Shown piece by piece: positions 1-64,000 of a DNA stretch of 64,000 bases (position 1 is the first letter of the stretch; every line of letters starts with the position of its first letter). The stretch covers positions 83,363 through 147,362 of the forward strand of contig NZ_KB912914.1 of NCBI RefSeq assembly GCF_000383875.1, in the 5' to 3' direction. Both the position numbers and the translations under genes were made by a program. This stretch comes from Caldibacillus debilis DSM 16016 (GTDB lineage Bacteria; Bacillota; Bacilli; Bacillales; Caldibacillaceae). The notes beneath the pieces were generated by a model. The model was not told where the DNA came from. It worked only from the letters and a program-made list of their open reading frames with translations, and did no database searches.

Positions 1-263
1 CCGCCCTTCGTTTTCTTCCTCTTCCCCTCTTCTTTTTGAAAGGGCCGCCCGTCCCTTCCCCTTCCGGGATTCCTTTCGTTTTTTACCGCGGCGGACTGTT
101 CCTGCTGCAAAACCTTCGAGCGGTTGATTTCCTCCTGTTTTTCCGCTTGGTAAGCCGCCAGGTTTTGCATGGCGGCCGCCCGCTCCTGCTGTTCCGCCTG
201 CATCTTCCCCGCATCCACCGTACGGGGGATCGCCACTTGCAATTCCACCGATTCTAAACCCAT
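1..263 (-). CDS. Small charged protein downstream of sigD, partial (3' end outside window)
   Basis: Only the first 87 codons are in the window. The ATG at 263 follows GGAAGGGG at good spacing. The protein opens MGLESVELQVAIPRTVDAGK and continues as a Gln/Glu/Ala-rich stretch (about residues 20-60) that should form a long helix, then a basic Arg/Lys/Gly-rich tail. There is no signal peptide or membrane segment. It begins 30 bases after sigD and is probably the next gene of the fla/che operon. B. subtilis has swrB at this place, but SwrB starts with a membrane anchor and this protein does not, so it is not called swrB. Function unknown; I believe similar short proteins occur beside sigD in other Bacillales, but that is memory and not checked. 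Confidence 0.75.
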   Translation of the reverse strand, partial: MGLESVELQVAIPRTVDAGKMQAEQQERAAAMQNLAAYQAEKQEEINRSKVLQQEQSAAVKNERNPGRGRDGRPFQKEEGKRKKTKG

Positions 264-293
264 CGCAAACGCCCCTTCCCATCTGCGGGTCGA

Positions 294-1061
294 TTAATAG
301 CTGGCCATGTACCTGTTCATCATGTTGCGCAGCTGAAACAGCGCCTTGGAATGGATCTGGGAAATCCTCGATGTGGACAGGTTCAGGATTTGCCCGATTT
401 CGGTAAATGTCAATTCCTCTTTGTAAAATAAGCTTAACACAAGCTGTTCCTTTTCGGAAAGGAGGGAAATCGCTTTTGCCATCTGTTCAATCGTTTCCTG
501 GTAAACCAGCTCTTCTTCCGGACTCTTGCTCCGTTCGTCCTTGATGGCGAACGACTGGCCTTCTTTTTCCCCGTTTTCCGTGATCTGTTCGTCCGTGGAC
601 AGGACGTTGGCGAAAAAGCTTTCGTTTAAAGTCGTATAAACGTCATCCGGGGAAATGTTCAATTCCGCGGCAATCTCCTCGGCCGTGACGCTGCGCAAAT
701 ATTTTTGCTCCAGCCGGGCGATGGCCGCCTCCATTTTTTTGGCCTTTTCCCGGGTTTTGCGGGGAAGCCAGTCCTCTTTGCGGAGCCCGTCCAAAATGGA
801 GCCGCGAATCCGGAAGGAAGCGTAAGTTTCAAACTTCAAATCCCTGTTTGCGTCGTATTTTTCCAAAGCTTCATATAAACCCATCATGCCCAGGCTGAGC
901 AGCTCTTCCTTCGGGATCGATTTGGGCACGGTCTGGCCGATGCGGTCGGCGATATAATGGACGAGGGGCATGTATTTATGGATCAATTTGTTGCCGGCAT
1001 CGTCATCCCGGCCGTCCTTCCATCTTTCCCACAGCATTTGCTCCTTGCTTGCGTAAGGCAT
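294..1061 (-). CDS. sigD: RNA polymerase sigma factor for flagellar genes (SigD/FliA)
   Basis: Sigma-28-type factor of 255 residues that directs RNA polymerase to late flagellar, chemotaxis and autolysin promoters. Region 2 is visible at about residues 30-100 (core binding and -10 recognition, with KFETYASFRIRGSILDGLR). Region 3 follows, and region 4 ends the protein with a helix-turn-helix around LTFTEIGQILNLSTSRISQI (about 215-235). The ATG is preceded by GGGAGGG with a 6-base spacer. It lies near the end of the fla/che operon after cheD, as in B. subtilis, where this distal position affects SigD levels and the motile/sessile decision. Length and motifs are normal. An anti-sigma factor (FlgM) gene is not in this window. 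Confidence 0.97.
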   Translation of the reverse strand: MPYASKEQMLWERWKDGRDDDAGNKLIHKYMPLVHYIADRIGQTVPKSIPKEELLSLGMMGLYEALEKYDANRDLKFETYASFRIRGSILDGLRKEDWLPRKTREKAKKMEAAIARLEQKYLRSVTAEEIAAELNISPDDVYTTLNESFFANVLSTDEQITENGEKEGQSFAIKDERSKSPEEELVYQETIEQMAKAISLLSEKEQLVLSLFYKEELTFTEIGQILNLSTSRISQIHSKALFQLRNMMNRYMASY

Positions 1062-1084
1062 TTTCTTCCCTCCCTTTCGCCCGT

Positions 1085-1582
1085 TCAGATTTCCCGAATT
1101 CCTTTATTGACGGTCCGCACCGTTAAAATGCCGGTCTGGGGATCGAATTCGATCGTCCTTCCGCTCGATCCTCCCACGTCCTTGGCAACGACCGGAATGT
1201 TCAGCTTGGCCAGCTCATTTTCGACGGCTTCCACATTTCTCGGCCCAATCCGCATCAAATCGGATTTTAATGTGGTTTTGAACATTTGCGATCCCCCGGC
1301 AAGCTTGGCTTTCAAATTTTTGCTCCGCGCTCCGTTTTGGATCAATAATTGGAATAAAGCGGGAATCGCCGTATCGGCGAATTTTGCCGGATTGAACGCC
1401 TTGGTTCTCGCCAGCGAGCTGTCGGGAAGCATCACGTGAACCATCCCCGCCAGCTGCTGGGGGAGATCATAGATGATGACGCCGACGCAGGAACCCAGTC
1501 CGGAGGTGCGGATGACGGACGGCGACCGGACGATGTTCATTTCGGCAATTCCCACCTGGATAATCGACGGGGAGCTTTTCAT
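1085..1582 (-). CDS. cheD: Chemoreceptor glutamine deamidase CheD
   Basis: CheD (165 residues) deamidates glutamines on methyl-accepting chemotaxis receptors and, in Bacillus, exchanges between receptors and CheC to adjust adaptation. The catalytic Cys (about C32 in [12 protein letters not shown]) and His (about H49 in HVMLPDS) are both present. The ATG overlaps the cheC stop codon (ATGA), so the two are translationally coupled, matching their physical partnership. Length is typical of the family. Confidence 0.96.
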
Positions 1583-2214
1583 TCACTACCAACCCCAAGG
1601 GCATCGAAGAGCACCCGGAAGCTGCCGGGGTCCGGCAATAAGAAGATATGCCCTTTTATGGAACCGGAATTGACCGCGGTGTCGATGATTTCCGTGTCAA
1701 TGACGATGGCCTGGTCGCTCTCCCGGGAAATTTCCAGCAGGCCGTAGCTGATGATCGCGCCGAACAAATCGATGACCGCTTCGGGAACGGAAGGCGTAAT
1801 CGGAAGCCGGATAAAATCGGACAAGGCGTTTAAGTAGGAACTTGCCAGGATGTTTCCCGCTTCCTGGAAGGCGGACAGGGCGATTTCCGGGTACGGGGGC
1901 CGGTCGAAGGAAAAATCGTCGATCCCGGTCATTTGCCGGACAAACAACGTCGCCTGATCCACCGGGAGGACGAAGAAGATGCTGCCGGTCACCTTCCCGT
2001 CCATCCGCAGGAAGACGGAGGCGACGTACTGATCGGCGCCGCCGGCAAGTTCGAACATTTCATTGAAGGAAGCGACCCGGACATCGGGAACTTTCATTAT
2101 GATTTTTTTATTCAGCAGTTTGGATAAGGCGGTGGCCGCATTCCCGGCCCCGATGTTCCCGATTTCCCGCAAAACGTCGATATGAAAATTGTTCAAGGAA
2201 TGAAAGAAGGACAT
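1579..2214 (-). CDS. cheC: CheY-P phosphatase CheC
   Basis: CheC (211 residues) dephosphorylates CheY-P weakly by itself and better with CheD. Both phosphatase half-sites are visible, each with the ExxN signature: E17-N20 in [15 protein letters not shown] and E118-N121 in [16 protein letters not shown]. It is part of the Bacillus-type adaptation system that supplements receptor methylation. It begins 6 bases after cheW (RBS AAAGGT reading across the cheW stop) and is coupled to cheD by an ATGA overlap. Confidence 0.96.
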
Positions 2215-2220
2215 TTTCCA

Positions 2221-2673
2221 TTACCTTTCTTCGGTGAGATTCAAAACTTTATCGATTTTCAGGACGTTGAACAACCGGTTGTCCTGCTTGATGACCCCTT
2301 CGATGAAACCGTCCGTTTCCCCTTCGGTCAGATCGGGATGCGGTTCAATGTCCGCGCCGGGGATCGATAACACATCGCTTGCCGCATCCACGATCAAGCC
2401 GACCATCTTGTCCCCGAAAGTCACGATGATAATCCGCGTATCCTCATCCCATTCCTTTTCTCCCGCGGAAAAACGGGTCCTCAAATCGATGACCGGCGTG
2501 ATCATGCCGCGCAAATTGATGACCCCCTTAATGTACGGTGCGACCCCGGGAACGCGGGTGATGTTCATCATCCGTTCAATGGAAAGGACATAACGGATGT
2601 CCAAGGCGTATTCTTTTCCGTTCACCGCAAAGACGACCATCTTCAATTCCTTTTCCTCGAGACCGGTTGCCAT
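2221..2673 (-). CDS. cheW: Chemotaxis coupling protein CheW
   Basis: CheW links chemoreceptors to the CheA kinase in the signalling array. The 150-residue protein is a single CheW/SH3-like domain that includes the typical ITRVPGVAPYIKGVINLRGM stretch near residues 40-60. I chose the ATG at 2673 (MATGLEEKEL) because AAAGGAAG lies 8 bases upstream; an in-frame GTG at 2682 sits inside that RBS. Placed between cheA and cheC in the fla/che operon. Confidence 0.95.
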   Translation of the reverse strand: MATGLEEKELKMVVFAVNGKEYALDIRYVLSIERMMNITRVPGVAPYIKGVINLRGMITPVIDLRTRFSAGEKEWDEDTRIIIVTFGDKMVGLIVDAASDVLSIPGADIEPHPDLTEGETDGFIEGVIKQDNRLFNVLKIDKVLNLTEER

Positions 2674-2701
2674 TTTTTCCACTTCCTTTGCGAATAATCG
2701 G

Positions 2702-4726
2702 TTAATGGATCAGGGTATTGCAATCGACGATCAGGGCGACCTGGCCGTCCCCCAAAATGGTGGCGCCGGAGATGGCGAATACGTTCGTCAAATAATTGCC
2801 CAACGATTTTAAGACGATTTCCTGCTGGCCGATAAAAGCGTCGACGACCAAAGCGGCCAGTTTTTCCCCCTTCCGGATGACGACGACGGACAAGTAATCG
2901 GAGGCATCCCTTTCGTCCGGAACTTGGAACACATCTTTCAAGTACAACAGGGGGACGACTTTCCCACGGAAATCGATCACCGGCTGATTGTGGGCAAAAA
3001 AGATTTCCTTTTTGTGAATGATGGACGTCTCCAAAATCGAAGACAGCGGTATGGCGTATTTTTCCTTGCCGACTTCCACCAGCAAAACGGAGATGATCGT
3101 CAGCGTCAGCGGCAGCTGGATGGAAAACCGGGTGCCGACCCCTTCTTCCGAATGGACCGATATGGATCCTCCCAGCGATTCGATCGTGTTTTTCACCACG
3201 TCCAGGCCGACTCCCCGGCCGGAAAGGTCGGTGATCCGGTCGGCGGTGGAAAATCCCGGGGTGAAGAGCAGGTCGAAGATCGCCTTCTCCTCGAGCCGGG
3301 CGGCGGCGCTTTCGCTGATGATCCCCTTTTCGACCGCCTTCTTCACCACCTTTTTCTTGTCGATCCCCGCCCCGTCGTCGGAAATCTCGATAAACACATG
3401 GTTTCCGCTATGGTAAGCCTTCAGGACGATGGTGCCTTCCTCCGGCTTCCCTTTTTGCCTCCGCACCTCCGGCGTTTCGATCCCGTGGTCCATGGAGTTG
3501 CGCAGCAGGTGGACGAGGGGATCGCCTATTTCATCGATGACGGTCCGGTCCAGTTCCGTCTCGGCGCCGATAATCTGCAGATTGATCTTTTTGTTCAATT
3601 CCCGGGAAACCTGCCGGACCATTTTTGGAAAGCGGTTAAATACCGTCTCGATCGGAATCATCCGCATCGATAAAATGATGGTTTGCAGGTCGTTGGAGAT
3701 TCTCGACATCTTTTCGACCGTTTCTTTCAGTTCGTTGTGCTGCAATTCTTTGGCGATTTGTTCCAAACGGCCGCGGTCGATGACCAGTTCTTCAAAGAGG
3801 TTCATGAGGATGTCCAGTCTTTCGATGCTGACCCGGATCGTCTTGTGGCCCGCGCCGGATTTCTTCGCGGCGCTTTCTTTCCCCTCATCCTTTTCTTCCC
3901 GCTTCAAAGCGGTGTCCTCCCCGGAACCGGAGCCGGCCGCGCCGGTTTCCGTCCTTTCCGCCTTCGGCTTTTCCAGCCGTACCGGAACGATCTCCACCTT
4001 TTCGATCTCCGACACCTTCAAGATCTTCTGCTCGATGTCCCCGGCCGCCTCGTTGGTGATCAGGGTGATCATAAAGGAATCTTCAAAATTTTCCTCTTCC
4101 AGCTGTTCGACGGGCGGGGAAGATTTGATGATGTCCCCGGATTTTTCCAAAAGGTTAAACACCATATAGACCCTGGCGGCCTTCAATAAACAGTCCTTCC
4201 GCAAGTGAACGGAGATCTCGTAACATTGGAACCCCTGATCCTTCGACTGTTCGATGACCGTCCGTTCGAATTCATCGTAGTCCATCTTCGCCGATCGGCC
4301 CGGCTCCAAAGCTTCCTTTGCTTCCGTTTTGCCTTCGTTCGGCGGGGTGCCTGCTTCGAGGGCCTTGAACTTTTCCAGGAGTTCCGAAACGTCCTCGTTT
4401 CCATCGCCGCCCGCCTCGATGGAGTCGAGCATCCGTTCGAGGACGTCCATCGCCATGAAGATCGTGTCCAGCAGTTCCGGCGTCACCTGTTGTTTCCCGT
4501 TGCGGATCAGATCGAGCACGTTTTCCATCTGATGGGTGAGATTGGCCATATTTTCAAAACCCATCGTGGCCGACATGCCCTTCAATGTGTGGGCCGAACG
4601 GAAAATGTCATTGACGATGGAGGTGTCGGAAGGATTTTTCTCGAGTTTCAGCAGATTTTCATTGCACGCCTGCAGATGTTCCCGGCCTTCATCAATAAAT
4701 ACTTCCAAATATTGGTTCATTTCCAT
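2702..4726 (-). CDS. cheA: Chemotaxis histidine kinase CheA
   Basis: CheA (674 residues) autophosphorylates in response to receptor state and passes phosphate to CheY and CheB. Domains in order: P1 Hpt with the phosphoryl-accepting His at about residue 46 (RSAHTLKGMSATMGF), P2 response-regulator docking (about 160-260), an acidic/Lys-rich linker, P3 dimerisation with P4 GHKL ATPase (N box in LLRNSMDHGIE, then DDGAGID and GRGVGLDVVK), and a C-terminal CheW-like P5. The start at 4726 (MEMNQYLEVF) gives the family's usual N terminus and has GGTGG upstream; GTG codons at 4735 and 4732 are in frame but lie within the RBS. It follows cheB by 15 bases. Confidence 0.97.
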   Translation of the reverse strand: MEMNQYLEVFIDEGREHLQACNENLLKLEKNPSDTSIVNDIFRSAHTLKGMSATMGFENMANLTHQMENVLDLIRNGKQQVTPELLDTIFMAMDVLERMLDSIEAGGDGNEDVSELLEKFKALEAGTPPNEGKTEAKEALEPGRSAKMDYDEFERTVIEQSKDQGFQCYEISVHLRKDCLLKAARVYMVFNLLEKSGDIIKSSPPVEQLEEENFEDSFMITLITNEAAGDIEQKILKVSEIEKVEIVPVRLEKPKAERTETGAAGSGSGEDTALKREEKDEGKESAAKKSGAGHKTIRVSIERLDILMNLFEELVIDRGRLEQIAKELQHNELKETVEKMSRISNDLQTIILSMRMIPIETVFNRFPKMVRQVSRELNKKINLQIIGAETELDRTVIDEIGDPLVHLLRNSMDHGIETPEVRRQKGKPEEGTIVLKAYHSGNHVFIEISDDGAGIDKKKVVKKAVEKGIISESAAARLEEKAIFDLLFTPGFSTADRITDLSGRGVGLDVVKNTIESLGGSISVHSEEGVGTRFSIQLPLTLTIISVLLVEVGKEKYAIPLSSILETSIIHKKEIFFAHNQPVIDFRGKVVPLLYLKDVFQVPDERDASDYLSVVVIRKGEKLAALVVDAFIGQQEIVLKSLGNYLTNVFAISGATILGDGQVALIVDCNTLIH

Positions 4727-4741
4727 GCACACCACCCGCTT

Positions 4742-5791
4742 TTAGAGTTTTTTTACGATTCGCTCGGCGATCAGATCCAGATCGACGACCTCATCGACGC
4801 AGCCGGTCGCTACAGCCGCCCGGGGCATCCCGTAGATGACGGCGGTTTTTTCCGATTCGGCCAGGGCGACCACATTCCCGGTCTTTTTCAATGCGGCGAG
4901 GCCCTTGGCCCCGTCGGCCCCCATCCCGGTCATGATGACGACCATTTTCTTGTAGTCGGTCAAAGAACAGGCGGAGGAAAGCAGGACATCGACGGACGGC
5001 CGGTGGCCGAAAACGGGCGGACTTTGGTCGAGCTGGGCGGCCAGGCTGAATCCGACCCGCCGGACTTTCAGATGAAATCCACCGGGTGCGATATAAACGG
5101 TGCCGTTTTGTAAAATTTCACCGTTTTCCGCTTCCTTGACCCTGAGGCGGCTGAAGGAATCGAGCCTTTCGGCCAAGGATTTGGTGAATCCCGCCGGCAT
5201 GTGCTGGACGATCAAAACGGGAGCCTCCAGGTCTTCCGGAAGTTTCGGGATCACCTCCTGCAGGGCGCGGGGCCCCCCGGTGGAAGTCCCGATGAAAACG
5301 ATTTTATTCCTTTTGGCCGACAGGTCATCCTTATCCTGTTTCTCGATGAAAATGCTTCCCTGGACTTTCCGGGTCTGCAAACCGCTGATATTCGCCCTTT
5401 GCGAAGCCAATACCTTTTCGATCAATTCATTCTTGACCTTCGTGATCTCATCCGGATGCTGTCCGGCGGGTTTGGCGATAAAATCGTAGGCGCCATACTG
5501 GAAGGCCAGGAAGGTGTTTTCCGCCCCCTCCTTTGTCGTGCTGGAAAAAATGATGACCGGGAGGGGGGATTGCTCCATGATGATTTTTAAGGTCTCCAAT
5601 CCGTTCAGAACCGGCATTTCTATGTCGAGAATGACGCAATCCGGTTGAAGGAGTTTGATTTTTTCCAAACATTCCTTGCCGTTTCTGGCCGTCCCGACGA
5701 TCCTGATCCGGGGGTCCTGGCCCAGAAGGGAAGTGATCAGTTGCCGCATAAAGGCGGAGTCGTCGACGACTAAGACGTTGATTTCTTCCAT
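4742..5791 (-). CDS. cheB: Protein-glutamate methylesterase CheB
   Basis: CheB (349 residues) removes methyl groups from chemoreceptors when phosphorylated by CheA. The N-terminal receiver has the acidic pair in VLVVDDSAFMRQ and the phospho-acceptor at about D56 (CVILDIEMP). The C-terminal esterase domain shows the catalytic Ser (GTSTGGPRAL), His (VQHMPAGFT) and Asp (MTGMGADGAKGL). It lies between flhG and cheA as in B. subtilis. The cognate methyltransferase cheR is not in the window. Confidence 0.97.
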   Translation of the reverse strand: MEEINVLVVDDSAFMRQLITSLLGQDPRIRIVGTARNGKECLEKIKLLQPDCVILDIEMPVLNGLETLKIIMEQSPLPVIIFSSTTKEGAENTFLAFQYGAYDFIAKPAGQHPDEITKVKNELIEKVLASQRANISGLQTRKVQGSIFIEKQDKDDLSAKRNKIVFIGTSTGGPRALQEVIPKLPEDLEAPVLIVQHMPAGFTKSLAERLDSFSRLRVKEAENGEILQNGTVYIAPGGFHLKVRRVGFSLAAQLDQSPPVFGHRPSVDVLLSSACSLTDYKKMVVIMTGMGADGAKGLAALKKTGNVVALAESEKTAVIYGMPRAAVATGCVDEVVDLDLIAERIVKKL

Positions 5792-5800
5792 GCTGCAAAC

Positions 5801-6664
5801 CTACTTTCTAGAAAGAAAGTCTTTTAATCTTTCGAGGAACCGTCCCGTTCCCCCCGCCTCCGCGGGAGAGGCCGTTCCGGTGAACCTTTCGGCGATGATC
5901 CGGACGTTCTTTGCCGCCTTGCCGTTTTCTTTATAGAGGAGAAAGGGAATCTGCAATTTGGCCGCCTGAACGACGAAGGCGTCCTCGGGGAGATAGCCGA
6001 GAACCGGAACCTTCTGGTGCAGGAACCGGGACAAGGCGTTTTGCAAACGGTTCAGCGTATCGAAGTTTTCCTTTTCGTTTTTCATCCGGTTTCCGACCAA
6101 GTACAGGTTTCCGCCGTAGGCATTCAGGATCAGGAGTTTCATCGCCGAATAGGCGTCCATGATGGAAGTCACTTCGGGGGTAACGATGGTGATCACGTGA
6201 TCCATGCCGAGCAGCAGCCGGACCGTCTCTTCCTGCATCCCCGCGCCGAAATCGAAGAGAAAGTCATCGTATTCAAACATTAACTGCCGGATCTCCCGCT
6301 GCAGTTCCGCGATTTTTTCCGGTTCCCATTTCACGGGTGCGGACAATCCGGATCCGCCGGAAATGAACGAAATGGATTCCGGGCCTCTTTCGATGATTTC
6401 GGGGAGGGAACAGGCACCCGTTAAAAAATCGACGATGGATGTCTTCGGGGAAAGCCCCGCGAGAAGGTGGACGTTCCCCATGCCGATGTCCATATCGAAC
6501 AGCAGCACCCGTCTACCCTGCCTGGACAGGGAAATGGCGAAATTTAAAATGAAATTGGATTTGCCCACGCCGCCCTTTCCGCTGATGACGGCGACCGTTT
6601 GGGCCGTCTTTCCTTCCGTCTGCCTGCGCAGCCGCAGGCGCAATTTTTCCGCTTGATCATGCAT
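5801..6664 (-). CDS. flhG: Flagellar number-control MinD-like ATPase FlhG (YlxH)
   Basis: MinD/ParA-type ATPase of 287 residues that works with FlhF to set flagellar number and position and assists C-ring assembly. The deviant Walker A is visible in VISGKGGVGKSNF (about residues 26-38), with a switch region DMDIGMGN and a C-terminal amphipathic segment. I placed the start at the ATG at 6664, which overlaps the flhF stop region by 8 bases; an in-frame TTG exists at 6679. The upstream GGGG is a weak RBS, so coupling to flhF translation is likely. Confidence 0.93.
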   Translation of the reverse strand: MHDQAEKLRLRLRRQTEGKTAQTVAVISGKGGVGKSNFILNFAISLSRQGRRVLLFDMDIGMGNVHLLAGLSPKTSIVDFLTGACSLPEIIERGPESISFISGGSGLSAPVKWEPEKIAELQREIRQLMFEYDDFLFDFGAGMQEETVRLLLGMDHVITIVTPEVTSIMDAYSAMKLLILNAYGGNLYLVGNRMKNEKENFDTLNRLQNALSRFLHQKVPVLGYLPEDAFVVQAAKLQIPFLLYKENGKAAKNVRIIAERFTGTASPAEAGGTGRFLERLKDFLSRK

Positions 6665-7757
6665 GGTCTTCGACCCCAAGCAATTTTTTGCAGATGAAGG
6701 AGCGCGTCGCTTCCATCAAATCGTCGGGGACGTCCTGGCCGTTCGTCAAATAGGCGATCCCTTTTTTATATGTGTAGGCGAGATTGAACATCTCACCGTA
6801 GGTATCGGTCTCATCCAGCTTCGTAAAAATGAACTTGTCGACGGGAACGGAGGAAAATTTATGGTAGATTTCATGCAAGTCCTTCTCCTTGGCCGTCATC
6901 GGAAAAACGAGATAGGTTTCCATGTCCTCCCTGAAGGACAAAAGGAACTCCAATTCTTTGACATATTGTTCGTTCCGGTAGTTTCTGCCCGCGGTGTCGA
7001 TGAAAATGGAATCGTAATGCCGGAACCGCACCTTTGCCTTTTCCACATCCTCCTTCGTATAACAGACTTCGAGGGGGGCGTCGAGGATCGAGGCATAGGT
7101 TTTCAGCTGATCGACGGCCGCAATCCGGTATGTATCGGTGGTGATGAAGGCGATCTTCTTTTTTTCCTGGAGCATGTGGCGTGCCGCCAGCTTCGCCAAA
7201 GTCGTCGTCTTCCCGACGCCCGTCGGTCCGAGCAGGACGATATGCCGCTTTTCGCCCCTCCCTTTGCCGAAGGGAACGGACTTCAGCTCCCTTTCCAAGA
7301 AGGCGATGGAATGCTCCATGGCATCCCGGGCGGAAATGTTCTTATCCCTTTTGTAATAGATTTCCGTCATCGCCCGGGAATACTTTTCCAAAACGGAAGA
7401 ATGGACATGCTGTTCCCTCAGCCTTTCATAAAACTTCAGGAAAGGGGACGGGAGGAAGGGCCGCCGCCCTTGGAATTCCCGCAAGGACTCCACCGCCCGC
7501 TTCAGCTCGGCGATTTCCCTGTTCAAGGCGGGAGGGGGGGCCGCCTTGGCCGGGTTCTGCATAAGCGTGCCCGGCGCCGGACGGCTTTCCCTGTCAAGGC
7601 CGGCGATCACCTCGATGTTTTTTTTCCGGAAGAGTCCGAGAAATCCCTTCGTATATACGGTTTTCGAATGGAGGATCACCGCATCGGAGCCCAGGTCCTC
7701 CCGCACCAATTTCATGGCCTCCGGCATGGACGGGGCCACATATTTCTTGACCATCAT
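6657..7757 (-). CDS. flhF: Flagellar SRP-type GTPase FlhF
   Basis: FlhF (366 residues) is the third SRP GTPase, beside Ffh and FtsY, and helps place flagella. A basic N-terminal region precedes the NG domain. The P-loop is [17 protein letters not shown] (about residues 175-190), followed by DTYRIAAVDQL, DTAGR and TKLDE. The ATG immediately follows the flhA stop codon, and another ATG follows in frame. FlhG overlaps its 3' end, in keeping with their complex. Confidence 0.96.
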   Translation of the reverse strand: MMVKKYVAPSMPEAMKLVREDLGSDAVILHSKTVYTKGFLGLFRKKNIEVIAGLDRESRPAPGTLMQNPAKAAPPPALNREIAELKRAVESLREFQGRRPFLPSPFLKFYERLREQHVHSSVLEKYSRAMTEIYYKRDKNISARDAMEHSIAFLERELKSVPFGKGRGEKRHIVLLGPTGVGKTTTLAKLAARHMLQEKKKIAFITTDTYRIAAVDQLKTYASILDAPLEVCYTKEDVEKAKVRFRHYDSIFIDTAGRNYRNEQYVKELEFLLSFREDMETYLVFPMTAKEKDLHEIYHKFSSVPVDKFIFTKLDETDTYGEMFNLAYTYKKGIAYLTNGQDVPDDLMEATRSFICKKLLGVEDHA

Positions 7758-9791
7758 CTAAATATTCACCACCCCAACGCTCTGCACTTCAATCCCGGGT
7801 TCCAGTTCGTTGTACGACAGGATCGGGACATTGGGAAAATACCGTTCCGTCAAGTCCCGCACGTACATCCGGACGGCGGGGGAACATAAAACGACCGGAT
7901 TCATGTTCTTGGAAGCCATCGCTTCCACCTGCTTGGCGATGTTTTCCAAAATCTGCTGGCTGGTCTTCGGATCGAGGGCCAAATAATTCCCGTGTTCCGT
8001 TTGCTGGATGTGGTCCGCGATCAATTTTTCCACCTTGCCCGACAAGGTGACGGCTTTTATTTGATTGTTTTCCTGTTTGTATTGCCCGGTAATTTGCCTG
8101 GAGAGGGCCTGGCGCACATATTCGGTCAACAAGTCCGGATCGGTCGTTATTTTGCAGTAATCGGCCAGCGTTTCGAAAATGACGAGCAAGTTCCGGATTG
8201 AGACCCTCTCTTTTAACAGCTTCGCCAGCACCTTTTGAATATCCCCGACCGACAGGGGGTTCGGCGTCACCTCTTCCACCAGAATCGGGTAAGATTCCTT
8301 CAAATGATCGATCAGCTGTTTCGTTTCCTGACGGCCTAAAAGTTCATGGGCGTGTTTCGTCAATACTTCCGTCAAATGGGTGCTGATGACGGAAGGGGGA
8401 TCGACGACGGTATACCCGCTCATTTCCGCCCGGCTTTTCATCTCCTCGGTGATCCATTTCGCTTTGATCCCGAAGGCCGGTTCCACGGTGTCGATCCCTT
8501 CGATGCCCGGATCCTCCTCTCCCGGGCTCATCGCCAAATAATGATCGAGCAATACCTCTCCCCTTCCGACCTCATTGCCCTTAATTTTGATGCGGTACTC
8601 GTTCGGGTTCAATTGGATGTTGTCGCGGATCCGGACGACGGGAATGACGAGACCCAGCTCCATGGCCAGCTGCCTGCGGATCATGACGACCCGGTCGAGG
8701 AGGTCACCCCCCTGATTGACATCCGCCAAGGGCACGAGACCGTATCCGAATTCGAATTCGATCGGGTCGATCGTTAACAGGGAGACGACCTGTTCCGGGG
8801 TCTTCATCTCTTCCGCCGCCGCCTCTTCCGCCTGCTCCTCCTGCAGGGCCTTCGGGCGTTCCTTTTCCTTTTTCAGCAAAAATCCGCCGGTGATCAGAAC
8901 GGCCGCGATCGGAATGGTCAACAGATCATCGATCGGGGTGAAGAGGCCGAGGAAAAAGATCGTGCCTCCCGCAAAAAACAGCATGTTCGGATAGGCCAGC
9001 AATTGGCTGGTGATATCGTGGCCCAAATTCCCGTCGGACGCCGCCCGGGTAACGATGATGGCCGTTGCCGTGGAAATGAGCAGCGCTGGGAGCTGGCTGA
9101 CGATCCCGTCGCCGACGGTGAGCAGGGAATAGTGGTTCACCGCCTCGGCAAAACTCATTCCTTCCCGGACGACGCCGATGATCATGCCGAAGATCAGGTT
9201 GATGAAGACGATGATGATCGCCGCGATCGCGTCCCCTTTGACGAATTTGCTCGCCCCGTCCATCGCCCCGTAAAAATCGGCCTCCCGGGCGATCTTTTCC
9301 CGGCGGCGGAGCGCTTCCTGTTCGCTGATCAATCCCGCGTTCAAGTCCGCGTCAATGCTCATTTGCTTTCCGGGCATCGCGTCGAGGGTGAAGCGGGCCG
9401 CCACTTCCGAAACCCTTTCGGCGCCCTTCGTGATGACGATATATTGGATGATGACGAGGATGAAAAAGACGACCAGCCCGACCAGCACTTCCCCGCCGAC
9501 GACAAATGTTCCAAATGTTTCCACAACGCTCCCAGCGTCTCCTTCGCTTAAAATCGCCCTCGTTGTGGAAACATTCAAGCCGAGACGAAACAAGGTCAAG
9601 ATCAGCAGAAGGGAAGGAAAGACGGAAAATTGCAGGGGTTCGTGCATGTTCATCGTGCCCAGCAAAACGAGCAGGGCCAAGGTGATGTTGATGATGATCA
9701 GCACGCTCAGCATCCATGGCTTGAGCGGGATAATCAGCATGATGACGATGAAAACAACCCCAAAAATGACAGACAGGTCTCTCGCTGACAT
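7758..9791 (-). CDS. flhA: Flagellar export gate protein FlhA
   Basis: FlhA (677 residues) forms the ion-conducting export gate of the flagellar type III apparatus. The N-terminal half holds about eight hydrophobic segments (roughly residues 5-305) with the conserved FHIPEP-type cytosolic loop region (residues about 140-200). A charged linker and the large cytoplasmic domain that docks chaperone-substrate complexes follow. RBS GGAGAGG lies just upstream of the ATG. It sits between flhB and flhF in the standard order. Confidence 0.98.
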   Translation of the reverse strand: MSARDLSVIFGVVFIVIMLIIPLKPWMLSVLIIINITLALLVLLGTMNMHEPLQFSVFPSLLLILTLFRLGLNVSTTRAILSEGDAGSVVETFGTFVVGGEVLVGLVVFFILVIIQYIVITKGAERVSEVAARFTLDAMPGKQMSIDADLNAGLISEQEALRRREKIAREADFYGAMDGASKFVKGDAIAAIIIVFINLIFGMIIGVVREGMSFAEAVNHYSLLTVGDGIVSQLPALLISTATAIIVTRAASDGNLGHDITSQLLAYPNMLFFAGGTIFFLGLFTPIDDLLTIPIAAVLITGGFLLKKEKERPKALQEEQAEEAAAEEMKTPEQVVSLLTIDPIEFEFGYGLVPLADVNQGGDLLDRVVMIRRQLAMELGLVIPVVRIRDNIQLNPNEYRIKIKGNEVGRGEVLLDHYLAMSPGEEDPGIEGIDTVEPAFGIKAKWITEEMKSRAEMSGYTVVDPPSVISTHLTEVLTKHAHELLGRQETKQLIDHLKESYPILVEEVTPNPLSVGDIQKVLAKLLKERVSIRNLLVIFETLADYCKITTDPDLLTEYVRQALSRQITGQYKQENNQIKAVTLSGKVEKLIADHIQQTEHGNYLALDPKTSQQILENIAKQVEAMASKNMNPVVLCSPAVRMYVRDLTERYFPNVPILSYNELEPGIEVQSVGVVNI

Positions 9792-9824
9792 TGGTTCCTC
9801 TCCTAACCGCTATCCGAAAGATTG

Positions 9825-10904
9825 CTAGATTTTATTTTTCATCCGATACACATAGGCGAGTATTTCCGCTACCGCTTTAAAAAATTGCTCCGGAATCTGT
9901 TCCCCGATCTCCGTCTGTTCGTACAGCGCCCGCGCCAGCGGGCGGTTTTCCACGGTGATCACGTCGTTTTCCTTGGCGATCAGCTTGATTTTCTGGGCGA
10001 TGTAATCGGCTCCTTTGGCTACGACGGTGGGCGCGTCCATGGTGTTTTCGTCATATTTCAGGGCAACGGCATAATGGGTCGGGTTCGTAATGACGACGTC
10101 CGCCTTCGGGACCTCCTGCATCATGCGGCGCATCGCCATTTCCCTCTGGCGCTGCTTGATCCGCGATTTGATCAGGGGATCGCCCTCCATATTCTTGAAC
10201 TCTTCCTTGATGTCCTGTTTGGACATCCGGATGCTTTTTTCGAAATCGTATTTTTGATACAAGTAATCCAATCCGGCGATAAACAGGAGCCCCGCGCCGG
10301 CGAACAGCCCCATCTTCACCATGATCGACAGGATGGTGAAGACGGATGCCCGGACCGGCAGATGGACCAGCCCGAGAATTTCCTGGCGGTTCATCCAAAG
10401 GAAGAAAAAGGTGATGAACCCGATAATGGAAATTTTCAAAAGGGATTTGATCAGTTCCACCAAGGCCCGCAGGGAAAACATCCGTTTTATCCCTTTGATC
10501 GGGTCCAGTTTTTCCGGCTTCATTTTCAACGGCTCCACGGAAAAGAGGAAGCCGACTTGGAGATAATTGGCAAAAAGGGCCGCCCCAACCCCGGCCAGCA
10601 TCACCGGGCCGGCGATCCAAAAGAACTGCCGGATCAGTTCGGCGGTCATCGCTTCCAAAGACATCTGGGTCAATTCTTGGCCAAAATAAACGGAATAGGT
10701 ATGTTCAAACAATTCCGCCATTTGTTTCAGGATCGCCGAACCGGAAATCATCAGCACGGAGAAGACGGCGATGACGACAAAAGCCGTATTGATGTCCTGG
10801 CTTTTGACCACCTGGCCCTTTTTCCGCACATCCCGCCTTTTTTTCGGGGTTGCCTTTTCCGTTTTCTCTCCTGCAAAGAATTGCAAATCCAAAGGAAATC
10901 TCAC
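9825..10904 (-). CDS. flhB: Flagellar export specificity switch protein FlhB
   Basis: FlhB (359 residues) has four membrane segments and a cytoplasmic domain that autocleaves in the NPTH motif (residues 274-277 of NPTHYAVALK) to switch export from hook to filament substrates. I chose the GTG at 10904 (reads MRFPLDLQFFAGEKTEKATP) because AGGGGA precedes it at 5-6 bases and this is the conserved N terminus; the frame is open further upstream into fliR. The resulting length is that of the B. subtilis protein. Confidence 0.95.
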   Translation of the reverse strand: MRFPLDLQFFAGEKTEKATPKKRRDVRKKGQVVKSQDINTAFVVIAVFSVLMISGSAILKQMAELFEHTYSVYFGQELTQMSLEAMTAELIRQFFWIAGPVMLAGVGAALFANYLQVGFLFSVEPLKMKPEKLDPIKGIKRMFSLRALVELIKSLLKISIIGFITFFFLWMNRQEILGLVHLPVRASVFTILSIMVKMGLFAGAGLLFIAGLDYLYQKYDFEKSIRMSKQDIKEEFKNMEGDPLIKSRIKQRQREMAMRRMMQEVPKADVVITNPTHYAVALKYDENTMDAPTVVAKGADYIAQKIKLIAKENDVITVENRPLARALYEQTEIGEQIPEQFFKAVAEILAYVYRMKNKI

Positions 10905-10923
10905 GCGCGTCCCCTGCCCTTTT

Positions 10924-11697
10924 TCAGATGCCGCCGATGATCCGCAAGTAATCCCGCAGCGAATACAATAAAATTTCAAACAGTTCCTTAACCATGAATA
11001 TCATGACGCCGATAACAAGAAAGAGAATGGTGAAACTGGACAAAATCTTCAAAGGCAGACCGACGACAAACACGTTCAATTGGGGAACCGTCCTCGCCAG
11101 GATCCCGAGCGCCACATCGACCAGGAACAGGCTGGCCACGATGGGAACCGAGATCTGCAAAGCGATGCCGAACATTACGGCGAAGGATTTTACGGCAAGT
11201 TCCGCCACGTTTTCGTCGCTGAACGGATTGACGAATTGGTCGGGACGGATGAACCGGAAGCTGTAATAGATCCCGTCGATCAGCAAATGATGGCCGTCTG
11301 TCGCAAGCAAGAACAGGATGGCGAATATGTACAAGTATTGTCCCATGATCGGGGTTTGGGCGCCCGTCTGGGGATCGATCACATTGGCGATGGAAAAGCC
11401 CATCTGGAAATCGATGAACCCGCCGGCAACCTGAACGGCGGAAAACATGATCGAGGCCAACAACCCCAGGGCAAGCCCGATCACGATTTCCTTCAATAAT
11501 AAAAGGACGTATGTTTCATTGAATTGAACCGGTTCCGCCATAACGGCGAAATAGGCGATATAGCTCAGGCAGAAACTGATGCCGATTTTCACCGGAGCCG
11601 GAACGGTCCGGTAGGAAAAGACCGGCACGGTGAAAAAAAACGAGGAAACGCGGGCGAAAATCAGGAAAAACTTCGCAAGTACAGGCATTATATCCAT
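10924..11697 (-). CDS. fliR: Flagellar export gate protein FliR
   Basis: FliR (257 residues) forms, with FliP and FliQ, the helical export-gate complex at the centre of the basal body. It is almost entirely hydrophobic, with about six membrane-type segments starting at residue 5. RBS AGGATGA precedes the ATG. The gene lies between fliQ and flhB in the conserved fliPQR-flhBA block. Confidence 0.96.
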   Translation of the reverse strand: MDIMPVLAKFFLIFARVSSFFFTVPVFSYRTVPAPVKIGISFCLSYIAYFAVMAEPVQFNETYVLLLLKEIVIGLALGLLASIMFSAVQVAGGFIDFQMGFSIANVIDPQTGAQTPIMGQYLYIFAILFLLATDGHHLLIDGIYYSFRFIRPDQFVNPFSDENVAELAVKSFAVMFGIALQISVPIVASLFLVDVALGILARTVPQLNVFVVGLPLKILSSFTILFLVIGVMIFMVKELFEILLYSLRDYLRIIGGI

Positions 11698-11705
11698 TTT
11701 TCAAT

Positions 11706-11975
11706 TCATCCTACGAAACGGGTTAAATTGGAAAAAATTTCGGTCGCATATTGGACCATATGGCTGATCATCCACGGCCCGAAAAGGACGATGCCCAAAA
11801 AAACGGCGACAATTTTCGGGATAAAGGCCAGCGTTTGTTCCTGGATCTGGGTCGCCGCCTGGAAGATCGAGATGATCAGCCCGACGCCCAAGGCGAGCAA
11901 CAAAAGCGGGCCGGAAACGATGAGTATGTAATAAACCCCCTGTTGGGCGAGATCGAGAACCGTTTCTGCGGTCAT
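11706..11975 (-). CDS. fliQ: Flagellar export gate protein FliQ
   Basis: Small (89 residues) membrane protein with two long hydrophobic helices (about 15-40 and 53-75) separated by a loop with the conserved ATQIQEQTLAFIPKI. It packs around FliP/FliR in the export gate. Standard length and position between fliP and fliR. Confidence 0.96.
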   Translation of the reverse strand: MTAETVLDLAQQGVYYILIVSGPLLLLALGVGLIISIFQAATQIQEQTLAFIPKIVAVFLGIVLFGPWMISHMVQYATEIFSNLTRFVG

Positions 11976-11989
11976 GTGCCATCACCTGC

Positions 11990-12655
11990 TTAAAAACTTT
12001 CCAATAGGGATTTTACAACCAAATACCATCCGTCAACCATGACGAAGAGCAAAACTTTGAACGGGAGAGAGATCATCACCGGCGGCAGCATCATCATCCC
12101 CATCGACATCAAGACGCTGGAAACGATCATATCGATGACCAAAAAGGGAAGAAAAATCATAAAGCCGATTTGAAAGGCGGTCTTCAGCTCGCTGATGGCA
12201 AACGCCGGAACGAGGGCCGATAACGGAATGTCCTCAACCGTTTCCGGCCTTTCCCCTCCCCTGTAGTCCAAAAACAGGGCCAAATCCTTCTGCCGCGTAT
12301 GTTCACTCATGAATTCCTTAAAGGGCACGACGGCCCGGTCGTAAGCCTCTTCCAAGGTGATCTCTTCATCGAACAGAGGCCTAAGGGCGTCCTCGTAAAC
12401 CTCGTGGAAAGTCGGCGCCATGATGAAAAAGGTTAAAAACAGGGCCAAACCGATAATGACCTGGTTGGGAGGCATCTGCTGCGTCGCCAGCCCGGTCCGG
12501 ACAAAGGACAGGACGATGACGATCCTCGTAAAGGACGTCAACAGGATCAATATGCTCGGCGCGAGGGACAAAACCGTAAGAAGGATCAAGAGCTGAATCC
12601 CCGTCGAGACCGTCCCGGGGGATTGGCCGGAAAACAAGGAGATATACTCATTCAT
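11990..12655 (-). CDS. fliP: Flagellar export gate protein FliP
   Basis: FliP (221 residues) is the pentameric core of the export gate. A hydrophobic N-terminal helix is followed by TSFTRIVIVLSFVRTGL, QMPPNQVIIGLALFLTFF and the C-terminal paired membrane segments. The ATG overlaps the fliO stop codon (ATGA). No separate cleavable signal peptide is obvious, as is usual in Bacillus FliP. Confidence 0.97.
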   Translation of the reverse strand: MNEYISLFSGQSPGTVSTGIQLLILLTVLSLAPSILILLTSFTRIVIVLSFVRTGLATQQMPPNQVIIGLALFLTFFIMAPTFHEVYEDALRPLFDEEITLEEAYDRAVVPFKEFMSEHTRQKDLALFLDYRGGERPETVEDIPLSALVPAFAISELKTAFQIGFMIFLPFLVIDMIVSSVLMSMGMMMLPPVMISLPFKVLLFVMVDGWYLVVKSLLESF

Positions 12656-13293
12656 GGATCACGGTTTCCTTTCTCTTCATCCTGCAATACCTCTTTTCTC
12701 CTTCTGGCGGCTTCTTCCAGCGTCCGTTTCAACATGCCGGAAAAAGAGGGCGGTGAACGGTCCGGATCTTCCTTTTCCGACCGGGAATCCTTCCATTTCT
12801 GCAGCAGGTTTTTGAAATCCGGCTGGAACGGAACGGGTTCATGCCTTCGGAGAAGTTCCTCGACTTCTTTTTCGTCCTTCACTTCTTTCAACAGCTGGAC
12901 ATTTTCGCCGACGCCGATGACCAGGATCGATTTCCCCAGCTGGATGAGCTGGACGGACCGGTTCATGCCGACGTTGATGCCGCCGAGATGTTTGACCGCC
13001 CCCGAGGAAAAGACCCGCATGTTCCGCTTCTGCAGCCACCTCAAAAACAGAAAGAGCAGGCCGAGGACGAGGAAGAGCACAAGGACCGTTTTCAAGATTT
13101 CCCAGCCGGTAATGCCGGCTTGTTCCGCACTTCCGCCGGAAGGAACGTTCATGTCAGCGTCCTTTTCACAGGCGTCGGGATTTTTCAGGCAATCCTGGAC
13201 GGTTTTGCCCACTTTTTCCGCATGGACCGTAAAATGGCCGAACAACAGGAACAATGCGGAAAAAACCAGGATCCATTTTCCGGTATTTTTCAT
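12652..13293 (-). CDS. fliO: Flagellar biosynthesis protein FliO/FliZ
   Basis: FliO-family membrane protein (213 residues; called fliZ in B. subtilis) that stabilises FliP during export-gate assembly. The ATG at 13293 gives a hydrophobic N terminus (MKNTGKWILVFSALFLLFG) resembling a signal peptide. A short periplasm-side region with two Cys follows, then a membrane helix (about residues 75-95, VLVLFLVLGLLFLFLRW) and a cytoplasmic FliO domain. An in-frame GTG at 13308 overlapping AAAGGTG is the alternative start. It is coupled to fliP by a 4-base overlap. Confidence 0.88.
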   Translation of the reverse strand: MKNTGKWILVFSALFLLFGHFTVHAEKVGKTVQDCLKNPDACEKDADMNVPSGGSAEQAGITGWEILKTVLVLFLVLGLLFLFLRWLQKRNMRVFSSGAVKHLGGINVGMNRSVQLIQLGKSILVIGVGENVQLLKEVKDEKEVEELLRRHEPVPFQPDFKNLLQKWKDSRSEKEDPDRSPPSFSGMLKRTLEEAARRRKEVLQDEEKGNRDP

Positions 13294-13437
13294 CTTTTTC
13301 CTATTCACCTTTCTTTTCGACGGCGGAAAATTTCCGCAACGAATTCCCGGAGGGAAGGATGGGAAACGCTGATCGGCCGAGGGTTTTAAACGGCGGACCA
13401 TTCATGCGGTTTCCGCAGCCTCGGCGAGAAACGGCGA

Positions 13438-13800
13438 TCAGCCGAGGGTTTTCCGGATCGCTTCCAAAACCCGGTCAGCCTGGAAAGGCTTGACGATGAA
13501 ATCCTTCGCCCCCGCCTGGATGGCGTCGATGACCATCGCCTGTTGCCCCATCGCCGAGCACATGACGATTTTCGCATCGGGATCGAAGGAACGGATCTCT
13601 TTCAAAGCGGTGATCCCGTCCATCTCCGGCATCGTAATATCCATCGTCACCAGATCCGGATTCAACTCCCGGTACTTTTCCACCGCCTGTTTTCCGTCTG
13701 CCGCTTCCCCGACGACCTGGTAGCCGTTTTTCACCAAAATATCCTTAATCATCATCCTCATAAAGGCAGCATCGTCAACCACTAAAATCCTGTATGCCAT
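13438..13800 (-). CDS. cheY: Chemotaxis response regulator CheY
   Basis: Single-domain receiver of 120 residues. The acidic pair D9-D10, phospho-acceptor D54 (TMDITMPEMDG), switch Ser at about 82 and Lys 104 (FIVKPF) are all present. Phosphorylated CheY binds FliM/FliY on the C-ring to bias rotation. It follows fliY by 24 bases, so the regulator is made together with its motor target. RBS GGAGGATGG. Confidence 0.97.
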   Translation of the reverse strand: MAYRILVVDDAAFMRMMIKDILVKNGYQVVGEAADGKQAVEKYRELNPDLVTMDITMPEMDGITALKEIRSFDPDAKIVMCSAMGQQAMVIDAIQAGAKDFIVKPFQADRVLEAIRKTLG

Positions 13801-13824
13801 ATTCCATCCTCCGTCATCTAATCG

Positions 13825-14994
13825 TTATTTCATCCTTTTTAATCTTTCGGAATGACTTAAGATATCGGTGATCCGAACGCCGAAATTTTCATCGATGACG
13901 ACCACTTCGCCCTGGGCGATCAACCGGTTGTTGACGAGGATGTCAACCGGTTCGCCGGCCAATTTGTCCAGTTCAATGATGGATCCGGGCGACAGATCCA
14001 AGATTTCCTTGATCAATTTTTTCGTTTTTCCGAGTTCCACGGTCACTTGCAGGGGGATATCCAGCAACATGTCCAAATTTCGCGGCTGCCCGCTTTCCTT
14101 GTCCTCCTCGTGGAAATCGGAGAAAACGGCGGGCTGGACGTTTTTCGGTTCGGAACCGCCGGTTGAACGGCTCTGTACCGCGGATTTTCTTTTTCCTCCG
14201 GGGGCGTTTTCTTCCCCCGTCCCACCCGTTTGGGGAGGTTGTCCGCCCGGAATCCCGGTGTCACCGCTCTTATCCATACCGGAAGCCTCCTTCGCCTCCT
14301 CCTTCGGCGAATGATCTACCTGCGATTCTTCCACCAATGATTCGACCATCCGTTGGGCAAATTGGACCGGAATCAATTGCATGATGCTGGAATTGATCAA
14401 GTTTCCGACCTTCAAACGGAAAGAGATTTTCACCAGCGGATCGTCTTCCGGGATCGATTCCGTTCCTTTGCCCTCCGGTATGTTCAAGATATCAATCGTC
14501 GGAGGAGAAATTTCAATCCTTTTTCGGAAAACGGTAGACATGCTCGTTGCGGCCGAACCCATCATCTGGTTCATGGCCTCTTGGACCGCGCTCAGTTCGA
14601 TTTCGCCGAGCTCATCGGGCAAATCATCCCCTGTTCCTCCCAGCATCAGGTTGGCAATGATTTTGGCGTCATCCTCATGGATGATCAACAGGTTGGAACC
14701 CGAAAACCCTTCCGTGTAATCGACGACGACGGCGACATAGGGTTTGGGAAACTCCTTATGCAAGTCCCTTTTGTAGACCATCGATACTTCAGGCGTCGTA
14801 ATTTCCACCTTCTGATTCAGGATCTGGGATAAGGCGGTCGCGGAACTTCCGAAGGAGATGTTGCCGATCTCCCCCAAGGCATCCTGTTCAAAGGTGGACA
14901 AAAAATGGTTCGTATCTAAAGAATCCCTGTTATCCGCTCCGTTTAACAGGGCATCGATCTCTTCCTGTGACAGCATTCCGTCATTCATGCTCAT
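13825..14994 (-). CDS. fliY: Flagellar switch protein and CheY-P phosphatase FliY
   Basis: FliY (389 residues) is the Gram-positive C-ring protein that combines a CheC-like phosphatase with a FliN-like SpoA domain. The N terminus carries the LSQEEIDALL CheY-P docking element. The middle has two ExxN-type phosphatase sites (ALGEIGNISFGSSATALS and the VQEAMNQMMGSAATSM region), then a Gly/Pro/Lys-rich linker (about 230-295) and the C-terminal SpoA domain (about 305-385). It overlaps the fliM 3' end by 14 bases. Confidence 0.97.
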   Translation of the reverse strand: MSMNDGMLSQEEIDALLNGADNRDSLDTNHFLSTFEQDALGEIGNISFGSSATALSQILNQKVEITTPEVSMVYKRDLHKEFPKPYVAVVVDYTEGFSGSNLLIIHEDDAKIIANLMLGGTGDDLPDELGEIELSAVQEAMNQMMGSAATSMSTVFRKRIEISPPTIDILNIPEGKGTESIPEDDPLVKISFRLKVGNLINSSIMQLIPVQFAQRMVESLVEESQVDHSPKEEAKEASGMDKSGDTGIPGGQPPQTGGTGEENAPGGKRKSAVQSRSTGGSEPKNVQPAVFSDFHEEDKESGQPRNLDMLLDIPLQVTVELGKTKKLIKEILDLSPGSIIELDKLAGEPVDILVNNRLIAQGEVVVIDENFGVRITDILSHSERLKRMK

Positions 14995-15982
14995 TTTTTT
15001 CCTCCTTTATTTCTTCCAGTATTTGCACCGCCATTTTATTTTTCAATTTCCCGGGCTGGGCGAGATATTTGGGCACACCCCCGATTTTCACAACGACCGG
15101 CTCGTCGATCTTTTTGTTTAAGATGATGCAGTCTCCCGTGTCCAAACCCATCAATTCCTCGACGGTGATCGTCGAGTTGCCCAGTTCCACCGTGCAAAGG
15201 ACCGGGGCGTTTTTCACCCGGTTGGACAAGGCGGAGACGTTCTCGGGATTTTTATTCTTCTTTTCCGTCTGCATCCAAAAATGCATCGACAGGCGGGGGA
15301 TGACGGGCTCCAGGGTCAAATGGGGAATGCAGATATTGATCATTCCGCTCGTTTCACCGATCGTCACCGTCAAGGAAATCACGACGACCGTCTCGTTGGG
15401 TGAGACCATTTGCAGAAATTGGGGATTAACCTCAAATCCTTTCATTTGCGGCTCGATTTCCGCGATCGATCCCCAAGATTCCCGCATTTGGTCGAAGGCG
15501 CCGGTGAACAGTTTCGTCATGATCTTTTGTTCGATATCCGTCAAATGTTCGATCTTGTTTTCGCTTTTGCCCAGCCCTCCCAAGACCCGGTCCAACATCG
15601 CGTAGGCGACATTCGGGTTCACTTCGATCAAAATGTTGCCGCTTAAAGGAGGAATTTCGTACAAATAAAGGAATGTCATATTGGGGATGGAGCGGACAAA
15701 TTCTTCATAGGGAATTTGGTCCACGCTCGCCACATTGATCTGCACATAGATCCTTAATTTTCCGGAAAAATATGTTGTCAACAGCCGGGCAAAGTTTTCA
15801 TGGATCCGGGACAGGCTGCGGATCTGCTCCTTGGAAAACCTGAGCGCCCGCTTAAAATCATAGATCTTCACCTTTTTCTCTTCTTCTTCCTTCTTTATCT
15901 CTTCCGCACTCACTTCCCCCGCGGAAAGGGCGGACAATAATGCGTCGATTTCGCTCTGGGATAATACTTCGCCGGTTGGCAA
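14981..15982 (-). CDS. fliM: Flagellar motor switch protein FliM
   Basis: FliM (333 residues) is the main CheY-P target in the C-ring. The N-terminal motif LSQSEIDALL (about residues 7-16) binds CheY-P, the middle CheC-like domain lacks phosphatase residues, and the C-terminal SpoA domain pairs with FliY. The start is a TTG at 15982 (reads MPTGEVLSQS), supported by GGTGG seven bases upstream. Order fliL-fliM-fliY is conserved. Confidence 0.97.
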   Translation of the reverse strand: MPTGEVLSQSEIDALLSALSAGEVSAEEIKKEEEEKKVKIYDFKRALRFSKEQIRSLSRIHENFARLLTTYFSGKLRIYVQINVASVDQIPYEEFVRSIPNMTFLYLYEIPPLSGNILIEVNPNVAYAMLDRVLGGLGKSENKIEHLTDIEQKIMTKLFTGAFDQMRESWGSIAEIEPQMKGFEVNPQFLQMVSPNETVVVISLTVTIGETSGMINICIPHLTLEPVIPRLSMHFWMQTEKKNKNPENVSALSNRVKNAPVLCTVELGNSTITVEELMGLDTGDCIILNKKIDEPVVVKIGGVPKYLAQPGKLKNKMAVQILEEIKEEKNEHE

Positions 15983-16022
15983 AGGAAGGCCACCCCCCCA
16001 AGGAAAAAATCTTTCGCCGATC

Positions 16023-16451
16023 CTATTGGATCAGGATCGAAGTGATATAAACCTGCTCGACACTGCCCGGCTTGGCCAATTCATTCAATTTTTCCTTCAA
16101 TTGATTTTCCAATTTGATTTTTCCCTGCGTCCCTTGCAGGTCCTTGGCGTCCGTTCCGGACAGGAGCTTGATGATCACATTTTTCACTTGATAATCCCGT
16201 TTTTCCAGCTCTTCTTTCGTCTTTTCGTCATCCGTTTGAATCTTGAACGAAACACGGATGTAATGTTCGTTTTTTAAATTGGTCGTCATCTCGGGAATTT
16301 CCAGCGTCCTTTTCAACAAGTCATCCGCACTGATCTTCGCATCGGCTTCGTCGGACTGTTTCAGAAAATAGATGTAAACGCCGGCCGCAACGATGACTGT
16401 AATCAATGCAAAGACTAAAATGGCAGTCGACCTATTCTTCAACGTCATCAT
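16023..16451 (-). CDS. fliL: Stator-associated membrane protein FliL
   Basis: FliL (142 residues) surrounds MotAB stators and modulates their function. One N-terminal membrane helix (about residues 9-29) is followed by an extracellular stomatin-like domain. Two ATGs are adjacent at 16451 and 16448, and a TTG at 16442 has better spacing from AAGGA, so the exact start is uncertain by up to three codons. It overlaps the end of swrD by 20 bases. Confidence 0.93.
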   Translation of the reverse strand: MMTLKNRSTAILVFALITVIVAAGVYIYFLKQSDEADAKISADDLLKRTLEIPEMTTNLKNEHYIRVSFKIQTDDEKTKEELEKRDYQVKNVIIKLLSGTDAKDLQGTQGKIKLENQLKEKLNELAKPGSVEQVYITSILIQ

Positions 16452-16674
16452 CCTTCCAAAAATTCCGCCCCAACAAACCGATCTCCTGATAAAACCTTTT
16501 GATCGCTTCCACGACTTGTTCTTCCTCTTCCTTCACCACATACCGTTTTCCGTTCGTCAACAGGATGGCCGTGTCGGGAAACGACTCGACCGTTTCTATG
16601 TATAAGGCATTGACGAAAAAGGGTTTTCCGTTCAGCCTCGTCAATTTTATCATGGCAGACGGGGATTCGCTCAC
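16432..16674 (-). CDS. swrD: FlbD-family swarming motility protein (SwrD)
   Basis: Small FlbD-family protein (80 residues from the GTG, 73 from the internal ATG) whose B. subtilis counterpart SwrD raises flagellar motor torque needed for swarming. The conserved core is MIKLTRLNGKPFFVNALYIE followed by VESFPDTAILLTNGKRYVV. An RBS GGAGG lies 6 bases before the GTG at 16674 and none stands before the ATG at 16653, so a seven-residue N-terminal extension (MSESPSA) is likely. Between flgE and fliL, as in B. subtilis. Confidence 0.88.
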   Translation of the reverse strand: MSESPSAMIKLTRLNGKPFFVNALYIETVESFPDTAILLTNGKRYVVKEEEEQVVEAIKRFYQEIGLLGRNFWKDDDVEE

Positions 16675-16751
16675 CCAATACCTCCGTTTCTTCCAACGAT
16701 TACGGGAAGGGGAGGGAAACGCCTCCCCCCGCTTGGAACGCCTTTAAAGAA

Positions 16752-17960
16752 TTATCGTTTCAAGTTCACCAATTCCTGCAAAATTTCATCGGACGTGGTG
16801 ATGATCCGGGTATTCGCCTGGAAGCCCCTTTGCGCGACGATCATTTCCGTAAATTCTTCGGAAAGGTCGACGTTGGACATCTCCAGGGCGCTGCTCATGA
16901 TCGTGCCGCGGCCGTCGCCGGGAACCCCGATGTTCGGCGTGCCGGAGTTCAACGATTGCTGGAACAAGTTCCCGCCCGCTTTCATGAGGCCGGAAGGATT
17001 GCTGAATTTGGCAATCGCCAAGGTGCCGAGGGTGACGACGGAGCCGTTGGAATACACGGCGTTGATTTCACCCCGCGGCCCGAAGCTGAAGCTTTCCAGC
17101 TGGCCTTCCGTCACCCCGTCGGCCGTGACGATGGCGTCGTTGGCCCCGGACACATGGGTCAACTGATTAAAATCGAAGTTGTAGGTGTAGGTGCCGCCGG
17201 CCACCGGAACACCCAGGCTTATGGCGCTGCCGTTCACCGTATTCCCGCCCTTGTCGGTGATGGAAACCACCCTGCCGTTATTGTCAAAAGTGATCGTGGC
17301 CTCCGGCTGGACGGTTCCGTCCGGCTGGGTGAAATAGAGGGCCCATTGATCCGTGCCGGTCTTTTGGAAATAGATGTTGATCCGTTCGACGCTGCCGGTA
17401 TCCGTGACCACTTCAAATTGTTGGGAATACAGGAAACCGTTTCCCGCATTATTCGACAAATTGCCGGAGACGGTCACCGAATTCGTCGGGATGAACGGCA
17501 TGACCGCGTTGACGTTGATCGTCACATCGCCCAGGTTGCCGTTCGCATCGAAGGCCTGCACCCGCAGTCCGTCGGCGTTCACCAAGGTTCCTTCGTTATC
17601 CAGGTAAAAGTTTCCGGCGCGGGTATAGTAGAGGGCGTTCCCTTGGCGGACGACGAAATACCCGTCGCCGTTGATGGCCAGGTCGAGGGATCTTCCCGTC
17701 GTCTGCGTGCTCGATTCCGTGTGGATCGTATCGATGGTGGCGATGGTGGCGCCCAACCCGACCTGCATCGGATTGACTCCGCCCCGGTTGGCCCGGGCGC
17801 CGCTGGCTCCCGCCAAGGTTTGATTGATGGTGTCTTTAAAGGTGACCCTGCTCTTTTTAAACCCGAAGGTGTTCACGTTGGCGATATTGTTTCCGATGAC
17901 ATCCAGTTTCGTTTGGAAATTGCGGATGCCGCTGATGGCGGAATACATGGAACGTAACAT
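16752..17960 (-). CDS. flgE: Flagellar hook protein FlgE
   Basis: Hook subunit of 402 residues. The N-terminal rod-hook helix (MLRSMYSAISGIRNFQTKLD, then NNIANVNTFGFKKSR) and the C-terminal heptad region (SNVDLSEEFTEMIVAQRGFQ) are both present, with the FlgG-type core LDLAINGDGYFVV in between. RBS GGAGGG precedes the ATG. About 115 bases separate it from the upstream small gene, with no gene in between. In B. subtilis this locus was formerly named flgG. Confidence 0.95.
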   Translation of the reverse strand: MLRSMYSAISGIRNFQTKLDVIGNNIANVNTFGFKKSRVTFKDTINQTLAGASGARANRGGVNPMQVGLGATIATIDTIHTESSTQTTGRSLDLAINGDGYFVVRQGNALYYTRAGNFYLDNEGTLVNADGLRVQAFDANGNLGDVTINVNAVMPFIPTNSVTVSGNLSNNAGNGFLYSQQFEVVTDTGSVERINIYFQKTGTDQWALYFTQPDGTVQPEATITFDNNGRVVSITDKGGNTVNGSAISLGVPVAGGTYTYNFDFNQLTHVSGANDAIVTADGVTEGQLESFSFGPRGEINAVYSNGSVVTLGTLAIAKFSNPSGLMKAGGNLFQQSLNSGTPNIGVPGDGRGTIMSSALEMSNVDLSEEFTEMIVAQRGFQANTRIITTSDEILQELVNLKR

Positions 17961-18075
17961 GGCTTTCCCTCCTGAACCTGATCAATTTTTCATCGATTCC
18001 GTTTAGCTGCTTCCGTCATTCCGCAGCTGCGCTTTCCCTGAAAGGGTCCAGCTTCGTCTTGCGGCGATCGGTTCT

Positions 18076-18453
18076 TCAATGGATGATGATCGCCCCGTTG
18101 ATGTTGGTGAAGATTTGCGACCCGGCCTCCTTCTGGTCCATGGCCGTGATCACCGTTCCGTTGGAGGCGCTGACGATCAGCGCCGCATCGCGCAGCAATA
18201 CGAGCGATTCTTTCACGCCCATCTTCTTCGCTTGTTCCACCTTTTCGCCGATCGTCTTCCAGTCCCGGTCGCTGATGACGATATTTCTTTTTTCCATCCG
18301 TTCCTTCGCGTGCTTGCTTACGGTCAATCCTCCGGTTTCCTGCAAAGCCTTTTGCAGCTCGCCGGCAAAACCGGATGAAACCCTCCGGTTTCCCGTTCCC
18401 CCTCCGGGCGGCAAATTGGCCAAAGGGGGAAAAATCGGTTTATGGATACCCAT
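18076..18453 (-). CDS. Flagellar operon protein of the TIGR02530 type
   Basis: A 125-residue protein of the family annotated as flagellar operon protein (TIGR02530), found between flgD and flgE in many Firmicutes. The conserved part is SKHAKERMEKRNIVISDRDW through the Asn/Gly-rich end QIFTNINGAIIIH. The ATG at 18453 has AAGGTGG five bases upstream; an in-frame ATG at 18474 overlaps the flgD stop. Cytoplasmic by sequence. The molecular role is not established; a hook-assembly accessory role is inferred from position only. Confidence 0.85.
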   Translation of the reverse strand: MGIHKPIFPPLANLPPGGGTGNRRVSSGFAGELQKALQETGGLTVSKHAKERMEKRNIVISDRDWKTIGEKVEQAKKMGVKESLVLLRDAALIVSASNGTVITAMDQKEAGSQIFTNINGAIIIH

Positions 18454-18470
18454 CGTTCCCACCTTCCGGA

Positions 18471-19115
18471 TCATCCGGCCGTTTCGATTTTGACAATTTG
18501 GCCGGCCGTGATTTTCGAATGTTGATCATCGTTCATGTGGAAGTAGATGATCCCGTCCTTTACCGAAACGGATTGGACGACAGCCTGCCTTTCCGCGCCC
18601 TGTTCATCCGTCCAGGTGATCTTTTTCCCGATCAGGGCGCTCGCTTCCACGATGGACGAACCGAAGGCATCTTTCACGCCCGAGATGTTTCCCGGCTTCA
18701 GTTCCGTCCCGTCCTCCAAATAAAAGACCGGTTCGCCGGACTTGAACATGACGGAGACGATGCGGCCCGTTCCCTTCTTGACGACCGGCTGCCCGCCGGA
18801 ATCCTGCGGATATTCGACGATATGCCAGTCGACCTCCTTGCCGACGAAGGAAGAGTAGCCGATATACAAATTTTCCTTCTGCAAGGCAATCAAATTTTCC
18901 ATGGAATCGGCAACTTCCATCATCTGCTCCAATTGGGAAAAGGTGGCCATCTGGGCAATGAAGTCCTTGTCCTCCAACGGGTTCAAGGGATCCTGGTTCT
19001 TCAGCTGAGCCATCAATATTTTCAAAAAGGCATCCTTGCCGAGCACGTTGCCGGGGGATTGGTTCCGGTTGGCTGCGTTGGCATAGAAAAGGCTCGAGTC
19101 AATGGCATTGGTCAT
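18471..19115 (-). CDS. flgD: Hook cap/scaffold protein FlgD
   Basis: FlgD (214 residues) caps the growing hook and guides FlgE assembly. The conserved N-terminal export and assembly region LGKDAFLKILMAQLKNQDPL, with LEDKDFIAQMATFSQLEQM, is clear at about residues 25-65. A Tudor/FnIII-like C-terminal part follows. The ATG at 19115 is preceded by AGGTGA; a GTG at 19124 is in frame but overlaps the RBS. It follows fliK directly. Confidence 0.95.
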   Translation of the reverse strand: MTNAIDSSLFYANAANRNQSPGNVLGKDAFLKILMAQLKNQDPLNPLEDKDFIAQMATFSQLEQMMEVADSMENLIALQKENLYIGYSSFVGKEVDWHIVEYPQDSGGQPVVKKGTGRIVSVMFKSGEPVFYLEDGTELKPGNISGVKDAFGSSIVEASALIGKKITWTDEQGAERQAVVQSVSVKDGIIYFHMNDDQHSKITAGQIVKIETAG

Positions 19116-19124
19116 AACGATCAC

Positions 19125-20393
19125 CTAGATTTCGTAGTTTAACAAGGTTTCTGAAAAGGAATGCTCCTGTTCGTCCTCCCGCTTTTCCGGGTTCTGCTGT
19201 TCCCGGCCGGGATTCCTGCCGTTGTCCCCGGAGTATTGGGGGAGCGTTTCCTTCCTTTCCGAATGGACGTGGATGAGTTCAATCCGGTCCACCGTGATGT
19301 TTTGCTGGACAAAGGCCTGGCGCAGCGCATGGAGCTGCGATTCCAAAATCTCCTTCGCCGCCGTGGTGGAAGTCACGATTTTGGCCGTCAAACCCTGTTC
19401 CTGCTGGATCAACTGGATCTTCAAGGCGCCGAGTTCCTTCGGGTGGAGCCGCACGGTGAGCTGTTCCGTATTCCCGAACTTTTGAAAGGCCGATTTCGCG
19501 ATCACCGCTTGCAGCTGGTCGATGAATTGCTGATAGGTCAGGGGCTTCCCCTCTTTGACGAGAAACAGGGTCGGAATCTCAAGCTTGGCCGAAAAGGACG
19601 AAAAATCGGCGGCGTTCCCAGCCTGCGGCGGAAGGTGGACCGCTTCCGGCGTCCCCTTTGGCTCTCCGGAATAAGGGATTCCGAATTGGGCTGGCTTCTT
19701 CACAACGGGAAGGGCTGGCTTCGTTCCCCCATCGGCCATTCTCGCAAATATTTCCTTGATGAAATCCGGGCGGGCATCCTGCATTAGCTTTTCCGCCAGC
19801 CGGAGGAGCTCCCCGTCGTTTTTCCAAGCGCCGGCCTTCAGCCATTGTTCCATGGTTCCGAAGGCATTGGCGGACCGGGTCAAATCGCCGGACGGCTGTT
19901 TACCGGCAAAAGCTTTGGCCGGATCCGGATTCGCCTCCAAAAAACGGGCGATGAATTGGGAAAGGATTTCAAGGGCGTCCGCGACGGCCCGTTCATCCGC
20001 CGGATCCCGCGTCCCTTCCTGCCCGGACATCCCAAGGGAAAGGGCGATTCTGTCCGCTTCCTCCTCCGGGAGATCGAGAAGGCGGATGAACCGGGATAGG
20101 AGGGAGTCCCATTCTTCCATTCCCACTTCTCCAGGCGGCCGTTCATCCCCCGTACTCTCGGTCTGATCCGGGAAGCGGGCCGGAACAAAAGGCGGCATGA
20201 ACGGAGATGGGATGGGCGATTTTTCCCCTTTTCCCTGCCGGTTTCCTTGCTCTTCTCCCTTCTCCCCCGCGTAACGGAGCATCAGGGCCTTGAATCCGCC
20301 GCCGTCCTTGACGGGCTGTCCCCCGAAGGGCGATTCCTTCCCCCCGGCAAAAGCGGGAATTTCGATCAAACCGGAAAATCCTGCAATCTCCAT
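19125..20393 (-). CDS. fliK: Hook-length control protein FliK
   Basis: FliK (422 residues) measures hook length and triggers the FlhB switch. The N-terminal two thirds is low-conservation, Gly/Pro/Glu-rich export and ruler sequence. The C-terminal specificity-switch domain is recognised at about residues 300-375 by LTVRLHPKELGALKIQLIQQ and the following AKEILESQLHALRQAF. A very strong GGAGGTG lies six bases before the ATG at 20393, which rules out longer in-frame starts. The tail after the domain is Asn/Glu/Lys-rich. Confidence 0.93.
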   Translation of the reverse strand: MEIAGFSGLIEIPAFAGGKESPFGGQPVKDGGGFKALMLRYAGEKGEEQGNRQGKGEKSPIPSPFMPPFVPARFPDQTESTGDERPPGEVGMEEWDSLLSRFIRLLDLPEEEADRIALSLGMSGQEGTRDPADERAVADALEILSQFIARFLEANPDPAKAFAGKQPSGDLTRSANAFGTMEQWLKAGAWKNDGELLRLAEKLMQDARPDFIKEIFARMADGGTKPALPVVKKPAQFGIPYSGEPKGTPEAVHLPPQAGNAADFSSFSAKLEIPTLFLVKEGKPLTYQQFIDQLQAVIAKSAFQKFGNTEQLTVRLHPKELGALKIQLIQQEQGLTAKIVTSTTAAKEILESQLHALRQAFVQQNITVDRIELIHVHSERKETLPQYSGDNGRNPGREQQNPEKREDEQEHSFSETLLNYEI

Positions 20394-20421
20394 TTTTTCA
20401 CCTCCTTTCAAGGGTCTTCCT

Positions 20422-21003
20422 TCATTCCGTTTCGGAAAGAAGGGAAGTAAATTTCGCCGCATCCTGCGGGGACATCTTCTCCAAGATGCGGGCAAGGTTT
20501 TCTTCCTTCAATTGGGAAAGGATGCTGACCGCCCGCTTTTCATCCATGGCGGCAAAAATCGCCGCGGCCTTTTTCGGAGCCATTTTTTCATAGGTCCGCA
20601 CCACGTCCGGCCCCTTTTGCCCGCTTGCATTCTGCTCGTTTTCCTTTTCCAGATTCTCCTTTTCCCTCTGCAGTTTTTCATTTTCCCGGGTCAGGTTCTC
20701 GATCTCTTTTTCCAGCCGGTCGATATCCTTCTGCAGGCTCTCCTTCTCCTCTTCCTCCTGTCTCAGTTTCCCTTCCAATTCCGCGATCCTTTTTTCATAT
20801 TGGCTGTCACGTTCGTCCCCGCCCGCCATTTTCCCGACGACGGGCAGATTGCCGAGCCATTTCTTTCCTTCTTCTAAAACATTGATTCCGGAGATGGACA
20901 AAACCGCCACGAGCACGACGATTCCGAACAAGAGCGGGATCAATGTTCCGTAGAAGATCCAATGAAAGAGGTGCGATTTTTTTTCCTGATCCTCTCTTTC
21001 CAT
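20422..21003 (-). CDS. ylxF: MotE-like membrane protein YlxF
   Basis: A 193-residue protein with one N-terminal membrane helix (about residues 18-40), a long Glu/Lys coiled coil (about 70-130) and a C-terminal MgtE-N-like domain (YEKMAPKKAAAIFAAMDEKR, then ILSQLKEENLARILEKM). This architecture matches YlxF of B. subtilis and MotE-type chaperones. A role in motor or stator assembly is inferred from that similarity and from its place between fliJ and fliK. The ATG at 21003 was chosen over the in-frame GTG at 21012. Confidence 0.88.
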   Translation of the reverse strand: MEREDQEKKSHLFHWIFYGTLIPLLFGIVVLVAVLSISGINVLEEGKKWLGNLPVVGKMAGGDERDSQYEKRIAELEGKLRQEEEEKESLQKDIDRLEKEIENLTRENEKLQREKENLEKENEQNASGQKGPDVVRTYEKMAPKKAAAIFAAMDEKRAVSILSQLKEENLARILEKMSPQDAAKFTSLLSETE

Positions 21004-21005
21004 TC

Positions 21006-21461
21006 CTACCACCCGTTTCTCCTTAATGCGCTGCGGGAGGAAATTTCATCCAGATCCTTCGTTTCCTTCCATTTTTCCAGCTGCAAAAACATTTGATAGT
21101 CTTTTTCTTTCATTCTTTCATATTTTTTTACTTCCACGTTTTTCTCCACGAGCCGCCGGTATTCTTCGTTCATTTTGTCCCTGGCGCGGATGACCAGCTG
21201 CTGGTAGTGATCGATCTCCCGCTGCAAGTTGGCCAAATATCGCTGGAATTCGCGGAGGCGATCGACGGAGAGGCCGTCCCGGATCCTCTTCTCCCGCTCC
21301 GCTTCCAATTCTTCCTTTTCCTTCAGCAGCCGGTAGAGGCCTTGGGCGGCTTCTTCAAACCTCCGGACCGCCTGGTGGTACGAATTGACCGCTTCGTTTT
21401 TTTCCATGGTGCGTACGGAAAGGATTTTTTCAAACCGGTAGGAGAAAACCAATTCATTCAC
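21006..21461 (-). CDS. fliJ: Flagellar export stalk protein FliJ
   Basis: FliJ (151 residues) is an all-helical coiled coil that projects from the FliI ATPase ring to FlhA. The opening FSYRFEKILSVRTMEKNEA and the Glu/Arg-rich heptads throughout are typical. It overlaps the 3' end of fliI by 8 bases. Weak sequence conservation is normal for the family, so the call relies on fold prediction and position. Confidence 0.93.
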   Translation of the reverse strand: MNELVFSYRFEKILSVRTMEKNEAVNSYHQAVRRFEEAAQGLYRLLKEKEELEAEREKRIRDGLSVDRLREFQRYLANLQREIDHYQQLVIRARDKMNEEYRRLVEKNVEVKKYERMKEKDYQMFLQLEKWKETKDLDEISSRSALRRNGW

Positions 21462-22770
21462 CCGCCATCAGCTGATGTAATCGTCCGACGCTTTCTTCCA
21501 TCGAGTACTTCTCATTGACCTTCTGCTTCAAAAATTCCACGATCTTCGGGTAATAATCGATGGCCCGGTCGATTTCCGGCGATGTCCCCCGTTTATAGGC
21601 CCCGATATTGATCAGGTCTTCGGAGCGGACATAGGTATCCATGATTTCCCGCAAGCTTTCCGCGCTCCTTTGGTGGCTTTCGTCCACGATCGCATTCATC
21701 AGGCGGCTGATGCTCTTCAGCACGTTGATCGCCGGATAATGGCCCTTGTTGGCCAGGGCCCGGTCCAAAACGATATGGCCGTCGAGGATCCCCCTTACCG
21801 CGTCGGCGATCGGCTCGTTGAAATCGTCGCCGTCGACGAGCACCGTATAAAAGGCGGTGATCGATCCCTTCTCGTTCGTCCCGGTCCGTTCCAGCAGCTG
21901 GGGAAGCAGGGAAAAGACGGAGGGCGTGTATCCCTTCGTTGCCGGCGGCTCGCCGACCGCCAGGCCGATCTCCCGCTGCGCCATGGCGATCCGGGTGACC
22001 GAATCCATCATCAAGAGAACGTCCATTCCCCGGTCGCGGAAATACTCGGCGATGGAAGTGGCCGTAAAGGCCCCCTTAATCCGCATCAGCGCCGGCTGGT
22101 CTCCCGTAGCAGCAACCACGATGGACCGTTCCAATCCTTCCTTTCCCAAGTCCCTTTCGATGAATTCCCGCACTTCCCTGCCCCGCTCGCCGATCAAGGC
22201 GATCACGTTCAAATCCGCCTTCGTATTCCGGGCGATCATCCCGAGCAGGGTGCTTTTCCCAACGCCGCTTCCGGCAAAGATGCCCACCCGCTGTCCCTTT
22301 CCGATCGTAAGCAAGCTGTCGATGCTCTTAATGCCGACTTCCAGCGGCTCGGAAATCGGCGGACGCAACAGGGGGTTGGGAGGCTGCTGCTGGGTGGAAA
22401 ATTCCCTCATCTTCTTCGGCAAGGGGCTCCCGTCCAAAGGTTCCCCCAAGGAATTCAACACCTTTCCGACCAATTGGGGCCCCACTTTTATTTTCAAGGA
22501 CTCCCCGGTGCTCTCCACGATCCATCCCGGCGCGATGTCCTGAACGGAGGTATAGGGCATGATCAGGACGGATTCCCCGCGGAATCCGACCGCCTCCCCG
22601 ATGATCCTTTTCTTCCTGTCGCTGCCGTTCGGAAAGATGTAACAGATATCGCCGACCGAACAGGGCGGCCCCTGGGATTCGATCATGATGCCGACGACTT
22701 GTTTGACGCGGCCGTAACGTTTGTAAGGGTCGATATACTGGAGTTCGGACAAGAGCTGGTCTATGTTCAT
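21454..22770 (-). CDS. fliI: Flagellum-specific export ATPase FliI
   Basis: FliI (438 residues) is the hexameric ATPase, related to F1 beta, that powers early substrate delivery. The P-loop is GIFAGSGVGKSTLL (near residue 165), with LIGERGREVREF and the Walker B LLMMDSVTRIAMAQREIGLA. The ATG at 22770 has GGAGG six bases upstream and gives the B. subtilis length; a TTG two codons earlier lies within the RBS. It lies in the cluster fliH-fliI-fliJ. Confidence 0.97.
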   Translation of the reverse strand: MNIDQLLSELQYIDPYKRYGRVKQVVGIMIESQGPPCSVGDICYIFPNGSDRKKRIIGEAVGFRGESVLIMPYTSVQDIAPGWIVESTGESLKIKVGPQLVGKVLNSLGEPLDGSPLPKKMREFSTQQQPPNPLLRPPISEPLEVGIKSIDSLLTIGKGQRVGIFAGSGVGKSTLLGMIARNTKADLNVIALIGERGREVREFIERDLGKEGLERSIVVAATGDQPALMRIKGAFTATSIAEYFRDRGMDVLLMMDSVTRIAMAQREIGLAVGEPPATKGYTPSVFSLLPQLLERTGTNEKGSITAFYTVLVDGDDFNEPIADAVRGILDGHIVLDRALANKGHYPAINVLKSISRLMNAIVDESHQRSAESLREIMDTYVRSEDLINIGAYKRGTSPEIDRAIDYYPKIVEFLKQKVNEKYSMEESVGRLHQLMAGE

Positions 22771-22772
22771 GT

Positions 22773-23543
22773 TCAACCTCCGTCCGCGATCTTCAAAAGC
22801 TTCTCCCGGATCTCCATCAGCTGGGCGTCCACGCTGGCATCGATGCGGCCGCCTTCCGTTTCGATGATGCAGCCCGTCTCCGGCACTTCATCGGAAGGAT
22901 AGATCAAAAGTTCCCCGTTTTGGAAGTACAAGGACCGGAGCTCTTCTTTCTGCTCCAAAACGAGAGGATACATTTTGTAGTGGACGATCACCCGGACTTC
23001 CCGGTATTCTTTCGCCTCCTGGATCGCCTTTTTCACAAGGGGAAGGAAGTTTTCCGGATTTTCTTCGATCTTCATGTTCAGTATTTTTTCCGCTACGGCC
23101 AAACCGATCGCCAGGATCGTTTTTTCCGATTGTTCGATATGGGAAAAATAATCCTTTTTCGCCAAGTCGACCGTTTCCTTCGCCTCGGCGATCGATTTTG
23201 CCGCTTCCGCATAGCCCGCCTGCCTTCCGAGCAAGCGTCCTTCCTCATATCCTTCCTTTTTTGCCCTCTCGGCGATCTGCCCGATCTCTTCCATCATTTT
23301 CTGCCTTTCCCGTTCCGCCTCTTCCTTCATCCGCAGCGCTTCCCGCTTCGCTTCGGAGAGGATGGCCTCCGCCTTTTTCCTCGTCTCTTCCCAATCGATG
23401 GCCGGTTCAACGTCGGCCGGTTCAGGGAGCAAATCCGTTTTTTGTTCCTCGGGCGCCGGTTTTTCCAGCGTCCGAATGCGGATGGTTCTTCCGGCCTGCC
23501 GGCTGAACCGGGCGCCTTTAATAACTTTAGACAATAATGTCAT
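22773..23543 (-). CDS. fliH: Flagellar export ATPase regulator FliH
   Basis: FliH (256 residues) binds FliI and links it to the C-ring. After a short N terminus (MTLLSKVIKGARFSRQ) comes a long Glu/Lys/Arg coiled coil (about 60-130) and a C-terminal V-ATPase-E-like domain. The ATG at 23543 lies inside the end of fliG (17-base overlap) with GGCGGGGGTG upstream. Length is normal for Bacillaceae. Confidence 0.92.
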   Translation of the reverse strand: MTLLSKVIKGARFSRQAGRTIRIRTLEKPAPEEQKTDLLPEPADVEPAIDWEETRKKAEAILSEAKREALRMKEEAERERQKMMEEIGQIAERAKKEGYEEGRLLGRQAGYAEAAKSIAEAKETVDLAKKDYFSHIEQSEKTILAIGLAVAEKILNMKIEENPENFLPLVKKAIQEAKEYREVRVIVHYKMYPLVLEQKEELRSLYFQNGELLIYPSDEVPETGCIIETEGGRIDASVDAQLMEIREKLLKIADGG

Positions 23544-24537
23544 CACCCCCGCCGCGGGCAATCACGATTTCGCCGCTCTCTTCGAGGCGGCGGATGACGG
23601 AAACGATGCGGGATTGGGCTTCTTCGACGTCGCGCAGGCGCACCGGGCCCATGATTTCCATTTCCTGCTTAAAGGTTTCGCTCATCCGTTTGGACATGTT
23701 TTTGAAGATGACTTCTTTCACTTCATCGCTGGCCACCTTCAAGGCAAGCAGCAAGTCATCGTTGTCGCAATCGCGGATGACGAGCTGGATCGCCCGGTTA
23801 TCCAGCGTGACGATATCCTCGAAGACGAACATCCTTTTCTTGATCTCTTCGGCGAGTTCGGGATCCTGTTCGGCCAGCGTATCGAGGATCGTCCGTTCCG
23901 TGGACCGGTCGACCCCGTTCAAAACATCCACGACCGCCTCGATGCCGCCCGTTTTCGTATAGTCGTGGGTAAAGGTGGCCGACAATTTTTGCTCCAATAT
24001 CTGCTCCACTTCATAAATGACTTCCGGGGAGGTGCTGTCCATCAGGGCGATTCTTTTCGCCACATCCGCCTGCATCTCCTGGGGCAGGTTGGAAAGAATC
24101 TGGGCCGCCTGATTCGGTTCCAAATAGGACAGAACCAAGGCGATCGTCTGCGGATGCTCGTTTTGAATAAAGTTCAAGATCTGGTTCGGATCCGTTTTCC
24201 TGGCAAAATCGAAGGGCCTGACCTGCAAGGTGGAAGTGAGGCGGTTGATGATGGCCGCCGCCTGGTCGGGACCGAGGGCTTTTTCCAAAACCATTTTGGC
24301 GTACCCGATGCCTCCCTGGGCGATGTAATCCTGGGCGACGGCCAAATGGTAAAACTCGTTGACGACCTCATCCTTTTTCTGCGATTCGACTTTTTTAATG
24401 CTGGAGATTTCCAACGTCAATTTTTCGATTTCTTCTTCCGTCAAATATTTGTAAATGGAGGCGGACACATCCGGTCCGAGGGAGATGAGAAGGATGGCAG
24501 CTTTTTGTTTTCCCGTCAACTCTTTCGTTTTCACCAA
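23527..24537 (-). CDS. fliG: Flagellar motor switch protein FliG
   Basis: FliG (336 residues) is the rotor protein that contacts MotA and FliF. The N-terminal domain, the middle EHPQ motif region (NEHPQTIALVLSYLEPNQAA) and the C-terminal torque domain with its charged helix (QLVIRDCDNDDLLLALK) are all present. Start is the TTG at 24537, eight bases after GGAGGG; a GTG directly follows and could also serve. Order fliF-fliG-fliH is conserved. Confidence 0.97.
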   Translation of the reverse strand: MVKTKELTGKQKAAILLISLGPDVSASIYKYLTEEEIEKLTLEISSIKKVESQKKDEVVNEFYHLAVAQDYIAQGGIGYAKMVLEKALGPDQAAAIINRLTSTLQVRPFDFARKTDPNQILNFIQNEHPQTIALVLSYLEPNQAAQILSNLPQEMQADVAKRIALMDSTSPEVIYEVEQILEQKLSATFTHDYTKTGGIEAVVDVLNGVDRSTERTILDTLAEQDPELAEEIKKRMFVFEDIVTLDNRAIQLVIRDCDNDDLLLALKVASDEVKEVIFKNMSKRMSETFKQEMEIMGPVRLRDVEEAQSRIVSVIRRLEESGEIVIARGGGDDIIV

Positions 24538-24550
24538 TGGAACCGCCCTC

Positions 24551-26152
24551 CTAATCTTCGCTTAACCAAGTGCGCAGCAGCTTGGCGAATTCTTCAGGCT
24601 GCTCTTTCGCCATTTTCTCGATTTGTTTTCTCCGCAAGGATGTTTCCGATTCTTTTCCTTCGATTTCCGGAACTTCCGCCGGCGCTTCTTCCCTGTTGAC
24701 GTCTTCGGCGGCGGACAACGCCTCCTCCTCTTCTTCCCGTCTTCTCCTCCTTATGTACAGAACGGTCAAGACGATCAGCGCGATCAGCAAAGCGGCTCCG
24801 ACGATATACGCCCAAAGGGGAATCCGGCTCTCCGCCTGCGGCTCGTTGGCGGGACTGCCGAGCAGCGGCTGCACCGTTACCGCGATTTTTTGGGAAATCT
24901 CGTCATCGGTCAGCGGTTCGTCGATGGTGTCCTTGTCGATCGACGTCCGGACGATCGTGCTCAAAATTTGCCGGATGCCGTCTTCAATCTCCAGCGGATC
25001 CGCACCTTCCCCTTCCGGCGGTTCGGCGATCACCTGGATGCCGAGATCGCGGATCTTATAGGGGCTTTCGATGATCTCCCGGCGGATCCGGTTCACTTCG
25101 TAATTGATCGTCTCTTCGGTCTTTTCATATTCCCCTTCGCCGTTTCTCCCCTCCAAATAGGTGCTGCCGAGGGGATCGGTATTATCTTCCGCCTGCGGCG
25201 TTCCGCCGGCCGCAGCGCCGTTTCCGGTATAGGATTCGCTGATCCGTTGGGCGCTGATCGCGATCCCTTCCATATTTTCCTCGTCAACCGGTTCGACCAG
25301 ATTTTCTTCCCTTTTCTCCTGGGTAAAGTCGATGTCGGCGGTAACCGAGACGACGGCTTTTCCGGGGCCCATCAGCATGCTGAGCATGCTTTGCACTTGC
25401 TTTTGGATGTCCTTTTCGATTTCCTTCTTAATGGCAAATTGATTTGCAAACCCGGCCGTATTGGAAGAATTTTCATCTTCCATTTCCAAGTAATTAAAAT
25501 TCTGATCCATGATGACGATATTATCGGTAGGCAGATTCGGCACGCTTTTGGAAACGAGCGTATACAACGCCCTTATTTGCTTTTGGTCGAAATTGTAGCC
25601 GGGTTCGGTTTGAAGGACGATGGAAGCCGAGGCTTCTTCTTCCTTGTCATTGACAAAAATCCCTTTTTCGGGAAGATTGATCATGACCTTCGCATCGCGG
25701 ATGCCATCGATGCTTTTGATTAAATTTTCCAGTTCGGTCTGCATCGCATCCAGCTTGATCACGTTGAATTCGTTGTCGGTAATCCCTAGGCCCGCCTTTT
25801 CACTGAAGAAGGAATAATCGATGCTGCCCGATTTCGGAAGGCCTTCGGCAGCCAGTTCCACCTTCAGGGCATCCGCCTGATCCTTCGGCACTTTGATCGT
25901 CGTCCCGCCGTCGGCGATTTCCGACTTGATTCCCCGGGCATCCAGCATCTCTTTGATGGAACCGGTTTCCGCCGGCGTCAAATCCTTATATAAAGGGACG
26001 AGCGGGGTCCTCGTCGTAAAGAAGATTAAAAGGCTTACAGCCGTAATGAAGACAAGGACCGAGGCGATCAATATCCCCTTTTGGCGCCGGCTCCGTCGGG
26101 ACCATGCGGTTTTCAGTTTCTGCCAATATTGCTGTATCTTCTCCTTCATCAT
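24551..26152 (-). CDS. fliF: Flagellar MS-ring protein FliF
   Basis: FliF (533 residues) builds the MS ring. An N-terminal membrane helix (about 27-47) is followed by two ring-building motifs (YscJ-like, about 50-220) and a low-complexity middle region. A second membrane helix (about 445-470) then leads to a cytoplasmic tail (about 475-533) that binds FliG. RBS GGAGAGGGT precedes two tandem ATGs. Standard length. Confidence 0.97.
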   Translation of the reverse strand: MMKEKIQQYWQKLKTAWSRRSRRQKGILIASVLVFITAVSLLIFFTTRTPLVPLYKDLTPAETGSIKEMLDARGIKSEIADGGTTIKVPKDQADALKVELAAEGLPKSGSIDYSFFSEKAGLGITDNEFNVIKLDAMQTELENLIKSIDGIRDAKVMINLPEKGIFVNDKEEEASASIVLQTEPGYNFDQKQIRALYTLVSKSVPNLPTDNIVIMDQNFNYLEMEDENSSNTAGFANQFAIKKEIEKDIQKQVQSMLSMLMGPGKAVVSVTADIDFTQEKREENLVEPVDEENMEGIAISAQRISESYTGNGAAAGGTPQAEDNTDPLGSTYLEGRNGEGEYEKTEETINYEVNRIRREIIESPYKIRDLGIQVIAEPPEGEGADPLEIEDGIRQILSTIVRTSIDKDTIDEPLTDDEISQKIAVTVQPLLGSPANEPQAESRIPLWAYIVGAALLIALIVLTVLYIRRRRREEEEEALSAAEDVNREEAPAEVPEIEGKESETSLRRKQIEKMAKEQPEEFAKLLRTWLSED

Positions 26153-26228
26153 ACCCTCTCCGAAATCCCAGTTCTTTTGCGTTCAGCCAATTCCCGCGTT
26201 CCGGCCCCCGGCCGAAACGGACACCCTT

Positions 26229-26540
26229 TTATATCTGCATCCTCATGATTTCCTGATAGGCTTCGATCACTTTATTGCGTATTTCCAGGGTCGCCTGCAA
26301 AGCGATCGAGGCTTTTTCGGCGGCGATCATCACCTGGTGGAGCTCCACATCCTGCCCCAAGGCCAATTTTTCCGTCATTTGATCCGACTGGACCTGCAAT
26401 TCGTTCACCTTATTGATCGCATCCTTCAAAAAGGATGCGAAGCTTTGCTCCGTCCGCTGCGTCTCCGGGCTTGGTGCCAAATTCCTCGCAGGACTGACCG
26501 GCGCCGTCGCCGGATTGAGGAAAACCGATTCAATGGCCAT
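26229..26540 (-). CDS. fliE: MS ring-rod junction protein FliE
   Basis: FliE (103 residues) joins the rod to the MS ring and is among the first exported proteins. The C-terminal helix pair with KLALGQDVELHQVMIAAEKA and TLEIRNKVIEAYQEIMRMQI is diagnostic. RBS AAAGGTGG lies upstream. It sits between flgC and fliF as in other Bacillus fla/che operons. Confidence 0.96.
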   Translation of the reverse strand: MAIESVFLNPATAPVSPARNLAPSPETQRTEQSFASFLKDAINKVNELQVQSDQMTEKLALGQDVELHQVMIAAEKASIALQATLEIRNKVIEAYQEIMRMQI

Positions 26541-26557
26541 CGCTTACCCACCTTTCC

Positions 26558-26998
26558 TCATTTTCCGATTTCAAGGGCCTTCATCAACATGCCCTTCGCG
26601 GCGTTGAACGTGGTGACGTTCGCTTCGTAGGAGCGGGTGGCGCTGATCAAATCCACCATCTCCCGCAAAGGATCCACATTCGGGTAGCGGACGTATCCGT
26701 CTTCACCGCTGTCGGGATGGTCGGGGTCATAGACGAGCTGGAAAGGGGACGGATCTTCCACGATCCTTGTCACCTTGACCCCGCCGGCTCCTTGCCGGCT
26801 GATCTCCGTGTTGAGATAGGATGAAAAGCTGTTTTCCTTAGGTTCCAGGACGACCATCTTCCGCCGGTAGGGCACCCACTCGCCGTTCACGTATCTGCCC
26901 CTCGTCGTTTCGGCGTTGGCGATGTTCGACGAGATGACGTCCATCCTCAGCCGCTGGGCGGTCAAGGCCGACGCCGGGATGCTCAAACTGGAAAACAC
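26558..26998 (-). CDS. flgC: Proximal rod protein FlgC
   Basis: Rod protein of 146 residues with the N-terminal signature ALTAQRLRMDVISSNIANAE and the C-terminal helix YEANVTTFNAAKGMLMKALE. Start is a GTG at 26998, two bases after the flgB stop codon, with GGGAGGG upstream. It stacks on FlgB in the basal-body rod. Confidence 0.96.
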   Translation of the reverse strand: MFSSLSIPASALTAQRLRMDVISSNIANAETTRGRYVNGEWVPYRRKMVVLEPKENSFSSYLNTEISRQGAGGVKVTRIVEDPSPFQLVYDPDHPDSGEDGYVRYPNVDPLREMVDLISATRSYEANVTTFNAAKGMLMKALEIGK

Positions 26999-27000
26999 GG

Positions 27001-27393
27001 TTATTTCCCTCCCTTAATGACGGTTTCCAACCCGTTAAATTTTCCGCTCAACCGGTCGGCCAAGGCGTAATAGTAAATCTGGTTTTCTGCCAGTTTCGAC
27101 ATTTCCTCGTCCATATCGACGCTGTTCCCGTTATGGTTGTATTGAAATGGATTGCTGGTCTGCTGCACAGGATTGGAATTTGAGGAGCGAATCGGAATGT
27201 GGCGCGGGTCCGTACGCCTTCCCTCAAAGGCATTCCGGAGTTCCTGCTGAAAGAATGAGCGGAAATTGACTTGTTTCGCCTTGTAGTTGGGAGTGTCCGC
27301 GTTGGCGATGTTTTCGGAAATGACCTTTTGCCTGAGAGCGGAATAATCCAACGCCCTTTCGAGAACGTTGAAGGTGCTGGAGAACAAATCCAT
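27001..27393 (-). CDS. flgB: Proximal rod protein FlgB, first gene of the fla/che operon
   Basis: Rod protein of 130 residues. The opening MDLFSSTFNVLERALDYSAL and KVISENIANADTPNYKAKQV are typical, and the Gly/Asn-rich middle and C-terminal helix fit the family. The ATG at 27393 has GGAGTGA upstream; the frame is open further 5' but lacks an RBS there. As the first gene of the 27-kb fla/che unit it lies directly after a promoter and CodY-box cluster. Confidence 0.96.
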   Translation of the reverse strand: MDLFSSTFNVLERALDYSALRQKVISENIANADTPNYKAKQVNFRSFFQQELRNAFEGRRTDPRHIPIRSSNSNPVQQTSNPFQYNHNGNSVDMDEEMSKLAENQIYYYALADRLSGKFNGLETVIKGGK

Positions 27394-27452
27394 GGCAATC
27401 ACTCCAAAATATGACAAGATCTTTAAAAATTTGTCATATTGATACAATTATC

Positions 27453-27482
27453 ATTGTACGATTGGCAAATCTCGGTTGTCCA
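27453..27482 (-). promoter_or_regulatory. Putative sigma-A promoter of the fla/che operon
   Basis: On the minus strand TGGACA (27482-27477) and TACAAT (27458-27453) are separated by 18 bases, each one mismatch from consensus, about 60 bases before the flgB start. No convincing sigma-D promoter (TAAA-N15-GCCGATAT) was found in this gap, although B. subtilis has one here. Confidence 0.6.
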
Positions 27483-27496
27483 TAACGGATAGGTAA

Positions 27497-27547
27497 AATT
27501 TTCTGGGACTTTTTAACCAAAATTTCGCCGAAAATTTTCTGTCAAGC
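27497..27547. promoter_or_regulatory. Cluster of three CodY-box-like sites upstream of flgB
   Basis: Three 15-mers resemble the CodY box AATTTTCWGAAAATT: 27497-27511 (12 of 15 match), 27522-27536 (11 of 15, right half perfect) and 27533-27547 (11 of 15, left half perfect). They lie 15-65 bases upstream of the proposed flgB -35 element and next to codY itself. In B. subtilis CodY represses the fla/che promoter; the same control is inferred here. Confidence 0.6.
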
Positions 27548-27674
27548 AGTAAAATCTTCCCTGTCAGAAGGAGAAGAACCGGGACTCTCCTGTTATTTTT
27601 CGACAAAAACTTCAAATTCCCTTCAATTTTTTTAGGCCGAAAGAACCATTTTTGATAAGATTTTCAATTTCATG

Positions 27675-27709
27675 CAAAAAAAATCGGGGCTAGTAAAATA
27701 GCCCCGATT
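27675..27709 (-). terminator. Rho-independent terminator after codY
   Basis: A perfect 10-bp stem (AATCGGGGCT / AGCCCCGATT, 27682-27691 with 27700-27709) with an 8-base loop is followed on the minus strand by a T run. It also has a T-rich flank on the plus strand, so it may work in both directions. It separates the xerC-hslVU-codY unit from fla/che. Confidence 0.92.
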
Positions 27710-27773
27710 GTCATTTTTTTAGTTCATTTTTCCTAAAAAAGGTCCGCAAGGGGACAACTGCGGCGGATTTCTT

Positions 27774-28550
27774 TTACGAGCGGACCTTTTCCAGTTCTTC
27801 CAAAAACTTGTTGTTCAACACTTTAATGAAGGTGCCCTTCATTCCCAAGGACCGGGATTCGATGACGCCCGCGCTCTCCAGTTTCCGCAGGGCGTTGACG
27901 ATGACGGAACGGGTGATGCCGACCCGGTCGGCGATCTTCGATGCGACCAAAAGCCCCTCTTTCCCGTTCAATTCTTCAAAAATATGCTCAATCGCTTCCA
28001 ACTCGCTGTAAGAGAGGGAGCTGATCGCCATCTGCACGACCGCCTTGCTTCTTGCGTCCTCTTCGATTTGTTCCGATTTTTCCCGCAAGATTTCCATGGC
28101 GACGACGGTGGCGCCGTACTCGGCCAGCAGCAGGTCGTCGTCCTTAAATTCCTCATCCAGGCGGGACAGGATCAAAGTTCCCAGCCGTTCGCCGCCGCCC
28201 ACGATCGGGACGATGGTCGTCAGGCCGTTTTTGAAAATGTCCTTGTTTTCCACCGGAAAAGCGGTATACGGGCTGTCCACGCCGATGTTGGCCGTCGTTT
28301 CATTGATGTTGAACAGGCTTTTCGTATATTCTTCCGGGAACTGCCGGTCTTCGAACATCTTTTTCATCCGTTCGTTTTCAATTTGCTGGGCGATGGCAAA
28401 ACCCAACAATTTTCCCCTGCGGCTGACGATGAAGACGTTCGCGTTGATGACTTCGCTCAAGGTTTCCGACATTTCTTTAAAGTTGACCGGCTTTCCGCCG
28501 GCGTTTTGCAATAAGGCGTTGATTTTCCTCGCTTTGGTCAACAAATCCAT
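27774..28550 (-). CDS. codY: Global nutrient-responsive repressor CodY
   Basis: CodY (258 residues) senses branched-chain amino acids and GTP and represses stationary-phase, nutrient-uptake and motility genes. The N-terminal GAF domain keeps the ligand residues known from B. subtilis with the same numbering (R61, M62, M65, F71). The C-terminal winged helix contains [20 protein letters not shown] (about 203-222). The ATG at 28550 has GGGAGG eight bases upstream; the frame is open further 5' without an RBS. Its position after hslU and before fla/che is ancestral in Bacillus. Confidence 0.98.
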
Positions 28551-28598
28551 TTTCATTTCCTCCCTGTCAATGAGTTGCTTTAATTCTTGCAACAAAGA

Positions 28599-30002
28599 TT
28601 ACAGAATGTATTGGCTCAAATCTTTGTCTTTCATGATTGCGCCGAGTTTATCCATCACGTATTTGTCGGTGATCGTGATTTTTTCCATCGTAATGTCTGG
28701 CGCTTCGAAAGACAGATCTTCCAAAAGCTTTTCCATGATCGTATGCAGTCGTCTCGCACCAATATTATCGGTCTGTTGGTTCACTTCATAAGCGATCTCG
28801 GCGATTCTACGAATAGCTTCATCAGAAAATTCAATTTTTATACCTTCCGTTTCCAACAATGCCTGATATTGTTTCAAAATCGCATTGTCCGGTTCCACCA
28901 AGATCCGGACGAAGTCGTCGACGGAAAGCTTCTTCAATTCCACCCGAATCGGGAAACGGCCCTGCAATTCCGGGATCAGATCGGACGGTTTCGTCAGGTG
29001 GAAGGCGCCGGCGGCGATGAACAGCATATGGTCGGTTTTCACGGGCCCGTATTTGGTCACGACGGTGCAGCCTTCCACGACCGGCAGGATATCCCTCTGC
29101 ACCCCTTCCCTGGATACGTCGATGGAAGAACCGCCGCCGTTCTTGTTGGCAATCTTGTCGATTTCATCGATGAAGATGATCCCGTGCTGTTCCGCCCGCT
29201 CGATCGCCTGCTGGGTAACTTCGTCCATGTCGATCAGTTTTTGCGCCTCTTCCTGGATCAGGATCTTTCTCGCGTCCTTAACCGGGACCCGCTTCTTCTT
29301 TTTCCTTTTCGGAAGCAGGCTGCTGAAGGCGTCTTGCATATTCATCCCCATTTGTTCCAACCCCGAGCCTTGCAGCAGGTCGAACATGAAAGGGGACTGC
29401 TCTTCCACTTCCAGGGTGACCAGCTCATCCTCCAATTCGCCTTTGGCCAGTTTTTCCCTTACCGCCCTTCTTTTTTCAACGATCGTCCCGTCATCGCCGG
29501 CGTCGGGCTCCGGTTCGGAAACGGTTCCTCCCCCGAACAGCATTTCAAAGGGATTTTTCATGTTCGCCTGCTTCTTCTGCGCCGGGACCAAAAGGCTCAC
29601 GAGCCTCCGTTCGGCGTTCGCCTTCGCCTTTTCCTGGACGGCGAGCATCTTTTCCTGTTTGACGAGGCGGACGCTCGTTTCCACCAAATCCCGGACCATC
29701 GATTCCACATCCCTGCCGACGTAGCCGACTTCGGTGAATTTCGTCGCCTCCACTTTGACAAACGGGGCGTTTACCAGCTTGGCGATTCGCCGGGCGATTT
29801 CCGTTTTGCCGACGCCGGTGGGCCCGATCATCAAAATGTTTTTCGGCATGATTTCATCCCTTAATTTTTCGGGAAGCAGGCTCCGCCGGTAACGGTTCCT
29901 CAAAGCGACGGCAACCGCCCGTTTCGCTTCCTGCTGGCCGACGATATACTGATCGAGTTTTTCCACGATTTGCCTCGGAGTCAGTTCCTGCCTTTTTTGC
30001 AG
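28599..30002 (-). CDS. hslU: HslU/ClpY ATPase, probable CTG start codon
   Basis: AAA+ unfoldase (467 residues) that feeds substrates to HslV. The P-loop GPTGVGKT (60-67), pore motif GYVGRD, acidic intermediate domain and Walker B IIFIDEID are present. A start at the GTG at 29966 would remove the conserved segment [18 protein letters not shown]. The frame continues upstream to a CTG at 30002 that stands seven bases after GGGAGGG, directly behind the hslV stop, and this start gives exactly the length of B. subtilis ClpY. No ATG, GTG or TTG fits that RBS. It follows hslV and precedes codY. Confidence 0.93.
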
Positions 30003-30016
30003 CTTTTTTCCCTCCC

Positions 30017-30556
30017 TTAAATTTCTTCCACGACGATGCGGTCATTCGTATACACGCACAGGTCCGCGGCGATTTTCAGGGCCGCTTCGGCGATTTCCCG
30101 GGCGGACAAATGATCGCCGGCGAATTGCTTCAACGCCCTCCCCGCCGCCAGGGCGTAATTCCCGCCCGATCCGATGGCCAACATCCCGTCGTCGGGCTGA
30201 ATCACTTCCCCGGTGCCGGATATGAGCAATAAACGGCTTTCATCCATGACGATGAGCATCGCTTCCAATCTGCGTAAAACTTTGTCGCTTCTCCACTGTT
30301 TTGCCAATTCCACCGCCGCCCTTTCCAGGTTCCCGTTGAACTCGTCCAGTTTGCCTTCAAACATTTCAAACAAGGTAAACGCATCGGCCACGGAACCGGC
30401 AAATCCGGCGAGCACCTTGCCGTTGTACAGCCTTCTCACCTTTCTCGCCGTCTGCTTCATGACGACCGCGTTCCCGAAGGTCACTTGGCCGTCTCCGGCC
30501 ATGGCCCCTTTTCCCTTGTGATGGATGGCAAAAATCGTCGTTGCACGGATTTCCAT
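30017..30556 (-). CDS. hslV: HslV/ClpQ proteasome-like peptidase
   Basis: Peptidase subunit (179 residues) of the HslUV two-component protease. The mature Thr1 is expected at residue 6 ([15 protein letters not shown]), with the typical [19 protein letters not shown] and [14 protein letters not shown]. Bacillus homologues also carry a few residues before the TT pair; B. subtilis ClpQ has been described as using an N-terminal Ser, which this protein lacks. RBS GGGGGG lies six bases before the ATG. Between xerC and hslU. Confidence 0.96.
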
Positions 30557-30567
30557 TTCGATCCCCC

Positions 30568-31461
30568 CTATGCCCGCGGGTGATGCGCATCGTAGATTTT
30601 CCGCAAATGCTCCTTCGTCACATGGGTATACACTTGCGTGGAAGACAGATGGGAATGCCCGAGCAGCTCCTGAACCGTCCGCAAATCCGCCCCGTTGTTC
30701 AACAGATGGGTGGCGAAGGTATGGCGGATCTTATGGGGATAAAGTTTTTTCCCCCCCGCCTTGTCGGACAACGTCCGGAAGACGTAACGGATCCCCCGTT
30801 CGGTGATCGGCTTGCCGCGCCCGTTCACAAACAAATAGGGATGATCCTCGCCCTTCATCAATTTTTTCCGCCCGTCGTTGATGTACAGGTCGAGATAGAC
30901 TTGGGCAAAGTGGCCGTAGGGAACATATCTTTCCTTCTTTCCCTTGCCCTTGACCAACAGGACGGACAGGAAATCATCAAGATCGTCCAGCCGGATGTTG
31001 GCGCATTCGCTGACCCGGATGCCGGTGGCATACATCAGTTCGAGCAGGGCCCGGTCCCTTTGGCCCAAAGGCGTGGACACGTCGGCGGATTCGAACAGCG
31101 CATTCATCTCTTCTTCATAAAAAAAAGCGGGCAAGCGTTGCTCGAGTTTCGGTGAAGCCGTATGTACGAAGGGGTTGTCCCGGCAATGGGCTTCACGCAT
31201 GAGAAACTTGTAAAAGGCTCGCAAACTGGACAGTTTTCTTGCGATCGATTTTCGGGCAAGCTTCCTTTCGAACAAACGGGTCAAATATAAACGGGCATCC
31301 TGGATGGAAACATCATCCAAATTTTCAATAGATTGTTCATGCATGAACATGAAAAACTCTACAATATCCTTTTTGTAGCTGTCGATCGTATGCTGGGAAT
31401 AATTTTTTTCGAGTTGCAAATGTTCAAGAAATTGACTTAACAAAAAATTCGGAATTGGCAA
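30568..31461 (-). CDS. xerC: Tyrosine recombinase XerC (CodV)
   Basis: XerC (297 residues) resolves chromosome dimers at dif together with XerD. The N-terminal SAM-like core-binding domain covers about residues 1-95. The catalytic set is R149 (TGIRVSEC), H243 and R246 ([13 protein letters not shown]), H269 (LLGHSHLSS) and Y278 (VYTHV). I placed the start at the TTG at 31461, six bases after GAGGTG; in-frame ATG 31494 and GTG 31470 lie upstream and are less well spaced. First gene of the xerC-hslV-hslU-codY unit. Confidence 0.94.
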
Positions 31462-31484
31462 GCAAAACACCTCGCGGCTCTTCA

Positions 31485-31513
31485 ATAGTAACATATAATT
31501 TTTTAAATTTCAA
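31485..31513 (-). promoter_or_regulatory. Putative sigma-A promoter of xerC-hslV-hslU-codY
   Basis: TTGAAA (31513-31508) and TACTAT (31490-31485) are spaced 17 bases apart on the minus strand, about 25 bases before the proposed xerC start codon. The surrounding DNA is AT-rich, in contrast to the GC-rich spacer further upstream. Confidence 0.5.
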
Positions 31514-31822
31514 TAAGATTTCACATTTTTTTCACAAAGTTCTGAATAGTATTTAAGGACAGCCGCGGGCAGGCGTCCTGCCTGCCGTCTTTCCTCTTCT
31601 CCCGGCTCCGGACGCGGGGGCGTGCCGGGCAAGCCCTTGCGGCGGCACCGGCGCAACCTTTTCTCCCGTCTGCAGGGGAAGCCCGCTCCCGGATGTTCCC
31701 GCTTCCGCCGGCAGATGGCACGCGCCGCCGGCTTCTCCCCGTCCCATTCGCCGCCTTCAGGCAACGCCCCGCCGAAAGATGGCAGCGGATGGGAGCGGCC
31801 ATAAGAAAAGGATGAGAAGATC
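31514..31822. other. GC-rich spacer between topA and xerC; trmFO absent
   Basis: No gene is seen in this spacer. Open frames here are GC-driven, overlap each other on both strands, and have no RBS or recognisable product. An inverted repeat GGCAGGC-GTCCT-GCCTGCC lies near 31570-31590 but lacks a T run, so it is not called a terminator. In B. subtilis trmFO (gid) lies here; neither the gene nor a remnant is visible. Confidence 0.6.
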
Positions 31823-33898
31823 TCACCCCTGTACATTCTCTTTATATTCGCAATTCAAACATTGAACCTGGCTGCCCTTTTTCAATTTTTTCTCCACCAG
31901 CACCCCGTTGCAATTGGGGCAGGGCCGGGCAAGGGGTTTATCCCAGGAGACGAAATCGCAGTCAGGGAACCGGTCGCAGCCGTAAAAGAGCCGACCACGC
32001 TTCGTTCTCCGCTCCACGATCTTGCCCTTGCCGCATTTGGGGCAGGCGACCCCGATTTCCTTCAGAATCGGCTTCGTGTTGCGGCATTCGGGGAAATTGC
32101 TGCAGGCCAAAAACTTGCCGTATCTTCCGGTCTTGATCACCATCGGGCTGCCGCAAATCTCGCAGTCTTCCCCGGCGTATTCGTCTTCGATCTCCACCTT
32201 GGCCATTTCCTTTTCCGCCTTTTTCAAATTTTGTTCAAATCCTTTGTAAAAGGCGTCGACGATGGAGACCCAATGTTCCTTCCCTTCCTCGATGGCATCC
32301 AGTTCGCTTTCCATTTTCGCGGTAAATTTCACGTTGAGGATGTCGGGGAAATATTCGTTCATCAGCTCGATGACGATTTCCCCCAGCTCGGTGGGGACGA
32401 ACCGTTTGTTTTCCAGCCGCACATAACCCCGTTTTTGGATCGTATCCAAGGTCGGCGCGTAAGTGGACGGCCGGCCGATGCCGAGTTCTTCCAGCGTCTT
32501 TACGAGCCGGGCCTCGGTATACCGGGGCGGCGGCTGGGTAAAATGCTGCTTCGGTTCGATTTTTAAGCTCTTCACTTTGTCCCCTTCCTGGAGTTCCGGC
32601 AGCAGGGGATCCTGTTCCTCCGCCTGGTCGTCGGTCCCTTCCACATACACCTTCATAAAGCCGGGAAAGAGGATCTTCGAACCGGTGGCTTTGAACACGA
32701 TCTCGCCATTGGCCAATTCCGCCGTGATCGTCTCCAGGACGGCGGGGGACATTTGGCTGGCGATAAACCGTTCCCAAATTAATTGATACAGCTTAAACTG
32801 ATCCTTCGTCAAATATTTTTTCACCGCTTCCGGTTCCTTCAACGGGGTCGTCGGACGGATCCCCTCATGGGCGTCCTGCACTTTTCCGGCCTTTTTCTCC
32901 TTCCGGGCGGCGGGCTGGGAGTATTCCTGCCCGTAATGGGCGGCGATATAAGCTTCCGCTTCCCTTTTCGCCGATTCCGAGATTCTCGTCGAATCGGTGC
33001 GCATATAGGTGATCAGCCCGACGGTGCCCTCTTCGCCGATATCGACCCCTTCGTAAAGTTCCTGGGCAATCATCATCGTCTTCTTCGCCCGGAAATTCAG
33101 CTTCCTTGCCGCCTCCTGCTGCAGGGAAGACGTGGTGAAGGGAGGCGGGGGATTTTTTTTCCGTTCCTTTTTGACGGCCGACTTTACGATGAATTCATCC
33201 CCGTCCAAGGCGGCCAAGATTTTTTTGACGTCCTCTTCGGATTTCAGTTCGACTTTTCCTTGCCCGTTCCCGTAAAAGACGGCGGGAAAGGTTTCCGTTC
33301 CCCGCTGAAACAGCCCCTTTATCGTCCAGTATTCTTCCGGCTGGAAGGAGCGGATTTCCTTTTCCCGGTCGATGATGAGCTTCACCGCCACCGATTGGAC
33401 CCGGCCGGCGCTCAATCCCTTTTTCACTTTTTTCCACAGGAGGGGGCTGATTTTGTACCCGACGAGACGGTCGAGGATCCGCCGAGCCTGTTGGGCGTCC
33501 ACCAAATCCATGTTGATCGGCCGGGGATGCTTGAACGACTCCCGGACCGCATCTTTCGTAATTTCATTGAACACGACGCGGCAATCGGATTCGGCATCCA
33601 GCTCCAGCGTATGGGCCAAATGCCAGGCGATCGCCTCCCCCTCCCGGTCCGGGTCGGCGGCCAAATAGACCTTTTTCGCCTTTTTCGCCGCGTTCTTCAG
33701 CTCTTTTATGATGCCGCCCTTTCCGCGGATGGTAATATATTTCGGCTGAAAGCCGTTATTTATGTCGACGCCGATTTGGCTTTTCGGCAGGTCCCGGATA
33801 TGTCCCATCGACGCTTTGACCGTATATTTTTTCCCCAAATATTTCTCGATGGTCTTCGCCTTCGCCGGCGACTCCACGATGACCAGATATTCAGACAT
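31823..33898 (-). CDS. topA: DNA topoisomerase I
   Basis: Type IA topoisomerase (691 residues) that relaxes negative supercoils. The N-terminal Toprim domain shows [14 protein letters not shown] and the metal-binding D82-x-D84-x-E86 in [13 protein letters not shown]. The active-site Tyr is about Y298 in [14 protein letters not shown]. The C terminus carries three four-Cys zinc ribbons (CEICG..., CPKCG..., CPNCN...). Length and motifs match B. subtilis TopA. It is followed by a GC-rich gap and not by trmFO. Confidence 0.98.
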
Positions 33899-33943
33899 CC
33901 CTCAGCCTCCTCGGAGGTTCTACTAAAAATAAACCTTCACTAA

Positions 33944-33972
33944 TTATTAAAGAGAATCCCCGTTTTTGTCAA
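33944..33972 (-). promoter_or_regulatory. Possible sigma-A promoter of topA
   Basis: A perfect TTGACA (33972-33967) stands 17 bases from a weak TAATAA (33949-33944) on the minus strand, 45 bases before the topA start. The -10 element is poor, so this is tentative. Confidence 0.4.
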
Positions 33973-34675
33973 CAAAAAAGTAAATGATGGAAAGCCGATA
34001 AAAAATTGGTGCACGGCATGCCGCCCACCCGCTGCCGCTCTCTTCCTTCGCGAACGAAAACCCGGGTGAAAAAAGCGGACGCGGCCGTGGAAAGGGCCGG
34101 TGCCGGGCCGGAACATGAAAAGCCGGCGGAATCCGGGATCCGGCAAGATTTCCGCCGGGAAACCGGTCCGGCCTTCGGAAAAGCAAGGTTCATGCCCCGA
34201 AAGAAAGTCGGCAAATTCCCCGATTGCCGGAAAATCCATCGTCCCGGCTGATGACCGGCGGGAACGGAACGGCGAAAAATTTTCCGTGCAGATACGGCCG
34301 TTCCTGCCGGCAATTCCGAAGCCGGGAGAACCCCGTTTGACCGCTGTCGATGGGACAATTCCCTCTTCCCTTTTCGGAAAAGGCGGGAAAAGGCAGATCG
34401 GCCGCATATAACGGTTGATGCCGAAAGGGAAGCCGGCCCTTCCCCATCCGGCCGGACCGGCCCGACTGTCCGTAGGCTGTGCAAGCGCCCGAAAGATGGA
34501 ATCCGCGGCGGATGCCCGGTTCCCGTCGGCGGAACGGGCGCCGCAAGCCGATATGACCGGCCGCTTTTAACGACCTTCTCCTCCATCGTTCCTTGTGGGT
34601 CTCACAGGGCCGTCTCCGTCCGGCGACAAATCTTCACGTCTTTTTATATCCTTTATTTCTTTTTTTATACCAATC
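33973..34675. other. GC-rich gene-free region between dprA and topA
   Basis: About 700 bases with no supportable gene. Open frames on the minus strand (up to about 200 codons) consist of Arg/Pro/Gly/Ser-rich sequence without RBS or family resemblance. Several inverted repeats built on CCGG/GGCGGA are present, for example CGGCGGAA...TTCCGCCG near 34124-34158. The last 55 bases beside dprA are AT-rich with TATAAA-like sequences on the minus strand. No RNA gene is recognised. Confidence 0.5.
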
Positions 34676-35560
34676 TTATGCGCGGAAAAGAAATAATTCC
34701 TCCAGAATATCTTCTGCCCGTTGCACCAGCTTGGCCCCTTCCTGGATCAGCCGGTTCGTTCCCGCGGAAACGGGGCTGGTGACCGGCCCGGGGACGGCGA
34801 AAACTTCCCTTCCATAATCGAGGGCGAATTGGGCGGTAATGAGCGAACCGCTCCTTTCCCGGGCTTCCACCACCACGGTCCCGAGGGAAAGGCCGCTGAT
34901 GATCCGGTTTCTTTGCGGGAACTGGTGCTTCTTCGGCGGGGTATCGGGGGGATATTCGGAAAGGAGGAGCAGTTGGCCGGGATAGGATCGGAGCAAGGGG
35001 GCGGATTCTTTCGGATAGATGTGGTAAAAACCGCTGCCCAGGACGGCGACCGTGTTTCCGCCGCCTTCAAGCGCCCGCCGTTGGGCGCGGATGTCGATGC
35101 CCCGGGCAAAGCCGCTCACGATGAGAAAATCTTTTTCCACCAGGCCTTCGACGATGAGATCGGCGGCAAGGAGGCCGTACCGGGTCGGCGTCCGCGTTCC
35201 GACGACGGCAATCGTCCGCGGGTTTTGCAAAAGGTCCGGATTCCCTCGGGCGAATAAAACCCAGGGCGGCTGATGGATTTGTTTTAACAGGGGCGGATAT
35301 TGTTCATCAAAGATGGTAATGAGGGAGATTCGTTCCTGTTCATATTCGCGGATGAATGTTTCGACGGGCTTTTCGTGGAGATCGGAATAGAGCCGGGAAG
35401 CGTCGTGGAAGGGGATGTTCAAGAAGTCGGCGATTTCCGCCGGGGACAGGGAAAATACCGATTCCAGGGAGGGATCCGACGCGTAGATTTTTTCGATCGT
35501 CCGCCAGCCGGCTCCCCTGCAGTGCACGAGATGGATGAGCCGTTCGCGCCGTTTCTCCAT
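34676..35560 (-). CDS. dprA: DNA-processing protein DprA
   Basis: DprA (294 residues) binds incoming single-stranded DNA during transformation and loads RecA. An N-terminal helical SAM-like part is followed by the Rossmann-like core with VGTRTPTRYG, SGFARGIDIRAQRRAL, LGSGFYHIYP and SEYPPDTPPKKHQFPQRNR. The ATG at 35560 follows GGAGAAGGTGAT. It lies after the sucD terminator and upstream of topA, the ancestral order. Confidence 0.96.
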   Translation of the reverse strand: MEKRRERLIHLVHCRGAGWRTIEKIYASDPSLESVFSLSPAEIADFLNIPFHDASRLYSDLHEKPVETFIREYEQERISLITIFDEQYPPLLKQIHQPPWVLFARGNPDLLQNPRTIAVVGTRTPTRYGLLAADLIVEGLVEKDFLIVSGFARGIDIRAQRRALEGGGNTVAVLGSGFYHIYPKESAPLLRSYPGQLLLLSEYPPDTPPKKHQFPQRNRIISGLSLGTVVVEARERSGSLITAQFALDYGREVFAVPGPVTSPVSAGTNRLIQEGAKLVQRAEDILEELFLFRA

Positions 35561-35586
35561 ATCACCTTCTCCTTCTCGAAGAAATG

Positions 35587-35637
35587 AAAAAGGGGCGAAG
35601 GGCGCCCAATGCGCCGAAGCGAATGAAGCGCCCCTTT
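35587..35637 (-). terminator. Terminator after sucCD
   Basis: A 9-bp outer stem (AAAGGGGCG 35589-35597 with CGCCCCTTT 35629-35637) encloses an inner hairpin GGCGCCCAATGCGCC. On the minus strand it is followed by TTTTTCATTTC. It lies between sucD and dprA. Confidence 0.8.
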
Positions 35638-35708
35638 CCAAAAGAGGAAGGCGGATCCCCGCCGGGGCGGGAACCCGCGACCGGAAGCCATTTTGTCCGC
35701 GGAAGACC

Positions 35709-36611
35709 TTAATGGGTTTTGCATTTTTCGTAGAGGCCTTTTTCTTTCAATACCTGGATGAGGGTTTCGCCGATCACGGCAGGGGTTTCCGCAACCCTGA
35801 TTCCGCATTCGTTCATGACGCGGATCTTTTCATCGGCCGTGCCTTTTCCTCCGGAAATGATGGCGCCGGCATGGCCCATCCGTTTTCCGGGAGGCGCCGT
35901 GCGTCCGCCGATGAAGCCGACGACCGGCTTTTCCATGTTTTCTTTCACCCAGCGGGCCGCATCTTCTTCCGCGGTGCCGCCGATTTCCCCGATCATGATT
36001 ACCGCGTAGGTATCCGGATCTTCATTGAAGGCCTTTAAAACATCGATGAAATTCGTGCCGTTCACCGGATCGCCCCCGATTCCGACGGCCGTCGACTGGC
36101 CGATTCCCGCCTGGGACAATTGATGGACGGCCTCATAGGTCAACGTGCCGGAACGGGAGACGACGCCGACATGGCCTTTTTTGTGGATGTAACCGGGCAT
36201 GATGCCGATCTTGCACTCTTCCGGGGTGATGACGCCCGGGCAGTTCGGCCCGATCAGGCGGGTTTTCTTCCCTTCCATGTAACGCTTGACCTTCACCATG
36301 TCCAAGACGGGTATGCCTTCGGTGATGCAAATCACCAGATCCAGTTCGGCGTCCACCGCCTCCATGATCGCGTCCGCCGCGAAGGGGGCGGGCACGTAAA
36401 TGACCGATGCCGTCGCTCCAGTTTGTTCCACCGCCGCTTTCACCGTGTTGAAAACGGGAACCCCTTCAATGAAGGTCCCCCCTTTTCCGGGCGAGGTGCC
36501 GCCGACGATCTTCGTGCCGTATTCCAGCATTTGTTTGGTATGGAAAAGGGCCGTTTTCCCCGTGATTCCTTGAACGATCACTTTCGTGTCCTTATTGATA
36601 TAGATGCTCAC
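35709..36611 (-). CDS. sucD: Succinyl-CoA synthetase alpha subunit
   Basis: SucD (300 residues) forms with SucC the ADP-forming succinate-CoA ligase of the TCA cycle. The CoA-binding Rossmann part ([18 protein letters not shown]), [19 protein letters not shown], and the phosphohistidine loop [18 protein letters not shown] are visible. Start GTG at 36611 follows GGGGGA. It lies 67 bases after sucC and is cotranscribed with it. Confidence 0.98.
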
Positions 36612-36678
36612 CTTGATTCCCCCGCTTTCGTCGTAATTGGATTTGCAACCCGCATCATTCCGGTGGCTGCCGTTTTCC

Positions 36679-37839
36679 TCATTGCACGAGCTCCACGATT
36701 TTTTGCGCGCCGTCGGCCATGGATTCGGCGGCGATGATATTCAATCCCGATTCGTTCAGGATCTTCTTGCCCAAATCCACGTTCGTCCCTTCGAGCCTGA
36801 CGACGAGGGGCACTTTCAGGCCGACCTGTTTGGCGGCTTCGACGACGCCGGTGGCGATGACGTCACACCTCATGATGCCCCCGAAAATATTGACGAAAAT
36901 CCCCTTCACCTTCGGGTCGGAAAGGATGATTTTGAACGCCTCGGTCACTTTTTCGGCGGTGGCTCCTCCGCCCACATCGAGGAAATTGGCGGGTTCGCCC
37001 CCGTAATATTTGATGATGTCCATCGTCGCCATCGCCAGTCCCGCACCGTTCACCATGCAGCCGATATTCCCGTCCAGGGAGATGTAGCTGAGGCCGTGCT
37101 TGGACGCTTCCACTTCCTTCGGATCCTCTTCATCGGGATCGCGGTATTGCAAAATATCCTGATTCCGGTACAAAGCGTTGGCATCAAAATTCAGCTTGGC
37201 GTCCAACGCCAATACCTTCCCGTCGGCGGTCGTGACCAGCGGGTTGATCTCGGCGATGGAACAATCCTTTTCGACAAAAACCCGGTACAGTCCCATCATG
37301 AATTGGACGGCCTGATTGACCAGCTCCTTCGGGATATGGATATGGAAGGCGATCCGTCTCGCCTGGAAGGGCAACAGACCGACGGCCGGATCGATATATT
37401 CCTTAAAGATTTTCTCCGGGGTCTTCGCCGCCACCTCTTCGATCTCCGTTCCCCCTTCTTCGGAAGCCATTAAGACGACCCGGGAGGAGGACCGGTCGAC
37501 GACGAAACCGATGTAATATTCCTTTTGAATCGCACAGCCTTCTTCGATAAGTAAACGCTTTACTTCTTTGCCTTCGGGGCCGGTTTGGTGGGTAACGAGC
37601 GTCTTGCCCAAAAGCTGTTGGGCATATGTACGGACATCATCCAGGTTTTTCGCAACCTTTACGCCTCCCGCTTTTCCGCGTCCGCCCGCATGGATCTGCG
37701 CTTTCACGACGACCGTATCCGTGCCGAGCTTTTTCGCCGCTTCCACGGCTTCATCCACGGTAAAGGCGACGATGCCCCGCGGAACGGAAACCCCGTAATC
37801 CCTTAAAATTTCTTTCGCTTGATACTCGTGGATATTCAT
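36679..37839 (-). CDS. sucC: Succinyl-CoA synthetase beta subunit
   Basis: SucC (386 residues) is the ATP-grasp subunit: [20 protein letters not shown] at the N terminus, [15 protein letters not shown] at the nucleotide site, AEINPLVTT, and the C-terminal [28 protein letters not shown] precedes the ATG. Promoter and a CcpA-type operator lie just upstream. Confidence 0.98.
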
Positions 37840-37873
37840 CTTCCATCCTCCTCATCATCCGTTCGGAAAGAAT

Positions 37874-37887
37874 TGATTGCGTTCTCA
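37874..37887. promoter_or_regulatory. Probable CcpA (cre) site at the sucCD start point
   Basis: On the minus strand TGAGAACGCAATCA matches the cre consensus TGWNANCGNTNWCA at all fixed positions but one. It begins at the last base of the -10 box and covers the expected transcription start, a position where CcpA binding blocks initiation. Carbon catabolite repression of sucCD is inferred. Confidence 0.55.
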
Positions 37888-37915
37888 TTGTATAAAACTT
37901 GGAAACTATTGTCTA
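37887..37915 (-). promoter_or_regulatory. Sigma-A promoter of sucCD
   Basis: TAGACA (37915-37910) and TACAAT (37892-37887) are spaced exactly 17 bases apart on the minus strand, each with one mismatch to consensus. The -35 overlaps the last codons of ylqH. Confidence 0.7.
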
Positions 37916-38215
37916 CCGTTCTTGCGGATTTTTGTCCTTGCGGAGCTCTTTTGCCCTTTGATCCGCCCGATAGATCAAGGCGAATATTTCCGCCACCGCC
38001 GTATAGAGGGACTCGGGGATCACCTCGTCCAGATCGATCTTCAAGAGAAGCTCGGCAAGGGAAGGGTCTTCGCGGACCGGGACATCGTTTTCCCTCGCCC
38101 GTTGAATGATCGCTTCGGCGATCCGGCCCTGCCCTTTGGCCGTAACGCGCGGGGCCGGATCGGCCGCTTCATTGAACGTCAGGGCGACGGCTTTTTTCCG
38201 TTTTTCCCTTTTCAT
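37913..38215 (-). CDS. ylqH: FlhB C-terminal-domain homologue YlqH
   Basis: A 100-residue protein homologous to the cytoplasmic end of FlhB: VTAKGQGRIAEAIIQRAREN, VPVREDPSLAELLLKIDL and YTAVAEIFALIYRADQ align with the part of FlhB that follows its cleavage site. There are no membrane segments and the NPTH autocleavage motif is missing (the equivalent place reads ALTFNEAADPAP). The ATG overlaps the ylqG stop codon (ATGA). The function of this widespread small paralogue is not settled; interaction with export substrates or FlhA is inferred. Confidence 0.9.
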   Translation of the reverse strand: MKREKRKKAVALTFNEAADPAPRVTAKGQGRIAEAIIQRARENDVPVREDPSLAELLLKIDLDEVIPESLYTAVAEIFALIYRADQRAKELRKDKNPQER

Positions 38216-39798
38216 ATTTTGATATCCACCCGGCTTTCGCGAAAAATCGGTTCCTCGGGCAAACTTCCGGAAGGTTCGTGCGGTTTTTGAAATTTTACCG
38301 TTCCGAGGGTGTAATCGATTTTTTTCAATCCCTCCCGCAAAGCGGGAAGCCCGGGTCCGACCGATTCTTCCAGCCGGTCGAACCCGCTGTAGAAAGTCAG
38401 GCTGACGATCCGGTTCTGCACCGTTACGAATACGCACAAATCGCCCAAATGGGGCATGGTTAAATCGAACACAACGCGGCAATAATCTTCGTCCAGCTTT
38501 TCGCCCCTTTTCTTTCCGAACCAACGGATGACGAGATCCGCCTTTTCCCCTTGGAAAAACAGGGGGATCTCCGTCACCCCCTGGAACATCCCGTCCCTTT
38601 CGGCAAACAGGTGTTCCTCGGCCGCAATCCGCGAGAACAGCTTTTCCGCCGACAGCCGCAGTTCCGGGGAAAGATTTCTGTTTTCCAGCAAAACTTCCAG
38701 TTCCCGCCTGAACGAAGCCGTCTCTCCTCCGGCTTCCCCGTCCCCCCGGACCGTGCGGATGATCCATTGAAAGGCCTTCAGGACCTCATCTCCCTTCGTC
38801 CAATCGGTAAATAGCAGGGGATGGGCCCCGGCAAACCGCCGCCATGCTTCCCCTTCCGCCTTCCCGAAAATTTCCGGAAAACGGGAAACAAGGTTTTGTC
38901 CGTCCGCCGGCGCGCGGATGTCCAAGGACCGGTCCGAAAAGACGCGGGAAAGGAAGGAAAAGGGATCGTCCCCATGAAAACGGCTGTCCCGCCACCCGGT
39001 AAAGAGAACGGAGCGAAAATCCCGCCTCGTCCCTTCCCCCGGAAAACCCAGTTTCTCCGCCGCCTCTCGCAGCAGCTGCTCCTCGCCTTTGTCCGCCCAG
39101 CCGGGAAAAACGGCCGAAAGCAAGCGGAAGGCGGCGCGGCTCTCTTCTTCAGGAACGGCGGGATCCAGCCAGCGCGCGAAAAGGGCAAGAAGCGGCTGTT
39201 CCCTGCGGATGGGGAATCGGTCCATCAGCGATTGCCAACGCGGGCCGATCGTTCCCGTTTCCTTCTCCAAAAGTTCGAAAAACCGGGAGATGAGGCCGGA
39301 AAGGGATTCCTTCCCGTGAAAGGAATAGAGGCCGTGAAACATTTCATCCGTAAAAGGAAGGCGGTTTTGTGCCATCACTTTGATCGTTTGCATGCCCAGA
39401 CCGATGTCCGGGACCGCCTTCAGCCAGGCTTCCCCCTTGCGGAAAACTTCCCGGTCGAAGGGCAGTCCCGACTCGCGGAAAAATTGGATGAGGCGGCGGA
39501 GCAAATCCCCGTTCGGGGCGGATAATAGCCGGGACAGCCCCCCTTCGGCGTCCTGCTCGGCGATTTTCAGCCGGACGCTTCCCTTTTCGGCAGCAATTTG
39601 AAACAGATAGTCCCTGTGGGCAACCAAAGGGGCCTCGGCCTTGGCCCAAAAGGCTTCTTTCCCGATCCGGACCAGGGCCCGGCCGTCGGGAAGGAGCTTC
39701 AGCACCCTTCCGAATACCAGCTGCCCGTTCCGAAAGGGCGCCGTTTCCGTATGAACTTCCTTTTGCCGGTAAAAGGGGAATGCGGAACGGATTTCCAT
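38212..39798 (-). CDS. ylqG: FliK-like protein YlqG
   Basis: A 528-residue soluble protein with poorly conserved N-terminal and middle regions. Its C-terminal domain (about residues 430-510) resembles the FliK hook-length switch domain: VVFDLTMPHLGDLCVFVTVQ, then SGFDRLEESVGPGLPALREG. It sits between rnhB and ylqH, far from the fla/che operon, and is coupled to the FlhB-like ylqH. This gene order is conserved in B. subtilis. The role is unknown; an accessory part in type III secretion or a relic of duplicated switch genes are both possible. Confidence 0.85.
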   Translation of the reverse strand: MEIRSAFPFYRQKEVHTETAPFRNGQLVFGRVLKLLPDGRALVRIGKEAFWAKAEAPLVAHRDYLFQIAAEKGSVRLKIAEQDAEGGLSRLLSAPNGDLLRRLIQFFRESGLPFDREVFRKGEAWLKAVPDIGLGMQTIKVMAQNRLPFTDEMFHGLYSFHGKESLSGLISRFFELLEKETGTIGPRWQSLMDRFPIRREQPLLALFARWLDPAVPEEESRAAFRLLSAVFPGWADKGEEQLLREAAEKLGFPGEGTRRDFRSVLFTGWRDSRFHGDDPFSFLSRVFSDRSLDIRAPADGQNLVSRFPEIFGKAEGEAWRRFAGAHPLLFTDWTKGDEVLKAFQWIIRTVRGDGEAGGETASFRRELEVLLENRNLSPELRLSAEKLFSRIAAEEHLFAERDGMFQGVTEIPLFFQGEKADLVIRWFGKKRGEKLDEDYCRVVFDLTMPHLGDLCVFVTVQNRIVSLTFYSGFDRLEESVGPGLPALREGLKKIDYTLGTVKFQKPHEPSGSLPEEPIFRESRVDIKI

Positions 39799-39805
39799 AT
39801 CCTGA

Positions 39806-40582
39806 TCAGCTTCCTTCGATCAGATCTTTCACAGGGGCAAAGCTTCTCCGATGCAAAGGGGAAGGGCCGTACTTCCGCAAGGCCTGCAAATGTTCCTCCG
39901 TGGCGTACCCCATATTTTTGTCGAAATGATACATCGGATATTTTTTGCTGTATTCGATCATCATCCTGTCCCGGCAAACTTTGGCGACGATGGACGCCGC
40001 GGCGATGGATACGGAACGGGCGTCCCCCTTGATCAGTTTCGTTTGGGGAACCGGGACATCGATTTCCATCGCATCGATCAACAGATGATCCGGAAAAACG
40101 GACAATTGGGCGACGGCGTGAGCCATCGCTTTTTTCGCGGCGCGATAGATGTTCAGCCTGTCGATTTCCGGGGCGTGGACGATACCGATTCCGACGGCGA
40201 CCGCTTCTTTTCTGATTTGTTCCTCGAAGATGTTTCGCATTTGCGGGGTCAATTTCTTCGAATCATTGATCCCGGGCAAATAAAAATCTTCCGGCAAAAT
40301 CACCGCGCAGCCGACGACCGGACCGGCCAGCGGGCCCCTGCCCACTTCATCGATCCCGGCGATCATCTGAAATCCTTCCTGCCGGAGCTGTTTTTCAAAG
40401 ACGCACATCTTCTCAAAAAGTTCCTTTTCTTTCAGCCGTTTCTCCTTCTCCCTCTTCCAGCGGGAAAGCAGCTGCCGCACGCCCTTCCGCTCATCCTCGG
40501 CGCACGCCAAAAGAAAAGGATCGTTTTCATCCTCGACGGATTGCAATTTCTCCCATATTTGTCGGATCGTTTCCCTTGCCAA
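39806..40582 (-). CDS. rnhB: Ribonuclease HII
   Basis: RNase HII (258 residues) nicks at ribonucleotides in DNA and removes RNA primers. The N-terminal substrate-binding extension (about residues 1-65) is typical of Bacillus, and the catalytic core begins at MIAGIDEVGRGPLAGPVVGC with the D-E-G motif. KKLTPQMRN and the later DARSVSIAAASIVAKVCRDR follow. I chose the TTG at 40582, eight bases after AAGGAG; the alternative TTG at 40603 lies before that RBS. Confidence 0.95.
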   Translation of the reverse strand: MARETIRQIWEKLQSVEDENDPFLLACAEDERKGVRQLLSRWKREKEKRLKEKELFEKMCVFEKQLRQEGFQMIAGIDEVGRGPLAGPVVGCAVILPEDFYLPGINDSKKLTPQMRNIFEEQIRKEAVAVGIGIVHAPEIDRLNIYRAAKKAMAHAVAQLSVFPDHLLIDAMEIDVPVPQTKLIKGDARSVSIAAASIVAKVCRDRMMIEYSKKYPMYHFDKNMGYATEEHLQALRKYGPSPLHRRSFAPVKDLIEGS

Positions 40583-40956
40583 CGGCAAAACTCCTTTTTC
40601 CAATTATCGTGCTGTTATTTTATATATCGACCAAAATTCCTTGGCTGTCAATGGAAAAAAGGAACGGGACAACGGGACGGAAAGCCGGGGCGGCTTCCTT
40701 CGCGCGGCATCCGTTCCGGATAAGGGGACGGGTTTCCTTCGCAAAAAAGAAACGGTCTCATCCGCGACGAAATCCGGTCCGGACAGCGGGGCTTCCGGGT
40801 CGAAATTTTCTGCGGCGGGCAAACCAGCCGCGGCCGAAACCAATCACAAACGCTTCCGGGTCAAACCCTTCGGCGGCGTCCACCCGTCTGCCCCGCCCGC
40901 CGGCAACGCCGGCCGAAGACGGAAAAAGCCGGAAAACGGCGGTTCCGCTTTCCGGC
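40583..40956. other. Spacer between rbgA and rnhB with terminator, GC-rich core and promoter
   Basis: The rbgA terminator occupies the right end and an AT-rich promoter region the left end (about 40604-40660). The intervening 270 bases are GC-rich, with open frames on both strands that lack RBS and recognisable products. The phrase CTTCCGGGTC followed by AAA-rich sequence occurs twice (near 40792 and 40852). No gene is seen. Confidence 0.5.
40621..40651 (-). promoter_or_regulatory. Possible sigma-A promoter of rnhB-ylqG-ylqH
   Basis: A perfect TTGACA (40651-40646) on the minus strand is followed by TATATA (40626-40621) at 19 bases; the long spacing makes this uncertain. It lies about 40 bases before the rnhB start. 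Confidence 0.4.
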
Positions 40957-40957
40957 T
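40923..40957 (-). terminator. Terminator after rbgA
   Basis: A 9-bp stem AGCCGGAAA / TTTCCGGCT (40927-40935 with 40949-40957) with a GC-rich loop is followed by TTTTT on the minus strand. The stem touches the rbgA stop codon. Confidence 0.75.
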
Positions 40958-41808
40958 CAGGATGGCGGGAGGTCAAAGGTCAGCGGGCCCAATTTGTTCG
41001 AGCGGACATCCCGGACGATGACCTCGGCAGTCTTATCGTAATCGATCTGCCCGCCCGCCATCAGGCAGCCCCTTTTCTTCCCGATTTCATCGAACACCCG
41101 TTGCAAATCATCCGGCACCTGTTCCAGCTTGTACCGGTCGGCCAGCCGGGCCGGATATTCCTTCCGCAAAAAGTTGATGGCATAGGCGGCGATATCCTGC
41201 AAATTCAAGACCGAATCCTTGATCGCTCCCGTCAAAGCCAGCTTGTACCCGGCCTCCGGATCGTCAAATTTCGGCCAAAGGATCCCCGGGGTATCCAAAA
41301 GTTCCAAAGCCGGGCCGACTTTGATCCATTGCTGGCTTTTCGTCACGCCTGGAACGTTTCCGGTCTTGGCCGCGTTTCGCCCCGCCAGCCGGTTGATCAG
41401 GGTGGATTTTCCCGAATTCGGGATCCCCAAAACCATGCCGCGGACGGGACGGGGGCGGAGGCCTTTCGCACGCATTTTGGCAAATTTGTCCTCAACCAGC
41501 TTTTTCGACAAGGATGGGATTTCGGCAATTCCCCGGCCGGTTTGGGAATTGATGGCGAGGGCGGTCATGTTCCGGCTCCGGAAATAATCGAGCCACCGCT
41601 CCGTTTTATCCGGATCCGCCAAGTCGGCTTTGTTCAACAAAAGAATCCGGGGCTTTTCCCGGACGATTTCGTCGATCAGGGGATTTCTGGATGATAACGG
41701 AACGCGCGCATCGAGCAGTTCGTAAACCACATCCACCAGTTTCAGCTTTTCCGTAACTTCCCTTTTCGCCTTCGCCATATGGCCGGGAAACCATTGGATC
41801 GTCGACAT
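40957..41808 (-). CDS. rbgA: Ribosome-assembly GTPase RbgA (YlqF)
   Basis: RbgA (283 residues) drives late maturation of the 50S subunit. The circularly permuted GTPase order is clear: G4 NKAD at 59-62 comes before G1 GIPNSGKS at 128-135 and G3 DTPG at 172-175. The N-terminal [14 protein letters not shown] is a family hallmark, and the C-terminal ANTAR-like helical domain follows. RBS GAGGAGG. It lies after lepB and close to rplS, as in related genera. Confidence 0.97.
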
Positions 41809-41818
41809 GTCTTCCTCC

Positions 41819-42349
41819 TCAATGAATGATGCGGAAATCTTCCAAAGGCCAATAGATCAGGTTCGCTTTTCCGATGACGCTGTCGATGGGGATCGGTCCG
41901 ATATGACGGCTGTCCTTGCTGTAACGGCGGTTGTCGCCCATCACAAAGATATGCCCTTCCGGCACGGTCACCGAAAAGGGTTCCGTCAGCGTCCCGCCCA
42001 CGATGGATTTTTTATATTGATCCAAATAAGGTTCATCATATTTTTTTCCGTTAATATATAAAGTGTCGTTTTTGTATTCGATATGATCCCCCGGCAGACC
42101 GATGACCCTTTTGATATAATCCTTCTTTTCCGGGGCGTGAAAAACGACAATGTCAAACCGTTTCGGCTCCCCGATCAGGTAGGAGATCCGGTTGACGATC
42201 ATCCGGTCCCTGTTTTCCAGCGTCGGCATCATCGAATAACCGTCGACGATGATGGGCGTGAACAGGAAATATCGGATGCAGCCTGCCAGGATAAAAGCGA
42301 CGACGATGATCTTCAGCCATTCCCACAAATCGCTTTTCCTTTTCTTCAT
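41819..42349 (-). CDS. lepB: Type I signal peptidase
   Basis: SipS-type signal peptidase (176 residues) with one N-terminal membrane anchor (about residues 11-30). The catalytic Ser is about S39 in [10 protein letters not shown] and the general-base Lys about K80 in [11 protein letters not shown]. The C-terminal [15 protein letters not shown] box is also present. It cleaves Sec and Tat signal peptides outside the membrane. It sits between rplS and rbgA, an insertion relative to B. subtilis that I recall from Geobacillus. Confidence 0.95.
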
Positions 42350-42389
42350 CTTCGGCCTCCAAGAGTTCAGCTTCTTTTCTATTTATTTT

Positions 42390-42419
42390 ATTGTACATAA
42401 GCCGGCGGACATTTCGCAA
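42390..42419 (-). promoter_or_regulatory. Putative sigma-A promoter of lepB-rbgA
   Basis: TTGCGA (42419-42414) and TACAAT (42395-42390) are spaced 18 bases on the minus strand. They lie between the rplS terminator and the lepB start, which supports a separate lepB-rbgA unit. Confidence 0.5.
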
Positions 42420-42463
42420 TAATCTTGACACGGGGAAAAAAGCCGAAACCTTTTTGATGAACG

Positions 42464-42489
42464 AAAAGGGAGCCTGATTCCAGCTCCCC
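42464..42489 (-). terminator. Terminator after rplS
   Basis: GGGAGC (42468-42473) pairs with GCTCCC (42483-42488) around a 9-base loop, followed on the minus strand by TTTTCGTT. It lies ten bases past the rplS stop. Confidence 0.8.
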
Positions 42490-42498
42490 CGTAAAGAT

Positions 42499-42843
42499 TT
42501 ACAGAATTTCTTTTATGCGTGCAGCTTTGCCGCGAAGGTTGCGCAAGTAATAAAGCTTCGCACGGCGCACTTTTCCGCGGCGGACGACTTCAAGCTTGGC
42601 AATTTTCGGCGAATGCAGCGGGAAGGTCCGTTCCACACCGACGCCGTAAGAAATTTTCCTTACCGTGAAGGTTTCGCTGATTCCTCCGCCCCTCCGTTTG
42701 ATGACGACGCCTTCAAACACTTGGATACGTTCGCGGTTCCCTTCCGTGACTTTCACGTGGACGCGTACCGTATCGCCGGGACGGAATGCGGGCAAATCGG
42801 TGCGAAGCTGTTCCTTCGTGATTTCCTGAATCAAATGATGCAT
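42499..42843 (-). CDS. rplS: 50S ribosomal protein L19
   Basis: L19 (114 residues) lies at the 30S-50S interface near bridge B6. The whole length is conserved: [40 protein letters not shown] and [20 protein letters not shown]. It is transcribed alone here between its own promoter-leader and a terminator. Confidence 0.98.
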
Positions 42844-42930
42844 GCTTTACCACTCCTTCCGACAGATGTTCATGCGGCAAAAACAGCGGCAGCGGAACAT
42901 CGTGATCCGGTAAAGGCGATCTTTACCACA
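42844..42930 (-). ncRNA. L19-type ribosomal protein leader upstream of rplS
   Basis: The untranslated leader folds into two perfect hairpins on the minus strand: GGTAAAG-ATCGC-CTTTACC (42927-42909) and GATGTTC...GAACATC (arms 42901-42895 and 42871-42865). The RBS GGAAGGAG then lies just before the ATG. Size, position and two-stem layout fit the Firmicutes L19 leader in Rfam. Autoregulation by L19 is the accepted idea for that family. The family match was judged by eye. Confidence 0.6.
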
Positions 42931-42936
42931 ACGGTT

Positions 42937-42966
42937 ATCATAGCATAATTCCTATCGGCAATGCAA
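42937..42966 (-). promoter_or_regulatory. Putative promoter of rplS with extended -10
   Basis: TATGAT (42942-42937) preceded by TGC makes an extended -10 element. TTGCAT (42966-42961) is 18 bases upstream, and a better TTGACT at 42971-42966 is 23 bases away, or 18 from the alternative -10 TATGCT. Confidence 0.5.
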
Positions 42967-42967
42967 G

Positions 42968-43711
42968 TCAAGTTTTGCCTTCTTTTTCCCATTCCCCGAT
43001 CCATTTTTTTTCTTCGTCGGTCAAAGGATAATCTTTCAAAAGATCCGGACGGCGCAAAAACGTCCGCTTGAGCGCTTCCTTTTTCCGCCATTCCTCGATC
43101 TTTTTGTGGTTGCCGGACAAAAGCACTTCCGGGACTTTCATGCCGCGGAAATCTGCCGGGCGGGTATAGTGGGGGTGTTCCAGGAGGCCGGTGGAAAAGG
43201 ATTCCTCGACATGGGACGCTTCGTTTCCCAAAACCCCGGGCAGGAGCCGGACGACGCTGTCGATGATCACCATCGCCGCCAGCTCCCCCCCGGTCAGTAC
43301 GTAGTCGCCGATGGAGATTTCGTCGGTTGCCAAATGGCGGATCCGTTCATCAAACCCTTCATAATGGCCGCAGATGAGGATCAAATGCTCTTCCTTGGCC
43401 AGTTCCTCCGCCTTTTTTTGCGTGTAGGGCTCCCCTTGCGGGCATAAAAGGATCACCCTCCGCCTTTCCGCGGAGACTTTGTTTGTGATATCCGCCACCG
43501 CATCGTAGATCGGCTGCGGCTTCAGCACCATTCCCGCCCCTCCGCCGTAAGGATAGTCGTCCACCGTCCGGTGTTTGTCGTCGGAATACTCGCGGAAATT
43601 GACGAGATGGTATTCCACCGCTTTTCTTTCCCTTGCCCTTTCCAGGATGGACGTTCCGAGGACGTTGGGGAACATTTCCGGAAACAGGGTCAAAACGTCG
43701 ATCCTCATCAT
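42968..43711 (-). CDS. trmD: tRNA (guanine-N1)-methyltransferase TrmD
   Basis: TrmD (247 residues) makes m1G37 in tRNAs with a G at position 36 and so prevents frameshifting. It is a SPOUT enzyme; the knot region carries [32 protein letters not shown] and [20 protein letters not shown]. The ATG at 43711 overlaps the rimM stop (ATGA). Another ATG follows directly. The rimM-trmD coupling is conserved. Confidence 0.97.
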
Positions 43712-44226
43712 GGCAGCAGCCCTTCCATCGGTTCGATCCATATCTTTTTATCCTTTACGTCGACCTTCTTGACCACATCCCCGATATAGGGAATGTATAT
43801 CTTTTCTCCCCCTTCCCCGTCAACCACCCACACGTCGTTGGCGCCCGGCGTCAAAATTTCTTTTACCTTTCCGATCTCTTTCCCGTCCATCGTATAAACG
43901 GAACAGCCGATGATCTCAAAAAAATAATACTCGCCTTCGTCCAATTCGTCCAAGGCGCTTTCCGGAATCTTCAGCATCCCGCCTTTGAATTTTTCCACGT
44001 CCTGAATCGAATCATATCCTTCAAAACGCAGCAAATCAAAGTTTTTGTGGACCCGCCAGCTTTTCACCGTCAAGGGGACGGGTTCGGATTCCTTCGGCAA
44101 AAACAGATACAGCCGGTTTCCCTTCCGGTACCTTTGCTCGGGAAAATCGGTGCGGGATATGACGCGGACTTCCCCGCGAATGCCGTGGGTATTGACGATT
44201 TTTCCGACGTTCAGCCAGCGCTCCAT
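43708..44226 (-). CDS. rimM: Ribosome maturation factor RimM
   Basis: RimM (172 residues) binds S19 and helps assemble the head of the 30S subunit. The N-terminal beta barrel ([20 protein letters not shown]) and the C-terminal PRC barrel ([20 protein letters not shown], ending in [20 protein letters not shown]) are both present. It follows ylqD by 4 bases and is coupled to trmD. Confidence 0.97.
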
Positions 44227-44230
44227 GCGA

Positions 44231-44623
44231 TCATCCCTCCCTGATCTCCACGATGATCCCGTCTTTTATGACAATCGATTTTCCGTTCACGATTTTATCC
44301 CACGAATCGCCGACTCCAATTTCGGCGACCGCTTCCAACTCCCCGTCCTTGATCTCGCTCCCGATCGGCAATTGTTCCAGCTGTTCCAGCTGGTATTCCA
44401 GCCATTTGATCTTTTCTTCCCGGGATTTGATTTCCCGTTCGAAATAAAATCTGACATCGCTGACGGCGAATTTTTTGGTTTTCTCCATCTTTTTCATTTC
44501 AAATTGGAGCTGCCCGCATTCTTTTTCCAATTGCCGCTTCCGGGAGAGGAACTGTTCCTTCAAGGCTTTTTTGCTGTTTTCCGTCAATACTTGAAAGACC
44601 TGGACCCTTTGGATGATCTTCAT
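44231..44623 (-). CDS. ylqD: YlqD family protein
   Basis: A 130-residue cytoplasmic protein of the Bacillus YlqD family. The N-terminal half is a Lys/Glu-rich coiled coil (about residues 15-80) and the C-terminal part (about 85-130) is a small beta-rich domain with the repeated pattern [20 protein letters not shown]. Function is unknown; constant linkage with rpsP, khpA, rimM and trmD suggests a translation-related role. Here it begins its own transcription unit after a strong terminator. Confidence 0.88.
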
Positions 44624-44647
44624 CTTTCATCCCCTCAATCTTTCCTT

Positions 44648-44677
44648 ACTATACAATATTCGGGAAAAAAATTGCAA
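44648..44677 (-). promoter_or_regulatory. Putative sigma-A promoter of ylqD-rimM-trmD
   Basis: TTGCAA (44677-44672) and TATAGT (44653-44648) are spaced 18 bases on the minus strand, 25 bases before ylqD and after the khpA terminator. Confidence 0.5.
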
Positions 44678-44766
44678 ACCCCGCCGCCCGCTCCCGGACG
44701 GTTTTCCGGGCCTCCCGGCGGCTTTCCCCCGCGGGATGACGGCAGCGGTTCGGAGAAGGGTAAAAT

Positions 44767-44791
44767 AAAAAGAGGGGGCACCCCTCTTTTT
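44767..44791. terminator. Strong bidirectional terminator after khpA
   Basis: A perfect 11-bp stem AAAAAGAGGGG / CCCCTCTTTTT (44767-44777 with 44781-44791) with a 3-base GCA loop begins at the khpA stop codon. A and T runs on both sides make it usable in either direction. Upstream of ylqD it divides the classic rpsP-trmD operon in two. Confidence 0.88.
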
Positions 44792-45021
44792 CATTGAATG
44801 TCCAAATAGGTCTTCTTTTTTTCCGTCGCTGCAGCGTGGGCATAGACAACCGTCCGAATCGCTTTGGCCATCCGTCCGTTCTTCCCGATCACCTTCCCGA
44901 GATCGTCGGGATGGACGGACAGTTTGTAGACGATGCGGTCGCGTTCCTCCGCAACGTCGACGCGCACTTCATCGGGGAAATCGACCAACGGCTTGACGAT
45001 GGCTTCAATCAGCTTTTTCAT
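44791..45021 (-). CDS. khpA: RNA-binding KH-domain protein KhpA (YlqC)
   Basis: Single KH-domain protein of 76 residues with the GxxG loop in GKVIGKNGR (42-50). In Gram-positives KhpA pairs with KhpB (Jag/EloR) and binds many RNAs, affecting cell-wall synthesis. The ATG at 45021 lies inside the end of rpsP (17-base overlap) after AAGGATG; an in-frame start nine codons earlier would overlap rpsP more. Confidence 0.92.
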
Positions 45022-45301
45022 GGCCATCCTTTTTTCCGTATTTTTCATTGTGGAATTTTTCCAAAATCCCTTTTTTCGACAAAAGGCTGCGGACCGTGTC
45101 CGACGGTTTCGCCCCGTTTCTCAGCCATTTCAAGGCCAATTCTTCATTGATTTCCACTTGGGCCGGTTCCGTCAACGGATTGTAAGTCCCGATCATTTCG
45201 ATAAACCGGCCGTCCCGGGGAGAACGGGAATCTGCGACAACGATCCGGTAAAAGGGGGATTTTTTCGCGCCCATGCGTTTTAAACGGATTTTTACTGCCA
45301 T
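45005..45301 (-). CDS. rpsP: 30S ribosomal protein S16
   Basis: S16 (98 residues) is a primary assembly protein of the 30S body. The start [20 protein letters not shown] and [16 protein letters not shown] are typical. The acidic/basic C-terminal tail ends within khpA. RBS GGAGGTG. It has its own promoter in the gap after ffh. Confidence 0.98.
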
Positions 45302-45339
45302 GTTATGTTACACCTCCGAATAGTTTTACACAAAATAGT

Positions 45340-45368
45340 ATCTTAGCAGGAATTTTGAAGATTGTAAA
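45340..45368 (-). promoter_or_regulatory. Putative sigma-A promoter of rpsP-khpA
   Basis: TTTACA (45368-45363) and TAAGAT (45345-45340) are exactly 17 bases apart on the minus strand, in the 98-base gap between ffh and rpsP. No terminator is seen after ffh, so some read-through from ylxM-ffh is expected. Confidence 0.5.
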
Positions 45369-45399
45369 GGTATTTTTCTTAACAGTTTCGCAATGCCGG

Positions 45400-46746
45400 C
45401 TAAAAGGGAAAGGAAAAGGGAAAGCCGCCTTTTTTCTTGCCCTTTTGCATATTGGACAATTGCTTCATCATTTTTTTCATTTCGTCGAATTGTTTCAAAA
45501 GGCGGTTGACTTCCTGAACCGGCCGGCCGCTTCCTTTGGCGATCCGCTTCCTCCGGCTGGAATTGATGATCTCCGGGTTTTCCCTTTCTTCCGGCGTCAT
45601 CGATTGAATGATCGCTTCCACATGTTTCAGCTGCTTTTCGCTGATTTCCAAATTGTCCAGCCCTTTGATCCTGCCCGCGCCCGGAAGCATTTTCAGCAAT
45701 TCCTGGAGGGGCCCCATCTTCCGGACCTGGTTCAACTGCTCGAGAAAATCGTTCAGGGTGAAGGACATCGTCCGCATCTTTTTTTCCAATTCTTTGGCCT
45801 TCTCTTCGTCCACGGCGGCCTGCGCCTTTTCGATCAAGGTCAGCACGTCGCCCATGCCGAGGATGCGGGAGGCCATCCTTTCCGGATGGAACGGTTCGAG
45901 GGCGTCCAGTTTCTCGCCCATGCCGACAAATTTGATCGGCTTGTTTGTCACCGCTCGGATCGACAGGGCGGCCCCGCCGCGGGTATCGCCGTCCAATTTC
46001 GTTAAGACGACACCGGTAATCCCCAACTGCCCGCTGAACCGTTCGGCCACGTTAACCGCGTCCTGTCCGGTCATCGCATCGACGACCAGCAAAATCTCGT
46101 CCGGGTTCACCGCTTCCTTCATGTTTTTCAATTCGTCCATCAGCCGCTCATCGACATGAAGCCGTCCAGCCGTATCGATGATCACGGTGTCGTAATGCTC
46201 TTCTGCGGCCTTTTTCAAGGCTTGTTTGGCGATCTCCACCGGATCGGCATTTTCCTCGGAGGAATAAACCGGAACGCCGAGCTGCTTGCCGAGGGTTTGC
46301 AGCTGGCTGACCGCCGCGGGACGATAAATATCCGCCGCGACCAAAAGGGGGGTGCGGTTGTATTTTTTCCGCAACAAATTCGCAAGCTTTCCGGACGTGG
46401 TCGTTTTTCCGGCGCCCTGCAAACCGACCATCATGATGACGGTGGGAGGTTTGTCGGATACGGCCAGTTTTTCCGCTTCGCCGCCCATCAACGCCGTCAA
46501 TTCTTCCTTCACGACTTTAATGACCTGCTGCCCCGGGGTCAGGCTTTTCATGACTTCCTGTCCGACCGCCCGCTCGCTTACCCGCTGGATAAAGTCCTTG
46601 ACCACCTTCAAGTTGACGTCGGCGTAAAGGAGGGCGAGCCGGACTTCCCGCATCATCGCCTTTACGTCCGCCTCGGTGACTTTCCCCTTTCCCCGGATCT
46701 TCTGCAATGTGCTTTGCAGCCGTTCGGCCAATCCTTCAAAAGCCAT
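45400..46746 (-). CDS. ffh: Signal recognition particle protein Ffh
   Basis: Ffh (448 residues) is the SRP GTPase that binds signal sequences of nascent membrane proteins. N domain, then G domain with the P-loop GLQGAGKTTTSGKLA, DTAGRLHVDE and TKLDGDTRGGAAL, then the Met-rich M domain (about 300-435) with the RNA-binding GSGRPVQEVN near the end. The Phe/Lys/Gly tail is typical. It follows ylxM by 11 bases. Confidence 0.98.
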   Translation of the reverse strand: MAFEGLAERLQSTLQKIRGKGKVTEADVKAMMREVRLALLYADVNLKVVKDFIQRVSERAVGQEVMKSLTPGQQVIKVVKEELTALMGGEAEKLAVSDKPPTVIMMVGLQGAGKTTTSGKLANLLRKKYNRTPLLVAADIYRPAAVSQLQTLGKQLGVPVYSSEENADPVEIAKQALKKAAEEHYDTVIIDTAGRLHVDERLMDELKNMKEAVNPDEILLVVDAMTGQDAVNVAERFSGQLGITGVVLTKLDGDTRGGAALSIRAVTNKPIKFVGMGEKLDALEPFHPERMASRILGMGDVLTLIEKAQAAVDEEKAKELEKKMRTMSFTLNDFLEQLNQVRKMGPLQELLKMLPGAGRIKGLDNLEISEKQLKHVEAIIQSMTPEERENPEIINSSRRKRIAKGSGRPVQEVNRLLKQFDEMKKMMKQLSNMQKGKKKGGFPFSFPF

Positions 46747-46757
46747 CGGGTGTCCTC

Positions 46758-47096
46758 CTATTCCATATTTTCCAGCTGCTCGACCAACCGTTCGATTTCC
46801 TTTTTGCTTTCCGCAAGATTTTCCCGCTGCAGCAAATCTTTGATATGGCGGATCAGTTTTTTCCGTTCCCGGAATTTGGCGAACAGCTGAAGTTTTTCCT
46901 CATACTGTTCGAGGACGGCTTCCGTCCGTTTGATGTTGTCGTACACCGCCTGCCTGCTGACGGAATATTGTTCGGCGATCTCCCCCAGGGAGAGGTCGTC
47001 GATGTAATACAGGGACATGTATTTTTTTTGTTTCGGAGTGAGGAGCGACTGGTAAAAATCAAAAAGAAAATTCATCCTGGTCGTTTTTTCCAACAT
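46758..47096 (-). CDS. ylxM: SRP-associated HTH protein YlxM
   Basis: YlxM (112 residues) is a sigma-70 region 4-like helix-turn-helix protein encoded before ffh in most Firmicutes; in streptococci it binds SRP components and stimulates GTPase activity. The HTH reads [20 protein letters not shown] (about 34-53), followed by a Glu/Lys-rich helix. The ATG at 47096 follows GGGGAGGGG; longer in-frame starts lie upstream of that RBS. Confidence 0.94.
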
Positions 47097-47137
47097 CTTT
47101 GCCCCTCCCCTGTTAAGTGAAAATCCTTTACAAAACA

Positions 47138-47166
47138 ATAGTACATAGGATTTCCGGGAATGTCAA
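47138..47166 (-). promoter_or_regulatory. Sigma-A promoter of ylxM-ffh
   Basis: A perfect TTGACA (47166-47161) is 17 bases from TACTAT (47143-47138) on the minus strand, about 40 bases before the ylxM start. Confidence 0.65.
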
Positions 47167-47436
47167 GGCGGATGGGCGGGGAAAAAGGCGTCGGCATCAC
47201 TTGTTTTCCGATGCGGCGGAGCGGCGGGGCCGGCGGCGGATCCTCCTTCCGGGCATCCTTTTCGGCGGCGAAAACCGCTTGCGCCGAAGGGGGCGAAAGA
47301 TAGTCCGGCCCCGTTCCGACTTTTCCCGGGATAAATAACCCGGGGGAAGAAACCGCAAAGGCTTGCCTGCGAAAAAAACAGGGGGAAGGATCCGCATTGC
47401 CGCAAAGACAAGCTTTTGTTATGCGGCTTGCCCATG

Positions 47437-47468
47437 AAAAAACAGGGAAAGGATCCCTTCCCTGTTTT
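47437..47468. terminator. Terminator after ftsY
   Basis: A perfect 9-bp stem AACAGGGAA / TTCCCTGTT (47441-47449 with 47458-47466) around AGGATCCC is flanked by A6 on the left and T5 on the right. It can stop transcription from either side. It ends the rnc-smc-ftsY unit about 165 bases past ftsY. Confidence 0.85.
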
Positions 47469-47519
47469 TCGGCGCCGGTCCGGCCGGCACAAGGGTGATT
47501 CCGTATGGCTTCACGAAGC

Positions 47520-47618
47520 TTTGTCGGAAAACGTTTATGAAAGCCAAAGCCGATTCTTAGCTGCTTGTCCTTTTCGTTGACGATTTTTGTCGGAAAACGT
47601 TTATCAAAGCCAAAGCCC
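47520..47618. repeat. Two-copy imperfect direct repeat downstream of ftsY
   Basis: TTGTCGGAAAACGTTTAT followed by a variable base and AAAGCCAAAGCC occurs at 47521-47551 and again at 47587-47617, a period of 66 bases with one mismatch in 31. Each copy contains the palindromic core AAACGTTT. No coding sense or known element is recognised. Confidence 0.7.
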
Positions 47619-47633
47619 GGAAAGGCGCGGGCG

Positions 47634-48596
47634 TCATTCCGTCAGCCCTTCGAACAGCCCGTAAACGAATTTTTCCGGATCGAAAACTTCCAGATCATCC
47701 ATCTTTTCGCCCAAGCCGACAAATTTGACCGGGATGTTCAATTCCTTCCGGATGGAGAGGACAATTCCCCCTTTTGCCGTTCCGTCCAGCTTCGTCAATA
47801 CGATGCCGGTCACCCCGGCCGCTTCCTTAAATTGCTTCGCCTGGACCAAGGCGTTCTGGCCCGTCGTCGCGTCCAGCACGAGCAAGACCTCATGGGGGGC
47901 GCCGGGAACCTGCCGCTCGATGACCCGTTTCACCTTTTCCAATTCCTTCATCAGATTGGCTTTATTTTGCAGACGCCCGGCGGTATCGCACAATAATATG
48001 TCCGCGTTGCGGGAACGGGCCGCCTGAAGGGCGTCGTAGACGACCGCCGCGGGGTCGGAGCCTTCCTTCTGCTTGATGACCTCGGCGCCGACCCGCCGTC
48101 CCCAAACCTCCAGCTGTTCGATCGCCCCTGCCCGGAAGGTATCGCCGGCAGCCAGCAAAACCTTCTTGCCGTCCCGGATGAACCGGTGGGCCAGCTTGCC
48201 GATCGTCGTCGTTTTCCCGACCCCGTTGACGCCGACAAAGAGGATGACCGTCGGCCCCTTTTCCTGGATGTTCAAGCCGTTCTGCCCGCCGCCGGCATTG
48301 TAAATGTCGACGAGCTTTTCCGTGATCACGTCTTTCACGTCCGCGGGATCTTTTATGTTTCTCCTTTTCACTTCCATTTTCAGTTCGTCGACGAGCTCGA
48401 GGACCGTGTCGAAGCCCACGTCGGCCTGGATGAGGACCTCTTCCAGTTCTTCGAAAAATTCCTCGTCCACTTTCCGGTATTTGGCGACCTTCCCGGCAAA
48501 GTTTTGCCGGGTTTTCGCCAATCCTTCCTTAAATTTTTCCGCGACTGCGTCTTTCTGTTGGGTGAATTTTTCCTTCAGCTGTTCAAAAAAACCCAT
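47634..48596 (-). CDS. ftsY: SRP receptor FtsY
   Basis: FtsY (320 residues) is the membrane-docking partner of Ffh. A short basic/acidic N-terminal region is followed by the NG domain: [38 protein letters not shown] and [15 protein letters not shown]. The ATG at 48596 ([11 protein letters not shown]) is the family's usual start. It closes the rnc-smc-ftsY unit. Confidence 0.97.
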
Positions 48597-48623
48597 GGAT
48601 ACCTGCACTCCTTTTTTCCGTTG

Positions 48624-51600
48624 CTATACGAAGTTCTCCTGTTCCTCCAGACGGACGGAAACGAGTTTGGACACCCCGGATTCCTGCATCGTGATGCCGT
48701 ATAATGCGTCCGCCTCCTCCATCGTCCCTTTCCTGTGGGTGATCACGATGAACTGGGTATCCTCGGCAAACTTTTTTAAATAGCGGCTGAACCGGTAGAC
48801 GTTCGCCTCGTCCAGCGCCGCTTCCACTTCATCGAAAACGCAGAAGGGAACGGGGCGCACCTTCAAGATGGAAAACAGGAGGGCGATGGCCGTCAATGCC
48901 CGTTCGCCGCCGGACAGCAGGGAGAGGTTTTGCAGTTTTTTCCCCGGAGGCTGGGCGACGATTTCCACGCCGGTATTGAGCAGATCGTCCGGGTCGGTCA
49001 GCTTCAGTTCGGCATACCCGCCGGAAAACAGATTTCTGAAGACGGACGTGAATTCCCCGGAGACGGCCTCGAAGGTTTCCTTGAAACGTTTGATCATTTC
49101 CTGGTCCATTTCCTCGATCACTTGAAACAGGGTGTCTTTCGCCTCCAAAAGATCGTCCCGCTGGTCCCGCAAAAAGGTATACCGTTCATGGATGCGCTCG
49201 TATTCTTCGATCGCCCCCAAATTGACCGTGCCCAGCTCGTCGATGGAACGCTTGATCAATTTCGCTTTTTTCCGCGCCTCATCCGGGGCCTCCGGCAGCG
49301 GATATTGTTCCTTCGCGGCTTCAAAGGTGAGAAAATATTCCTCCGACAGCTTCCGCAGCAGGTTGTCCAGTTCCGCGTCGAGGCGGCCCAGTTTGACTTC
49401 TTCTTCCTTCAGCCGGTCGGCCGCGGTTTTGTGGAGCCTTTTCCATTCCTTGACATCCCTCTCCATCTCTTCAAGCATTTGCTGCTGCCGGTTCCTTTCC
49501 TGTCTCCGCTCAGCGATCCGGTCAAGGATGGAATTTTTTTCCTTTTGTTTTTCTTCGGCCAACCGGGCCAGTTCCGCCTCCGATTTTTCATCCTCTTCCC
49601 TTTCGCGGATCATCTCTTCCAGCCGTTTTTCCTGCTCCGCTTTATCTTCTTCCGTTTCCTTCAATCCGAGCTCCGCCGATTCGGATCGCGCTTTGATGTG
49701 GCGGATTTGTTCCTCCAATTTGGCGATTTGAATGTTCAGCGCCTGGATTTCCTCCGTCAGGGAATCCTTTTGGGATTGGTCGACGGATTTTTTCTCCGAC
49801 AAGGCTTTTACCGCCAAATCGATTTCCTCCGCCTCGGCCCGGATCCGTTCCAGCCTGCCGGCGTTTTCCTTCATTTTTCCGGCAATTCGTTCCTTTTCCT
49901 GAAGGAACGACGCCTCTTCCGCCGCGAAAATTTGAAGCCTGTCCTCCAAGTTTTTCCGCCGCCATTCGATCTCCTTCAGCGCTTCCCTGACCCGCTCTTC
50001 TTCCTTCTTCAATCCTTCTTCCGTTTCCTTTGCCTTTTGCAGGTTTTCTTTCAACCGGCCGATTTTCCCTTTCGTCTCGTCAAGGAGCCGCCGCTTTTTG
50101 CGGCCTTCCTCCTCCCGGCGGGCAATTTCCGCTTCCAGCGTTTCCATCTCCCGCTTCCGGGACAGCAACGAGGAGGCGTTTTTTTTCACCGCCCCGCCCG
50201 TCATCGAGCCGCCGGGATTGACCACATCCCCGTCAAGGGTGACGATCCGGTACCGGTACCCGGAGGCCCTGGCGATCTCGTTGGCCCCGGGCAAGTGGCG
50301 GCTGATGATGACCGTGCCGAGCAAGTACTCCATAATGTTCCGGTGCTTTTCCTGAAAGGAGACGAGTTCGCTGGCGATGCCGACGAAGGCTTCGTTTTCC
50401 GCCAAATGGCGCCGTTGCTCCGGGGGGATCGTTCGTCCTTTGATGACCGACATGGGCAAAAAGGTGGCGCGGCCGGAGGAATGTTTCTTTAAGTAGTTGA
50501 TCGCCGTCCGGGCGCATTCCTCGTCGCGGACGACGATATGCTGCAGGCTGGAGGACAAGGCGGTTTCAACGGCAAGCTCGTAGGGTTTTTCCACCCGGAT
50601 CAATTGGGCCACCGCCCCTTCGATCCCGGGCAGCTTCTTTCCCGCTTTCAGGATTTCCTTCGCCCCTTGATGGAAGCCGGCCAAATCCTCCTCCATTTCC
50701 TGCAAAATTTCTTTTCTCGACTTCAGCTGGTGGACTTCCTGGGCGATCTTCCGCAACGCTTCTTCCAGCACTTCCCCTTCCCGGAGGAAACGCTGCAGTT
50801 CCTGTTCCTCCTTTTGGAGGCGTTCCCGTTCCGCTTCCGCCCTTTCGGCAAGGATCCCCCGCTTTCTTTCCAGTTCCTCCCCTTCGGCGGCGAGCAGGTC
50901 CCGGTCATGGAGGACCCTTTCCTTCTCTTCTTTTTGTTTTTCATACTGGGATTCGAGTCTTTCGAGCTGCTGGGCGAGCAGGCGCTGTTCGTTTTTCAGC
51001 GCCGCCTCCCGGTTCAAGAGATCGATGTAGTCGGATTTTAACGATTCAATCTTTTCTTCCACATCTTCCGAAAGAAATTCCAGCTTCTCCCGCTTTTCCT
51101 TAAGAAGCCGGCGTTTTTCCGCCAGCTGCCCTTCCAGTTCGGCCAGTTGGGCGGAGAGGGTCTCCCTTTCCTTTTTCAGCGATTCCAATCTTGCCCGGCT
51201 TTCGTCCAAAGCCTGTTCCAAGGCCTTCCGGTTCTCGGCGAAATTCTTCTTCCGCTCCTTTAAAACCTCTCTCCTTCCTTCAATTTTTTCCAGTTCTTCG
51301 CTCGCCGAAAGCAATTTTTGCTGAAGCTCATCCACCGACCGGTCGGCAGCCCGCATGGCATCCCGGATCCGTTCGATCTCCGCTTCCTTCTTTTGCACTT
51401 GGACGGACAATTCCAGCTCTTCATCCTGCAGCGAACGGATCTTCTCCTTTAAAGCGTTCCATTCGCCGGACAGCTGTTCAATGTCGTGGGCGAGGAGGGC
51501 CACCTCGTAACGCTCGAGTTCCTTTTTCAAATCGAGATATTCCTTCGCCACGGATGCCTGCTTCTTGAGCGGTTCGAGCTGGCCTTCCAGTTCGTGCAAG

Positions 51601-52181
51601 ATATCGCGCACCCGGTTCAAATTTTCTTCCGTCTCCGCCAATTTCGCTTCGGCCTTCATTTTCCTCGTTTTATATTTCAGGACCCCGGCAGCCTCTTCGA
51701 AGATCGTCCGCCGCTCCTCCGGCTTGCTGTTCAAAATTTCGTCCACCTTTCCCTGGCCGATGATGGAAAAGGCTTCCCTCCCCATGCCGGAGTCCATCAT
51801 CAAGTCGACGATATCCTTCAGCCGGCAAGGCTGCTTATTGATGAAGAATTCACTTTCGCCGGAACGGTACACCCTTCTTGTAATCATGACCTCATTATAA
51901 TCGACGGGCAAAAAATGGTCCCCGTTGTCCAAGATCAGCGAAACCTCGGCGAAATTCAACGGCTTCCTGTTGGCGCTCCCGGCAAAGATGATGTCCTCCA
52001 TTTTTCCGCCCCGCAGCGATTTGACCGACTGCTCCCCCAATACCCAGCGGATGGCATCGGTAATATTGCTTTTTCCGCTGCCGTTCGGACCGACAACCGC
52101 CGTGATCCCCTTGTCGAATTCGATGGCGACCCGGTCCGCGAATGACTTGAATCCTGCGATTTCCAATCTCTTGAGAAACAT
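48624..52181 (-). CDS. smc: Chromosome condensation ATPase SMC
   Basis: SMC (1185 residues) with ScpA and ScpB compacts and segregates the chromosome. Walker A GPNGSGKS is at 31-38 and the ABC signature LSGGERALTAIALLFSILKV is near residue 1095. Walker B VFDEVEAALDEANV follows. Two long coiled-coil arms flank a hinge (about 510-680, GIEGAVAQLIRVEKPYELAV). RBS GGAGGAACGAA. Full length, no frameshift. ScpA/ScpB genes are not in the window. Confidence 0.98.
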   Translation of the reverse strand: MFLKRLEIAGFKSFADRVAIEFDKGITAVVGPNGSGKSNITDAIRWVLGEQSVKSLRGGKMEDIIFAGSANRKPLNFAEVSLILDNGDHFLPVDYNEVMITRRVYRSGESEFFINKQPCRLKDIVDLMMDSGMGREAFSIIGQGKVDEILNSKPEERRTIFEEAAGVLKYKTRKMKAEAKLAETEENLNRVRDILHELEGQLEPLKKQASVAKEYLDLKKELERYEVALLAHDIEQLSGEWNALKEKIRSLQDEELELSVQVQKKEAEIERIRDAMRAADRSVDELQQKLLSASEELEKIEGRREVLKERKKNFAENRKALEQALDESRARLESLKKERETLSAQLAELEGQLAEKRRLLKEKREKLEFLSEDVEEKIESLKSDYIDLLNREAALKNEQRLLAQQLERLESQYEKQKEEKERVLHDRDLLAAEGEELERKRGILAERAEAERERLQKEEQELQRFLREGEVLEEALRKIAQEVHQLKSRKEILQEMEEDLAGFHQGAKEILKAGKKLPGIEGAVAQLIRVEKPYELAVETALSSSLQHIVVRDEECARTAINYLKKHSSGRATFLPMSVIKGRTIPPEQRRHLAENEAFVGIASELVSFQEKHRNIMEYLLGTVIISRHLPGANEIARASGYRYRIVTLDGDVVNPGGSMTGGAVKKNASSLLSRKREMETLEAEIARREEEGRKKRRLLDETKGKIGRLKENLQKAKETEEGLKKEEERVREALKEIEWRRKNLEDRLQIFAAEEASFLQEKERIAGKMKENAGRLERIRAEAEEIDLAVKALSEKKSVDQSQKDSLTEEIQALNIQIAKLEEQIRHIKARSESAELGLKETEEDKAEQEKRLEEMIREREEDEKSEAELARLAEEKQKEKNSILDRIAERRQERNRQQQMLEEMERDVKEWKRLHKTAADRLKEEEVKLGRLDAELDNLLRKLSEEYFLTFEAAKEQYPLPEAPDEARKKAKLIKRSIDELGTVNLGAIEEYERIHERYTFLRDQRDDLLEAKDTLFQVIEEMDQEMIKRFKETFEAVSGEFTSVFRNLFSGGYAELKLTDPDDLLNTGVEIVAQPPGKKLQNLSLLSGGERALTAIALLFSILKVRPVPFCVFDEVEAALDEANVYRFSRYLKKFAEDTQFIVITHRKGTMEEADALYGITMQESGVSKLVSVRLEEQENFV

Positions 52182-52196
52182 TTCGTTCCTCCCGCC

Positions 52197-52934
52197 TCAA
52201 ATCTGTTTTTCCGCCTTGATCGCATCGATGGCGATCCTGGCGGCGTGCTGTTCCGCTTCCTTCTTGGATTTCCCCTTTCCGACGCCCAAACTTTTCCCGT
52301 TGAGCAAAACTTGGGCGACGAATTCCCGATTGTGGGCGGGTCCGTTTTCTTCCAATATTTCGTAATCGATGGTCCCGATTCCTTCCCGCTGAACGATTTC
52401 CTGGAGCAGGCTTTTATAATCCATCATATGAGAAAAAGCACCTTGCTTGACTTTTGGAAAAACGGTCCGCTCCAAAAACCTTTGGACCGCTTCCAAACCT
52501 TGGTCCAAAAACAGGGCGCCGATGAAGGCCTCGAAGGCATCCGCCAACAGGGCCGGCCTTTCCCTGCCCCCCGTCAGTTCCTCCCCTTTGCCCAAAAGAA
52601 TATATTCGCCGAAGTTCAATTCCTGGGCGAAGGAAACGAGGGAGGGCTCGCAAACGATCGCCGCCCGCAATTTTGTCATCTCCCCTTCCGCCATCATCGG
52701 ATAGGTGAGATACAAGAAATGGGAAACGGTCAATTCCAGGACCGCGTCGCCCAAAAACTCCAGGCGTTCGTTGTCGTCCTGGAAATTTTTCCGATGCTCA
52801 TTCACATAGGATGAATGGGTGAAGGCCTGTTTTAAGAGGGATTCGTCGTGAAAAAAAACGCCGATCTCCCTTTGGAATTTTTTGAACTGCTGATCCAATT
52901 GTTTCTTTACCGCCATTTTCCTGTTCCTGTTCAT
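52197..52934 (-). CDS. rnc: Ribonuclease III
   Basis: RNase III (245 residues) cleaves double-stranded RNA in rRNA and mRNA processing. The catalytic signature [20 protein letters not shown] is clear, with the second acidic cluster in [15 protein letters not shown] and a C-terminal dsRNA-binding domain (about 175-245, [16 protein letters not shown]). I chose the ATG at 52934, 12 bases after GAGGTG; an ATG at 52916 is the alternative. It overlaps nothing and lies 15 bases before smc. Confidence 0.95.
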
Positions 52935-53004
52935 GGAATGTTCACGCACCTCTAGTGTTATTGCAAACCGGCTCGGGCTCCCCTTCGGCAGCCCTTCCGG
53001 TCCT

Positions 53005-53030
53005 TTATCGGCCATTACAAGTCAAGTTTA
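53005..53030 (-). promoter_or_regulatory. Sigma-D-like promoter element upstream of rnc-smc-ftsY
   Basis: On the minus strand TAAA (53030-53027) and GCCGATAA (53012-53005) are spaced 14 bases apart. Both parts match the sigma-28 consensus (TAAA-N15-GCCGATAT/A) but the spacer is one base short. The same DNA contains TTGACT without a sigma-A -10 at the right distance. Activity is not shown. Confidence 0.4.
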
Positions 53031-53263
53031 GACGAAAACGGGGGAAATGGCAAAGCGTTTATGATAGGACGGCTCTCCTATTTGGCCGCGGGGTTCCGGT
53101 TCAGCGGTCCGGGAGATCTTTTTCCGATGCGGAAAGGATCCCGGACCGGAAACCGGCGCATGCCGCTTCCCGAAATCGGAATCCTTTGTCCGGGCAAAAA
53201 ACCCTCTTCTTCGTCTCAGACATAGAAGGAACCTTCCAGAAAAACAAGACTTTCTTTCGAACG

Positions 53264-53302
53264 GAAAGAAAAAGAGGATGACGTTTCCCGCCAACCTCTT
53301 TT
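53264..53302 (-). terminator. Terminator after acpP
   Basis: AAAAGAGG (53270-53277) pairs with CCTCTTTT (53295-53302) around a 17-base loop; on the minus strand the stem runs into TTTTTCTTTCC. It lies about 35 bases past acpP. Confidence 0.7.
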
Positions 53303-53337
53303 CCGGATGCGGCTTTCCACCGTTTTTCGCGCCGCCA

Positions 53338-53571
53338 TTATAATTTGCTTTTTATGTACTCGACAGCATCTCCGACGGTGACGATCTTTTCCGAATCTTC
53401 GTCGGACACGGTAATCCCGAATTCATCTTCCATTTCCATGACCAATTCCACCACGTCCAGGGAATCGGCCCCCAGATCATCTTTAAACGTGGCCTCAGGC
53501 GTTACCTGGGACTCCTCGACACCCAAACGGTCGACGATGATTTTTTTCACTCTTTCCAAGATATCATCCAT
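53338..53571 (-). CDS. acpP: Acyl carrier protein
   Basis: ACP (77 residues) carries growing acyl chains on a phosphopantetheine attached to S37 in [12 protein letters not shown]. Acidic four-helix bundle; same length as B. subtilis AcpA. The ATG at 53571 follows GGGAGGTG; an in-frame start nine codons upstream lacks support. Last gene of the FapR operon before its terminator. Confidence 0.97.
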
Positions 53572-53661
53572 TCCGTTCACCTCCCTTCCAAGGTCCAACG
53601 TTAATATATCACTTGCCCAAAGGGCATGGCAAATCCCTTTTCACCATTTTCTTGCACGTTC

Positions 53662-54405
53662 TCACATATACATGCCGCCGTTGACATGGATCGTCTGGCC
53701 GGTGATGTAAGCGGCGTCGTCCGACGCCAAAAAGAGGACCGTTTTGGCCACGTCCTTCGTTTCGCCGAAGCGGGCGAGGGGAATTTGTTTGAGCATCTCC
53801 TCCCGCACCTCTTCCGGCAATCTGTCGGTCATGTCCGTTTGAATGAATCCCGGCGCGACGGCGTTCACCGTTATGCCCCGGGCGGCCAATTCCAAGGCGG
53901 ACGCCTTCGTCAAACCGATCAGCCCGGCCTTCGCCGACACGTAATTGGCTTGGCCGACGTTCCCTCTTTCGCCGACGATGGAAGAGATGTTGATGATCCT
54001 GCCGTACCGCTGCTTCATCATCTGCCTCGCCGCCTGTTTCGTGCAGAGGAAGGCGCCCTTCAAATTCGTTTCGATGACTTCATCCCAATCCTCTTCCTTC
54101 ATCCGGAGGACCAGGGTGTCCCGGGTAATCCCCGCGTTGTTGACGAGGATGTGGAGGCTGCCGAAGCGGCCGATCACGTCTTTAAACATGGCTTCCACGT
54201 CGCCGGGATTTTTCACATCGGCCTGCACGGCGAAAGCCTTCCGTCCCATTGCCTCGATCTCCCGGCAGACCTCTTCCGCCAGATCCCGGCTGCCCGCGTA
54301 ATTCACGGCCACATCCGCCCCGTTTCGGGCCAGCTCCAGGGCGATTTCCCGGCCGATCCCGCGGGAAGCCCCGGTCACTAGGGCCGTCTTTCCCAAAAGC
54401 TTCAT
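53662..54405 (-). CDS. fabG: 3-oxoacyl-ACP reductase FabG
   Basis: FabG (247 residues) is the NADPH-dependent short-chain dehydrogenase of fatty-acid elongation. The cofactor motif [16 protein letters not shown] is at 11-26, NNAG follows, and the catalytic Ser about 142, Tyr 155 and Lys 159 lie in [20 protein letters not shown]. Coupled to fabD by ATGA overlap. Confidence 0.98.
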
Positions 54406-55349
54406 TCCTCATTTCCCTCCCATTGCTCCAAAACCGTCCGGAAGCTTTCCTCGTCATGAATGGAGACGGCCTTTGCGGAGCGGTCAATCTTCTTTACCAA
54501 ACCGGTAAGCACTTTCCCCGGACCGATCTCCACGAACGTATCGACGCCCAACCCGATGAGGGTCCGGATGGAATCTTCCCACAAAACCGGAGAATAGAGC
54601 TGTTCGATCAAGGATTTGCGGATTTGTTCCCCGTCCCGCACGGGCTTTGCCGTCACGTTGGCGATGACGGGGATCTCCGCATCCCGGAGGGGGAAACCGG
54701 CCAAAAATCCGGCGAACTTCTCCGCCGCCGGTTTCATCAGCGAAGAGTGGAACGGGCCGCTCACTTCCAAAAAGACCGCCCGTTTGGCGCCTTCCGCCTT
54801 CGCCCTTTCCGCCGCCTTCTTCACCGCGGGCGTCTTTCCCGAAATGACGATTTGCCCGGGGCAATTGATGTTGGCCAGCTCGACCGGCTCCTCCGGAGTG
54901 CTGGCCGCCTTGACGACTTTCTCAAGCTTTTCCCGGTCCATGCCCAGGATGGCGGCCATCGTGCCCTGGCCGCTCGGAACGGCCTCTTCCATCAGCCGGC
55001 CCCGCTCCCGGACGATTTTTACCGCATCGGGAAAGGAGAGGGCCCCGGCGGCGACAAGGGCCGTATATTCCCCCAAACTGTGCCCAGCCACATAGTCCGC
55101 TTTCAGCCCCGCTTCCTTCACCTTGGCAAAAAAAGCGAAACTTGTCGTCAAGATCGCCGGCTGGGCGTTGACGGTTTCCGTCAACGTTTCCTGCGGCCCT
55201 GCAAAGATCAGATCGGACAAGGGAAAACCCAGCACCTCATCGGCGGTGCGGAAGATGTCCGCGACGTCCCGGTCCTTTTCCGCAAATCCTTTGCCCATTC
55301 CTACCGTCTGCGAGCCTTGACCTGGAAATAAAAACGCGACTTTCCCCAT
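54402..55349 (-). CDS. fabD: Malonyl-CoA:ACP transacylase FabD
   Basis: FabD (315 residues) loads malonyl groups onto [20 protein letters not shown] at the N terminus and the nucleophile S91 in [11 protein letters not shown] are clear, with a later catalytic His in [10 protein letters not shown]. The ATG at 55349 is the conserved start; the open frame upstream has no RBS. Follows plsX by 25 bases. Confidence 0.97.
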
Positions 55350-55374
55350 CGAATTCCCCTTTTCCCGATATTTT

Positions 55375-56364
55375 CTAGAACCTTTCCTGAACCAACATTT
55401 TTTCGATCGTTTCCGTGACCCGCCTTTCTGCCATTTCCCGGGCCTGGCGGATCGCATGAAAGATGGCGTGGTCATTCGACGAGCCGTGGGCTTTGACGAC
55501 CGGCGCCTTCAGCCCGAACAGGCCGGCCCCGCCGTATTCGGTGTAATCCATCTTGCTTTTTAGTTTCAGCAAATCGTTCTTCAAAAAGCCGGCCGCGATT
55601 TTCGTCTTGACGCTCCCCGTCAAGACGTCTTTGAGCATTTGAAACAGGGCGTAGGCCGTTCCTTCCATCGTTTTCAAGACCATGTTTCCCGTAAAACCGT
55701 CGGCGACGACGACATCGGCGGCGCCGGCCAGCAGATCCCGCGCTTCGACGTTTCCGATAAAGTGGAGATCCGCTTCCGACAGCAGCTCATAGGCTTTGCG
55801 CGCCAGTTCATTCCCCTTCTTCGGCTCCGTGCCGATGTTCAGCAGCCCGACCCGGGGTTTTTCAATCTTGTTCACCTTTTCGGCATAGACGGAACCCATG
55901 TAGGCGTACTGCAAAAGATGGGAAGGTTTTGCGTCCGCGTTCGCTCCCACATCCAAAAGCAGGAACCCTTTTCCGTCAAGGGTCGGAAGCATCGGCGCAA
56001 GAGCCGGCCGTTCGATGCCCCTGATCCTGCCGACGATGAAGATCCCCGCCGCCATCAGGGCCCCCGTATTTCCGGCGGATATGCAGGCGTCCGCCCGCCC
56101 TTCCTTCACTTCTTTGGCGGCCAGCACCATGGAGGCGGAGGGCTTGTGCCTGACCGCCCGCACCGGTTCCTCTTCCCCGGTGATGACTTCGGTGGTGTGC
56201 AGGATGCCGATCCGGCTGTTTTCTTTTAAAAACGGGGCGATTTTCGCCTCGTCGCCGACCAATGTCACCGACAGATCCCGGAAATGCTCAACCGCTTGGA
56301 CCGCACCTTTGACGACGGCCTCGGGCGCGTGATCTCCTCCCATGGCATCAATGGCTATTCTCAT
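55375..56364 (-). CDS. plsX: Phosphate acyltransferase PlsX
   Basis: PlsX (329 residues) makes acyl-phosphate from acyl-ACP, the first step of glycerophospholipid synthesis in Bacillus. [40 protein letters not shown] and the C-terminal [12 protein letters not shown]-like segment ([20 protein letters not shown]) are diagnostic. The ATG overlaps the fapR 3' end by 17 bases. PlsY acts next but is not in this window. Confidence 0.97.
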
Positions 56365-56944
56365 TTTGACTCTCCTTCAGCGGTTTATTGGAACGGTACA
56401 TGTAAAATTCGCCCGTAAAAACGAGTTTTTGATTGACGTAACTGTTCACTTCGACCAAGGTTCTCCCCTTTTCATCCATCCGATTGACCACTTTCGCCTT
56501 GGCGATGACCCGGTCCCCTTCTTTCACCGGATGGATGAAGCGGATATTCGCTTTGGCCGTCAGCGCCAATTCGTCGTCGATGACGGCAACCGCCAGGGAA
56601 TTGGCTTGGGCGAACAAATGATGGCCGCGGGCGATGGAATTCCGTTTAAACACGTGATTTTTGGTGATCTCGAGAATGGATATGGCCCGCTCGTCCAGGT
56701 CGATATCGATGATCTCGCCGATCACTTCGTCGATCGGCAAGGAACGCACCTGTTCGGAAAAGTTTTTCTTGGCGACATCTTTGATCCTTTCCCGCAATTC
56801 CGGAATCGACAGCTCCAGGCGGTCCAGGCGGATCGTCTGGATGCTGACGGAAAATTTTTCGGCCAGTTCCTCATCGGTGACGAACGGGTTTTCTTCGATC
56901 GTTTCCTTCAAAAGCTGCTGCCTTTCTTTTTTTCGAAGCCTCAT
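56348..56944 (-). CDS. fapR: Malonyl-CoA-responsive repressor FapR
   Basis: FapR (198 residues) represses fatty-acid and phospholipid genes and is released by malonyl-CoA. The N-terminal HTH ([20 protein letters not shown]) is followed by a linker helix and a hot-dog effector domain containing [20 protein letters not shown]. The ATG at 56944 gives [12 protein letters not shown], the normal N terminus; the frame is open upstream through the operator and so is not coding there. First gene of its own operon, with a FapR site in its leader. Confidence 0.97.
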
Positions 56945-56970
56945 GGGGTACACCACGCAATTTATGGAAA

Positions 56971-56989
56971 AATTATGACTAGGTACTAA
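56971..56989. promoter_or_regulatory. FapR operator upstream of fapR
   Basis: On the minus strand TTAGTACCTAGTCATAATT is nearly identical to the FapR operator of B. subtilis (TTAGTACCTAGTCTTAATT). It lies between the -10 box and the fapR start, where binding would block transcription of fapR-plsX-fabD-fabG-acpP. Autoregulation is inferred from the known system. Confidence 0.9.
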
Positions 56990-56993
56990 CAGT

Positions 56994-57022
56994 AGTATAA
57001 ATAAGCAAGAAAAAGAATGCAA
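56994..57022 (-). promoter_or_regulatory. Putative sigma-A promoter of the fapR operon
   Basis: TATACT (56999-56994) has one mismatch to the -10 consensus; TTGCAT (57022-57017) lies 17 bases upstream but is a weak -35. The -35 lies within the recG terminator stem, and the FapR operator begins five bases after the -10. Confidence 0.55.
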
Positions 57023-57038
57023 GGAGATTCTTGCATTC
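57010..57038 (-). terminator. Terminator after recG
   Basis: A perfect 9-bp stem GAATGCAAG / CTTGCATTC (57015-57023 with 57030-57038) with a 6-base loop is followed on the minus strand by TTTTTCTT. It lies about 15 bases past the recG stop and overlaps the fapR promoter. Confidence 0.85.
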
Positions 57039-57053
57039 AAAATATTCTTTCCT

Positions 57054-59099
57054 TTAGTCCAGTTTTTCTCCCTTCAACGCCTCCTCGCGTTCCAGCAGTT
57101 TCCGCAACGGCCCGTACTCTTCGCCGGTCCAAAAACGTTCCGATTCGACCATTTCTTTCGCGTCCTTCCGGGCGGCCTCAAGGGCGCGGTAATCCCGCAC
57201 CATATCCGCCAGCTTAAATTCGGGAAGCCCGCTTTGTTTCGTTCCGAAAAAGTCTCCGGGCCCCCGCAGCTCCAAATCCTTTTCGCTCAATAAAAATCCG
57301 TCGGTCGTTTCCGTCATGATTTTCATCCGTTCTTTCCCCGTTTCCGATTTCGGGTCGGCAAGGAGGACGCAATAGGCCTGATCTCCGCCCCGCCCGACCC
57401 GCCCCCGCAATTGGTGGAGCTGGGCCAGCCCGAACCGTTCCGCATCATAGATCAGCATGAACGTCGCATTGGGGACGTTGACGCCCACTTCGACCACCGT
57501 CGTCGATACCAGGACCTGGATTTCGTTTCGGGCGAAGGCCCGCATCACCTTTTCCTTTTCGTCGGGAGAGAGCCGTCCGTGCATGAGCCCGACCCGGTAC
57601 CGGGGATGGAAATGCCGGGAAAGGGAGGCGTGGACGTCGATGGCGTTCTGCACGTCCAGTTTGTCCGATTCTTCGATGAGTGGGCAGATCACGTAGGCCT
57701 GTCTCCCCTGTTCCAGCTCCTTTTCCATGAAGGCGAGGACCCTCGGCAACATTTGCGGTTTTACCCAGTAGGTTTTTACCGGCTTTCTGCCGGCGGGCAG
57801 TTCATCGAGCACGGAAACGTCCATGTCCCCGAAGGCGGTGATGGCCAAAGTCCGCGGAATGGGGGTCGCGGTCATGAACAGGGCATGGGGGTTTTCCCCC
57901 TTTTCCCGCAGGATCTTCCGCTGTTCGACGCCGAAGCGGTGCTGTTCATCGGTGATGACGAGGCCCAAACGGAAAAAATTCACCTCGTCCTGGATGAGGG
58001 CGTGGGTGCCGACCACCACGTCGATGCTTCCCTCCGCCAAATCCGTCAATATCCGCTCCCGCGCCTTTCCTTTGACCGAACTCGTTAACAGGGCGGTTTT
58101 CACGCCGAACGGGCGGAAATACCGTTCAAGGACTTCCGCATGCTGCTCGGCCAAAATCTCCGTCGGCACCATCAGGGCGCCCTGGTATCCTCCCAATACC
58201 GCGGCGTACAAACAAACGGCGGCCACGGCCGTCTTCCCGGATCCGACATCACCTTGGAGCAGGCGGTTCATCCGGTACGGGGAACGGATGTCGCGGAGGA
58301 TTTCCCCGAGCGCCCTTTTTTGGGCGGCGGTCAGCGGGAAGGGGAGGGATTCGATAAACAATTTCAGTTTTTCCGGGTCAAACTCGATCGCCTTCGCCTC
58401 CGGGACTTCCCGGGCGGTCCTGCGGAGCAATTGGATTTTCAATTGGAACAGCAAGAGCTCTTCGTAAATGAAACGCCGCTTCGCCTGGCGGAGCAACTCC
58501 CCGTCCTTCGGGAAATGGAGGGCGTACAGAGCATTTTTTCTCGGAAGGAGCCGGTATTTTTTCAATAAGGGCTCCGGCAAGATTTCCTCGACGAGATGGC
58601 CGTATTGCTTCAGGGCATGAAAGATGAGCCGCCTTAAGTCCTTGACCGTCAAATCCCCTTTGACGGAATAGACCGGCTGAAGGAGGTTCTCCTGCTCGGT
58701 CCCTTCCAGGCGGTATTGGCTGGCGACGATTTGCATCCGGTACCTGTTCCATTTTCCGGACACGGCGATCCGCTGCGCCGGGCGGATTCTGTTTTTTAAA
58801 TAGGGCTGGTTAAAAAAGACGACGGAAACCAGTTTCCCTTCCACGAGCATCTTGAAAGAAAGGCGGGACTTTCTCCCGGAATAATAGGCGACTTGCGGCT
58901 CGCTCTGGACGGTGCCCTCGAGGGTGATCTTTTCCCCGTGGCCGGCTTCTTCCGGATGCTTGCTGCGATAATCTTCATGGCGGAAGGGAAAATAAAACAA
59001 TAAATCGCCGACGGTATGAATATTCAGTTCCGCGAGGCGACTGGCCGTCTCCTCGCCGATTCCTTGAATGGCCGTCACCGGCTTTTCCAGTTCATTCAT
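57054..59099 (-). CDS. recG: ATP-dependent DNA helicase RecG
   Basis: RecG (681 residues) reverses stalled replication forks and branch-migrates recombination intermediates. An N-terminal OB-fold wedge domain (about 1-180) precedes the two helicase domains: P-loop [15 protein letters not shown], Walker [15 protein letters not shown], motif [23 protein letters not shown] and motif [15 protein letters not shown]. The sdaAA stop overlaps its start by 8 bases. Full length. Confidence 0.97.
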
Positions 59100-59976
59100 T
59101 TTTTGCGGTGCCGAAAATCTTCGCTTCCAGCCTTCGACCGGTCGGCGTTGCCGCTAACCCTCCTTGTGCGGTTTCTTTCAAGGTTTGGGGCATCGCCTGC
59201 CCTACGCGGAACATGGCTTCAATGACTTCATCGCAAGGGATCCGGCTCTTCACGCCGGCAAGCGCCATGTCGGCCGCCACAATGGCGTTGGCTGCCCCCA
59301 TGGCGTTCCGTTTCACGCAGGGAACCTCCACCAGCCCGGCGACCGGATCGCAGACCAGCCCGAGCATGTTTTTCAGCGTGATGGCCGTCGCCTCCGCGCA
59401 TTGGCTCGGCGTTCCCCCGGCCATTTCCACGATGGCCGCCGCGGCCATGCCCGCAGCCGAGCCGACTTCCGCCTGGCACCCGCCGGTCGCCCCGGAAATG
59501 AAGGCGTTGTTGGCGATGACGTACCCGATCGCCCCGGCGGTAAATAAAAAGGCGACCATCTGCTCGCGGCTGGGATGCAATTTATTTTTGACGGCGAACA
59601 ACGTCCCCGGCACGACCCCGGCGCTTCCGGCCGTCGGGGTCGCGCAGATGACGCCCATGGCCGCATTCACTTCATTGGTGGCGACGGCCTTGCTCACCGC
59701 GTCGAGCAAGATTTCGCCGGAAAGGAAATCCCCCTTCTCGATGTACGCCTGCAGGAGGACCGCATCCCCGCCCGTCAGGCCGGAACGGGAAGCCACTCCT
59801 TTCAGCCCGCGTTCCACCGCCTGTTCCATCACCTCAAGGTTCTTTTCCATCCGGGAAACGATTTCTTCCCGGCTTTTGCCGCTCATGAGCATCTCCTGTT
59901 CGATCATAATGTCGCTGATCTTCTTGTTTCGGCTTTCCGCCAGTTCGACAAGCTCCTTCACCGTCCGGAACAACAT
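59092..59976 (-). CDS. sdaAA: L-serine dehydratase alpha subunit
   Basis: SdaAA (294 residues) is the iron-sulphur catalytic subunit that converts L-serine to pyruvate and ammonia. Cluster-associated Cys residues are seen in [34 protein letters not shown] and nearby. The ATG at 59976 is the usual start ([14 protein letters not shown]) with GGAGG upstream; the frame is open further upstream into sdaAB without support. It is followed by recG. Confidence 0.96.
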
Positions 59977-60025
59977 CGTTTTTCCTCCTGTCCCCTGAAT
60001 TTGCCCATTTTCTCCTTCCCCTTTT

Positions 60026-60688
60026 TTATTCGTTGATTTTCGCCACATGCAAAATATTCGGCAGCTTTCGGATTTCATCCAAAATGGTTTCATCCACGTT
60101 CTGGTCCGTCTCGATCGTCATCAAGGCCGTCTTTCCCTTCTCCTTCCGGGACACCTGCATGTAACCGATATTGATCTCGTTTTTTGCCAGTACATGGGCC
60201 ACGTTGGCGATGGCCCCGAACCGATCGTTGTTGATCACGATGATGGAAGGGTGCTCCCCGGTCAGCCTGATTTTAAATCCGTTGATTTCGTCGATTTCGA
60301 TTTTTCCGCCGCCGATGGATACGCCGACGAGCTCCAGTTCTCCTTCTTCATCGCCGATATGGAGCCGGGCCGTATTCGGATGGTCGGGAACGCACGCTTC
60401 CTTGTGAAAATGGATCTCCAAGCCCTTTTCTGCGGCGATCTCCAAGGACCGCTTGATCCTTTCATCAAAGGTATCGAAATCGAGCAGCCCGCCGACGATG
60501 GCCACATCGGTCCCATGGCCCCGGTAAGTTTCGGCGAAGGACCCGTAAAAATAAATATGGGCCCATTTCGGTTCGCGGCCGAAGATGCTTCGCGCCGCCC
60601 GTCCGATCCTCGCCGCCCCCGCGGTATGGGAACTGGAGGGGCCGATCATGACCGGGCCGATAATGTCGAACACGCTCCGGTATTTCAT
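60026..60688 (-). CDS. sdaAB: L-serine dehydratase beta subunit
   Basis: SdaAB (220 residues) forms the heterodimeric L-serine dehydratase with SdaAA. The N-terminal domain has GPVMIGPSSSHTAGAARIGR, and the C-terminal ACT domain (about 145-220) begins near SIIVINNDRFGAIANVAHVL and may bind serine. ATG at 60688 follows GGGGGAG. A promoter lies 60 bases upstream. In B. subtilis yloV (fakA) precedes it, but not here. Confidence 0.96.
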   Translation of the reverse strand: MKYRSVFDIIGPVMIGPSSSHTAGAARIGRAARSIFGREPKWAHIYFYGSFAETYRGHGTDVAIVGGLLDFDTFDERIKRSLEIAAEKGLEIHFHKEACVPDHPNTARLHIGDEEGELELVGVSIGGGKIEIDEINGFKIRLTGEHPSIIVINNDRFGAIANVAHVLAKNEINIGYMQVSRKEKGKTALMTIETDQNVDETILDEIRKLPNILHVAKINE

Positions 60689-60749
60689 CCCGCACAACTC
60701 CCCCGATTTTTTTCAAATACGCGCGTTATCGTCTTCTGCCATTACTATT

Positions 60750-60778
60750 ATTATATTAAATATATGTTTCATTGGAAA
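60750..60778 (-). promoter_or_regulatory. Sigma-A promoter of sdaAB-sdaAA-recG
   Basis: TTTCCA (60778-60773) and a perfect TATAAT (60755-60750) are 17 bases apart on the minus strand, in AT-rich DNA 62 bases before sdaAB. Confidence 0.65.
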
Positions 60779-61337
60779 CTTTCTTTCCGGCGAGGGCATT
60801 GGTCAAGATTTCCCGGGCGGTTGTCGGACCGGCCTTGCAGGAGCCCCGCATCCCATTGCAATACCCATGCCTTCCAATGTATTTCCCTTCAATGACCTAT
60901 TGCCCTCTCGGCTTGAATGAAACGCGGAGACCGCCGCGCCCCCTTGCCGGCATCGGATTCCTTGATGCGATATGCGGACAGCCTTCCTTTCCATTATGTC
61001 CTCCGGACGCTCCATTATCTTTCGCTTCGACATTTCACCCCCTATTTTTGCGAGAAATAAAATCCCTTCGAACGGAAAACTTTGCCGATTTCGATGCTTA
61101 AAAAGGGAATGCGGTGTAATTTTTTAGAAAAGGCGATTCCGGATTTGTTTCACCGACTCTGCCGTACCGGGTACGCCGCGAGGGTTCGGCAGCCGTCAAA
61201 AACGACGGGATGTCGGCGTCGGCTGTACGGGAAATTTTCCCGAAAAGCCCGGCATCCGATTTTTGGTCCTTGACGCCCGTTCATGGTCCGGACAGGAAAC
61301 GCCCTCCCCTTCCCCCTTATTTTCTTGTTTTGCCATA
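60779..61337. other. Gene-free region upstream of sdaAB
   Basis: About 560 bases without a supportable gene. Open frames on both strands near 60772-61101 and 60803-61033 have no RBS, no family resemblance and mutually overlap. This segment marks the point where gene order departs from B. subtilis. Confidence 0.5.
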
Positions 61338-61942
61338 TTAACGGTTCAGTGCGGTATGGCGGCTTAATCCGTATTTCACCGGGTCCATTTTCCTTGGATT
61401 CGGGATATTTCTCAACAGCGGATCGATGAACCATTGGTTGGAAACGGGCAACATGGCCCATATACCCAAAGAATACACGATGGAACTGCCGAACATATAT
61501 CCAAGGAATCCGCCCAGCAAGGCGCCAAGGGGGCCGGCCATGCTTACCGCGCCGGCAATGGCCGAAAACACCCTGCCGACCATTTCGACGGGCAATAATT
61601 CCTGCAACGTTGACACAAAAACGATATTCGTTACCCCCAGCGGGATTTGGGCCGCACCGAAACAGAACAACGATAAAACGGGGAGCCGCTCAATGAGGAG
61701 ATCGCCCAAGCCGCCGACGAAAAAAGGAAACCGACAATGACTGACCGCCTGAGGGGATATTTTTTCATATGCGCCGCCATTAGAGTGCCTGCCATATTCC
61801 CCAAAGTCATGAAAGCCAAATAAGAGGAATAGAAAGACTCGCCTCCCCTGTGGACGGCGTATTCGGGCAACGCCCTCGATACGGAACCCAATACGAAATG
61901 GCTAAAGACCGATGCGAACAAAAACCGGGGATCGCCAAAGCC
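61338..61942 (-). pseudogene. Decayed MFS transporter
   Basis: Reading on the minus strand from about 61942, a hydrophobic frame reads DPRFLFASVFSHFVLGSVSR and AFMTLGNMAGTLMAAHMKKY, resembling the second half of a major facilitator (MFS_3-type) permease. Near 61690-61730 (around a run of six T) the sense moves to another frame, which continues LSLFCFGAAQIPLGVTNIVF and MAGPLGALLGGFLGYMFGSS to a stop at 61338. The N-terminal half is missing: a stop codon lies directly before 61942. Truncation plus frameshift make it non-functional. The original substrate is unknown. Confidence 0.8.
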
Positions 61943-62448
61943 TTATTGGATGAGAAAAAAATAAAAATTTTCCGTTCCATCCATTCCGTCCGAAAACAAT
62001 AAAAACGATCGCCCAAGAATTGAACGAAGAACCGTCCAGATTATACTACCATATCAAAAAGCTGGAAATCATCGGCCTGATTGAAGCGGTAAAGGAAGAG
62101 CAAGCGGGGAATATGAAGCAAAAATATTACTTGGCGAAGCAAATCGACGGCAGCCAATTCACGTAAATGGCTGAAGATATTTCCGAAGAGTCCGATTATG
62201 TAATTGGAAAACTCTATCAATTCGCCAATAAAGCCATATCCGCCCTGGACCGGGAACTGATCGAAGGAAGGGAAGATCATCGCGGGGAAGCCAGCGTCAT
62301 CAATGTGGAACTAGCAAAATCCGATTGGAAAAAATTAAACCGGAAAATCACGGAGCTGATCAATGAGGCCGCCCGCAAGGCCGAAACCGGCCACGACGGC
62401 GAAAAAGTAAACCTTACCTATTTGATCATGAGTTATTTTGAACGATGA
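61913..62448 (+). pseudogene. Decayed winged-helix (ArsR/HTH_20-like) regulator
   Basis: The only plus-strand coding remnant. KPGIAKALLDEKKIKIFRSI is followed by a frameshift in an A run at about 61993-61996 (one A too few). The sense then continues TIAQELNEEPSRLYYHIKKL, a winged-helix DNA-reading segment, then EIIGLIEAVKEE. An in-frame TAA at 62164-62166 interrupts it, and the same frame goes on with MAEDISEESDYVIGKLYQFA to a stop at 62448. No proper start codon remains. It lies head to head with the MFS remnant, the usual layout of a regulator and its transporter. The downstream part (62167-62448) could in theory be translated alone but lacks the DNA-binding domain. Confidence 0.8.
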
Positions 62449-62640
62449 AACGGGCGGCGGGATCCCCATTTTCCGGCATAAACCGCGGCCGATGAAACCG
62501 CCGGCATCAGGACCCGGTTTCATCCCGCGGGCGTTTTGAACGACATGTTCTGGGATTCCGTGCCGGCAGTAGATCCGGTTCCCGGAAACCGGGATCCTTC
62601 GCCCGGAAAAGGACCGGCCCAGGCGGCCATGGTTCACCGC
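62449..62640. other. GC-rich intergenic sequence
   Basis: No gene is seen. A hairpin-forming sequence (TCCCGG-AAA-CCGGGA, about 62579-62593) is present without a T run. Confidence 0.4.
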
Positions 62641-62685
62641 AAAAAAAGAAACGGCCAAACGTTTGGCGGCAACGTTGACCGTTTC
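62641..62685 (-). terminator. Terminator after the cytidylyltransferase/phosphatidyltransferase gene
   Basis: On the minus strand GAAACGG (62685-62679) pairs with CCGTTTC (62654-62648), followed by seven T. Inside lies a perfect 14-bp palindrome GCCAAACGTTTGGC (62654-62667). It lies about 110 bases past the stop codon at 62795. Confidence 0.75.
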
Positions 62686-62794
62686 CATGGAAACAAAAGA
62701 CATGCAAATATTTGCCATAGGAAAAATCCTTCGGGGGGAAATTTCCTTTTCATTCACAAAATGCCTGTCCGGCCTCAACAACCCAAAACCCGTT

Positions 62795-64000
62795 TCATTC
62801 CATCATGAATTTGCGGATGCGGATCAAGCGGTAAATCGTTTGCAGATGGGTAAGCACGGCCAGGATGGCCAGTGCCGGCCCGATGAGATTGAAAAGGCCG
62901 CCGAGGAACACGAGGAAAAGCCTGCCGTCCCGGTTCATCGGGATGTAGTGGAAAAAGCCGTCATATTCCTCGGAAATATATTGTTTTCCCGTCAGGGCAT
63001 GGAATTTTTCTTTCACCAGCATCGACATCGGCAGACCGGTGAGGGCCAAAGCGGAGATGGCCAAGGCATAGGGGCTGGAGGCTTCCGCAAACCAGGCGAC
63101 GGCCATGCCCGCGATGATCAAGAAATCGGCATACCGGTCCAAGATGGAGTCGAAAAGCCCGCCGTAATTGCTCTTTTGAAATTTCAGCCGGGCGATTTCC
63201 CCGTCGACCCCGTCGACGATGGAAGAGATTTGCGCCAACAAACCGCCGGCGATCGGGCTTCCGAACGCAAAGGAAAGGGAAGAGCCGAGAGAAATGAGAA
63301 AGGAAAGGGCGGTAACCTGATTCGGGGTGATTCGGGTATAGGCCAGTTTTTTCGTCAGACGCAGGGAAAATTTCCGGTTGATGGTCCGGGAAATGAAGCC
63401 GTCCTTTGCGGGAATGAGCCCCGAAAGCAGCATCTTTTCCGCTTCCTTGAAACTCGGCGGATCATCCACGTCGATCCAGCGGCCGGAAACGAAGAACAGC
63501 TTCACTTTCCTTTCCCCGCAAAGGATGTTCACTCCGTCCGAGAGGGTGTGCTTCCCTGCGTTGATGGCTTCGGACAGGGCCCCCAACAGGGATTCGGAAC
63601 CGACAAAGAGGCCGCAGTCGACCGCCTGAAATTCCTTTAATTGTTTTCCGAGCTCCAGGGCCCGGCCGCCTTCGGCGCGCACTTTCGTGCATTCTTCCAA
63701 ATCGAAGACGTCATTCAGGCGGTTGTCCGCGGCGAGCAGGATTTCCCCTTCCTCCAATCGGTCCGCTTCCCGGATGAATTCCTTCACCAATTCCTCTTGG
63801 AAAAGGTGATCGGCCATCAACAAGAGAAACCGTTCCCCGGGGCGGCACAATTGGCGGAAGGCATGGACGGACACCCCGTTACCCTGCTCCCAATCGGCGT
63901 TATAAACGTAAGTGACCGAAACGCCCAACTGCGATCCGTCGCCCAAATATTCCTTGATTTCCTTGTCATATTTTCCGGTGATGATGACAAATTCCCGGAT
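62795..64000 (-). CDS. Bifunctional nucleotidyltransferase / CDP-alcohol phosphatidyltransferase, partial (5' end outside window)
   Basis: 401 residues are visible, open to the window edge. The first part (about visible residues 1-200) is the C-terminal bulk of a sugar-phosphate-type nucleotidyltransferase: EYLGDGSQLGVSVTYVYN, FLLLMADHLF, HTLSDGVNIL and GRWIDVDDPPSFKEAEKML. The second part (about 205-401) is a membrane CDP-alcohol phosphatidyltransferase with several hydrophobic segments and the complete motif D-G-V-D-G-E-I-A-R...G-x3-D-x3-D (DGVDGEIARLK, then GGLFDSILDRYAD). This order matches the inositol-1-phosphate cytidylyltransferase/di-myo-inositol-phosphate-phosphate synthase fusion of hyperthermophiles. 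Substrate identity is inferred; other polar head groups are possible. The gene stands where B. subtilis has yloV-yloU. Confidence 0.8.
   Translation of the reverse strand: MREFVIITGKYDKEIKEYLGDGSQLGVSVTYVYNADWEQGNGVSVHAFRQLCRPGERFLLLMADHLFQEELVKEFIREADRLEEGEILLAADNRLNDVFDLEECTKVRAEGGRALELGKQLKEFQAVDCGLFVGSESLLGALSEAINAGKHTLSDGVNILCGERKVKLFFVSGRWIDVDDPPSFKEAEKMLLSGLIPAKDGFISRTINRKFSLRLTKKLAYTRITPNQVTALSFLISLGSSLSFAFGSPIAGGLLAQISSIVDGVDGEIARLKFQKSNYGGLFDSILDRYADFLIIAGMAVAWFAEASSPYALAISALALTGLPMSMLVKEKFHALTGKQYISEEYDGFFHYIPMNRDGRLFLVFLGGLFNLIGPALAILAVLTHLQTIYRLIRIRKFMME

Follow-up and report, generated by a model that had tools for sequence, protein, structure and literature searches.

A predicted HrcA/CIRCE heat-shock operator at a putative di-myo-inositol-phosphate operon of Bacillota

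HrcA is known best as a repressor of chaperone genes. In the HrcA/CIRCE regulon of Bacillota, the CIRCE operator is located just downstream of the sigma-A promoter, as is seen at groES, hrcA and htpG of the genome analysed here. Di-myo-inositol-phosphate (DIP) is regarded as a heat-protecting solute. For a long time the genes for its synthesis were believed to occur only where growth temperatures exceed 55 °C (PMC8397731, PMC3877268). The bifunctional enzyme IPCT-DIPPS is represented by the Archaeoglobus fulgidus structure 4mnd and by the NCBIfam model NF041135 of the Thermococcales. The IPCT-DIPPS of marine Thaumarchaeota is likewise bifunctional (PMC8397731), but its hosts are mesophilic and its gene lacks CIRCE. 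In the thaumarchaeal loci L062, L067 and L090 an inositol-monophosphatase homologue adjoins the IPCT-DIPPS gene, and a protein of this type is listed as the DIPP phosphatase of these archaea (PMC8397731). In Pyrococcus furiosus, the gene PF1616, encoding the inositol-1-phosphate synthase (MIPS), is upregulated 16-fold (log2 4.0) upon heat shock, together with the genes that the heat-shock repressor Phr controls (PMC10746257). In the literature searched, no paper was found that connects HrcA or CIRCE to the synthesis of DIP, inositol solutes or compatible solutes.

The window analysed here is a stretch of 64,000 nucleotides from Caldibacillus debilis DSM 16016 and is part of a 152 kb contig (C36) of the 3.06-Mb genome. 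The gene at its edge continues into the adjoining contig sequence (locus L003), which also contains the rest of the operon:

62795–64000, minus strand: IPCT-DIPPS gene, part inside the window (reading frame open at the window edge)
L003:1157–2494 (would be 62795–64132), minus strand: IPCT-DIPPS gene, whole (reading frame in the full contig)
L003:2494–3585 (would be 64132–65223), minus strand: MIPS gene, 363 aa (Pfam and reading frame)
L003:3736–3762 (would be 65374–65400), minus strand: predicted CIRCE operator, TTAGCACTT-N9-AAGTGCTAA
L003:3777–3805 (would be 65415–65443), minus strand: promoter, TTGACA-17-TATAAT

From the truncated reading frame, the preliminary description had read a fusion of a cytidylyltransferase-like domain with a CDP-alcohol phosphatidyltransferase bearing an intact motif. 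The first 132 bases of the gene fall outside the window. In the contig the gene is complete from ATG to stop and encodes a protein of 445 aa with the N terminus MRAVILAAGEGKRMR...KPL, which contains the CTP-binding loop expected for the missing part. Both domains were detected by Pfam in the whole protein (NTP-transferase domains and CDP-OH_P_transf, PF01066), and the transferase motif D307xxD310G..AR...G324xxxD328xxxD332 is intact. The top match of a phmmer search against the PDB was 4mnd (E 1.6e-51, residues 2–373 of the truncated form). The best-scoring NCBIfam model was NF041135, which aligned over positions 1–417 of 419 with 309.8 bits; the curated cut-off of this lineage-specific model, 580 bits, was not reached, placing the protein outside the Thermococcales subgroup. 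An AlphaFold2 model was built on 27 sequences (mean pLDDT 92.5). In the Foldseek search with this model, 4mnd took the first rank (E 2.7e-28, TM 0.79/0.85), AF2299 and isolated IPCT structures ranked below it, and the IPCT structure 2xme was among the fold matches. Domain order, fold, catalytic residues and a nearly full-length alignment are shared with the Archaeoglobus and Thermococcales enzymes, whereas the identity to 4mnd is about 33% in the structural alignment. In the trees, the enzyme and MIPS fall within a Bacillota clade of Bacilli and Clostridia that has strong support, and in the enzyme tree the archaeal 4mnd sequence lies outside this clade on a long branch. The enzyme groups with IPCT-DIPPS enzymes, and the grouping with phosphonate or other head-group enzymes that would have counted against the DIP reading did not appear; Thermotoga and Rubrobacter enzymes were absent from the tree.

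The IPCT residues A7, A8, G9, G11 and R13 of the CTP loop (AAGxGxR), K22, D108 and D223, as well as the DIPPS-domain residues D307, D310, G311, A314, R315, G324, D328 and D332, are invariant in the 27 homologues. The same is true of the RDxR motif at the acceptor site, and R435 is nearly invariant. In PIP synthase the acceptor, inositol phosphate, is held at its phosphate by arginines of the corresponding region (PMC4634129). RDxR and R435 may correspond to these arginines, and this inferred correspondence suggests a phosphorylated acceptor. As sequence, fold and tree are in agreement, the gene very likely encodes IPCT-DIPPS. The assignment to the DIP pathway, put forward earlier as a possibility, is hence upgraded, while the enzyme activity and the product remain inferred.

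The MIPS gene sought upstream is present and directly adjacent, sharing one base with the IPCT-DIPPS gene (TAATG). It also directly precedes the DIPPS gene in the Bacillota relatives. The surroundings of the operon are as follows:

60026–60697, minus strand: sdaAB, left flank of the insertion
61338–62448: remainder of the inserted stretch on the sdaAB side of the DIP operon, with MFS transporter fragments (minus strand) and a small reading frame or possible helix-turn-helix tail (plus strand)
L003:3923–5599, beyond the window: yloV, right flank of the insertion and usual neighbour of sdaAB

The flanks were named yloU–yloV (upstream) and sdaAB–sdaAA–recG–fapR–plsX–fabD (downstream) from the sequence and from the gene order of Bacillus subtilis. 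A genuine synteny break exists at this site: in four genomes of the same family yloV adjoins sdaAB, whereas here about 4.9 kb separate the two and hold the DIP operon and apparently decayed MFS and regulator remnants. The MFS transporter fragments lie in shifted frames and the regulator-like reading frame is truncated. These remnants are probably pseudogenes and are not considered to belong to the pathway. A fragment resembling a transposase C terminus (L003:6518–7054) lies upstream of yloU, where the contig ends.

Among the genomes sampled, the enzyme is carried by 1 of 397 in the order (the window genome only, 0 of the 396 others), by 6 of 398 in the class and by 25 of 398 in the phylum of the Desulfotomaculum genome. 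Two other DIP-bearing Bacilli (G056 and G071) have an uninterrupted yloV–sdaAB pair, and their DIP operons therefore sit elsewhere. The rarity of carriers in the order, the empty site in genomes of the same family and the intact site in these two carriers make the proposed acquisition by transfer plausible. The trees and the GC content of the operon (53.1%, against 53.9% for the window) do not support a recent jump from a hyperthermophile, and a recent transfer from archaea was rejected on the same grounds; an old acquisition or one within Bacillota fits. The source organism is probably thermophilic. The growth temperature estimated from the amino-acid content of ten proteins, about 43 °C, is too rough to be used, and since related DIP genes occur in marine mesophiles (PMC8397731), the pathway is no proof of thermophily.

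The promoter in front of MIPS matches the TTGACA/TATAAT consensus at 12 of 12 positions. Fourteen bases past its -10 hexamer lies the sequence TTAGCACTT-TTATAAGTT-AAGTGCTAA, which agrees with the CIRCE palindrome TTAGCACTC-N9-GAGTGCTAA at 16 of 18 positions. The deviation is symmetric, with one change per arm, and the arms are perfectly complementary. The genome was scanned with the pattern TTAGCACT-N11-AGTGCTAA, which gave four exact sites and one further site with 2 mismatches; the reversed pattern, used as a control, gave none. The four exact sites belong to groESL, hrcA, htpG and the DIP operon, and all of them are located 10–14 bases after a -10-like hexamer. The hrcA gene is present in the genome. 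The CIRCE of htpG is perfect (L007:1501–1527), and htpG appears to be in the HrcA regulon. By our own arithmetic, which counts 16 fixed bases and assumes an even base composition, such an operator is expected by chance about 0.0007 times per genome. We infer that the DIP operon belongs to the HrcA/CIRCE regulon, without data on HrcA binding, repression or heat induction. Operator and placement are those of the known regulon of Bacillota, but the usual targets are chaperone genes, whereas this operon is predicted to serve small-molecule biosynthesis. The predicted heat-shock operator, which lies beyond the sequence available to the preliminary description, is the new part of this work and, although no binding data exist, a stronger finding than the identity of the enzyme.

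The operator is conserved among the relatives. A CIRCE-like site, defined as having no more than 4 mismatches of 18, is found 50–422 nt before MIPS in 21 of 24 non-redundant loci of the window's clade; for one of the three loci without a site (L024) just 302 nt of upstream sequence were available. When each locus was shuffled 100 times, the lowest count was mostly 5–6 mismatches, a few loci reaching 4, and the shuffles averaged about 7.5. A site is likewise carried by G024 and G043, Bacilli from a clade further away, and in L036 (1 mismatch) and G676 (0 mismatches) one precedes a three-gene operon PHP–MIPS–DIPPS. Altogether, CIRCE-like elements precede DIP genes in about 25 Bacillota loci, while several Bacillota members have none at their DIP genes. 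An early impression that CIRCE is missing from several clostridial operons did not fully hold, since in L036 and G676 the operator lies upstream of the leading PHP gene. No CIRCE-like site was seen in the non-Bacillota loci tested, where the best values, 7–9 mismatches, resembled those of the shuffles. The whole genomes of 17 relatives contain only 2–5 sites each at up to 3 mismatches, whereas the reversed pattern gave 2 in the 17 genomes together. Of the 17 top sites that were fetched, 16 belong to hrcA, groESL or htpG. Most of the relatives' operators have one degenerate half, TTAGCAGC. In G024 (L140:3040–8286) the DIP operon follows groES–groEL directly, each with a separate CIRCE; among the loci examined this linkage is limited to that single genome.

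Most clade members have a further element between CIRCE and MIPS, namely a hairpin ACUUCUG...CGGGAGU with a terminator ACUCCC...GGGAGU-U(n) behind it. Two alternative pairings are open to the GGGAGU strand, one within the hairpin and one with the 5′ arm of the terminator. Examples are:

L012:155–321: leader RNA
L019:2176–2287: leader RNA
L025:4692–4788: leader RNA
L028:4654–4783: leader RNA

Across 13 sequences the predicted leader pairs hold in 87% of cells, compared with 80% in shuffles (0 of 500 reach 87%) and 40–60% in slid controls. Eleven cells are changed on both sides (reached by 1 of 500 shuffles). The number of pairs with changes on both sides, 5, is not above that of the shuffles (243 of 500). 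No meaningful Rfam match was obtained for the relatives' leaders. It is likely that the relatives' leader, as predicted, acts as an attenuator. In the window genome's own 150-nt leader the conserved structure was not found, and the fold z-score is 0.49.

We propose that MIPS and IPCT-DIPPS make DIP and that the operon is repressed by HrcA through CIRCE and induced by heat together with the chaperones, and assign this reading a probability of about 0.83. The genes with their domains and catalytic residues are observed, as are the predicted fold, the arrangement of the operon, the sequences of promoter and operator, and conservation; the enzymatic reactions and their product are inferred, and so are binding by HrcA and induction by heat. 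MIPS would convert glucose-6-phosphate into inositol-1-phosphate, one molecule of which the IPCT domain would activate with CTP to give CDP-inositol. The membrane DIPPS domain would join CDP-inositol to a second inositol-1-phosphate, yielding phosphorylated DIP, from which a phosphatase would take off the last phosphate. In the window genome this enzyme is probably an inositol-monophosphatase-family protein encoded elsewhere, the sole homologue being:

C24:82682–83452: inositol-monophosphatase family gene, unlinked to the operon

Its presence is weak evidence, because such genes occur in all 14 control genomes. In many clostridial relatives the last phosphatase is probably a HisJ-family PHP protein beside the operon; a protein of this clostridial type is absent from the window genome. 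About 20 clostridial loci have the PHP gene in convergent orientation to DIPPS, tail to tail (downstream of DIPPS among L018–L034 and L115–L129), and in L036, G676 and four further genomes a PHP gene stands ahead of MIPS–DIPPS. Positions of individual PHP genes that accompany MIPS–DIPPS are:

L036:3990–4712: PHP gene
L166:2763–3476: PHP gene

The clostridial PHP phosphatase is predicted to remove the phosphate of phospho-DIP and is to be regarded as a candidate. At normal temperature HrcA, bound to CIRCE just downstream of the strong sigma-A promoter, would block transcription, and its inactivation by heat would allow chaperones and solute to be made together.

Three other explanations have to be considered, two of which concern the product. 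CDP-inositol could be directed to an inositol phospholipid if the membrane domain used a lipid alcohol instead of inositol-1-phosphate. This domain does match archaetidylinositol phosphate synthase and PIP synthase as well, and the formation of inositol lipids through CDP-inositol has been cited in hyperthermophiles and suggested for Bacteroidetes (PMC9246714). However, whether compared by sequence, fold or profile, the whole protein matches DIP enzymes best. AfDIPP synthase does not act on lipids (PMC4634129), and the acceptor-site arginines, as far as their correspondence can be inferred, suggest a phosphorylated acceptor. A solute is also the better fit to heat-shock control, and we regard the lipid product as unlikely. 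Even less probable is a related phosphodiester solute made from another phosphorylated acceptor, such as glycero-phospho-inositol, which is found beside DIP in some thermophiles. It cannot be dismissed altogether, as the acceptor pocket sets the product and is not readable with certainty from sequence, but known DIP makers show exactly this gene fusion and pairing with MIPS, and no gene specific to glycerol phosphate was seen beside the operon.

The remaining explanation leaves the enzyme as it is and questions its control: the operator may be a chance or relict palindrome or the site of another repressor, the operon then not being under HrcA. One base in each half does deviate from the consensus, and the sites of the relatives are asymmetric. 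These deviations have to be set against the low expectation by chance noted above, the position of the site exactly at the promoter and its conservation across Bacilli and Clostridia, which leave this explanation very little room. DIP synthesis under HrcA control is thus preferred.

Phr of Pyrococcus furiosus belongs to the archaea, and its operator differs from that of the bacterial HrcA/CIRCE pair predicted for the window operon, so that the link between chaperone and DIP control would have arisen independently. It seems probable, on balance, that Bacillota placed inositol thermolyte synthesis in the HrcA regulon independently of Phr, many of them with an attenuator leader and a PHP phosphatase, and that this heat-shock module was partly transferred together with its operator. 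The HrcA link would be a bacterial parallel to the archaeal control of DIP. The finding extends the inferred DIP synthesis across Bacillota, puts forward the PHP phosphatase as a candidate for the final pathway step and adds a leader RNA without an Rfam entry. If HrcA governs DIP synthesis, small-molecule and protein chaperones form one response in these bacteria, and the role of DIP as a genuine heat-shock protectant, a question of long standing, would become testable genetically in a Gram-positive bacterium instead of hyperthermophilic archaea.
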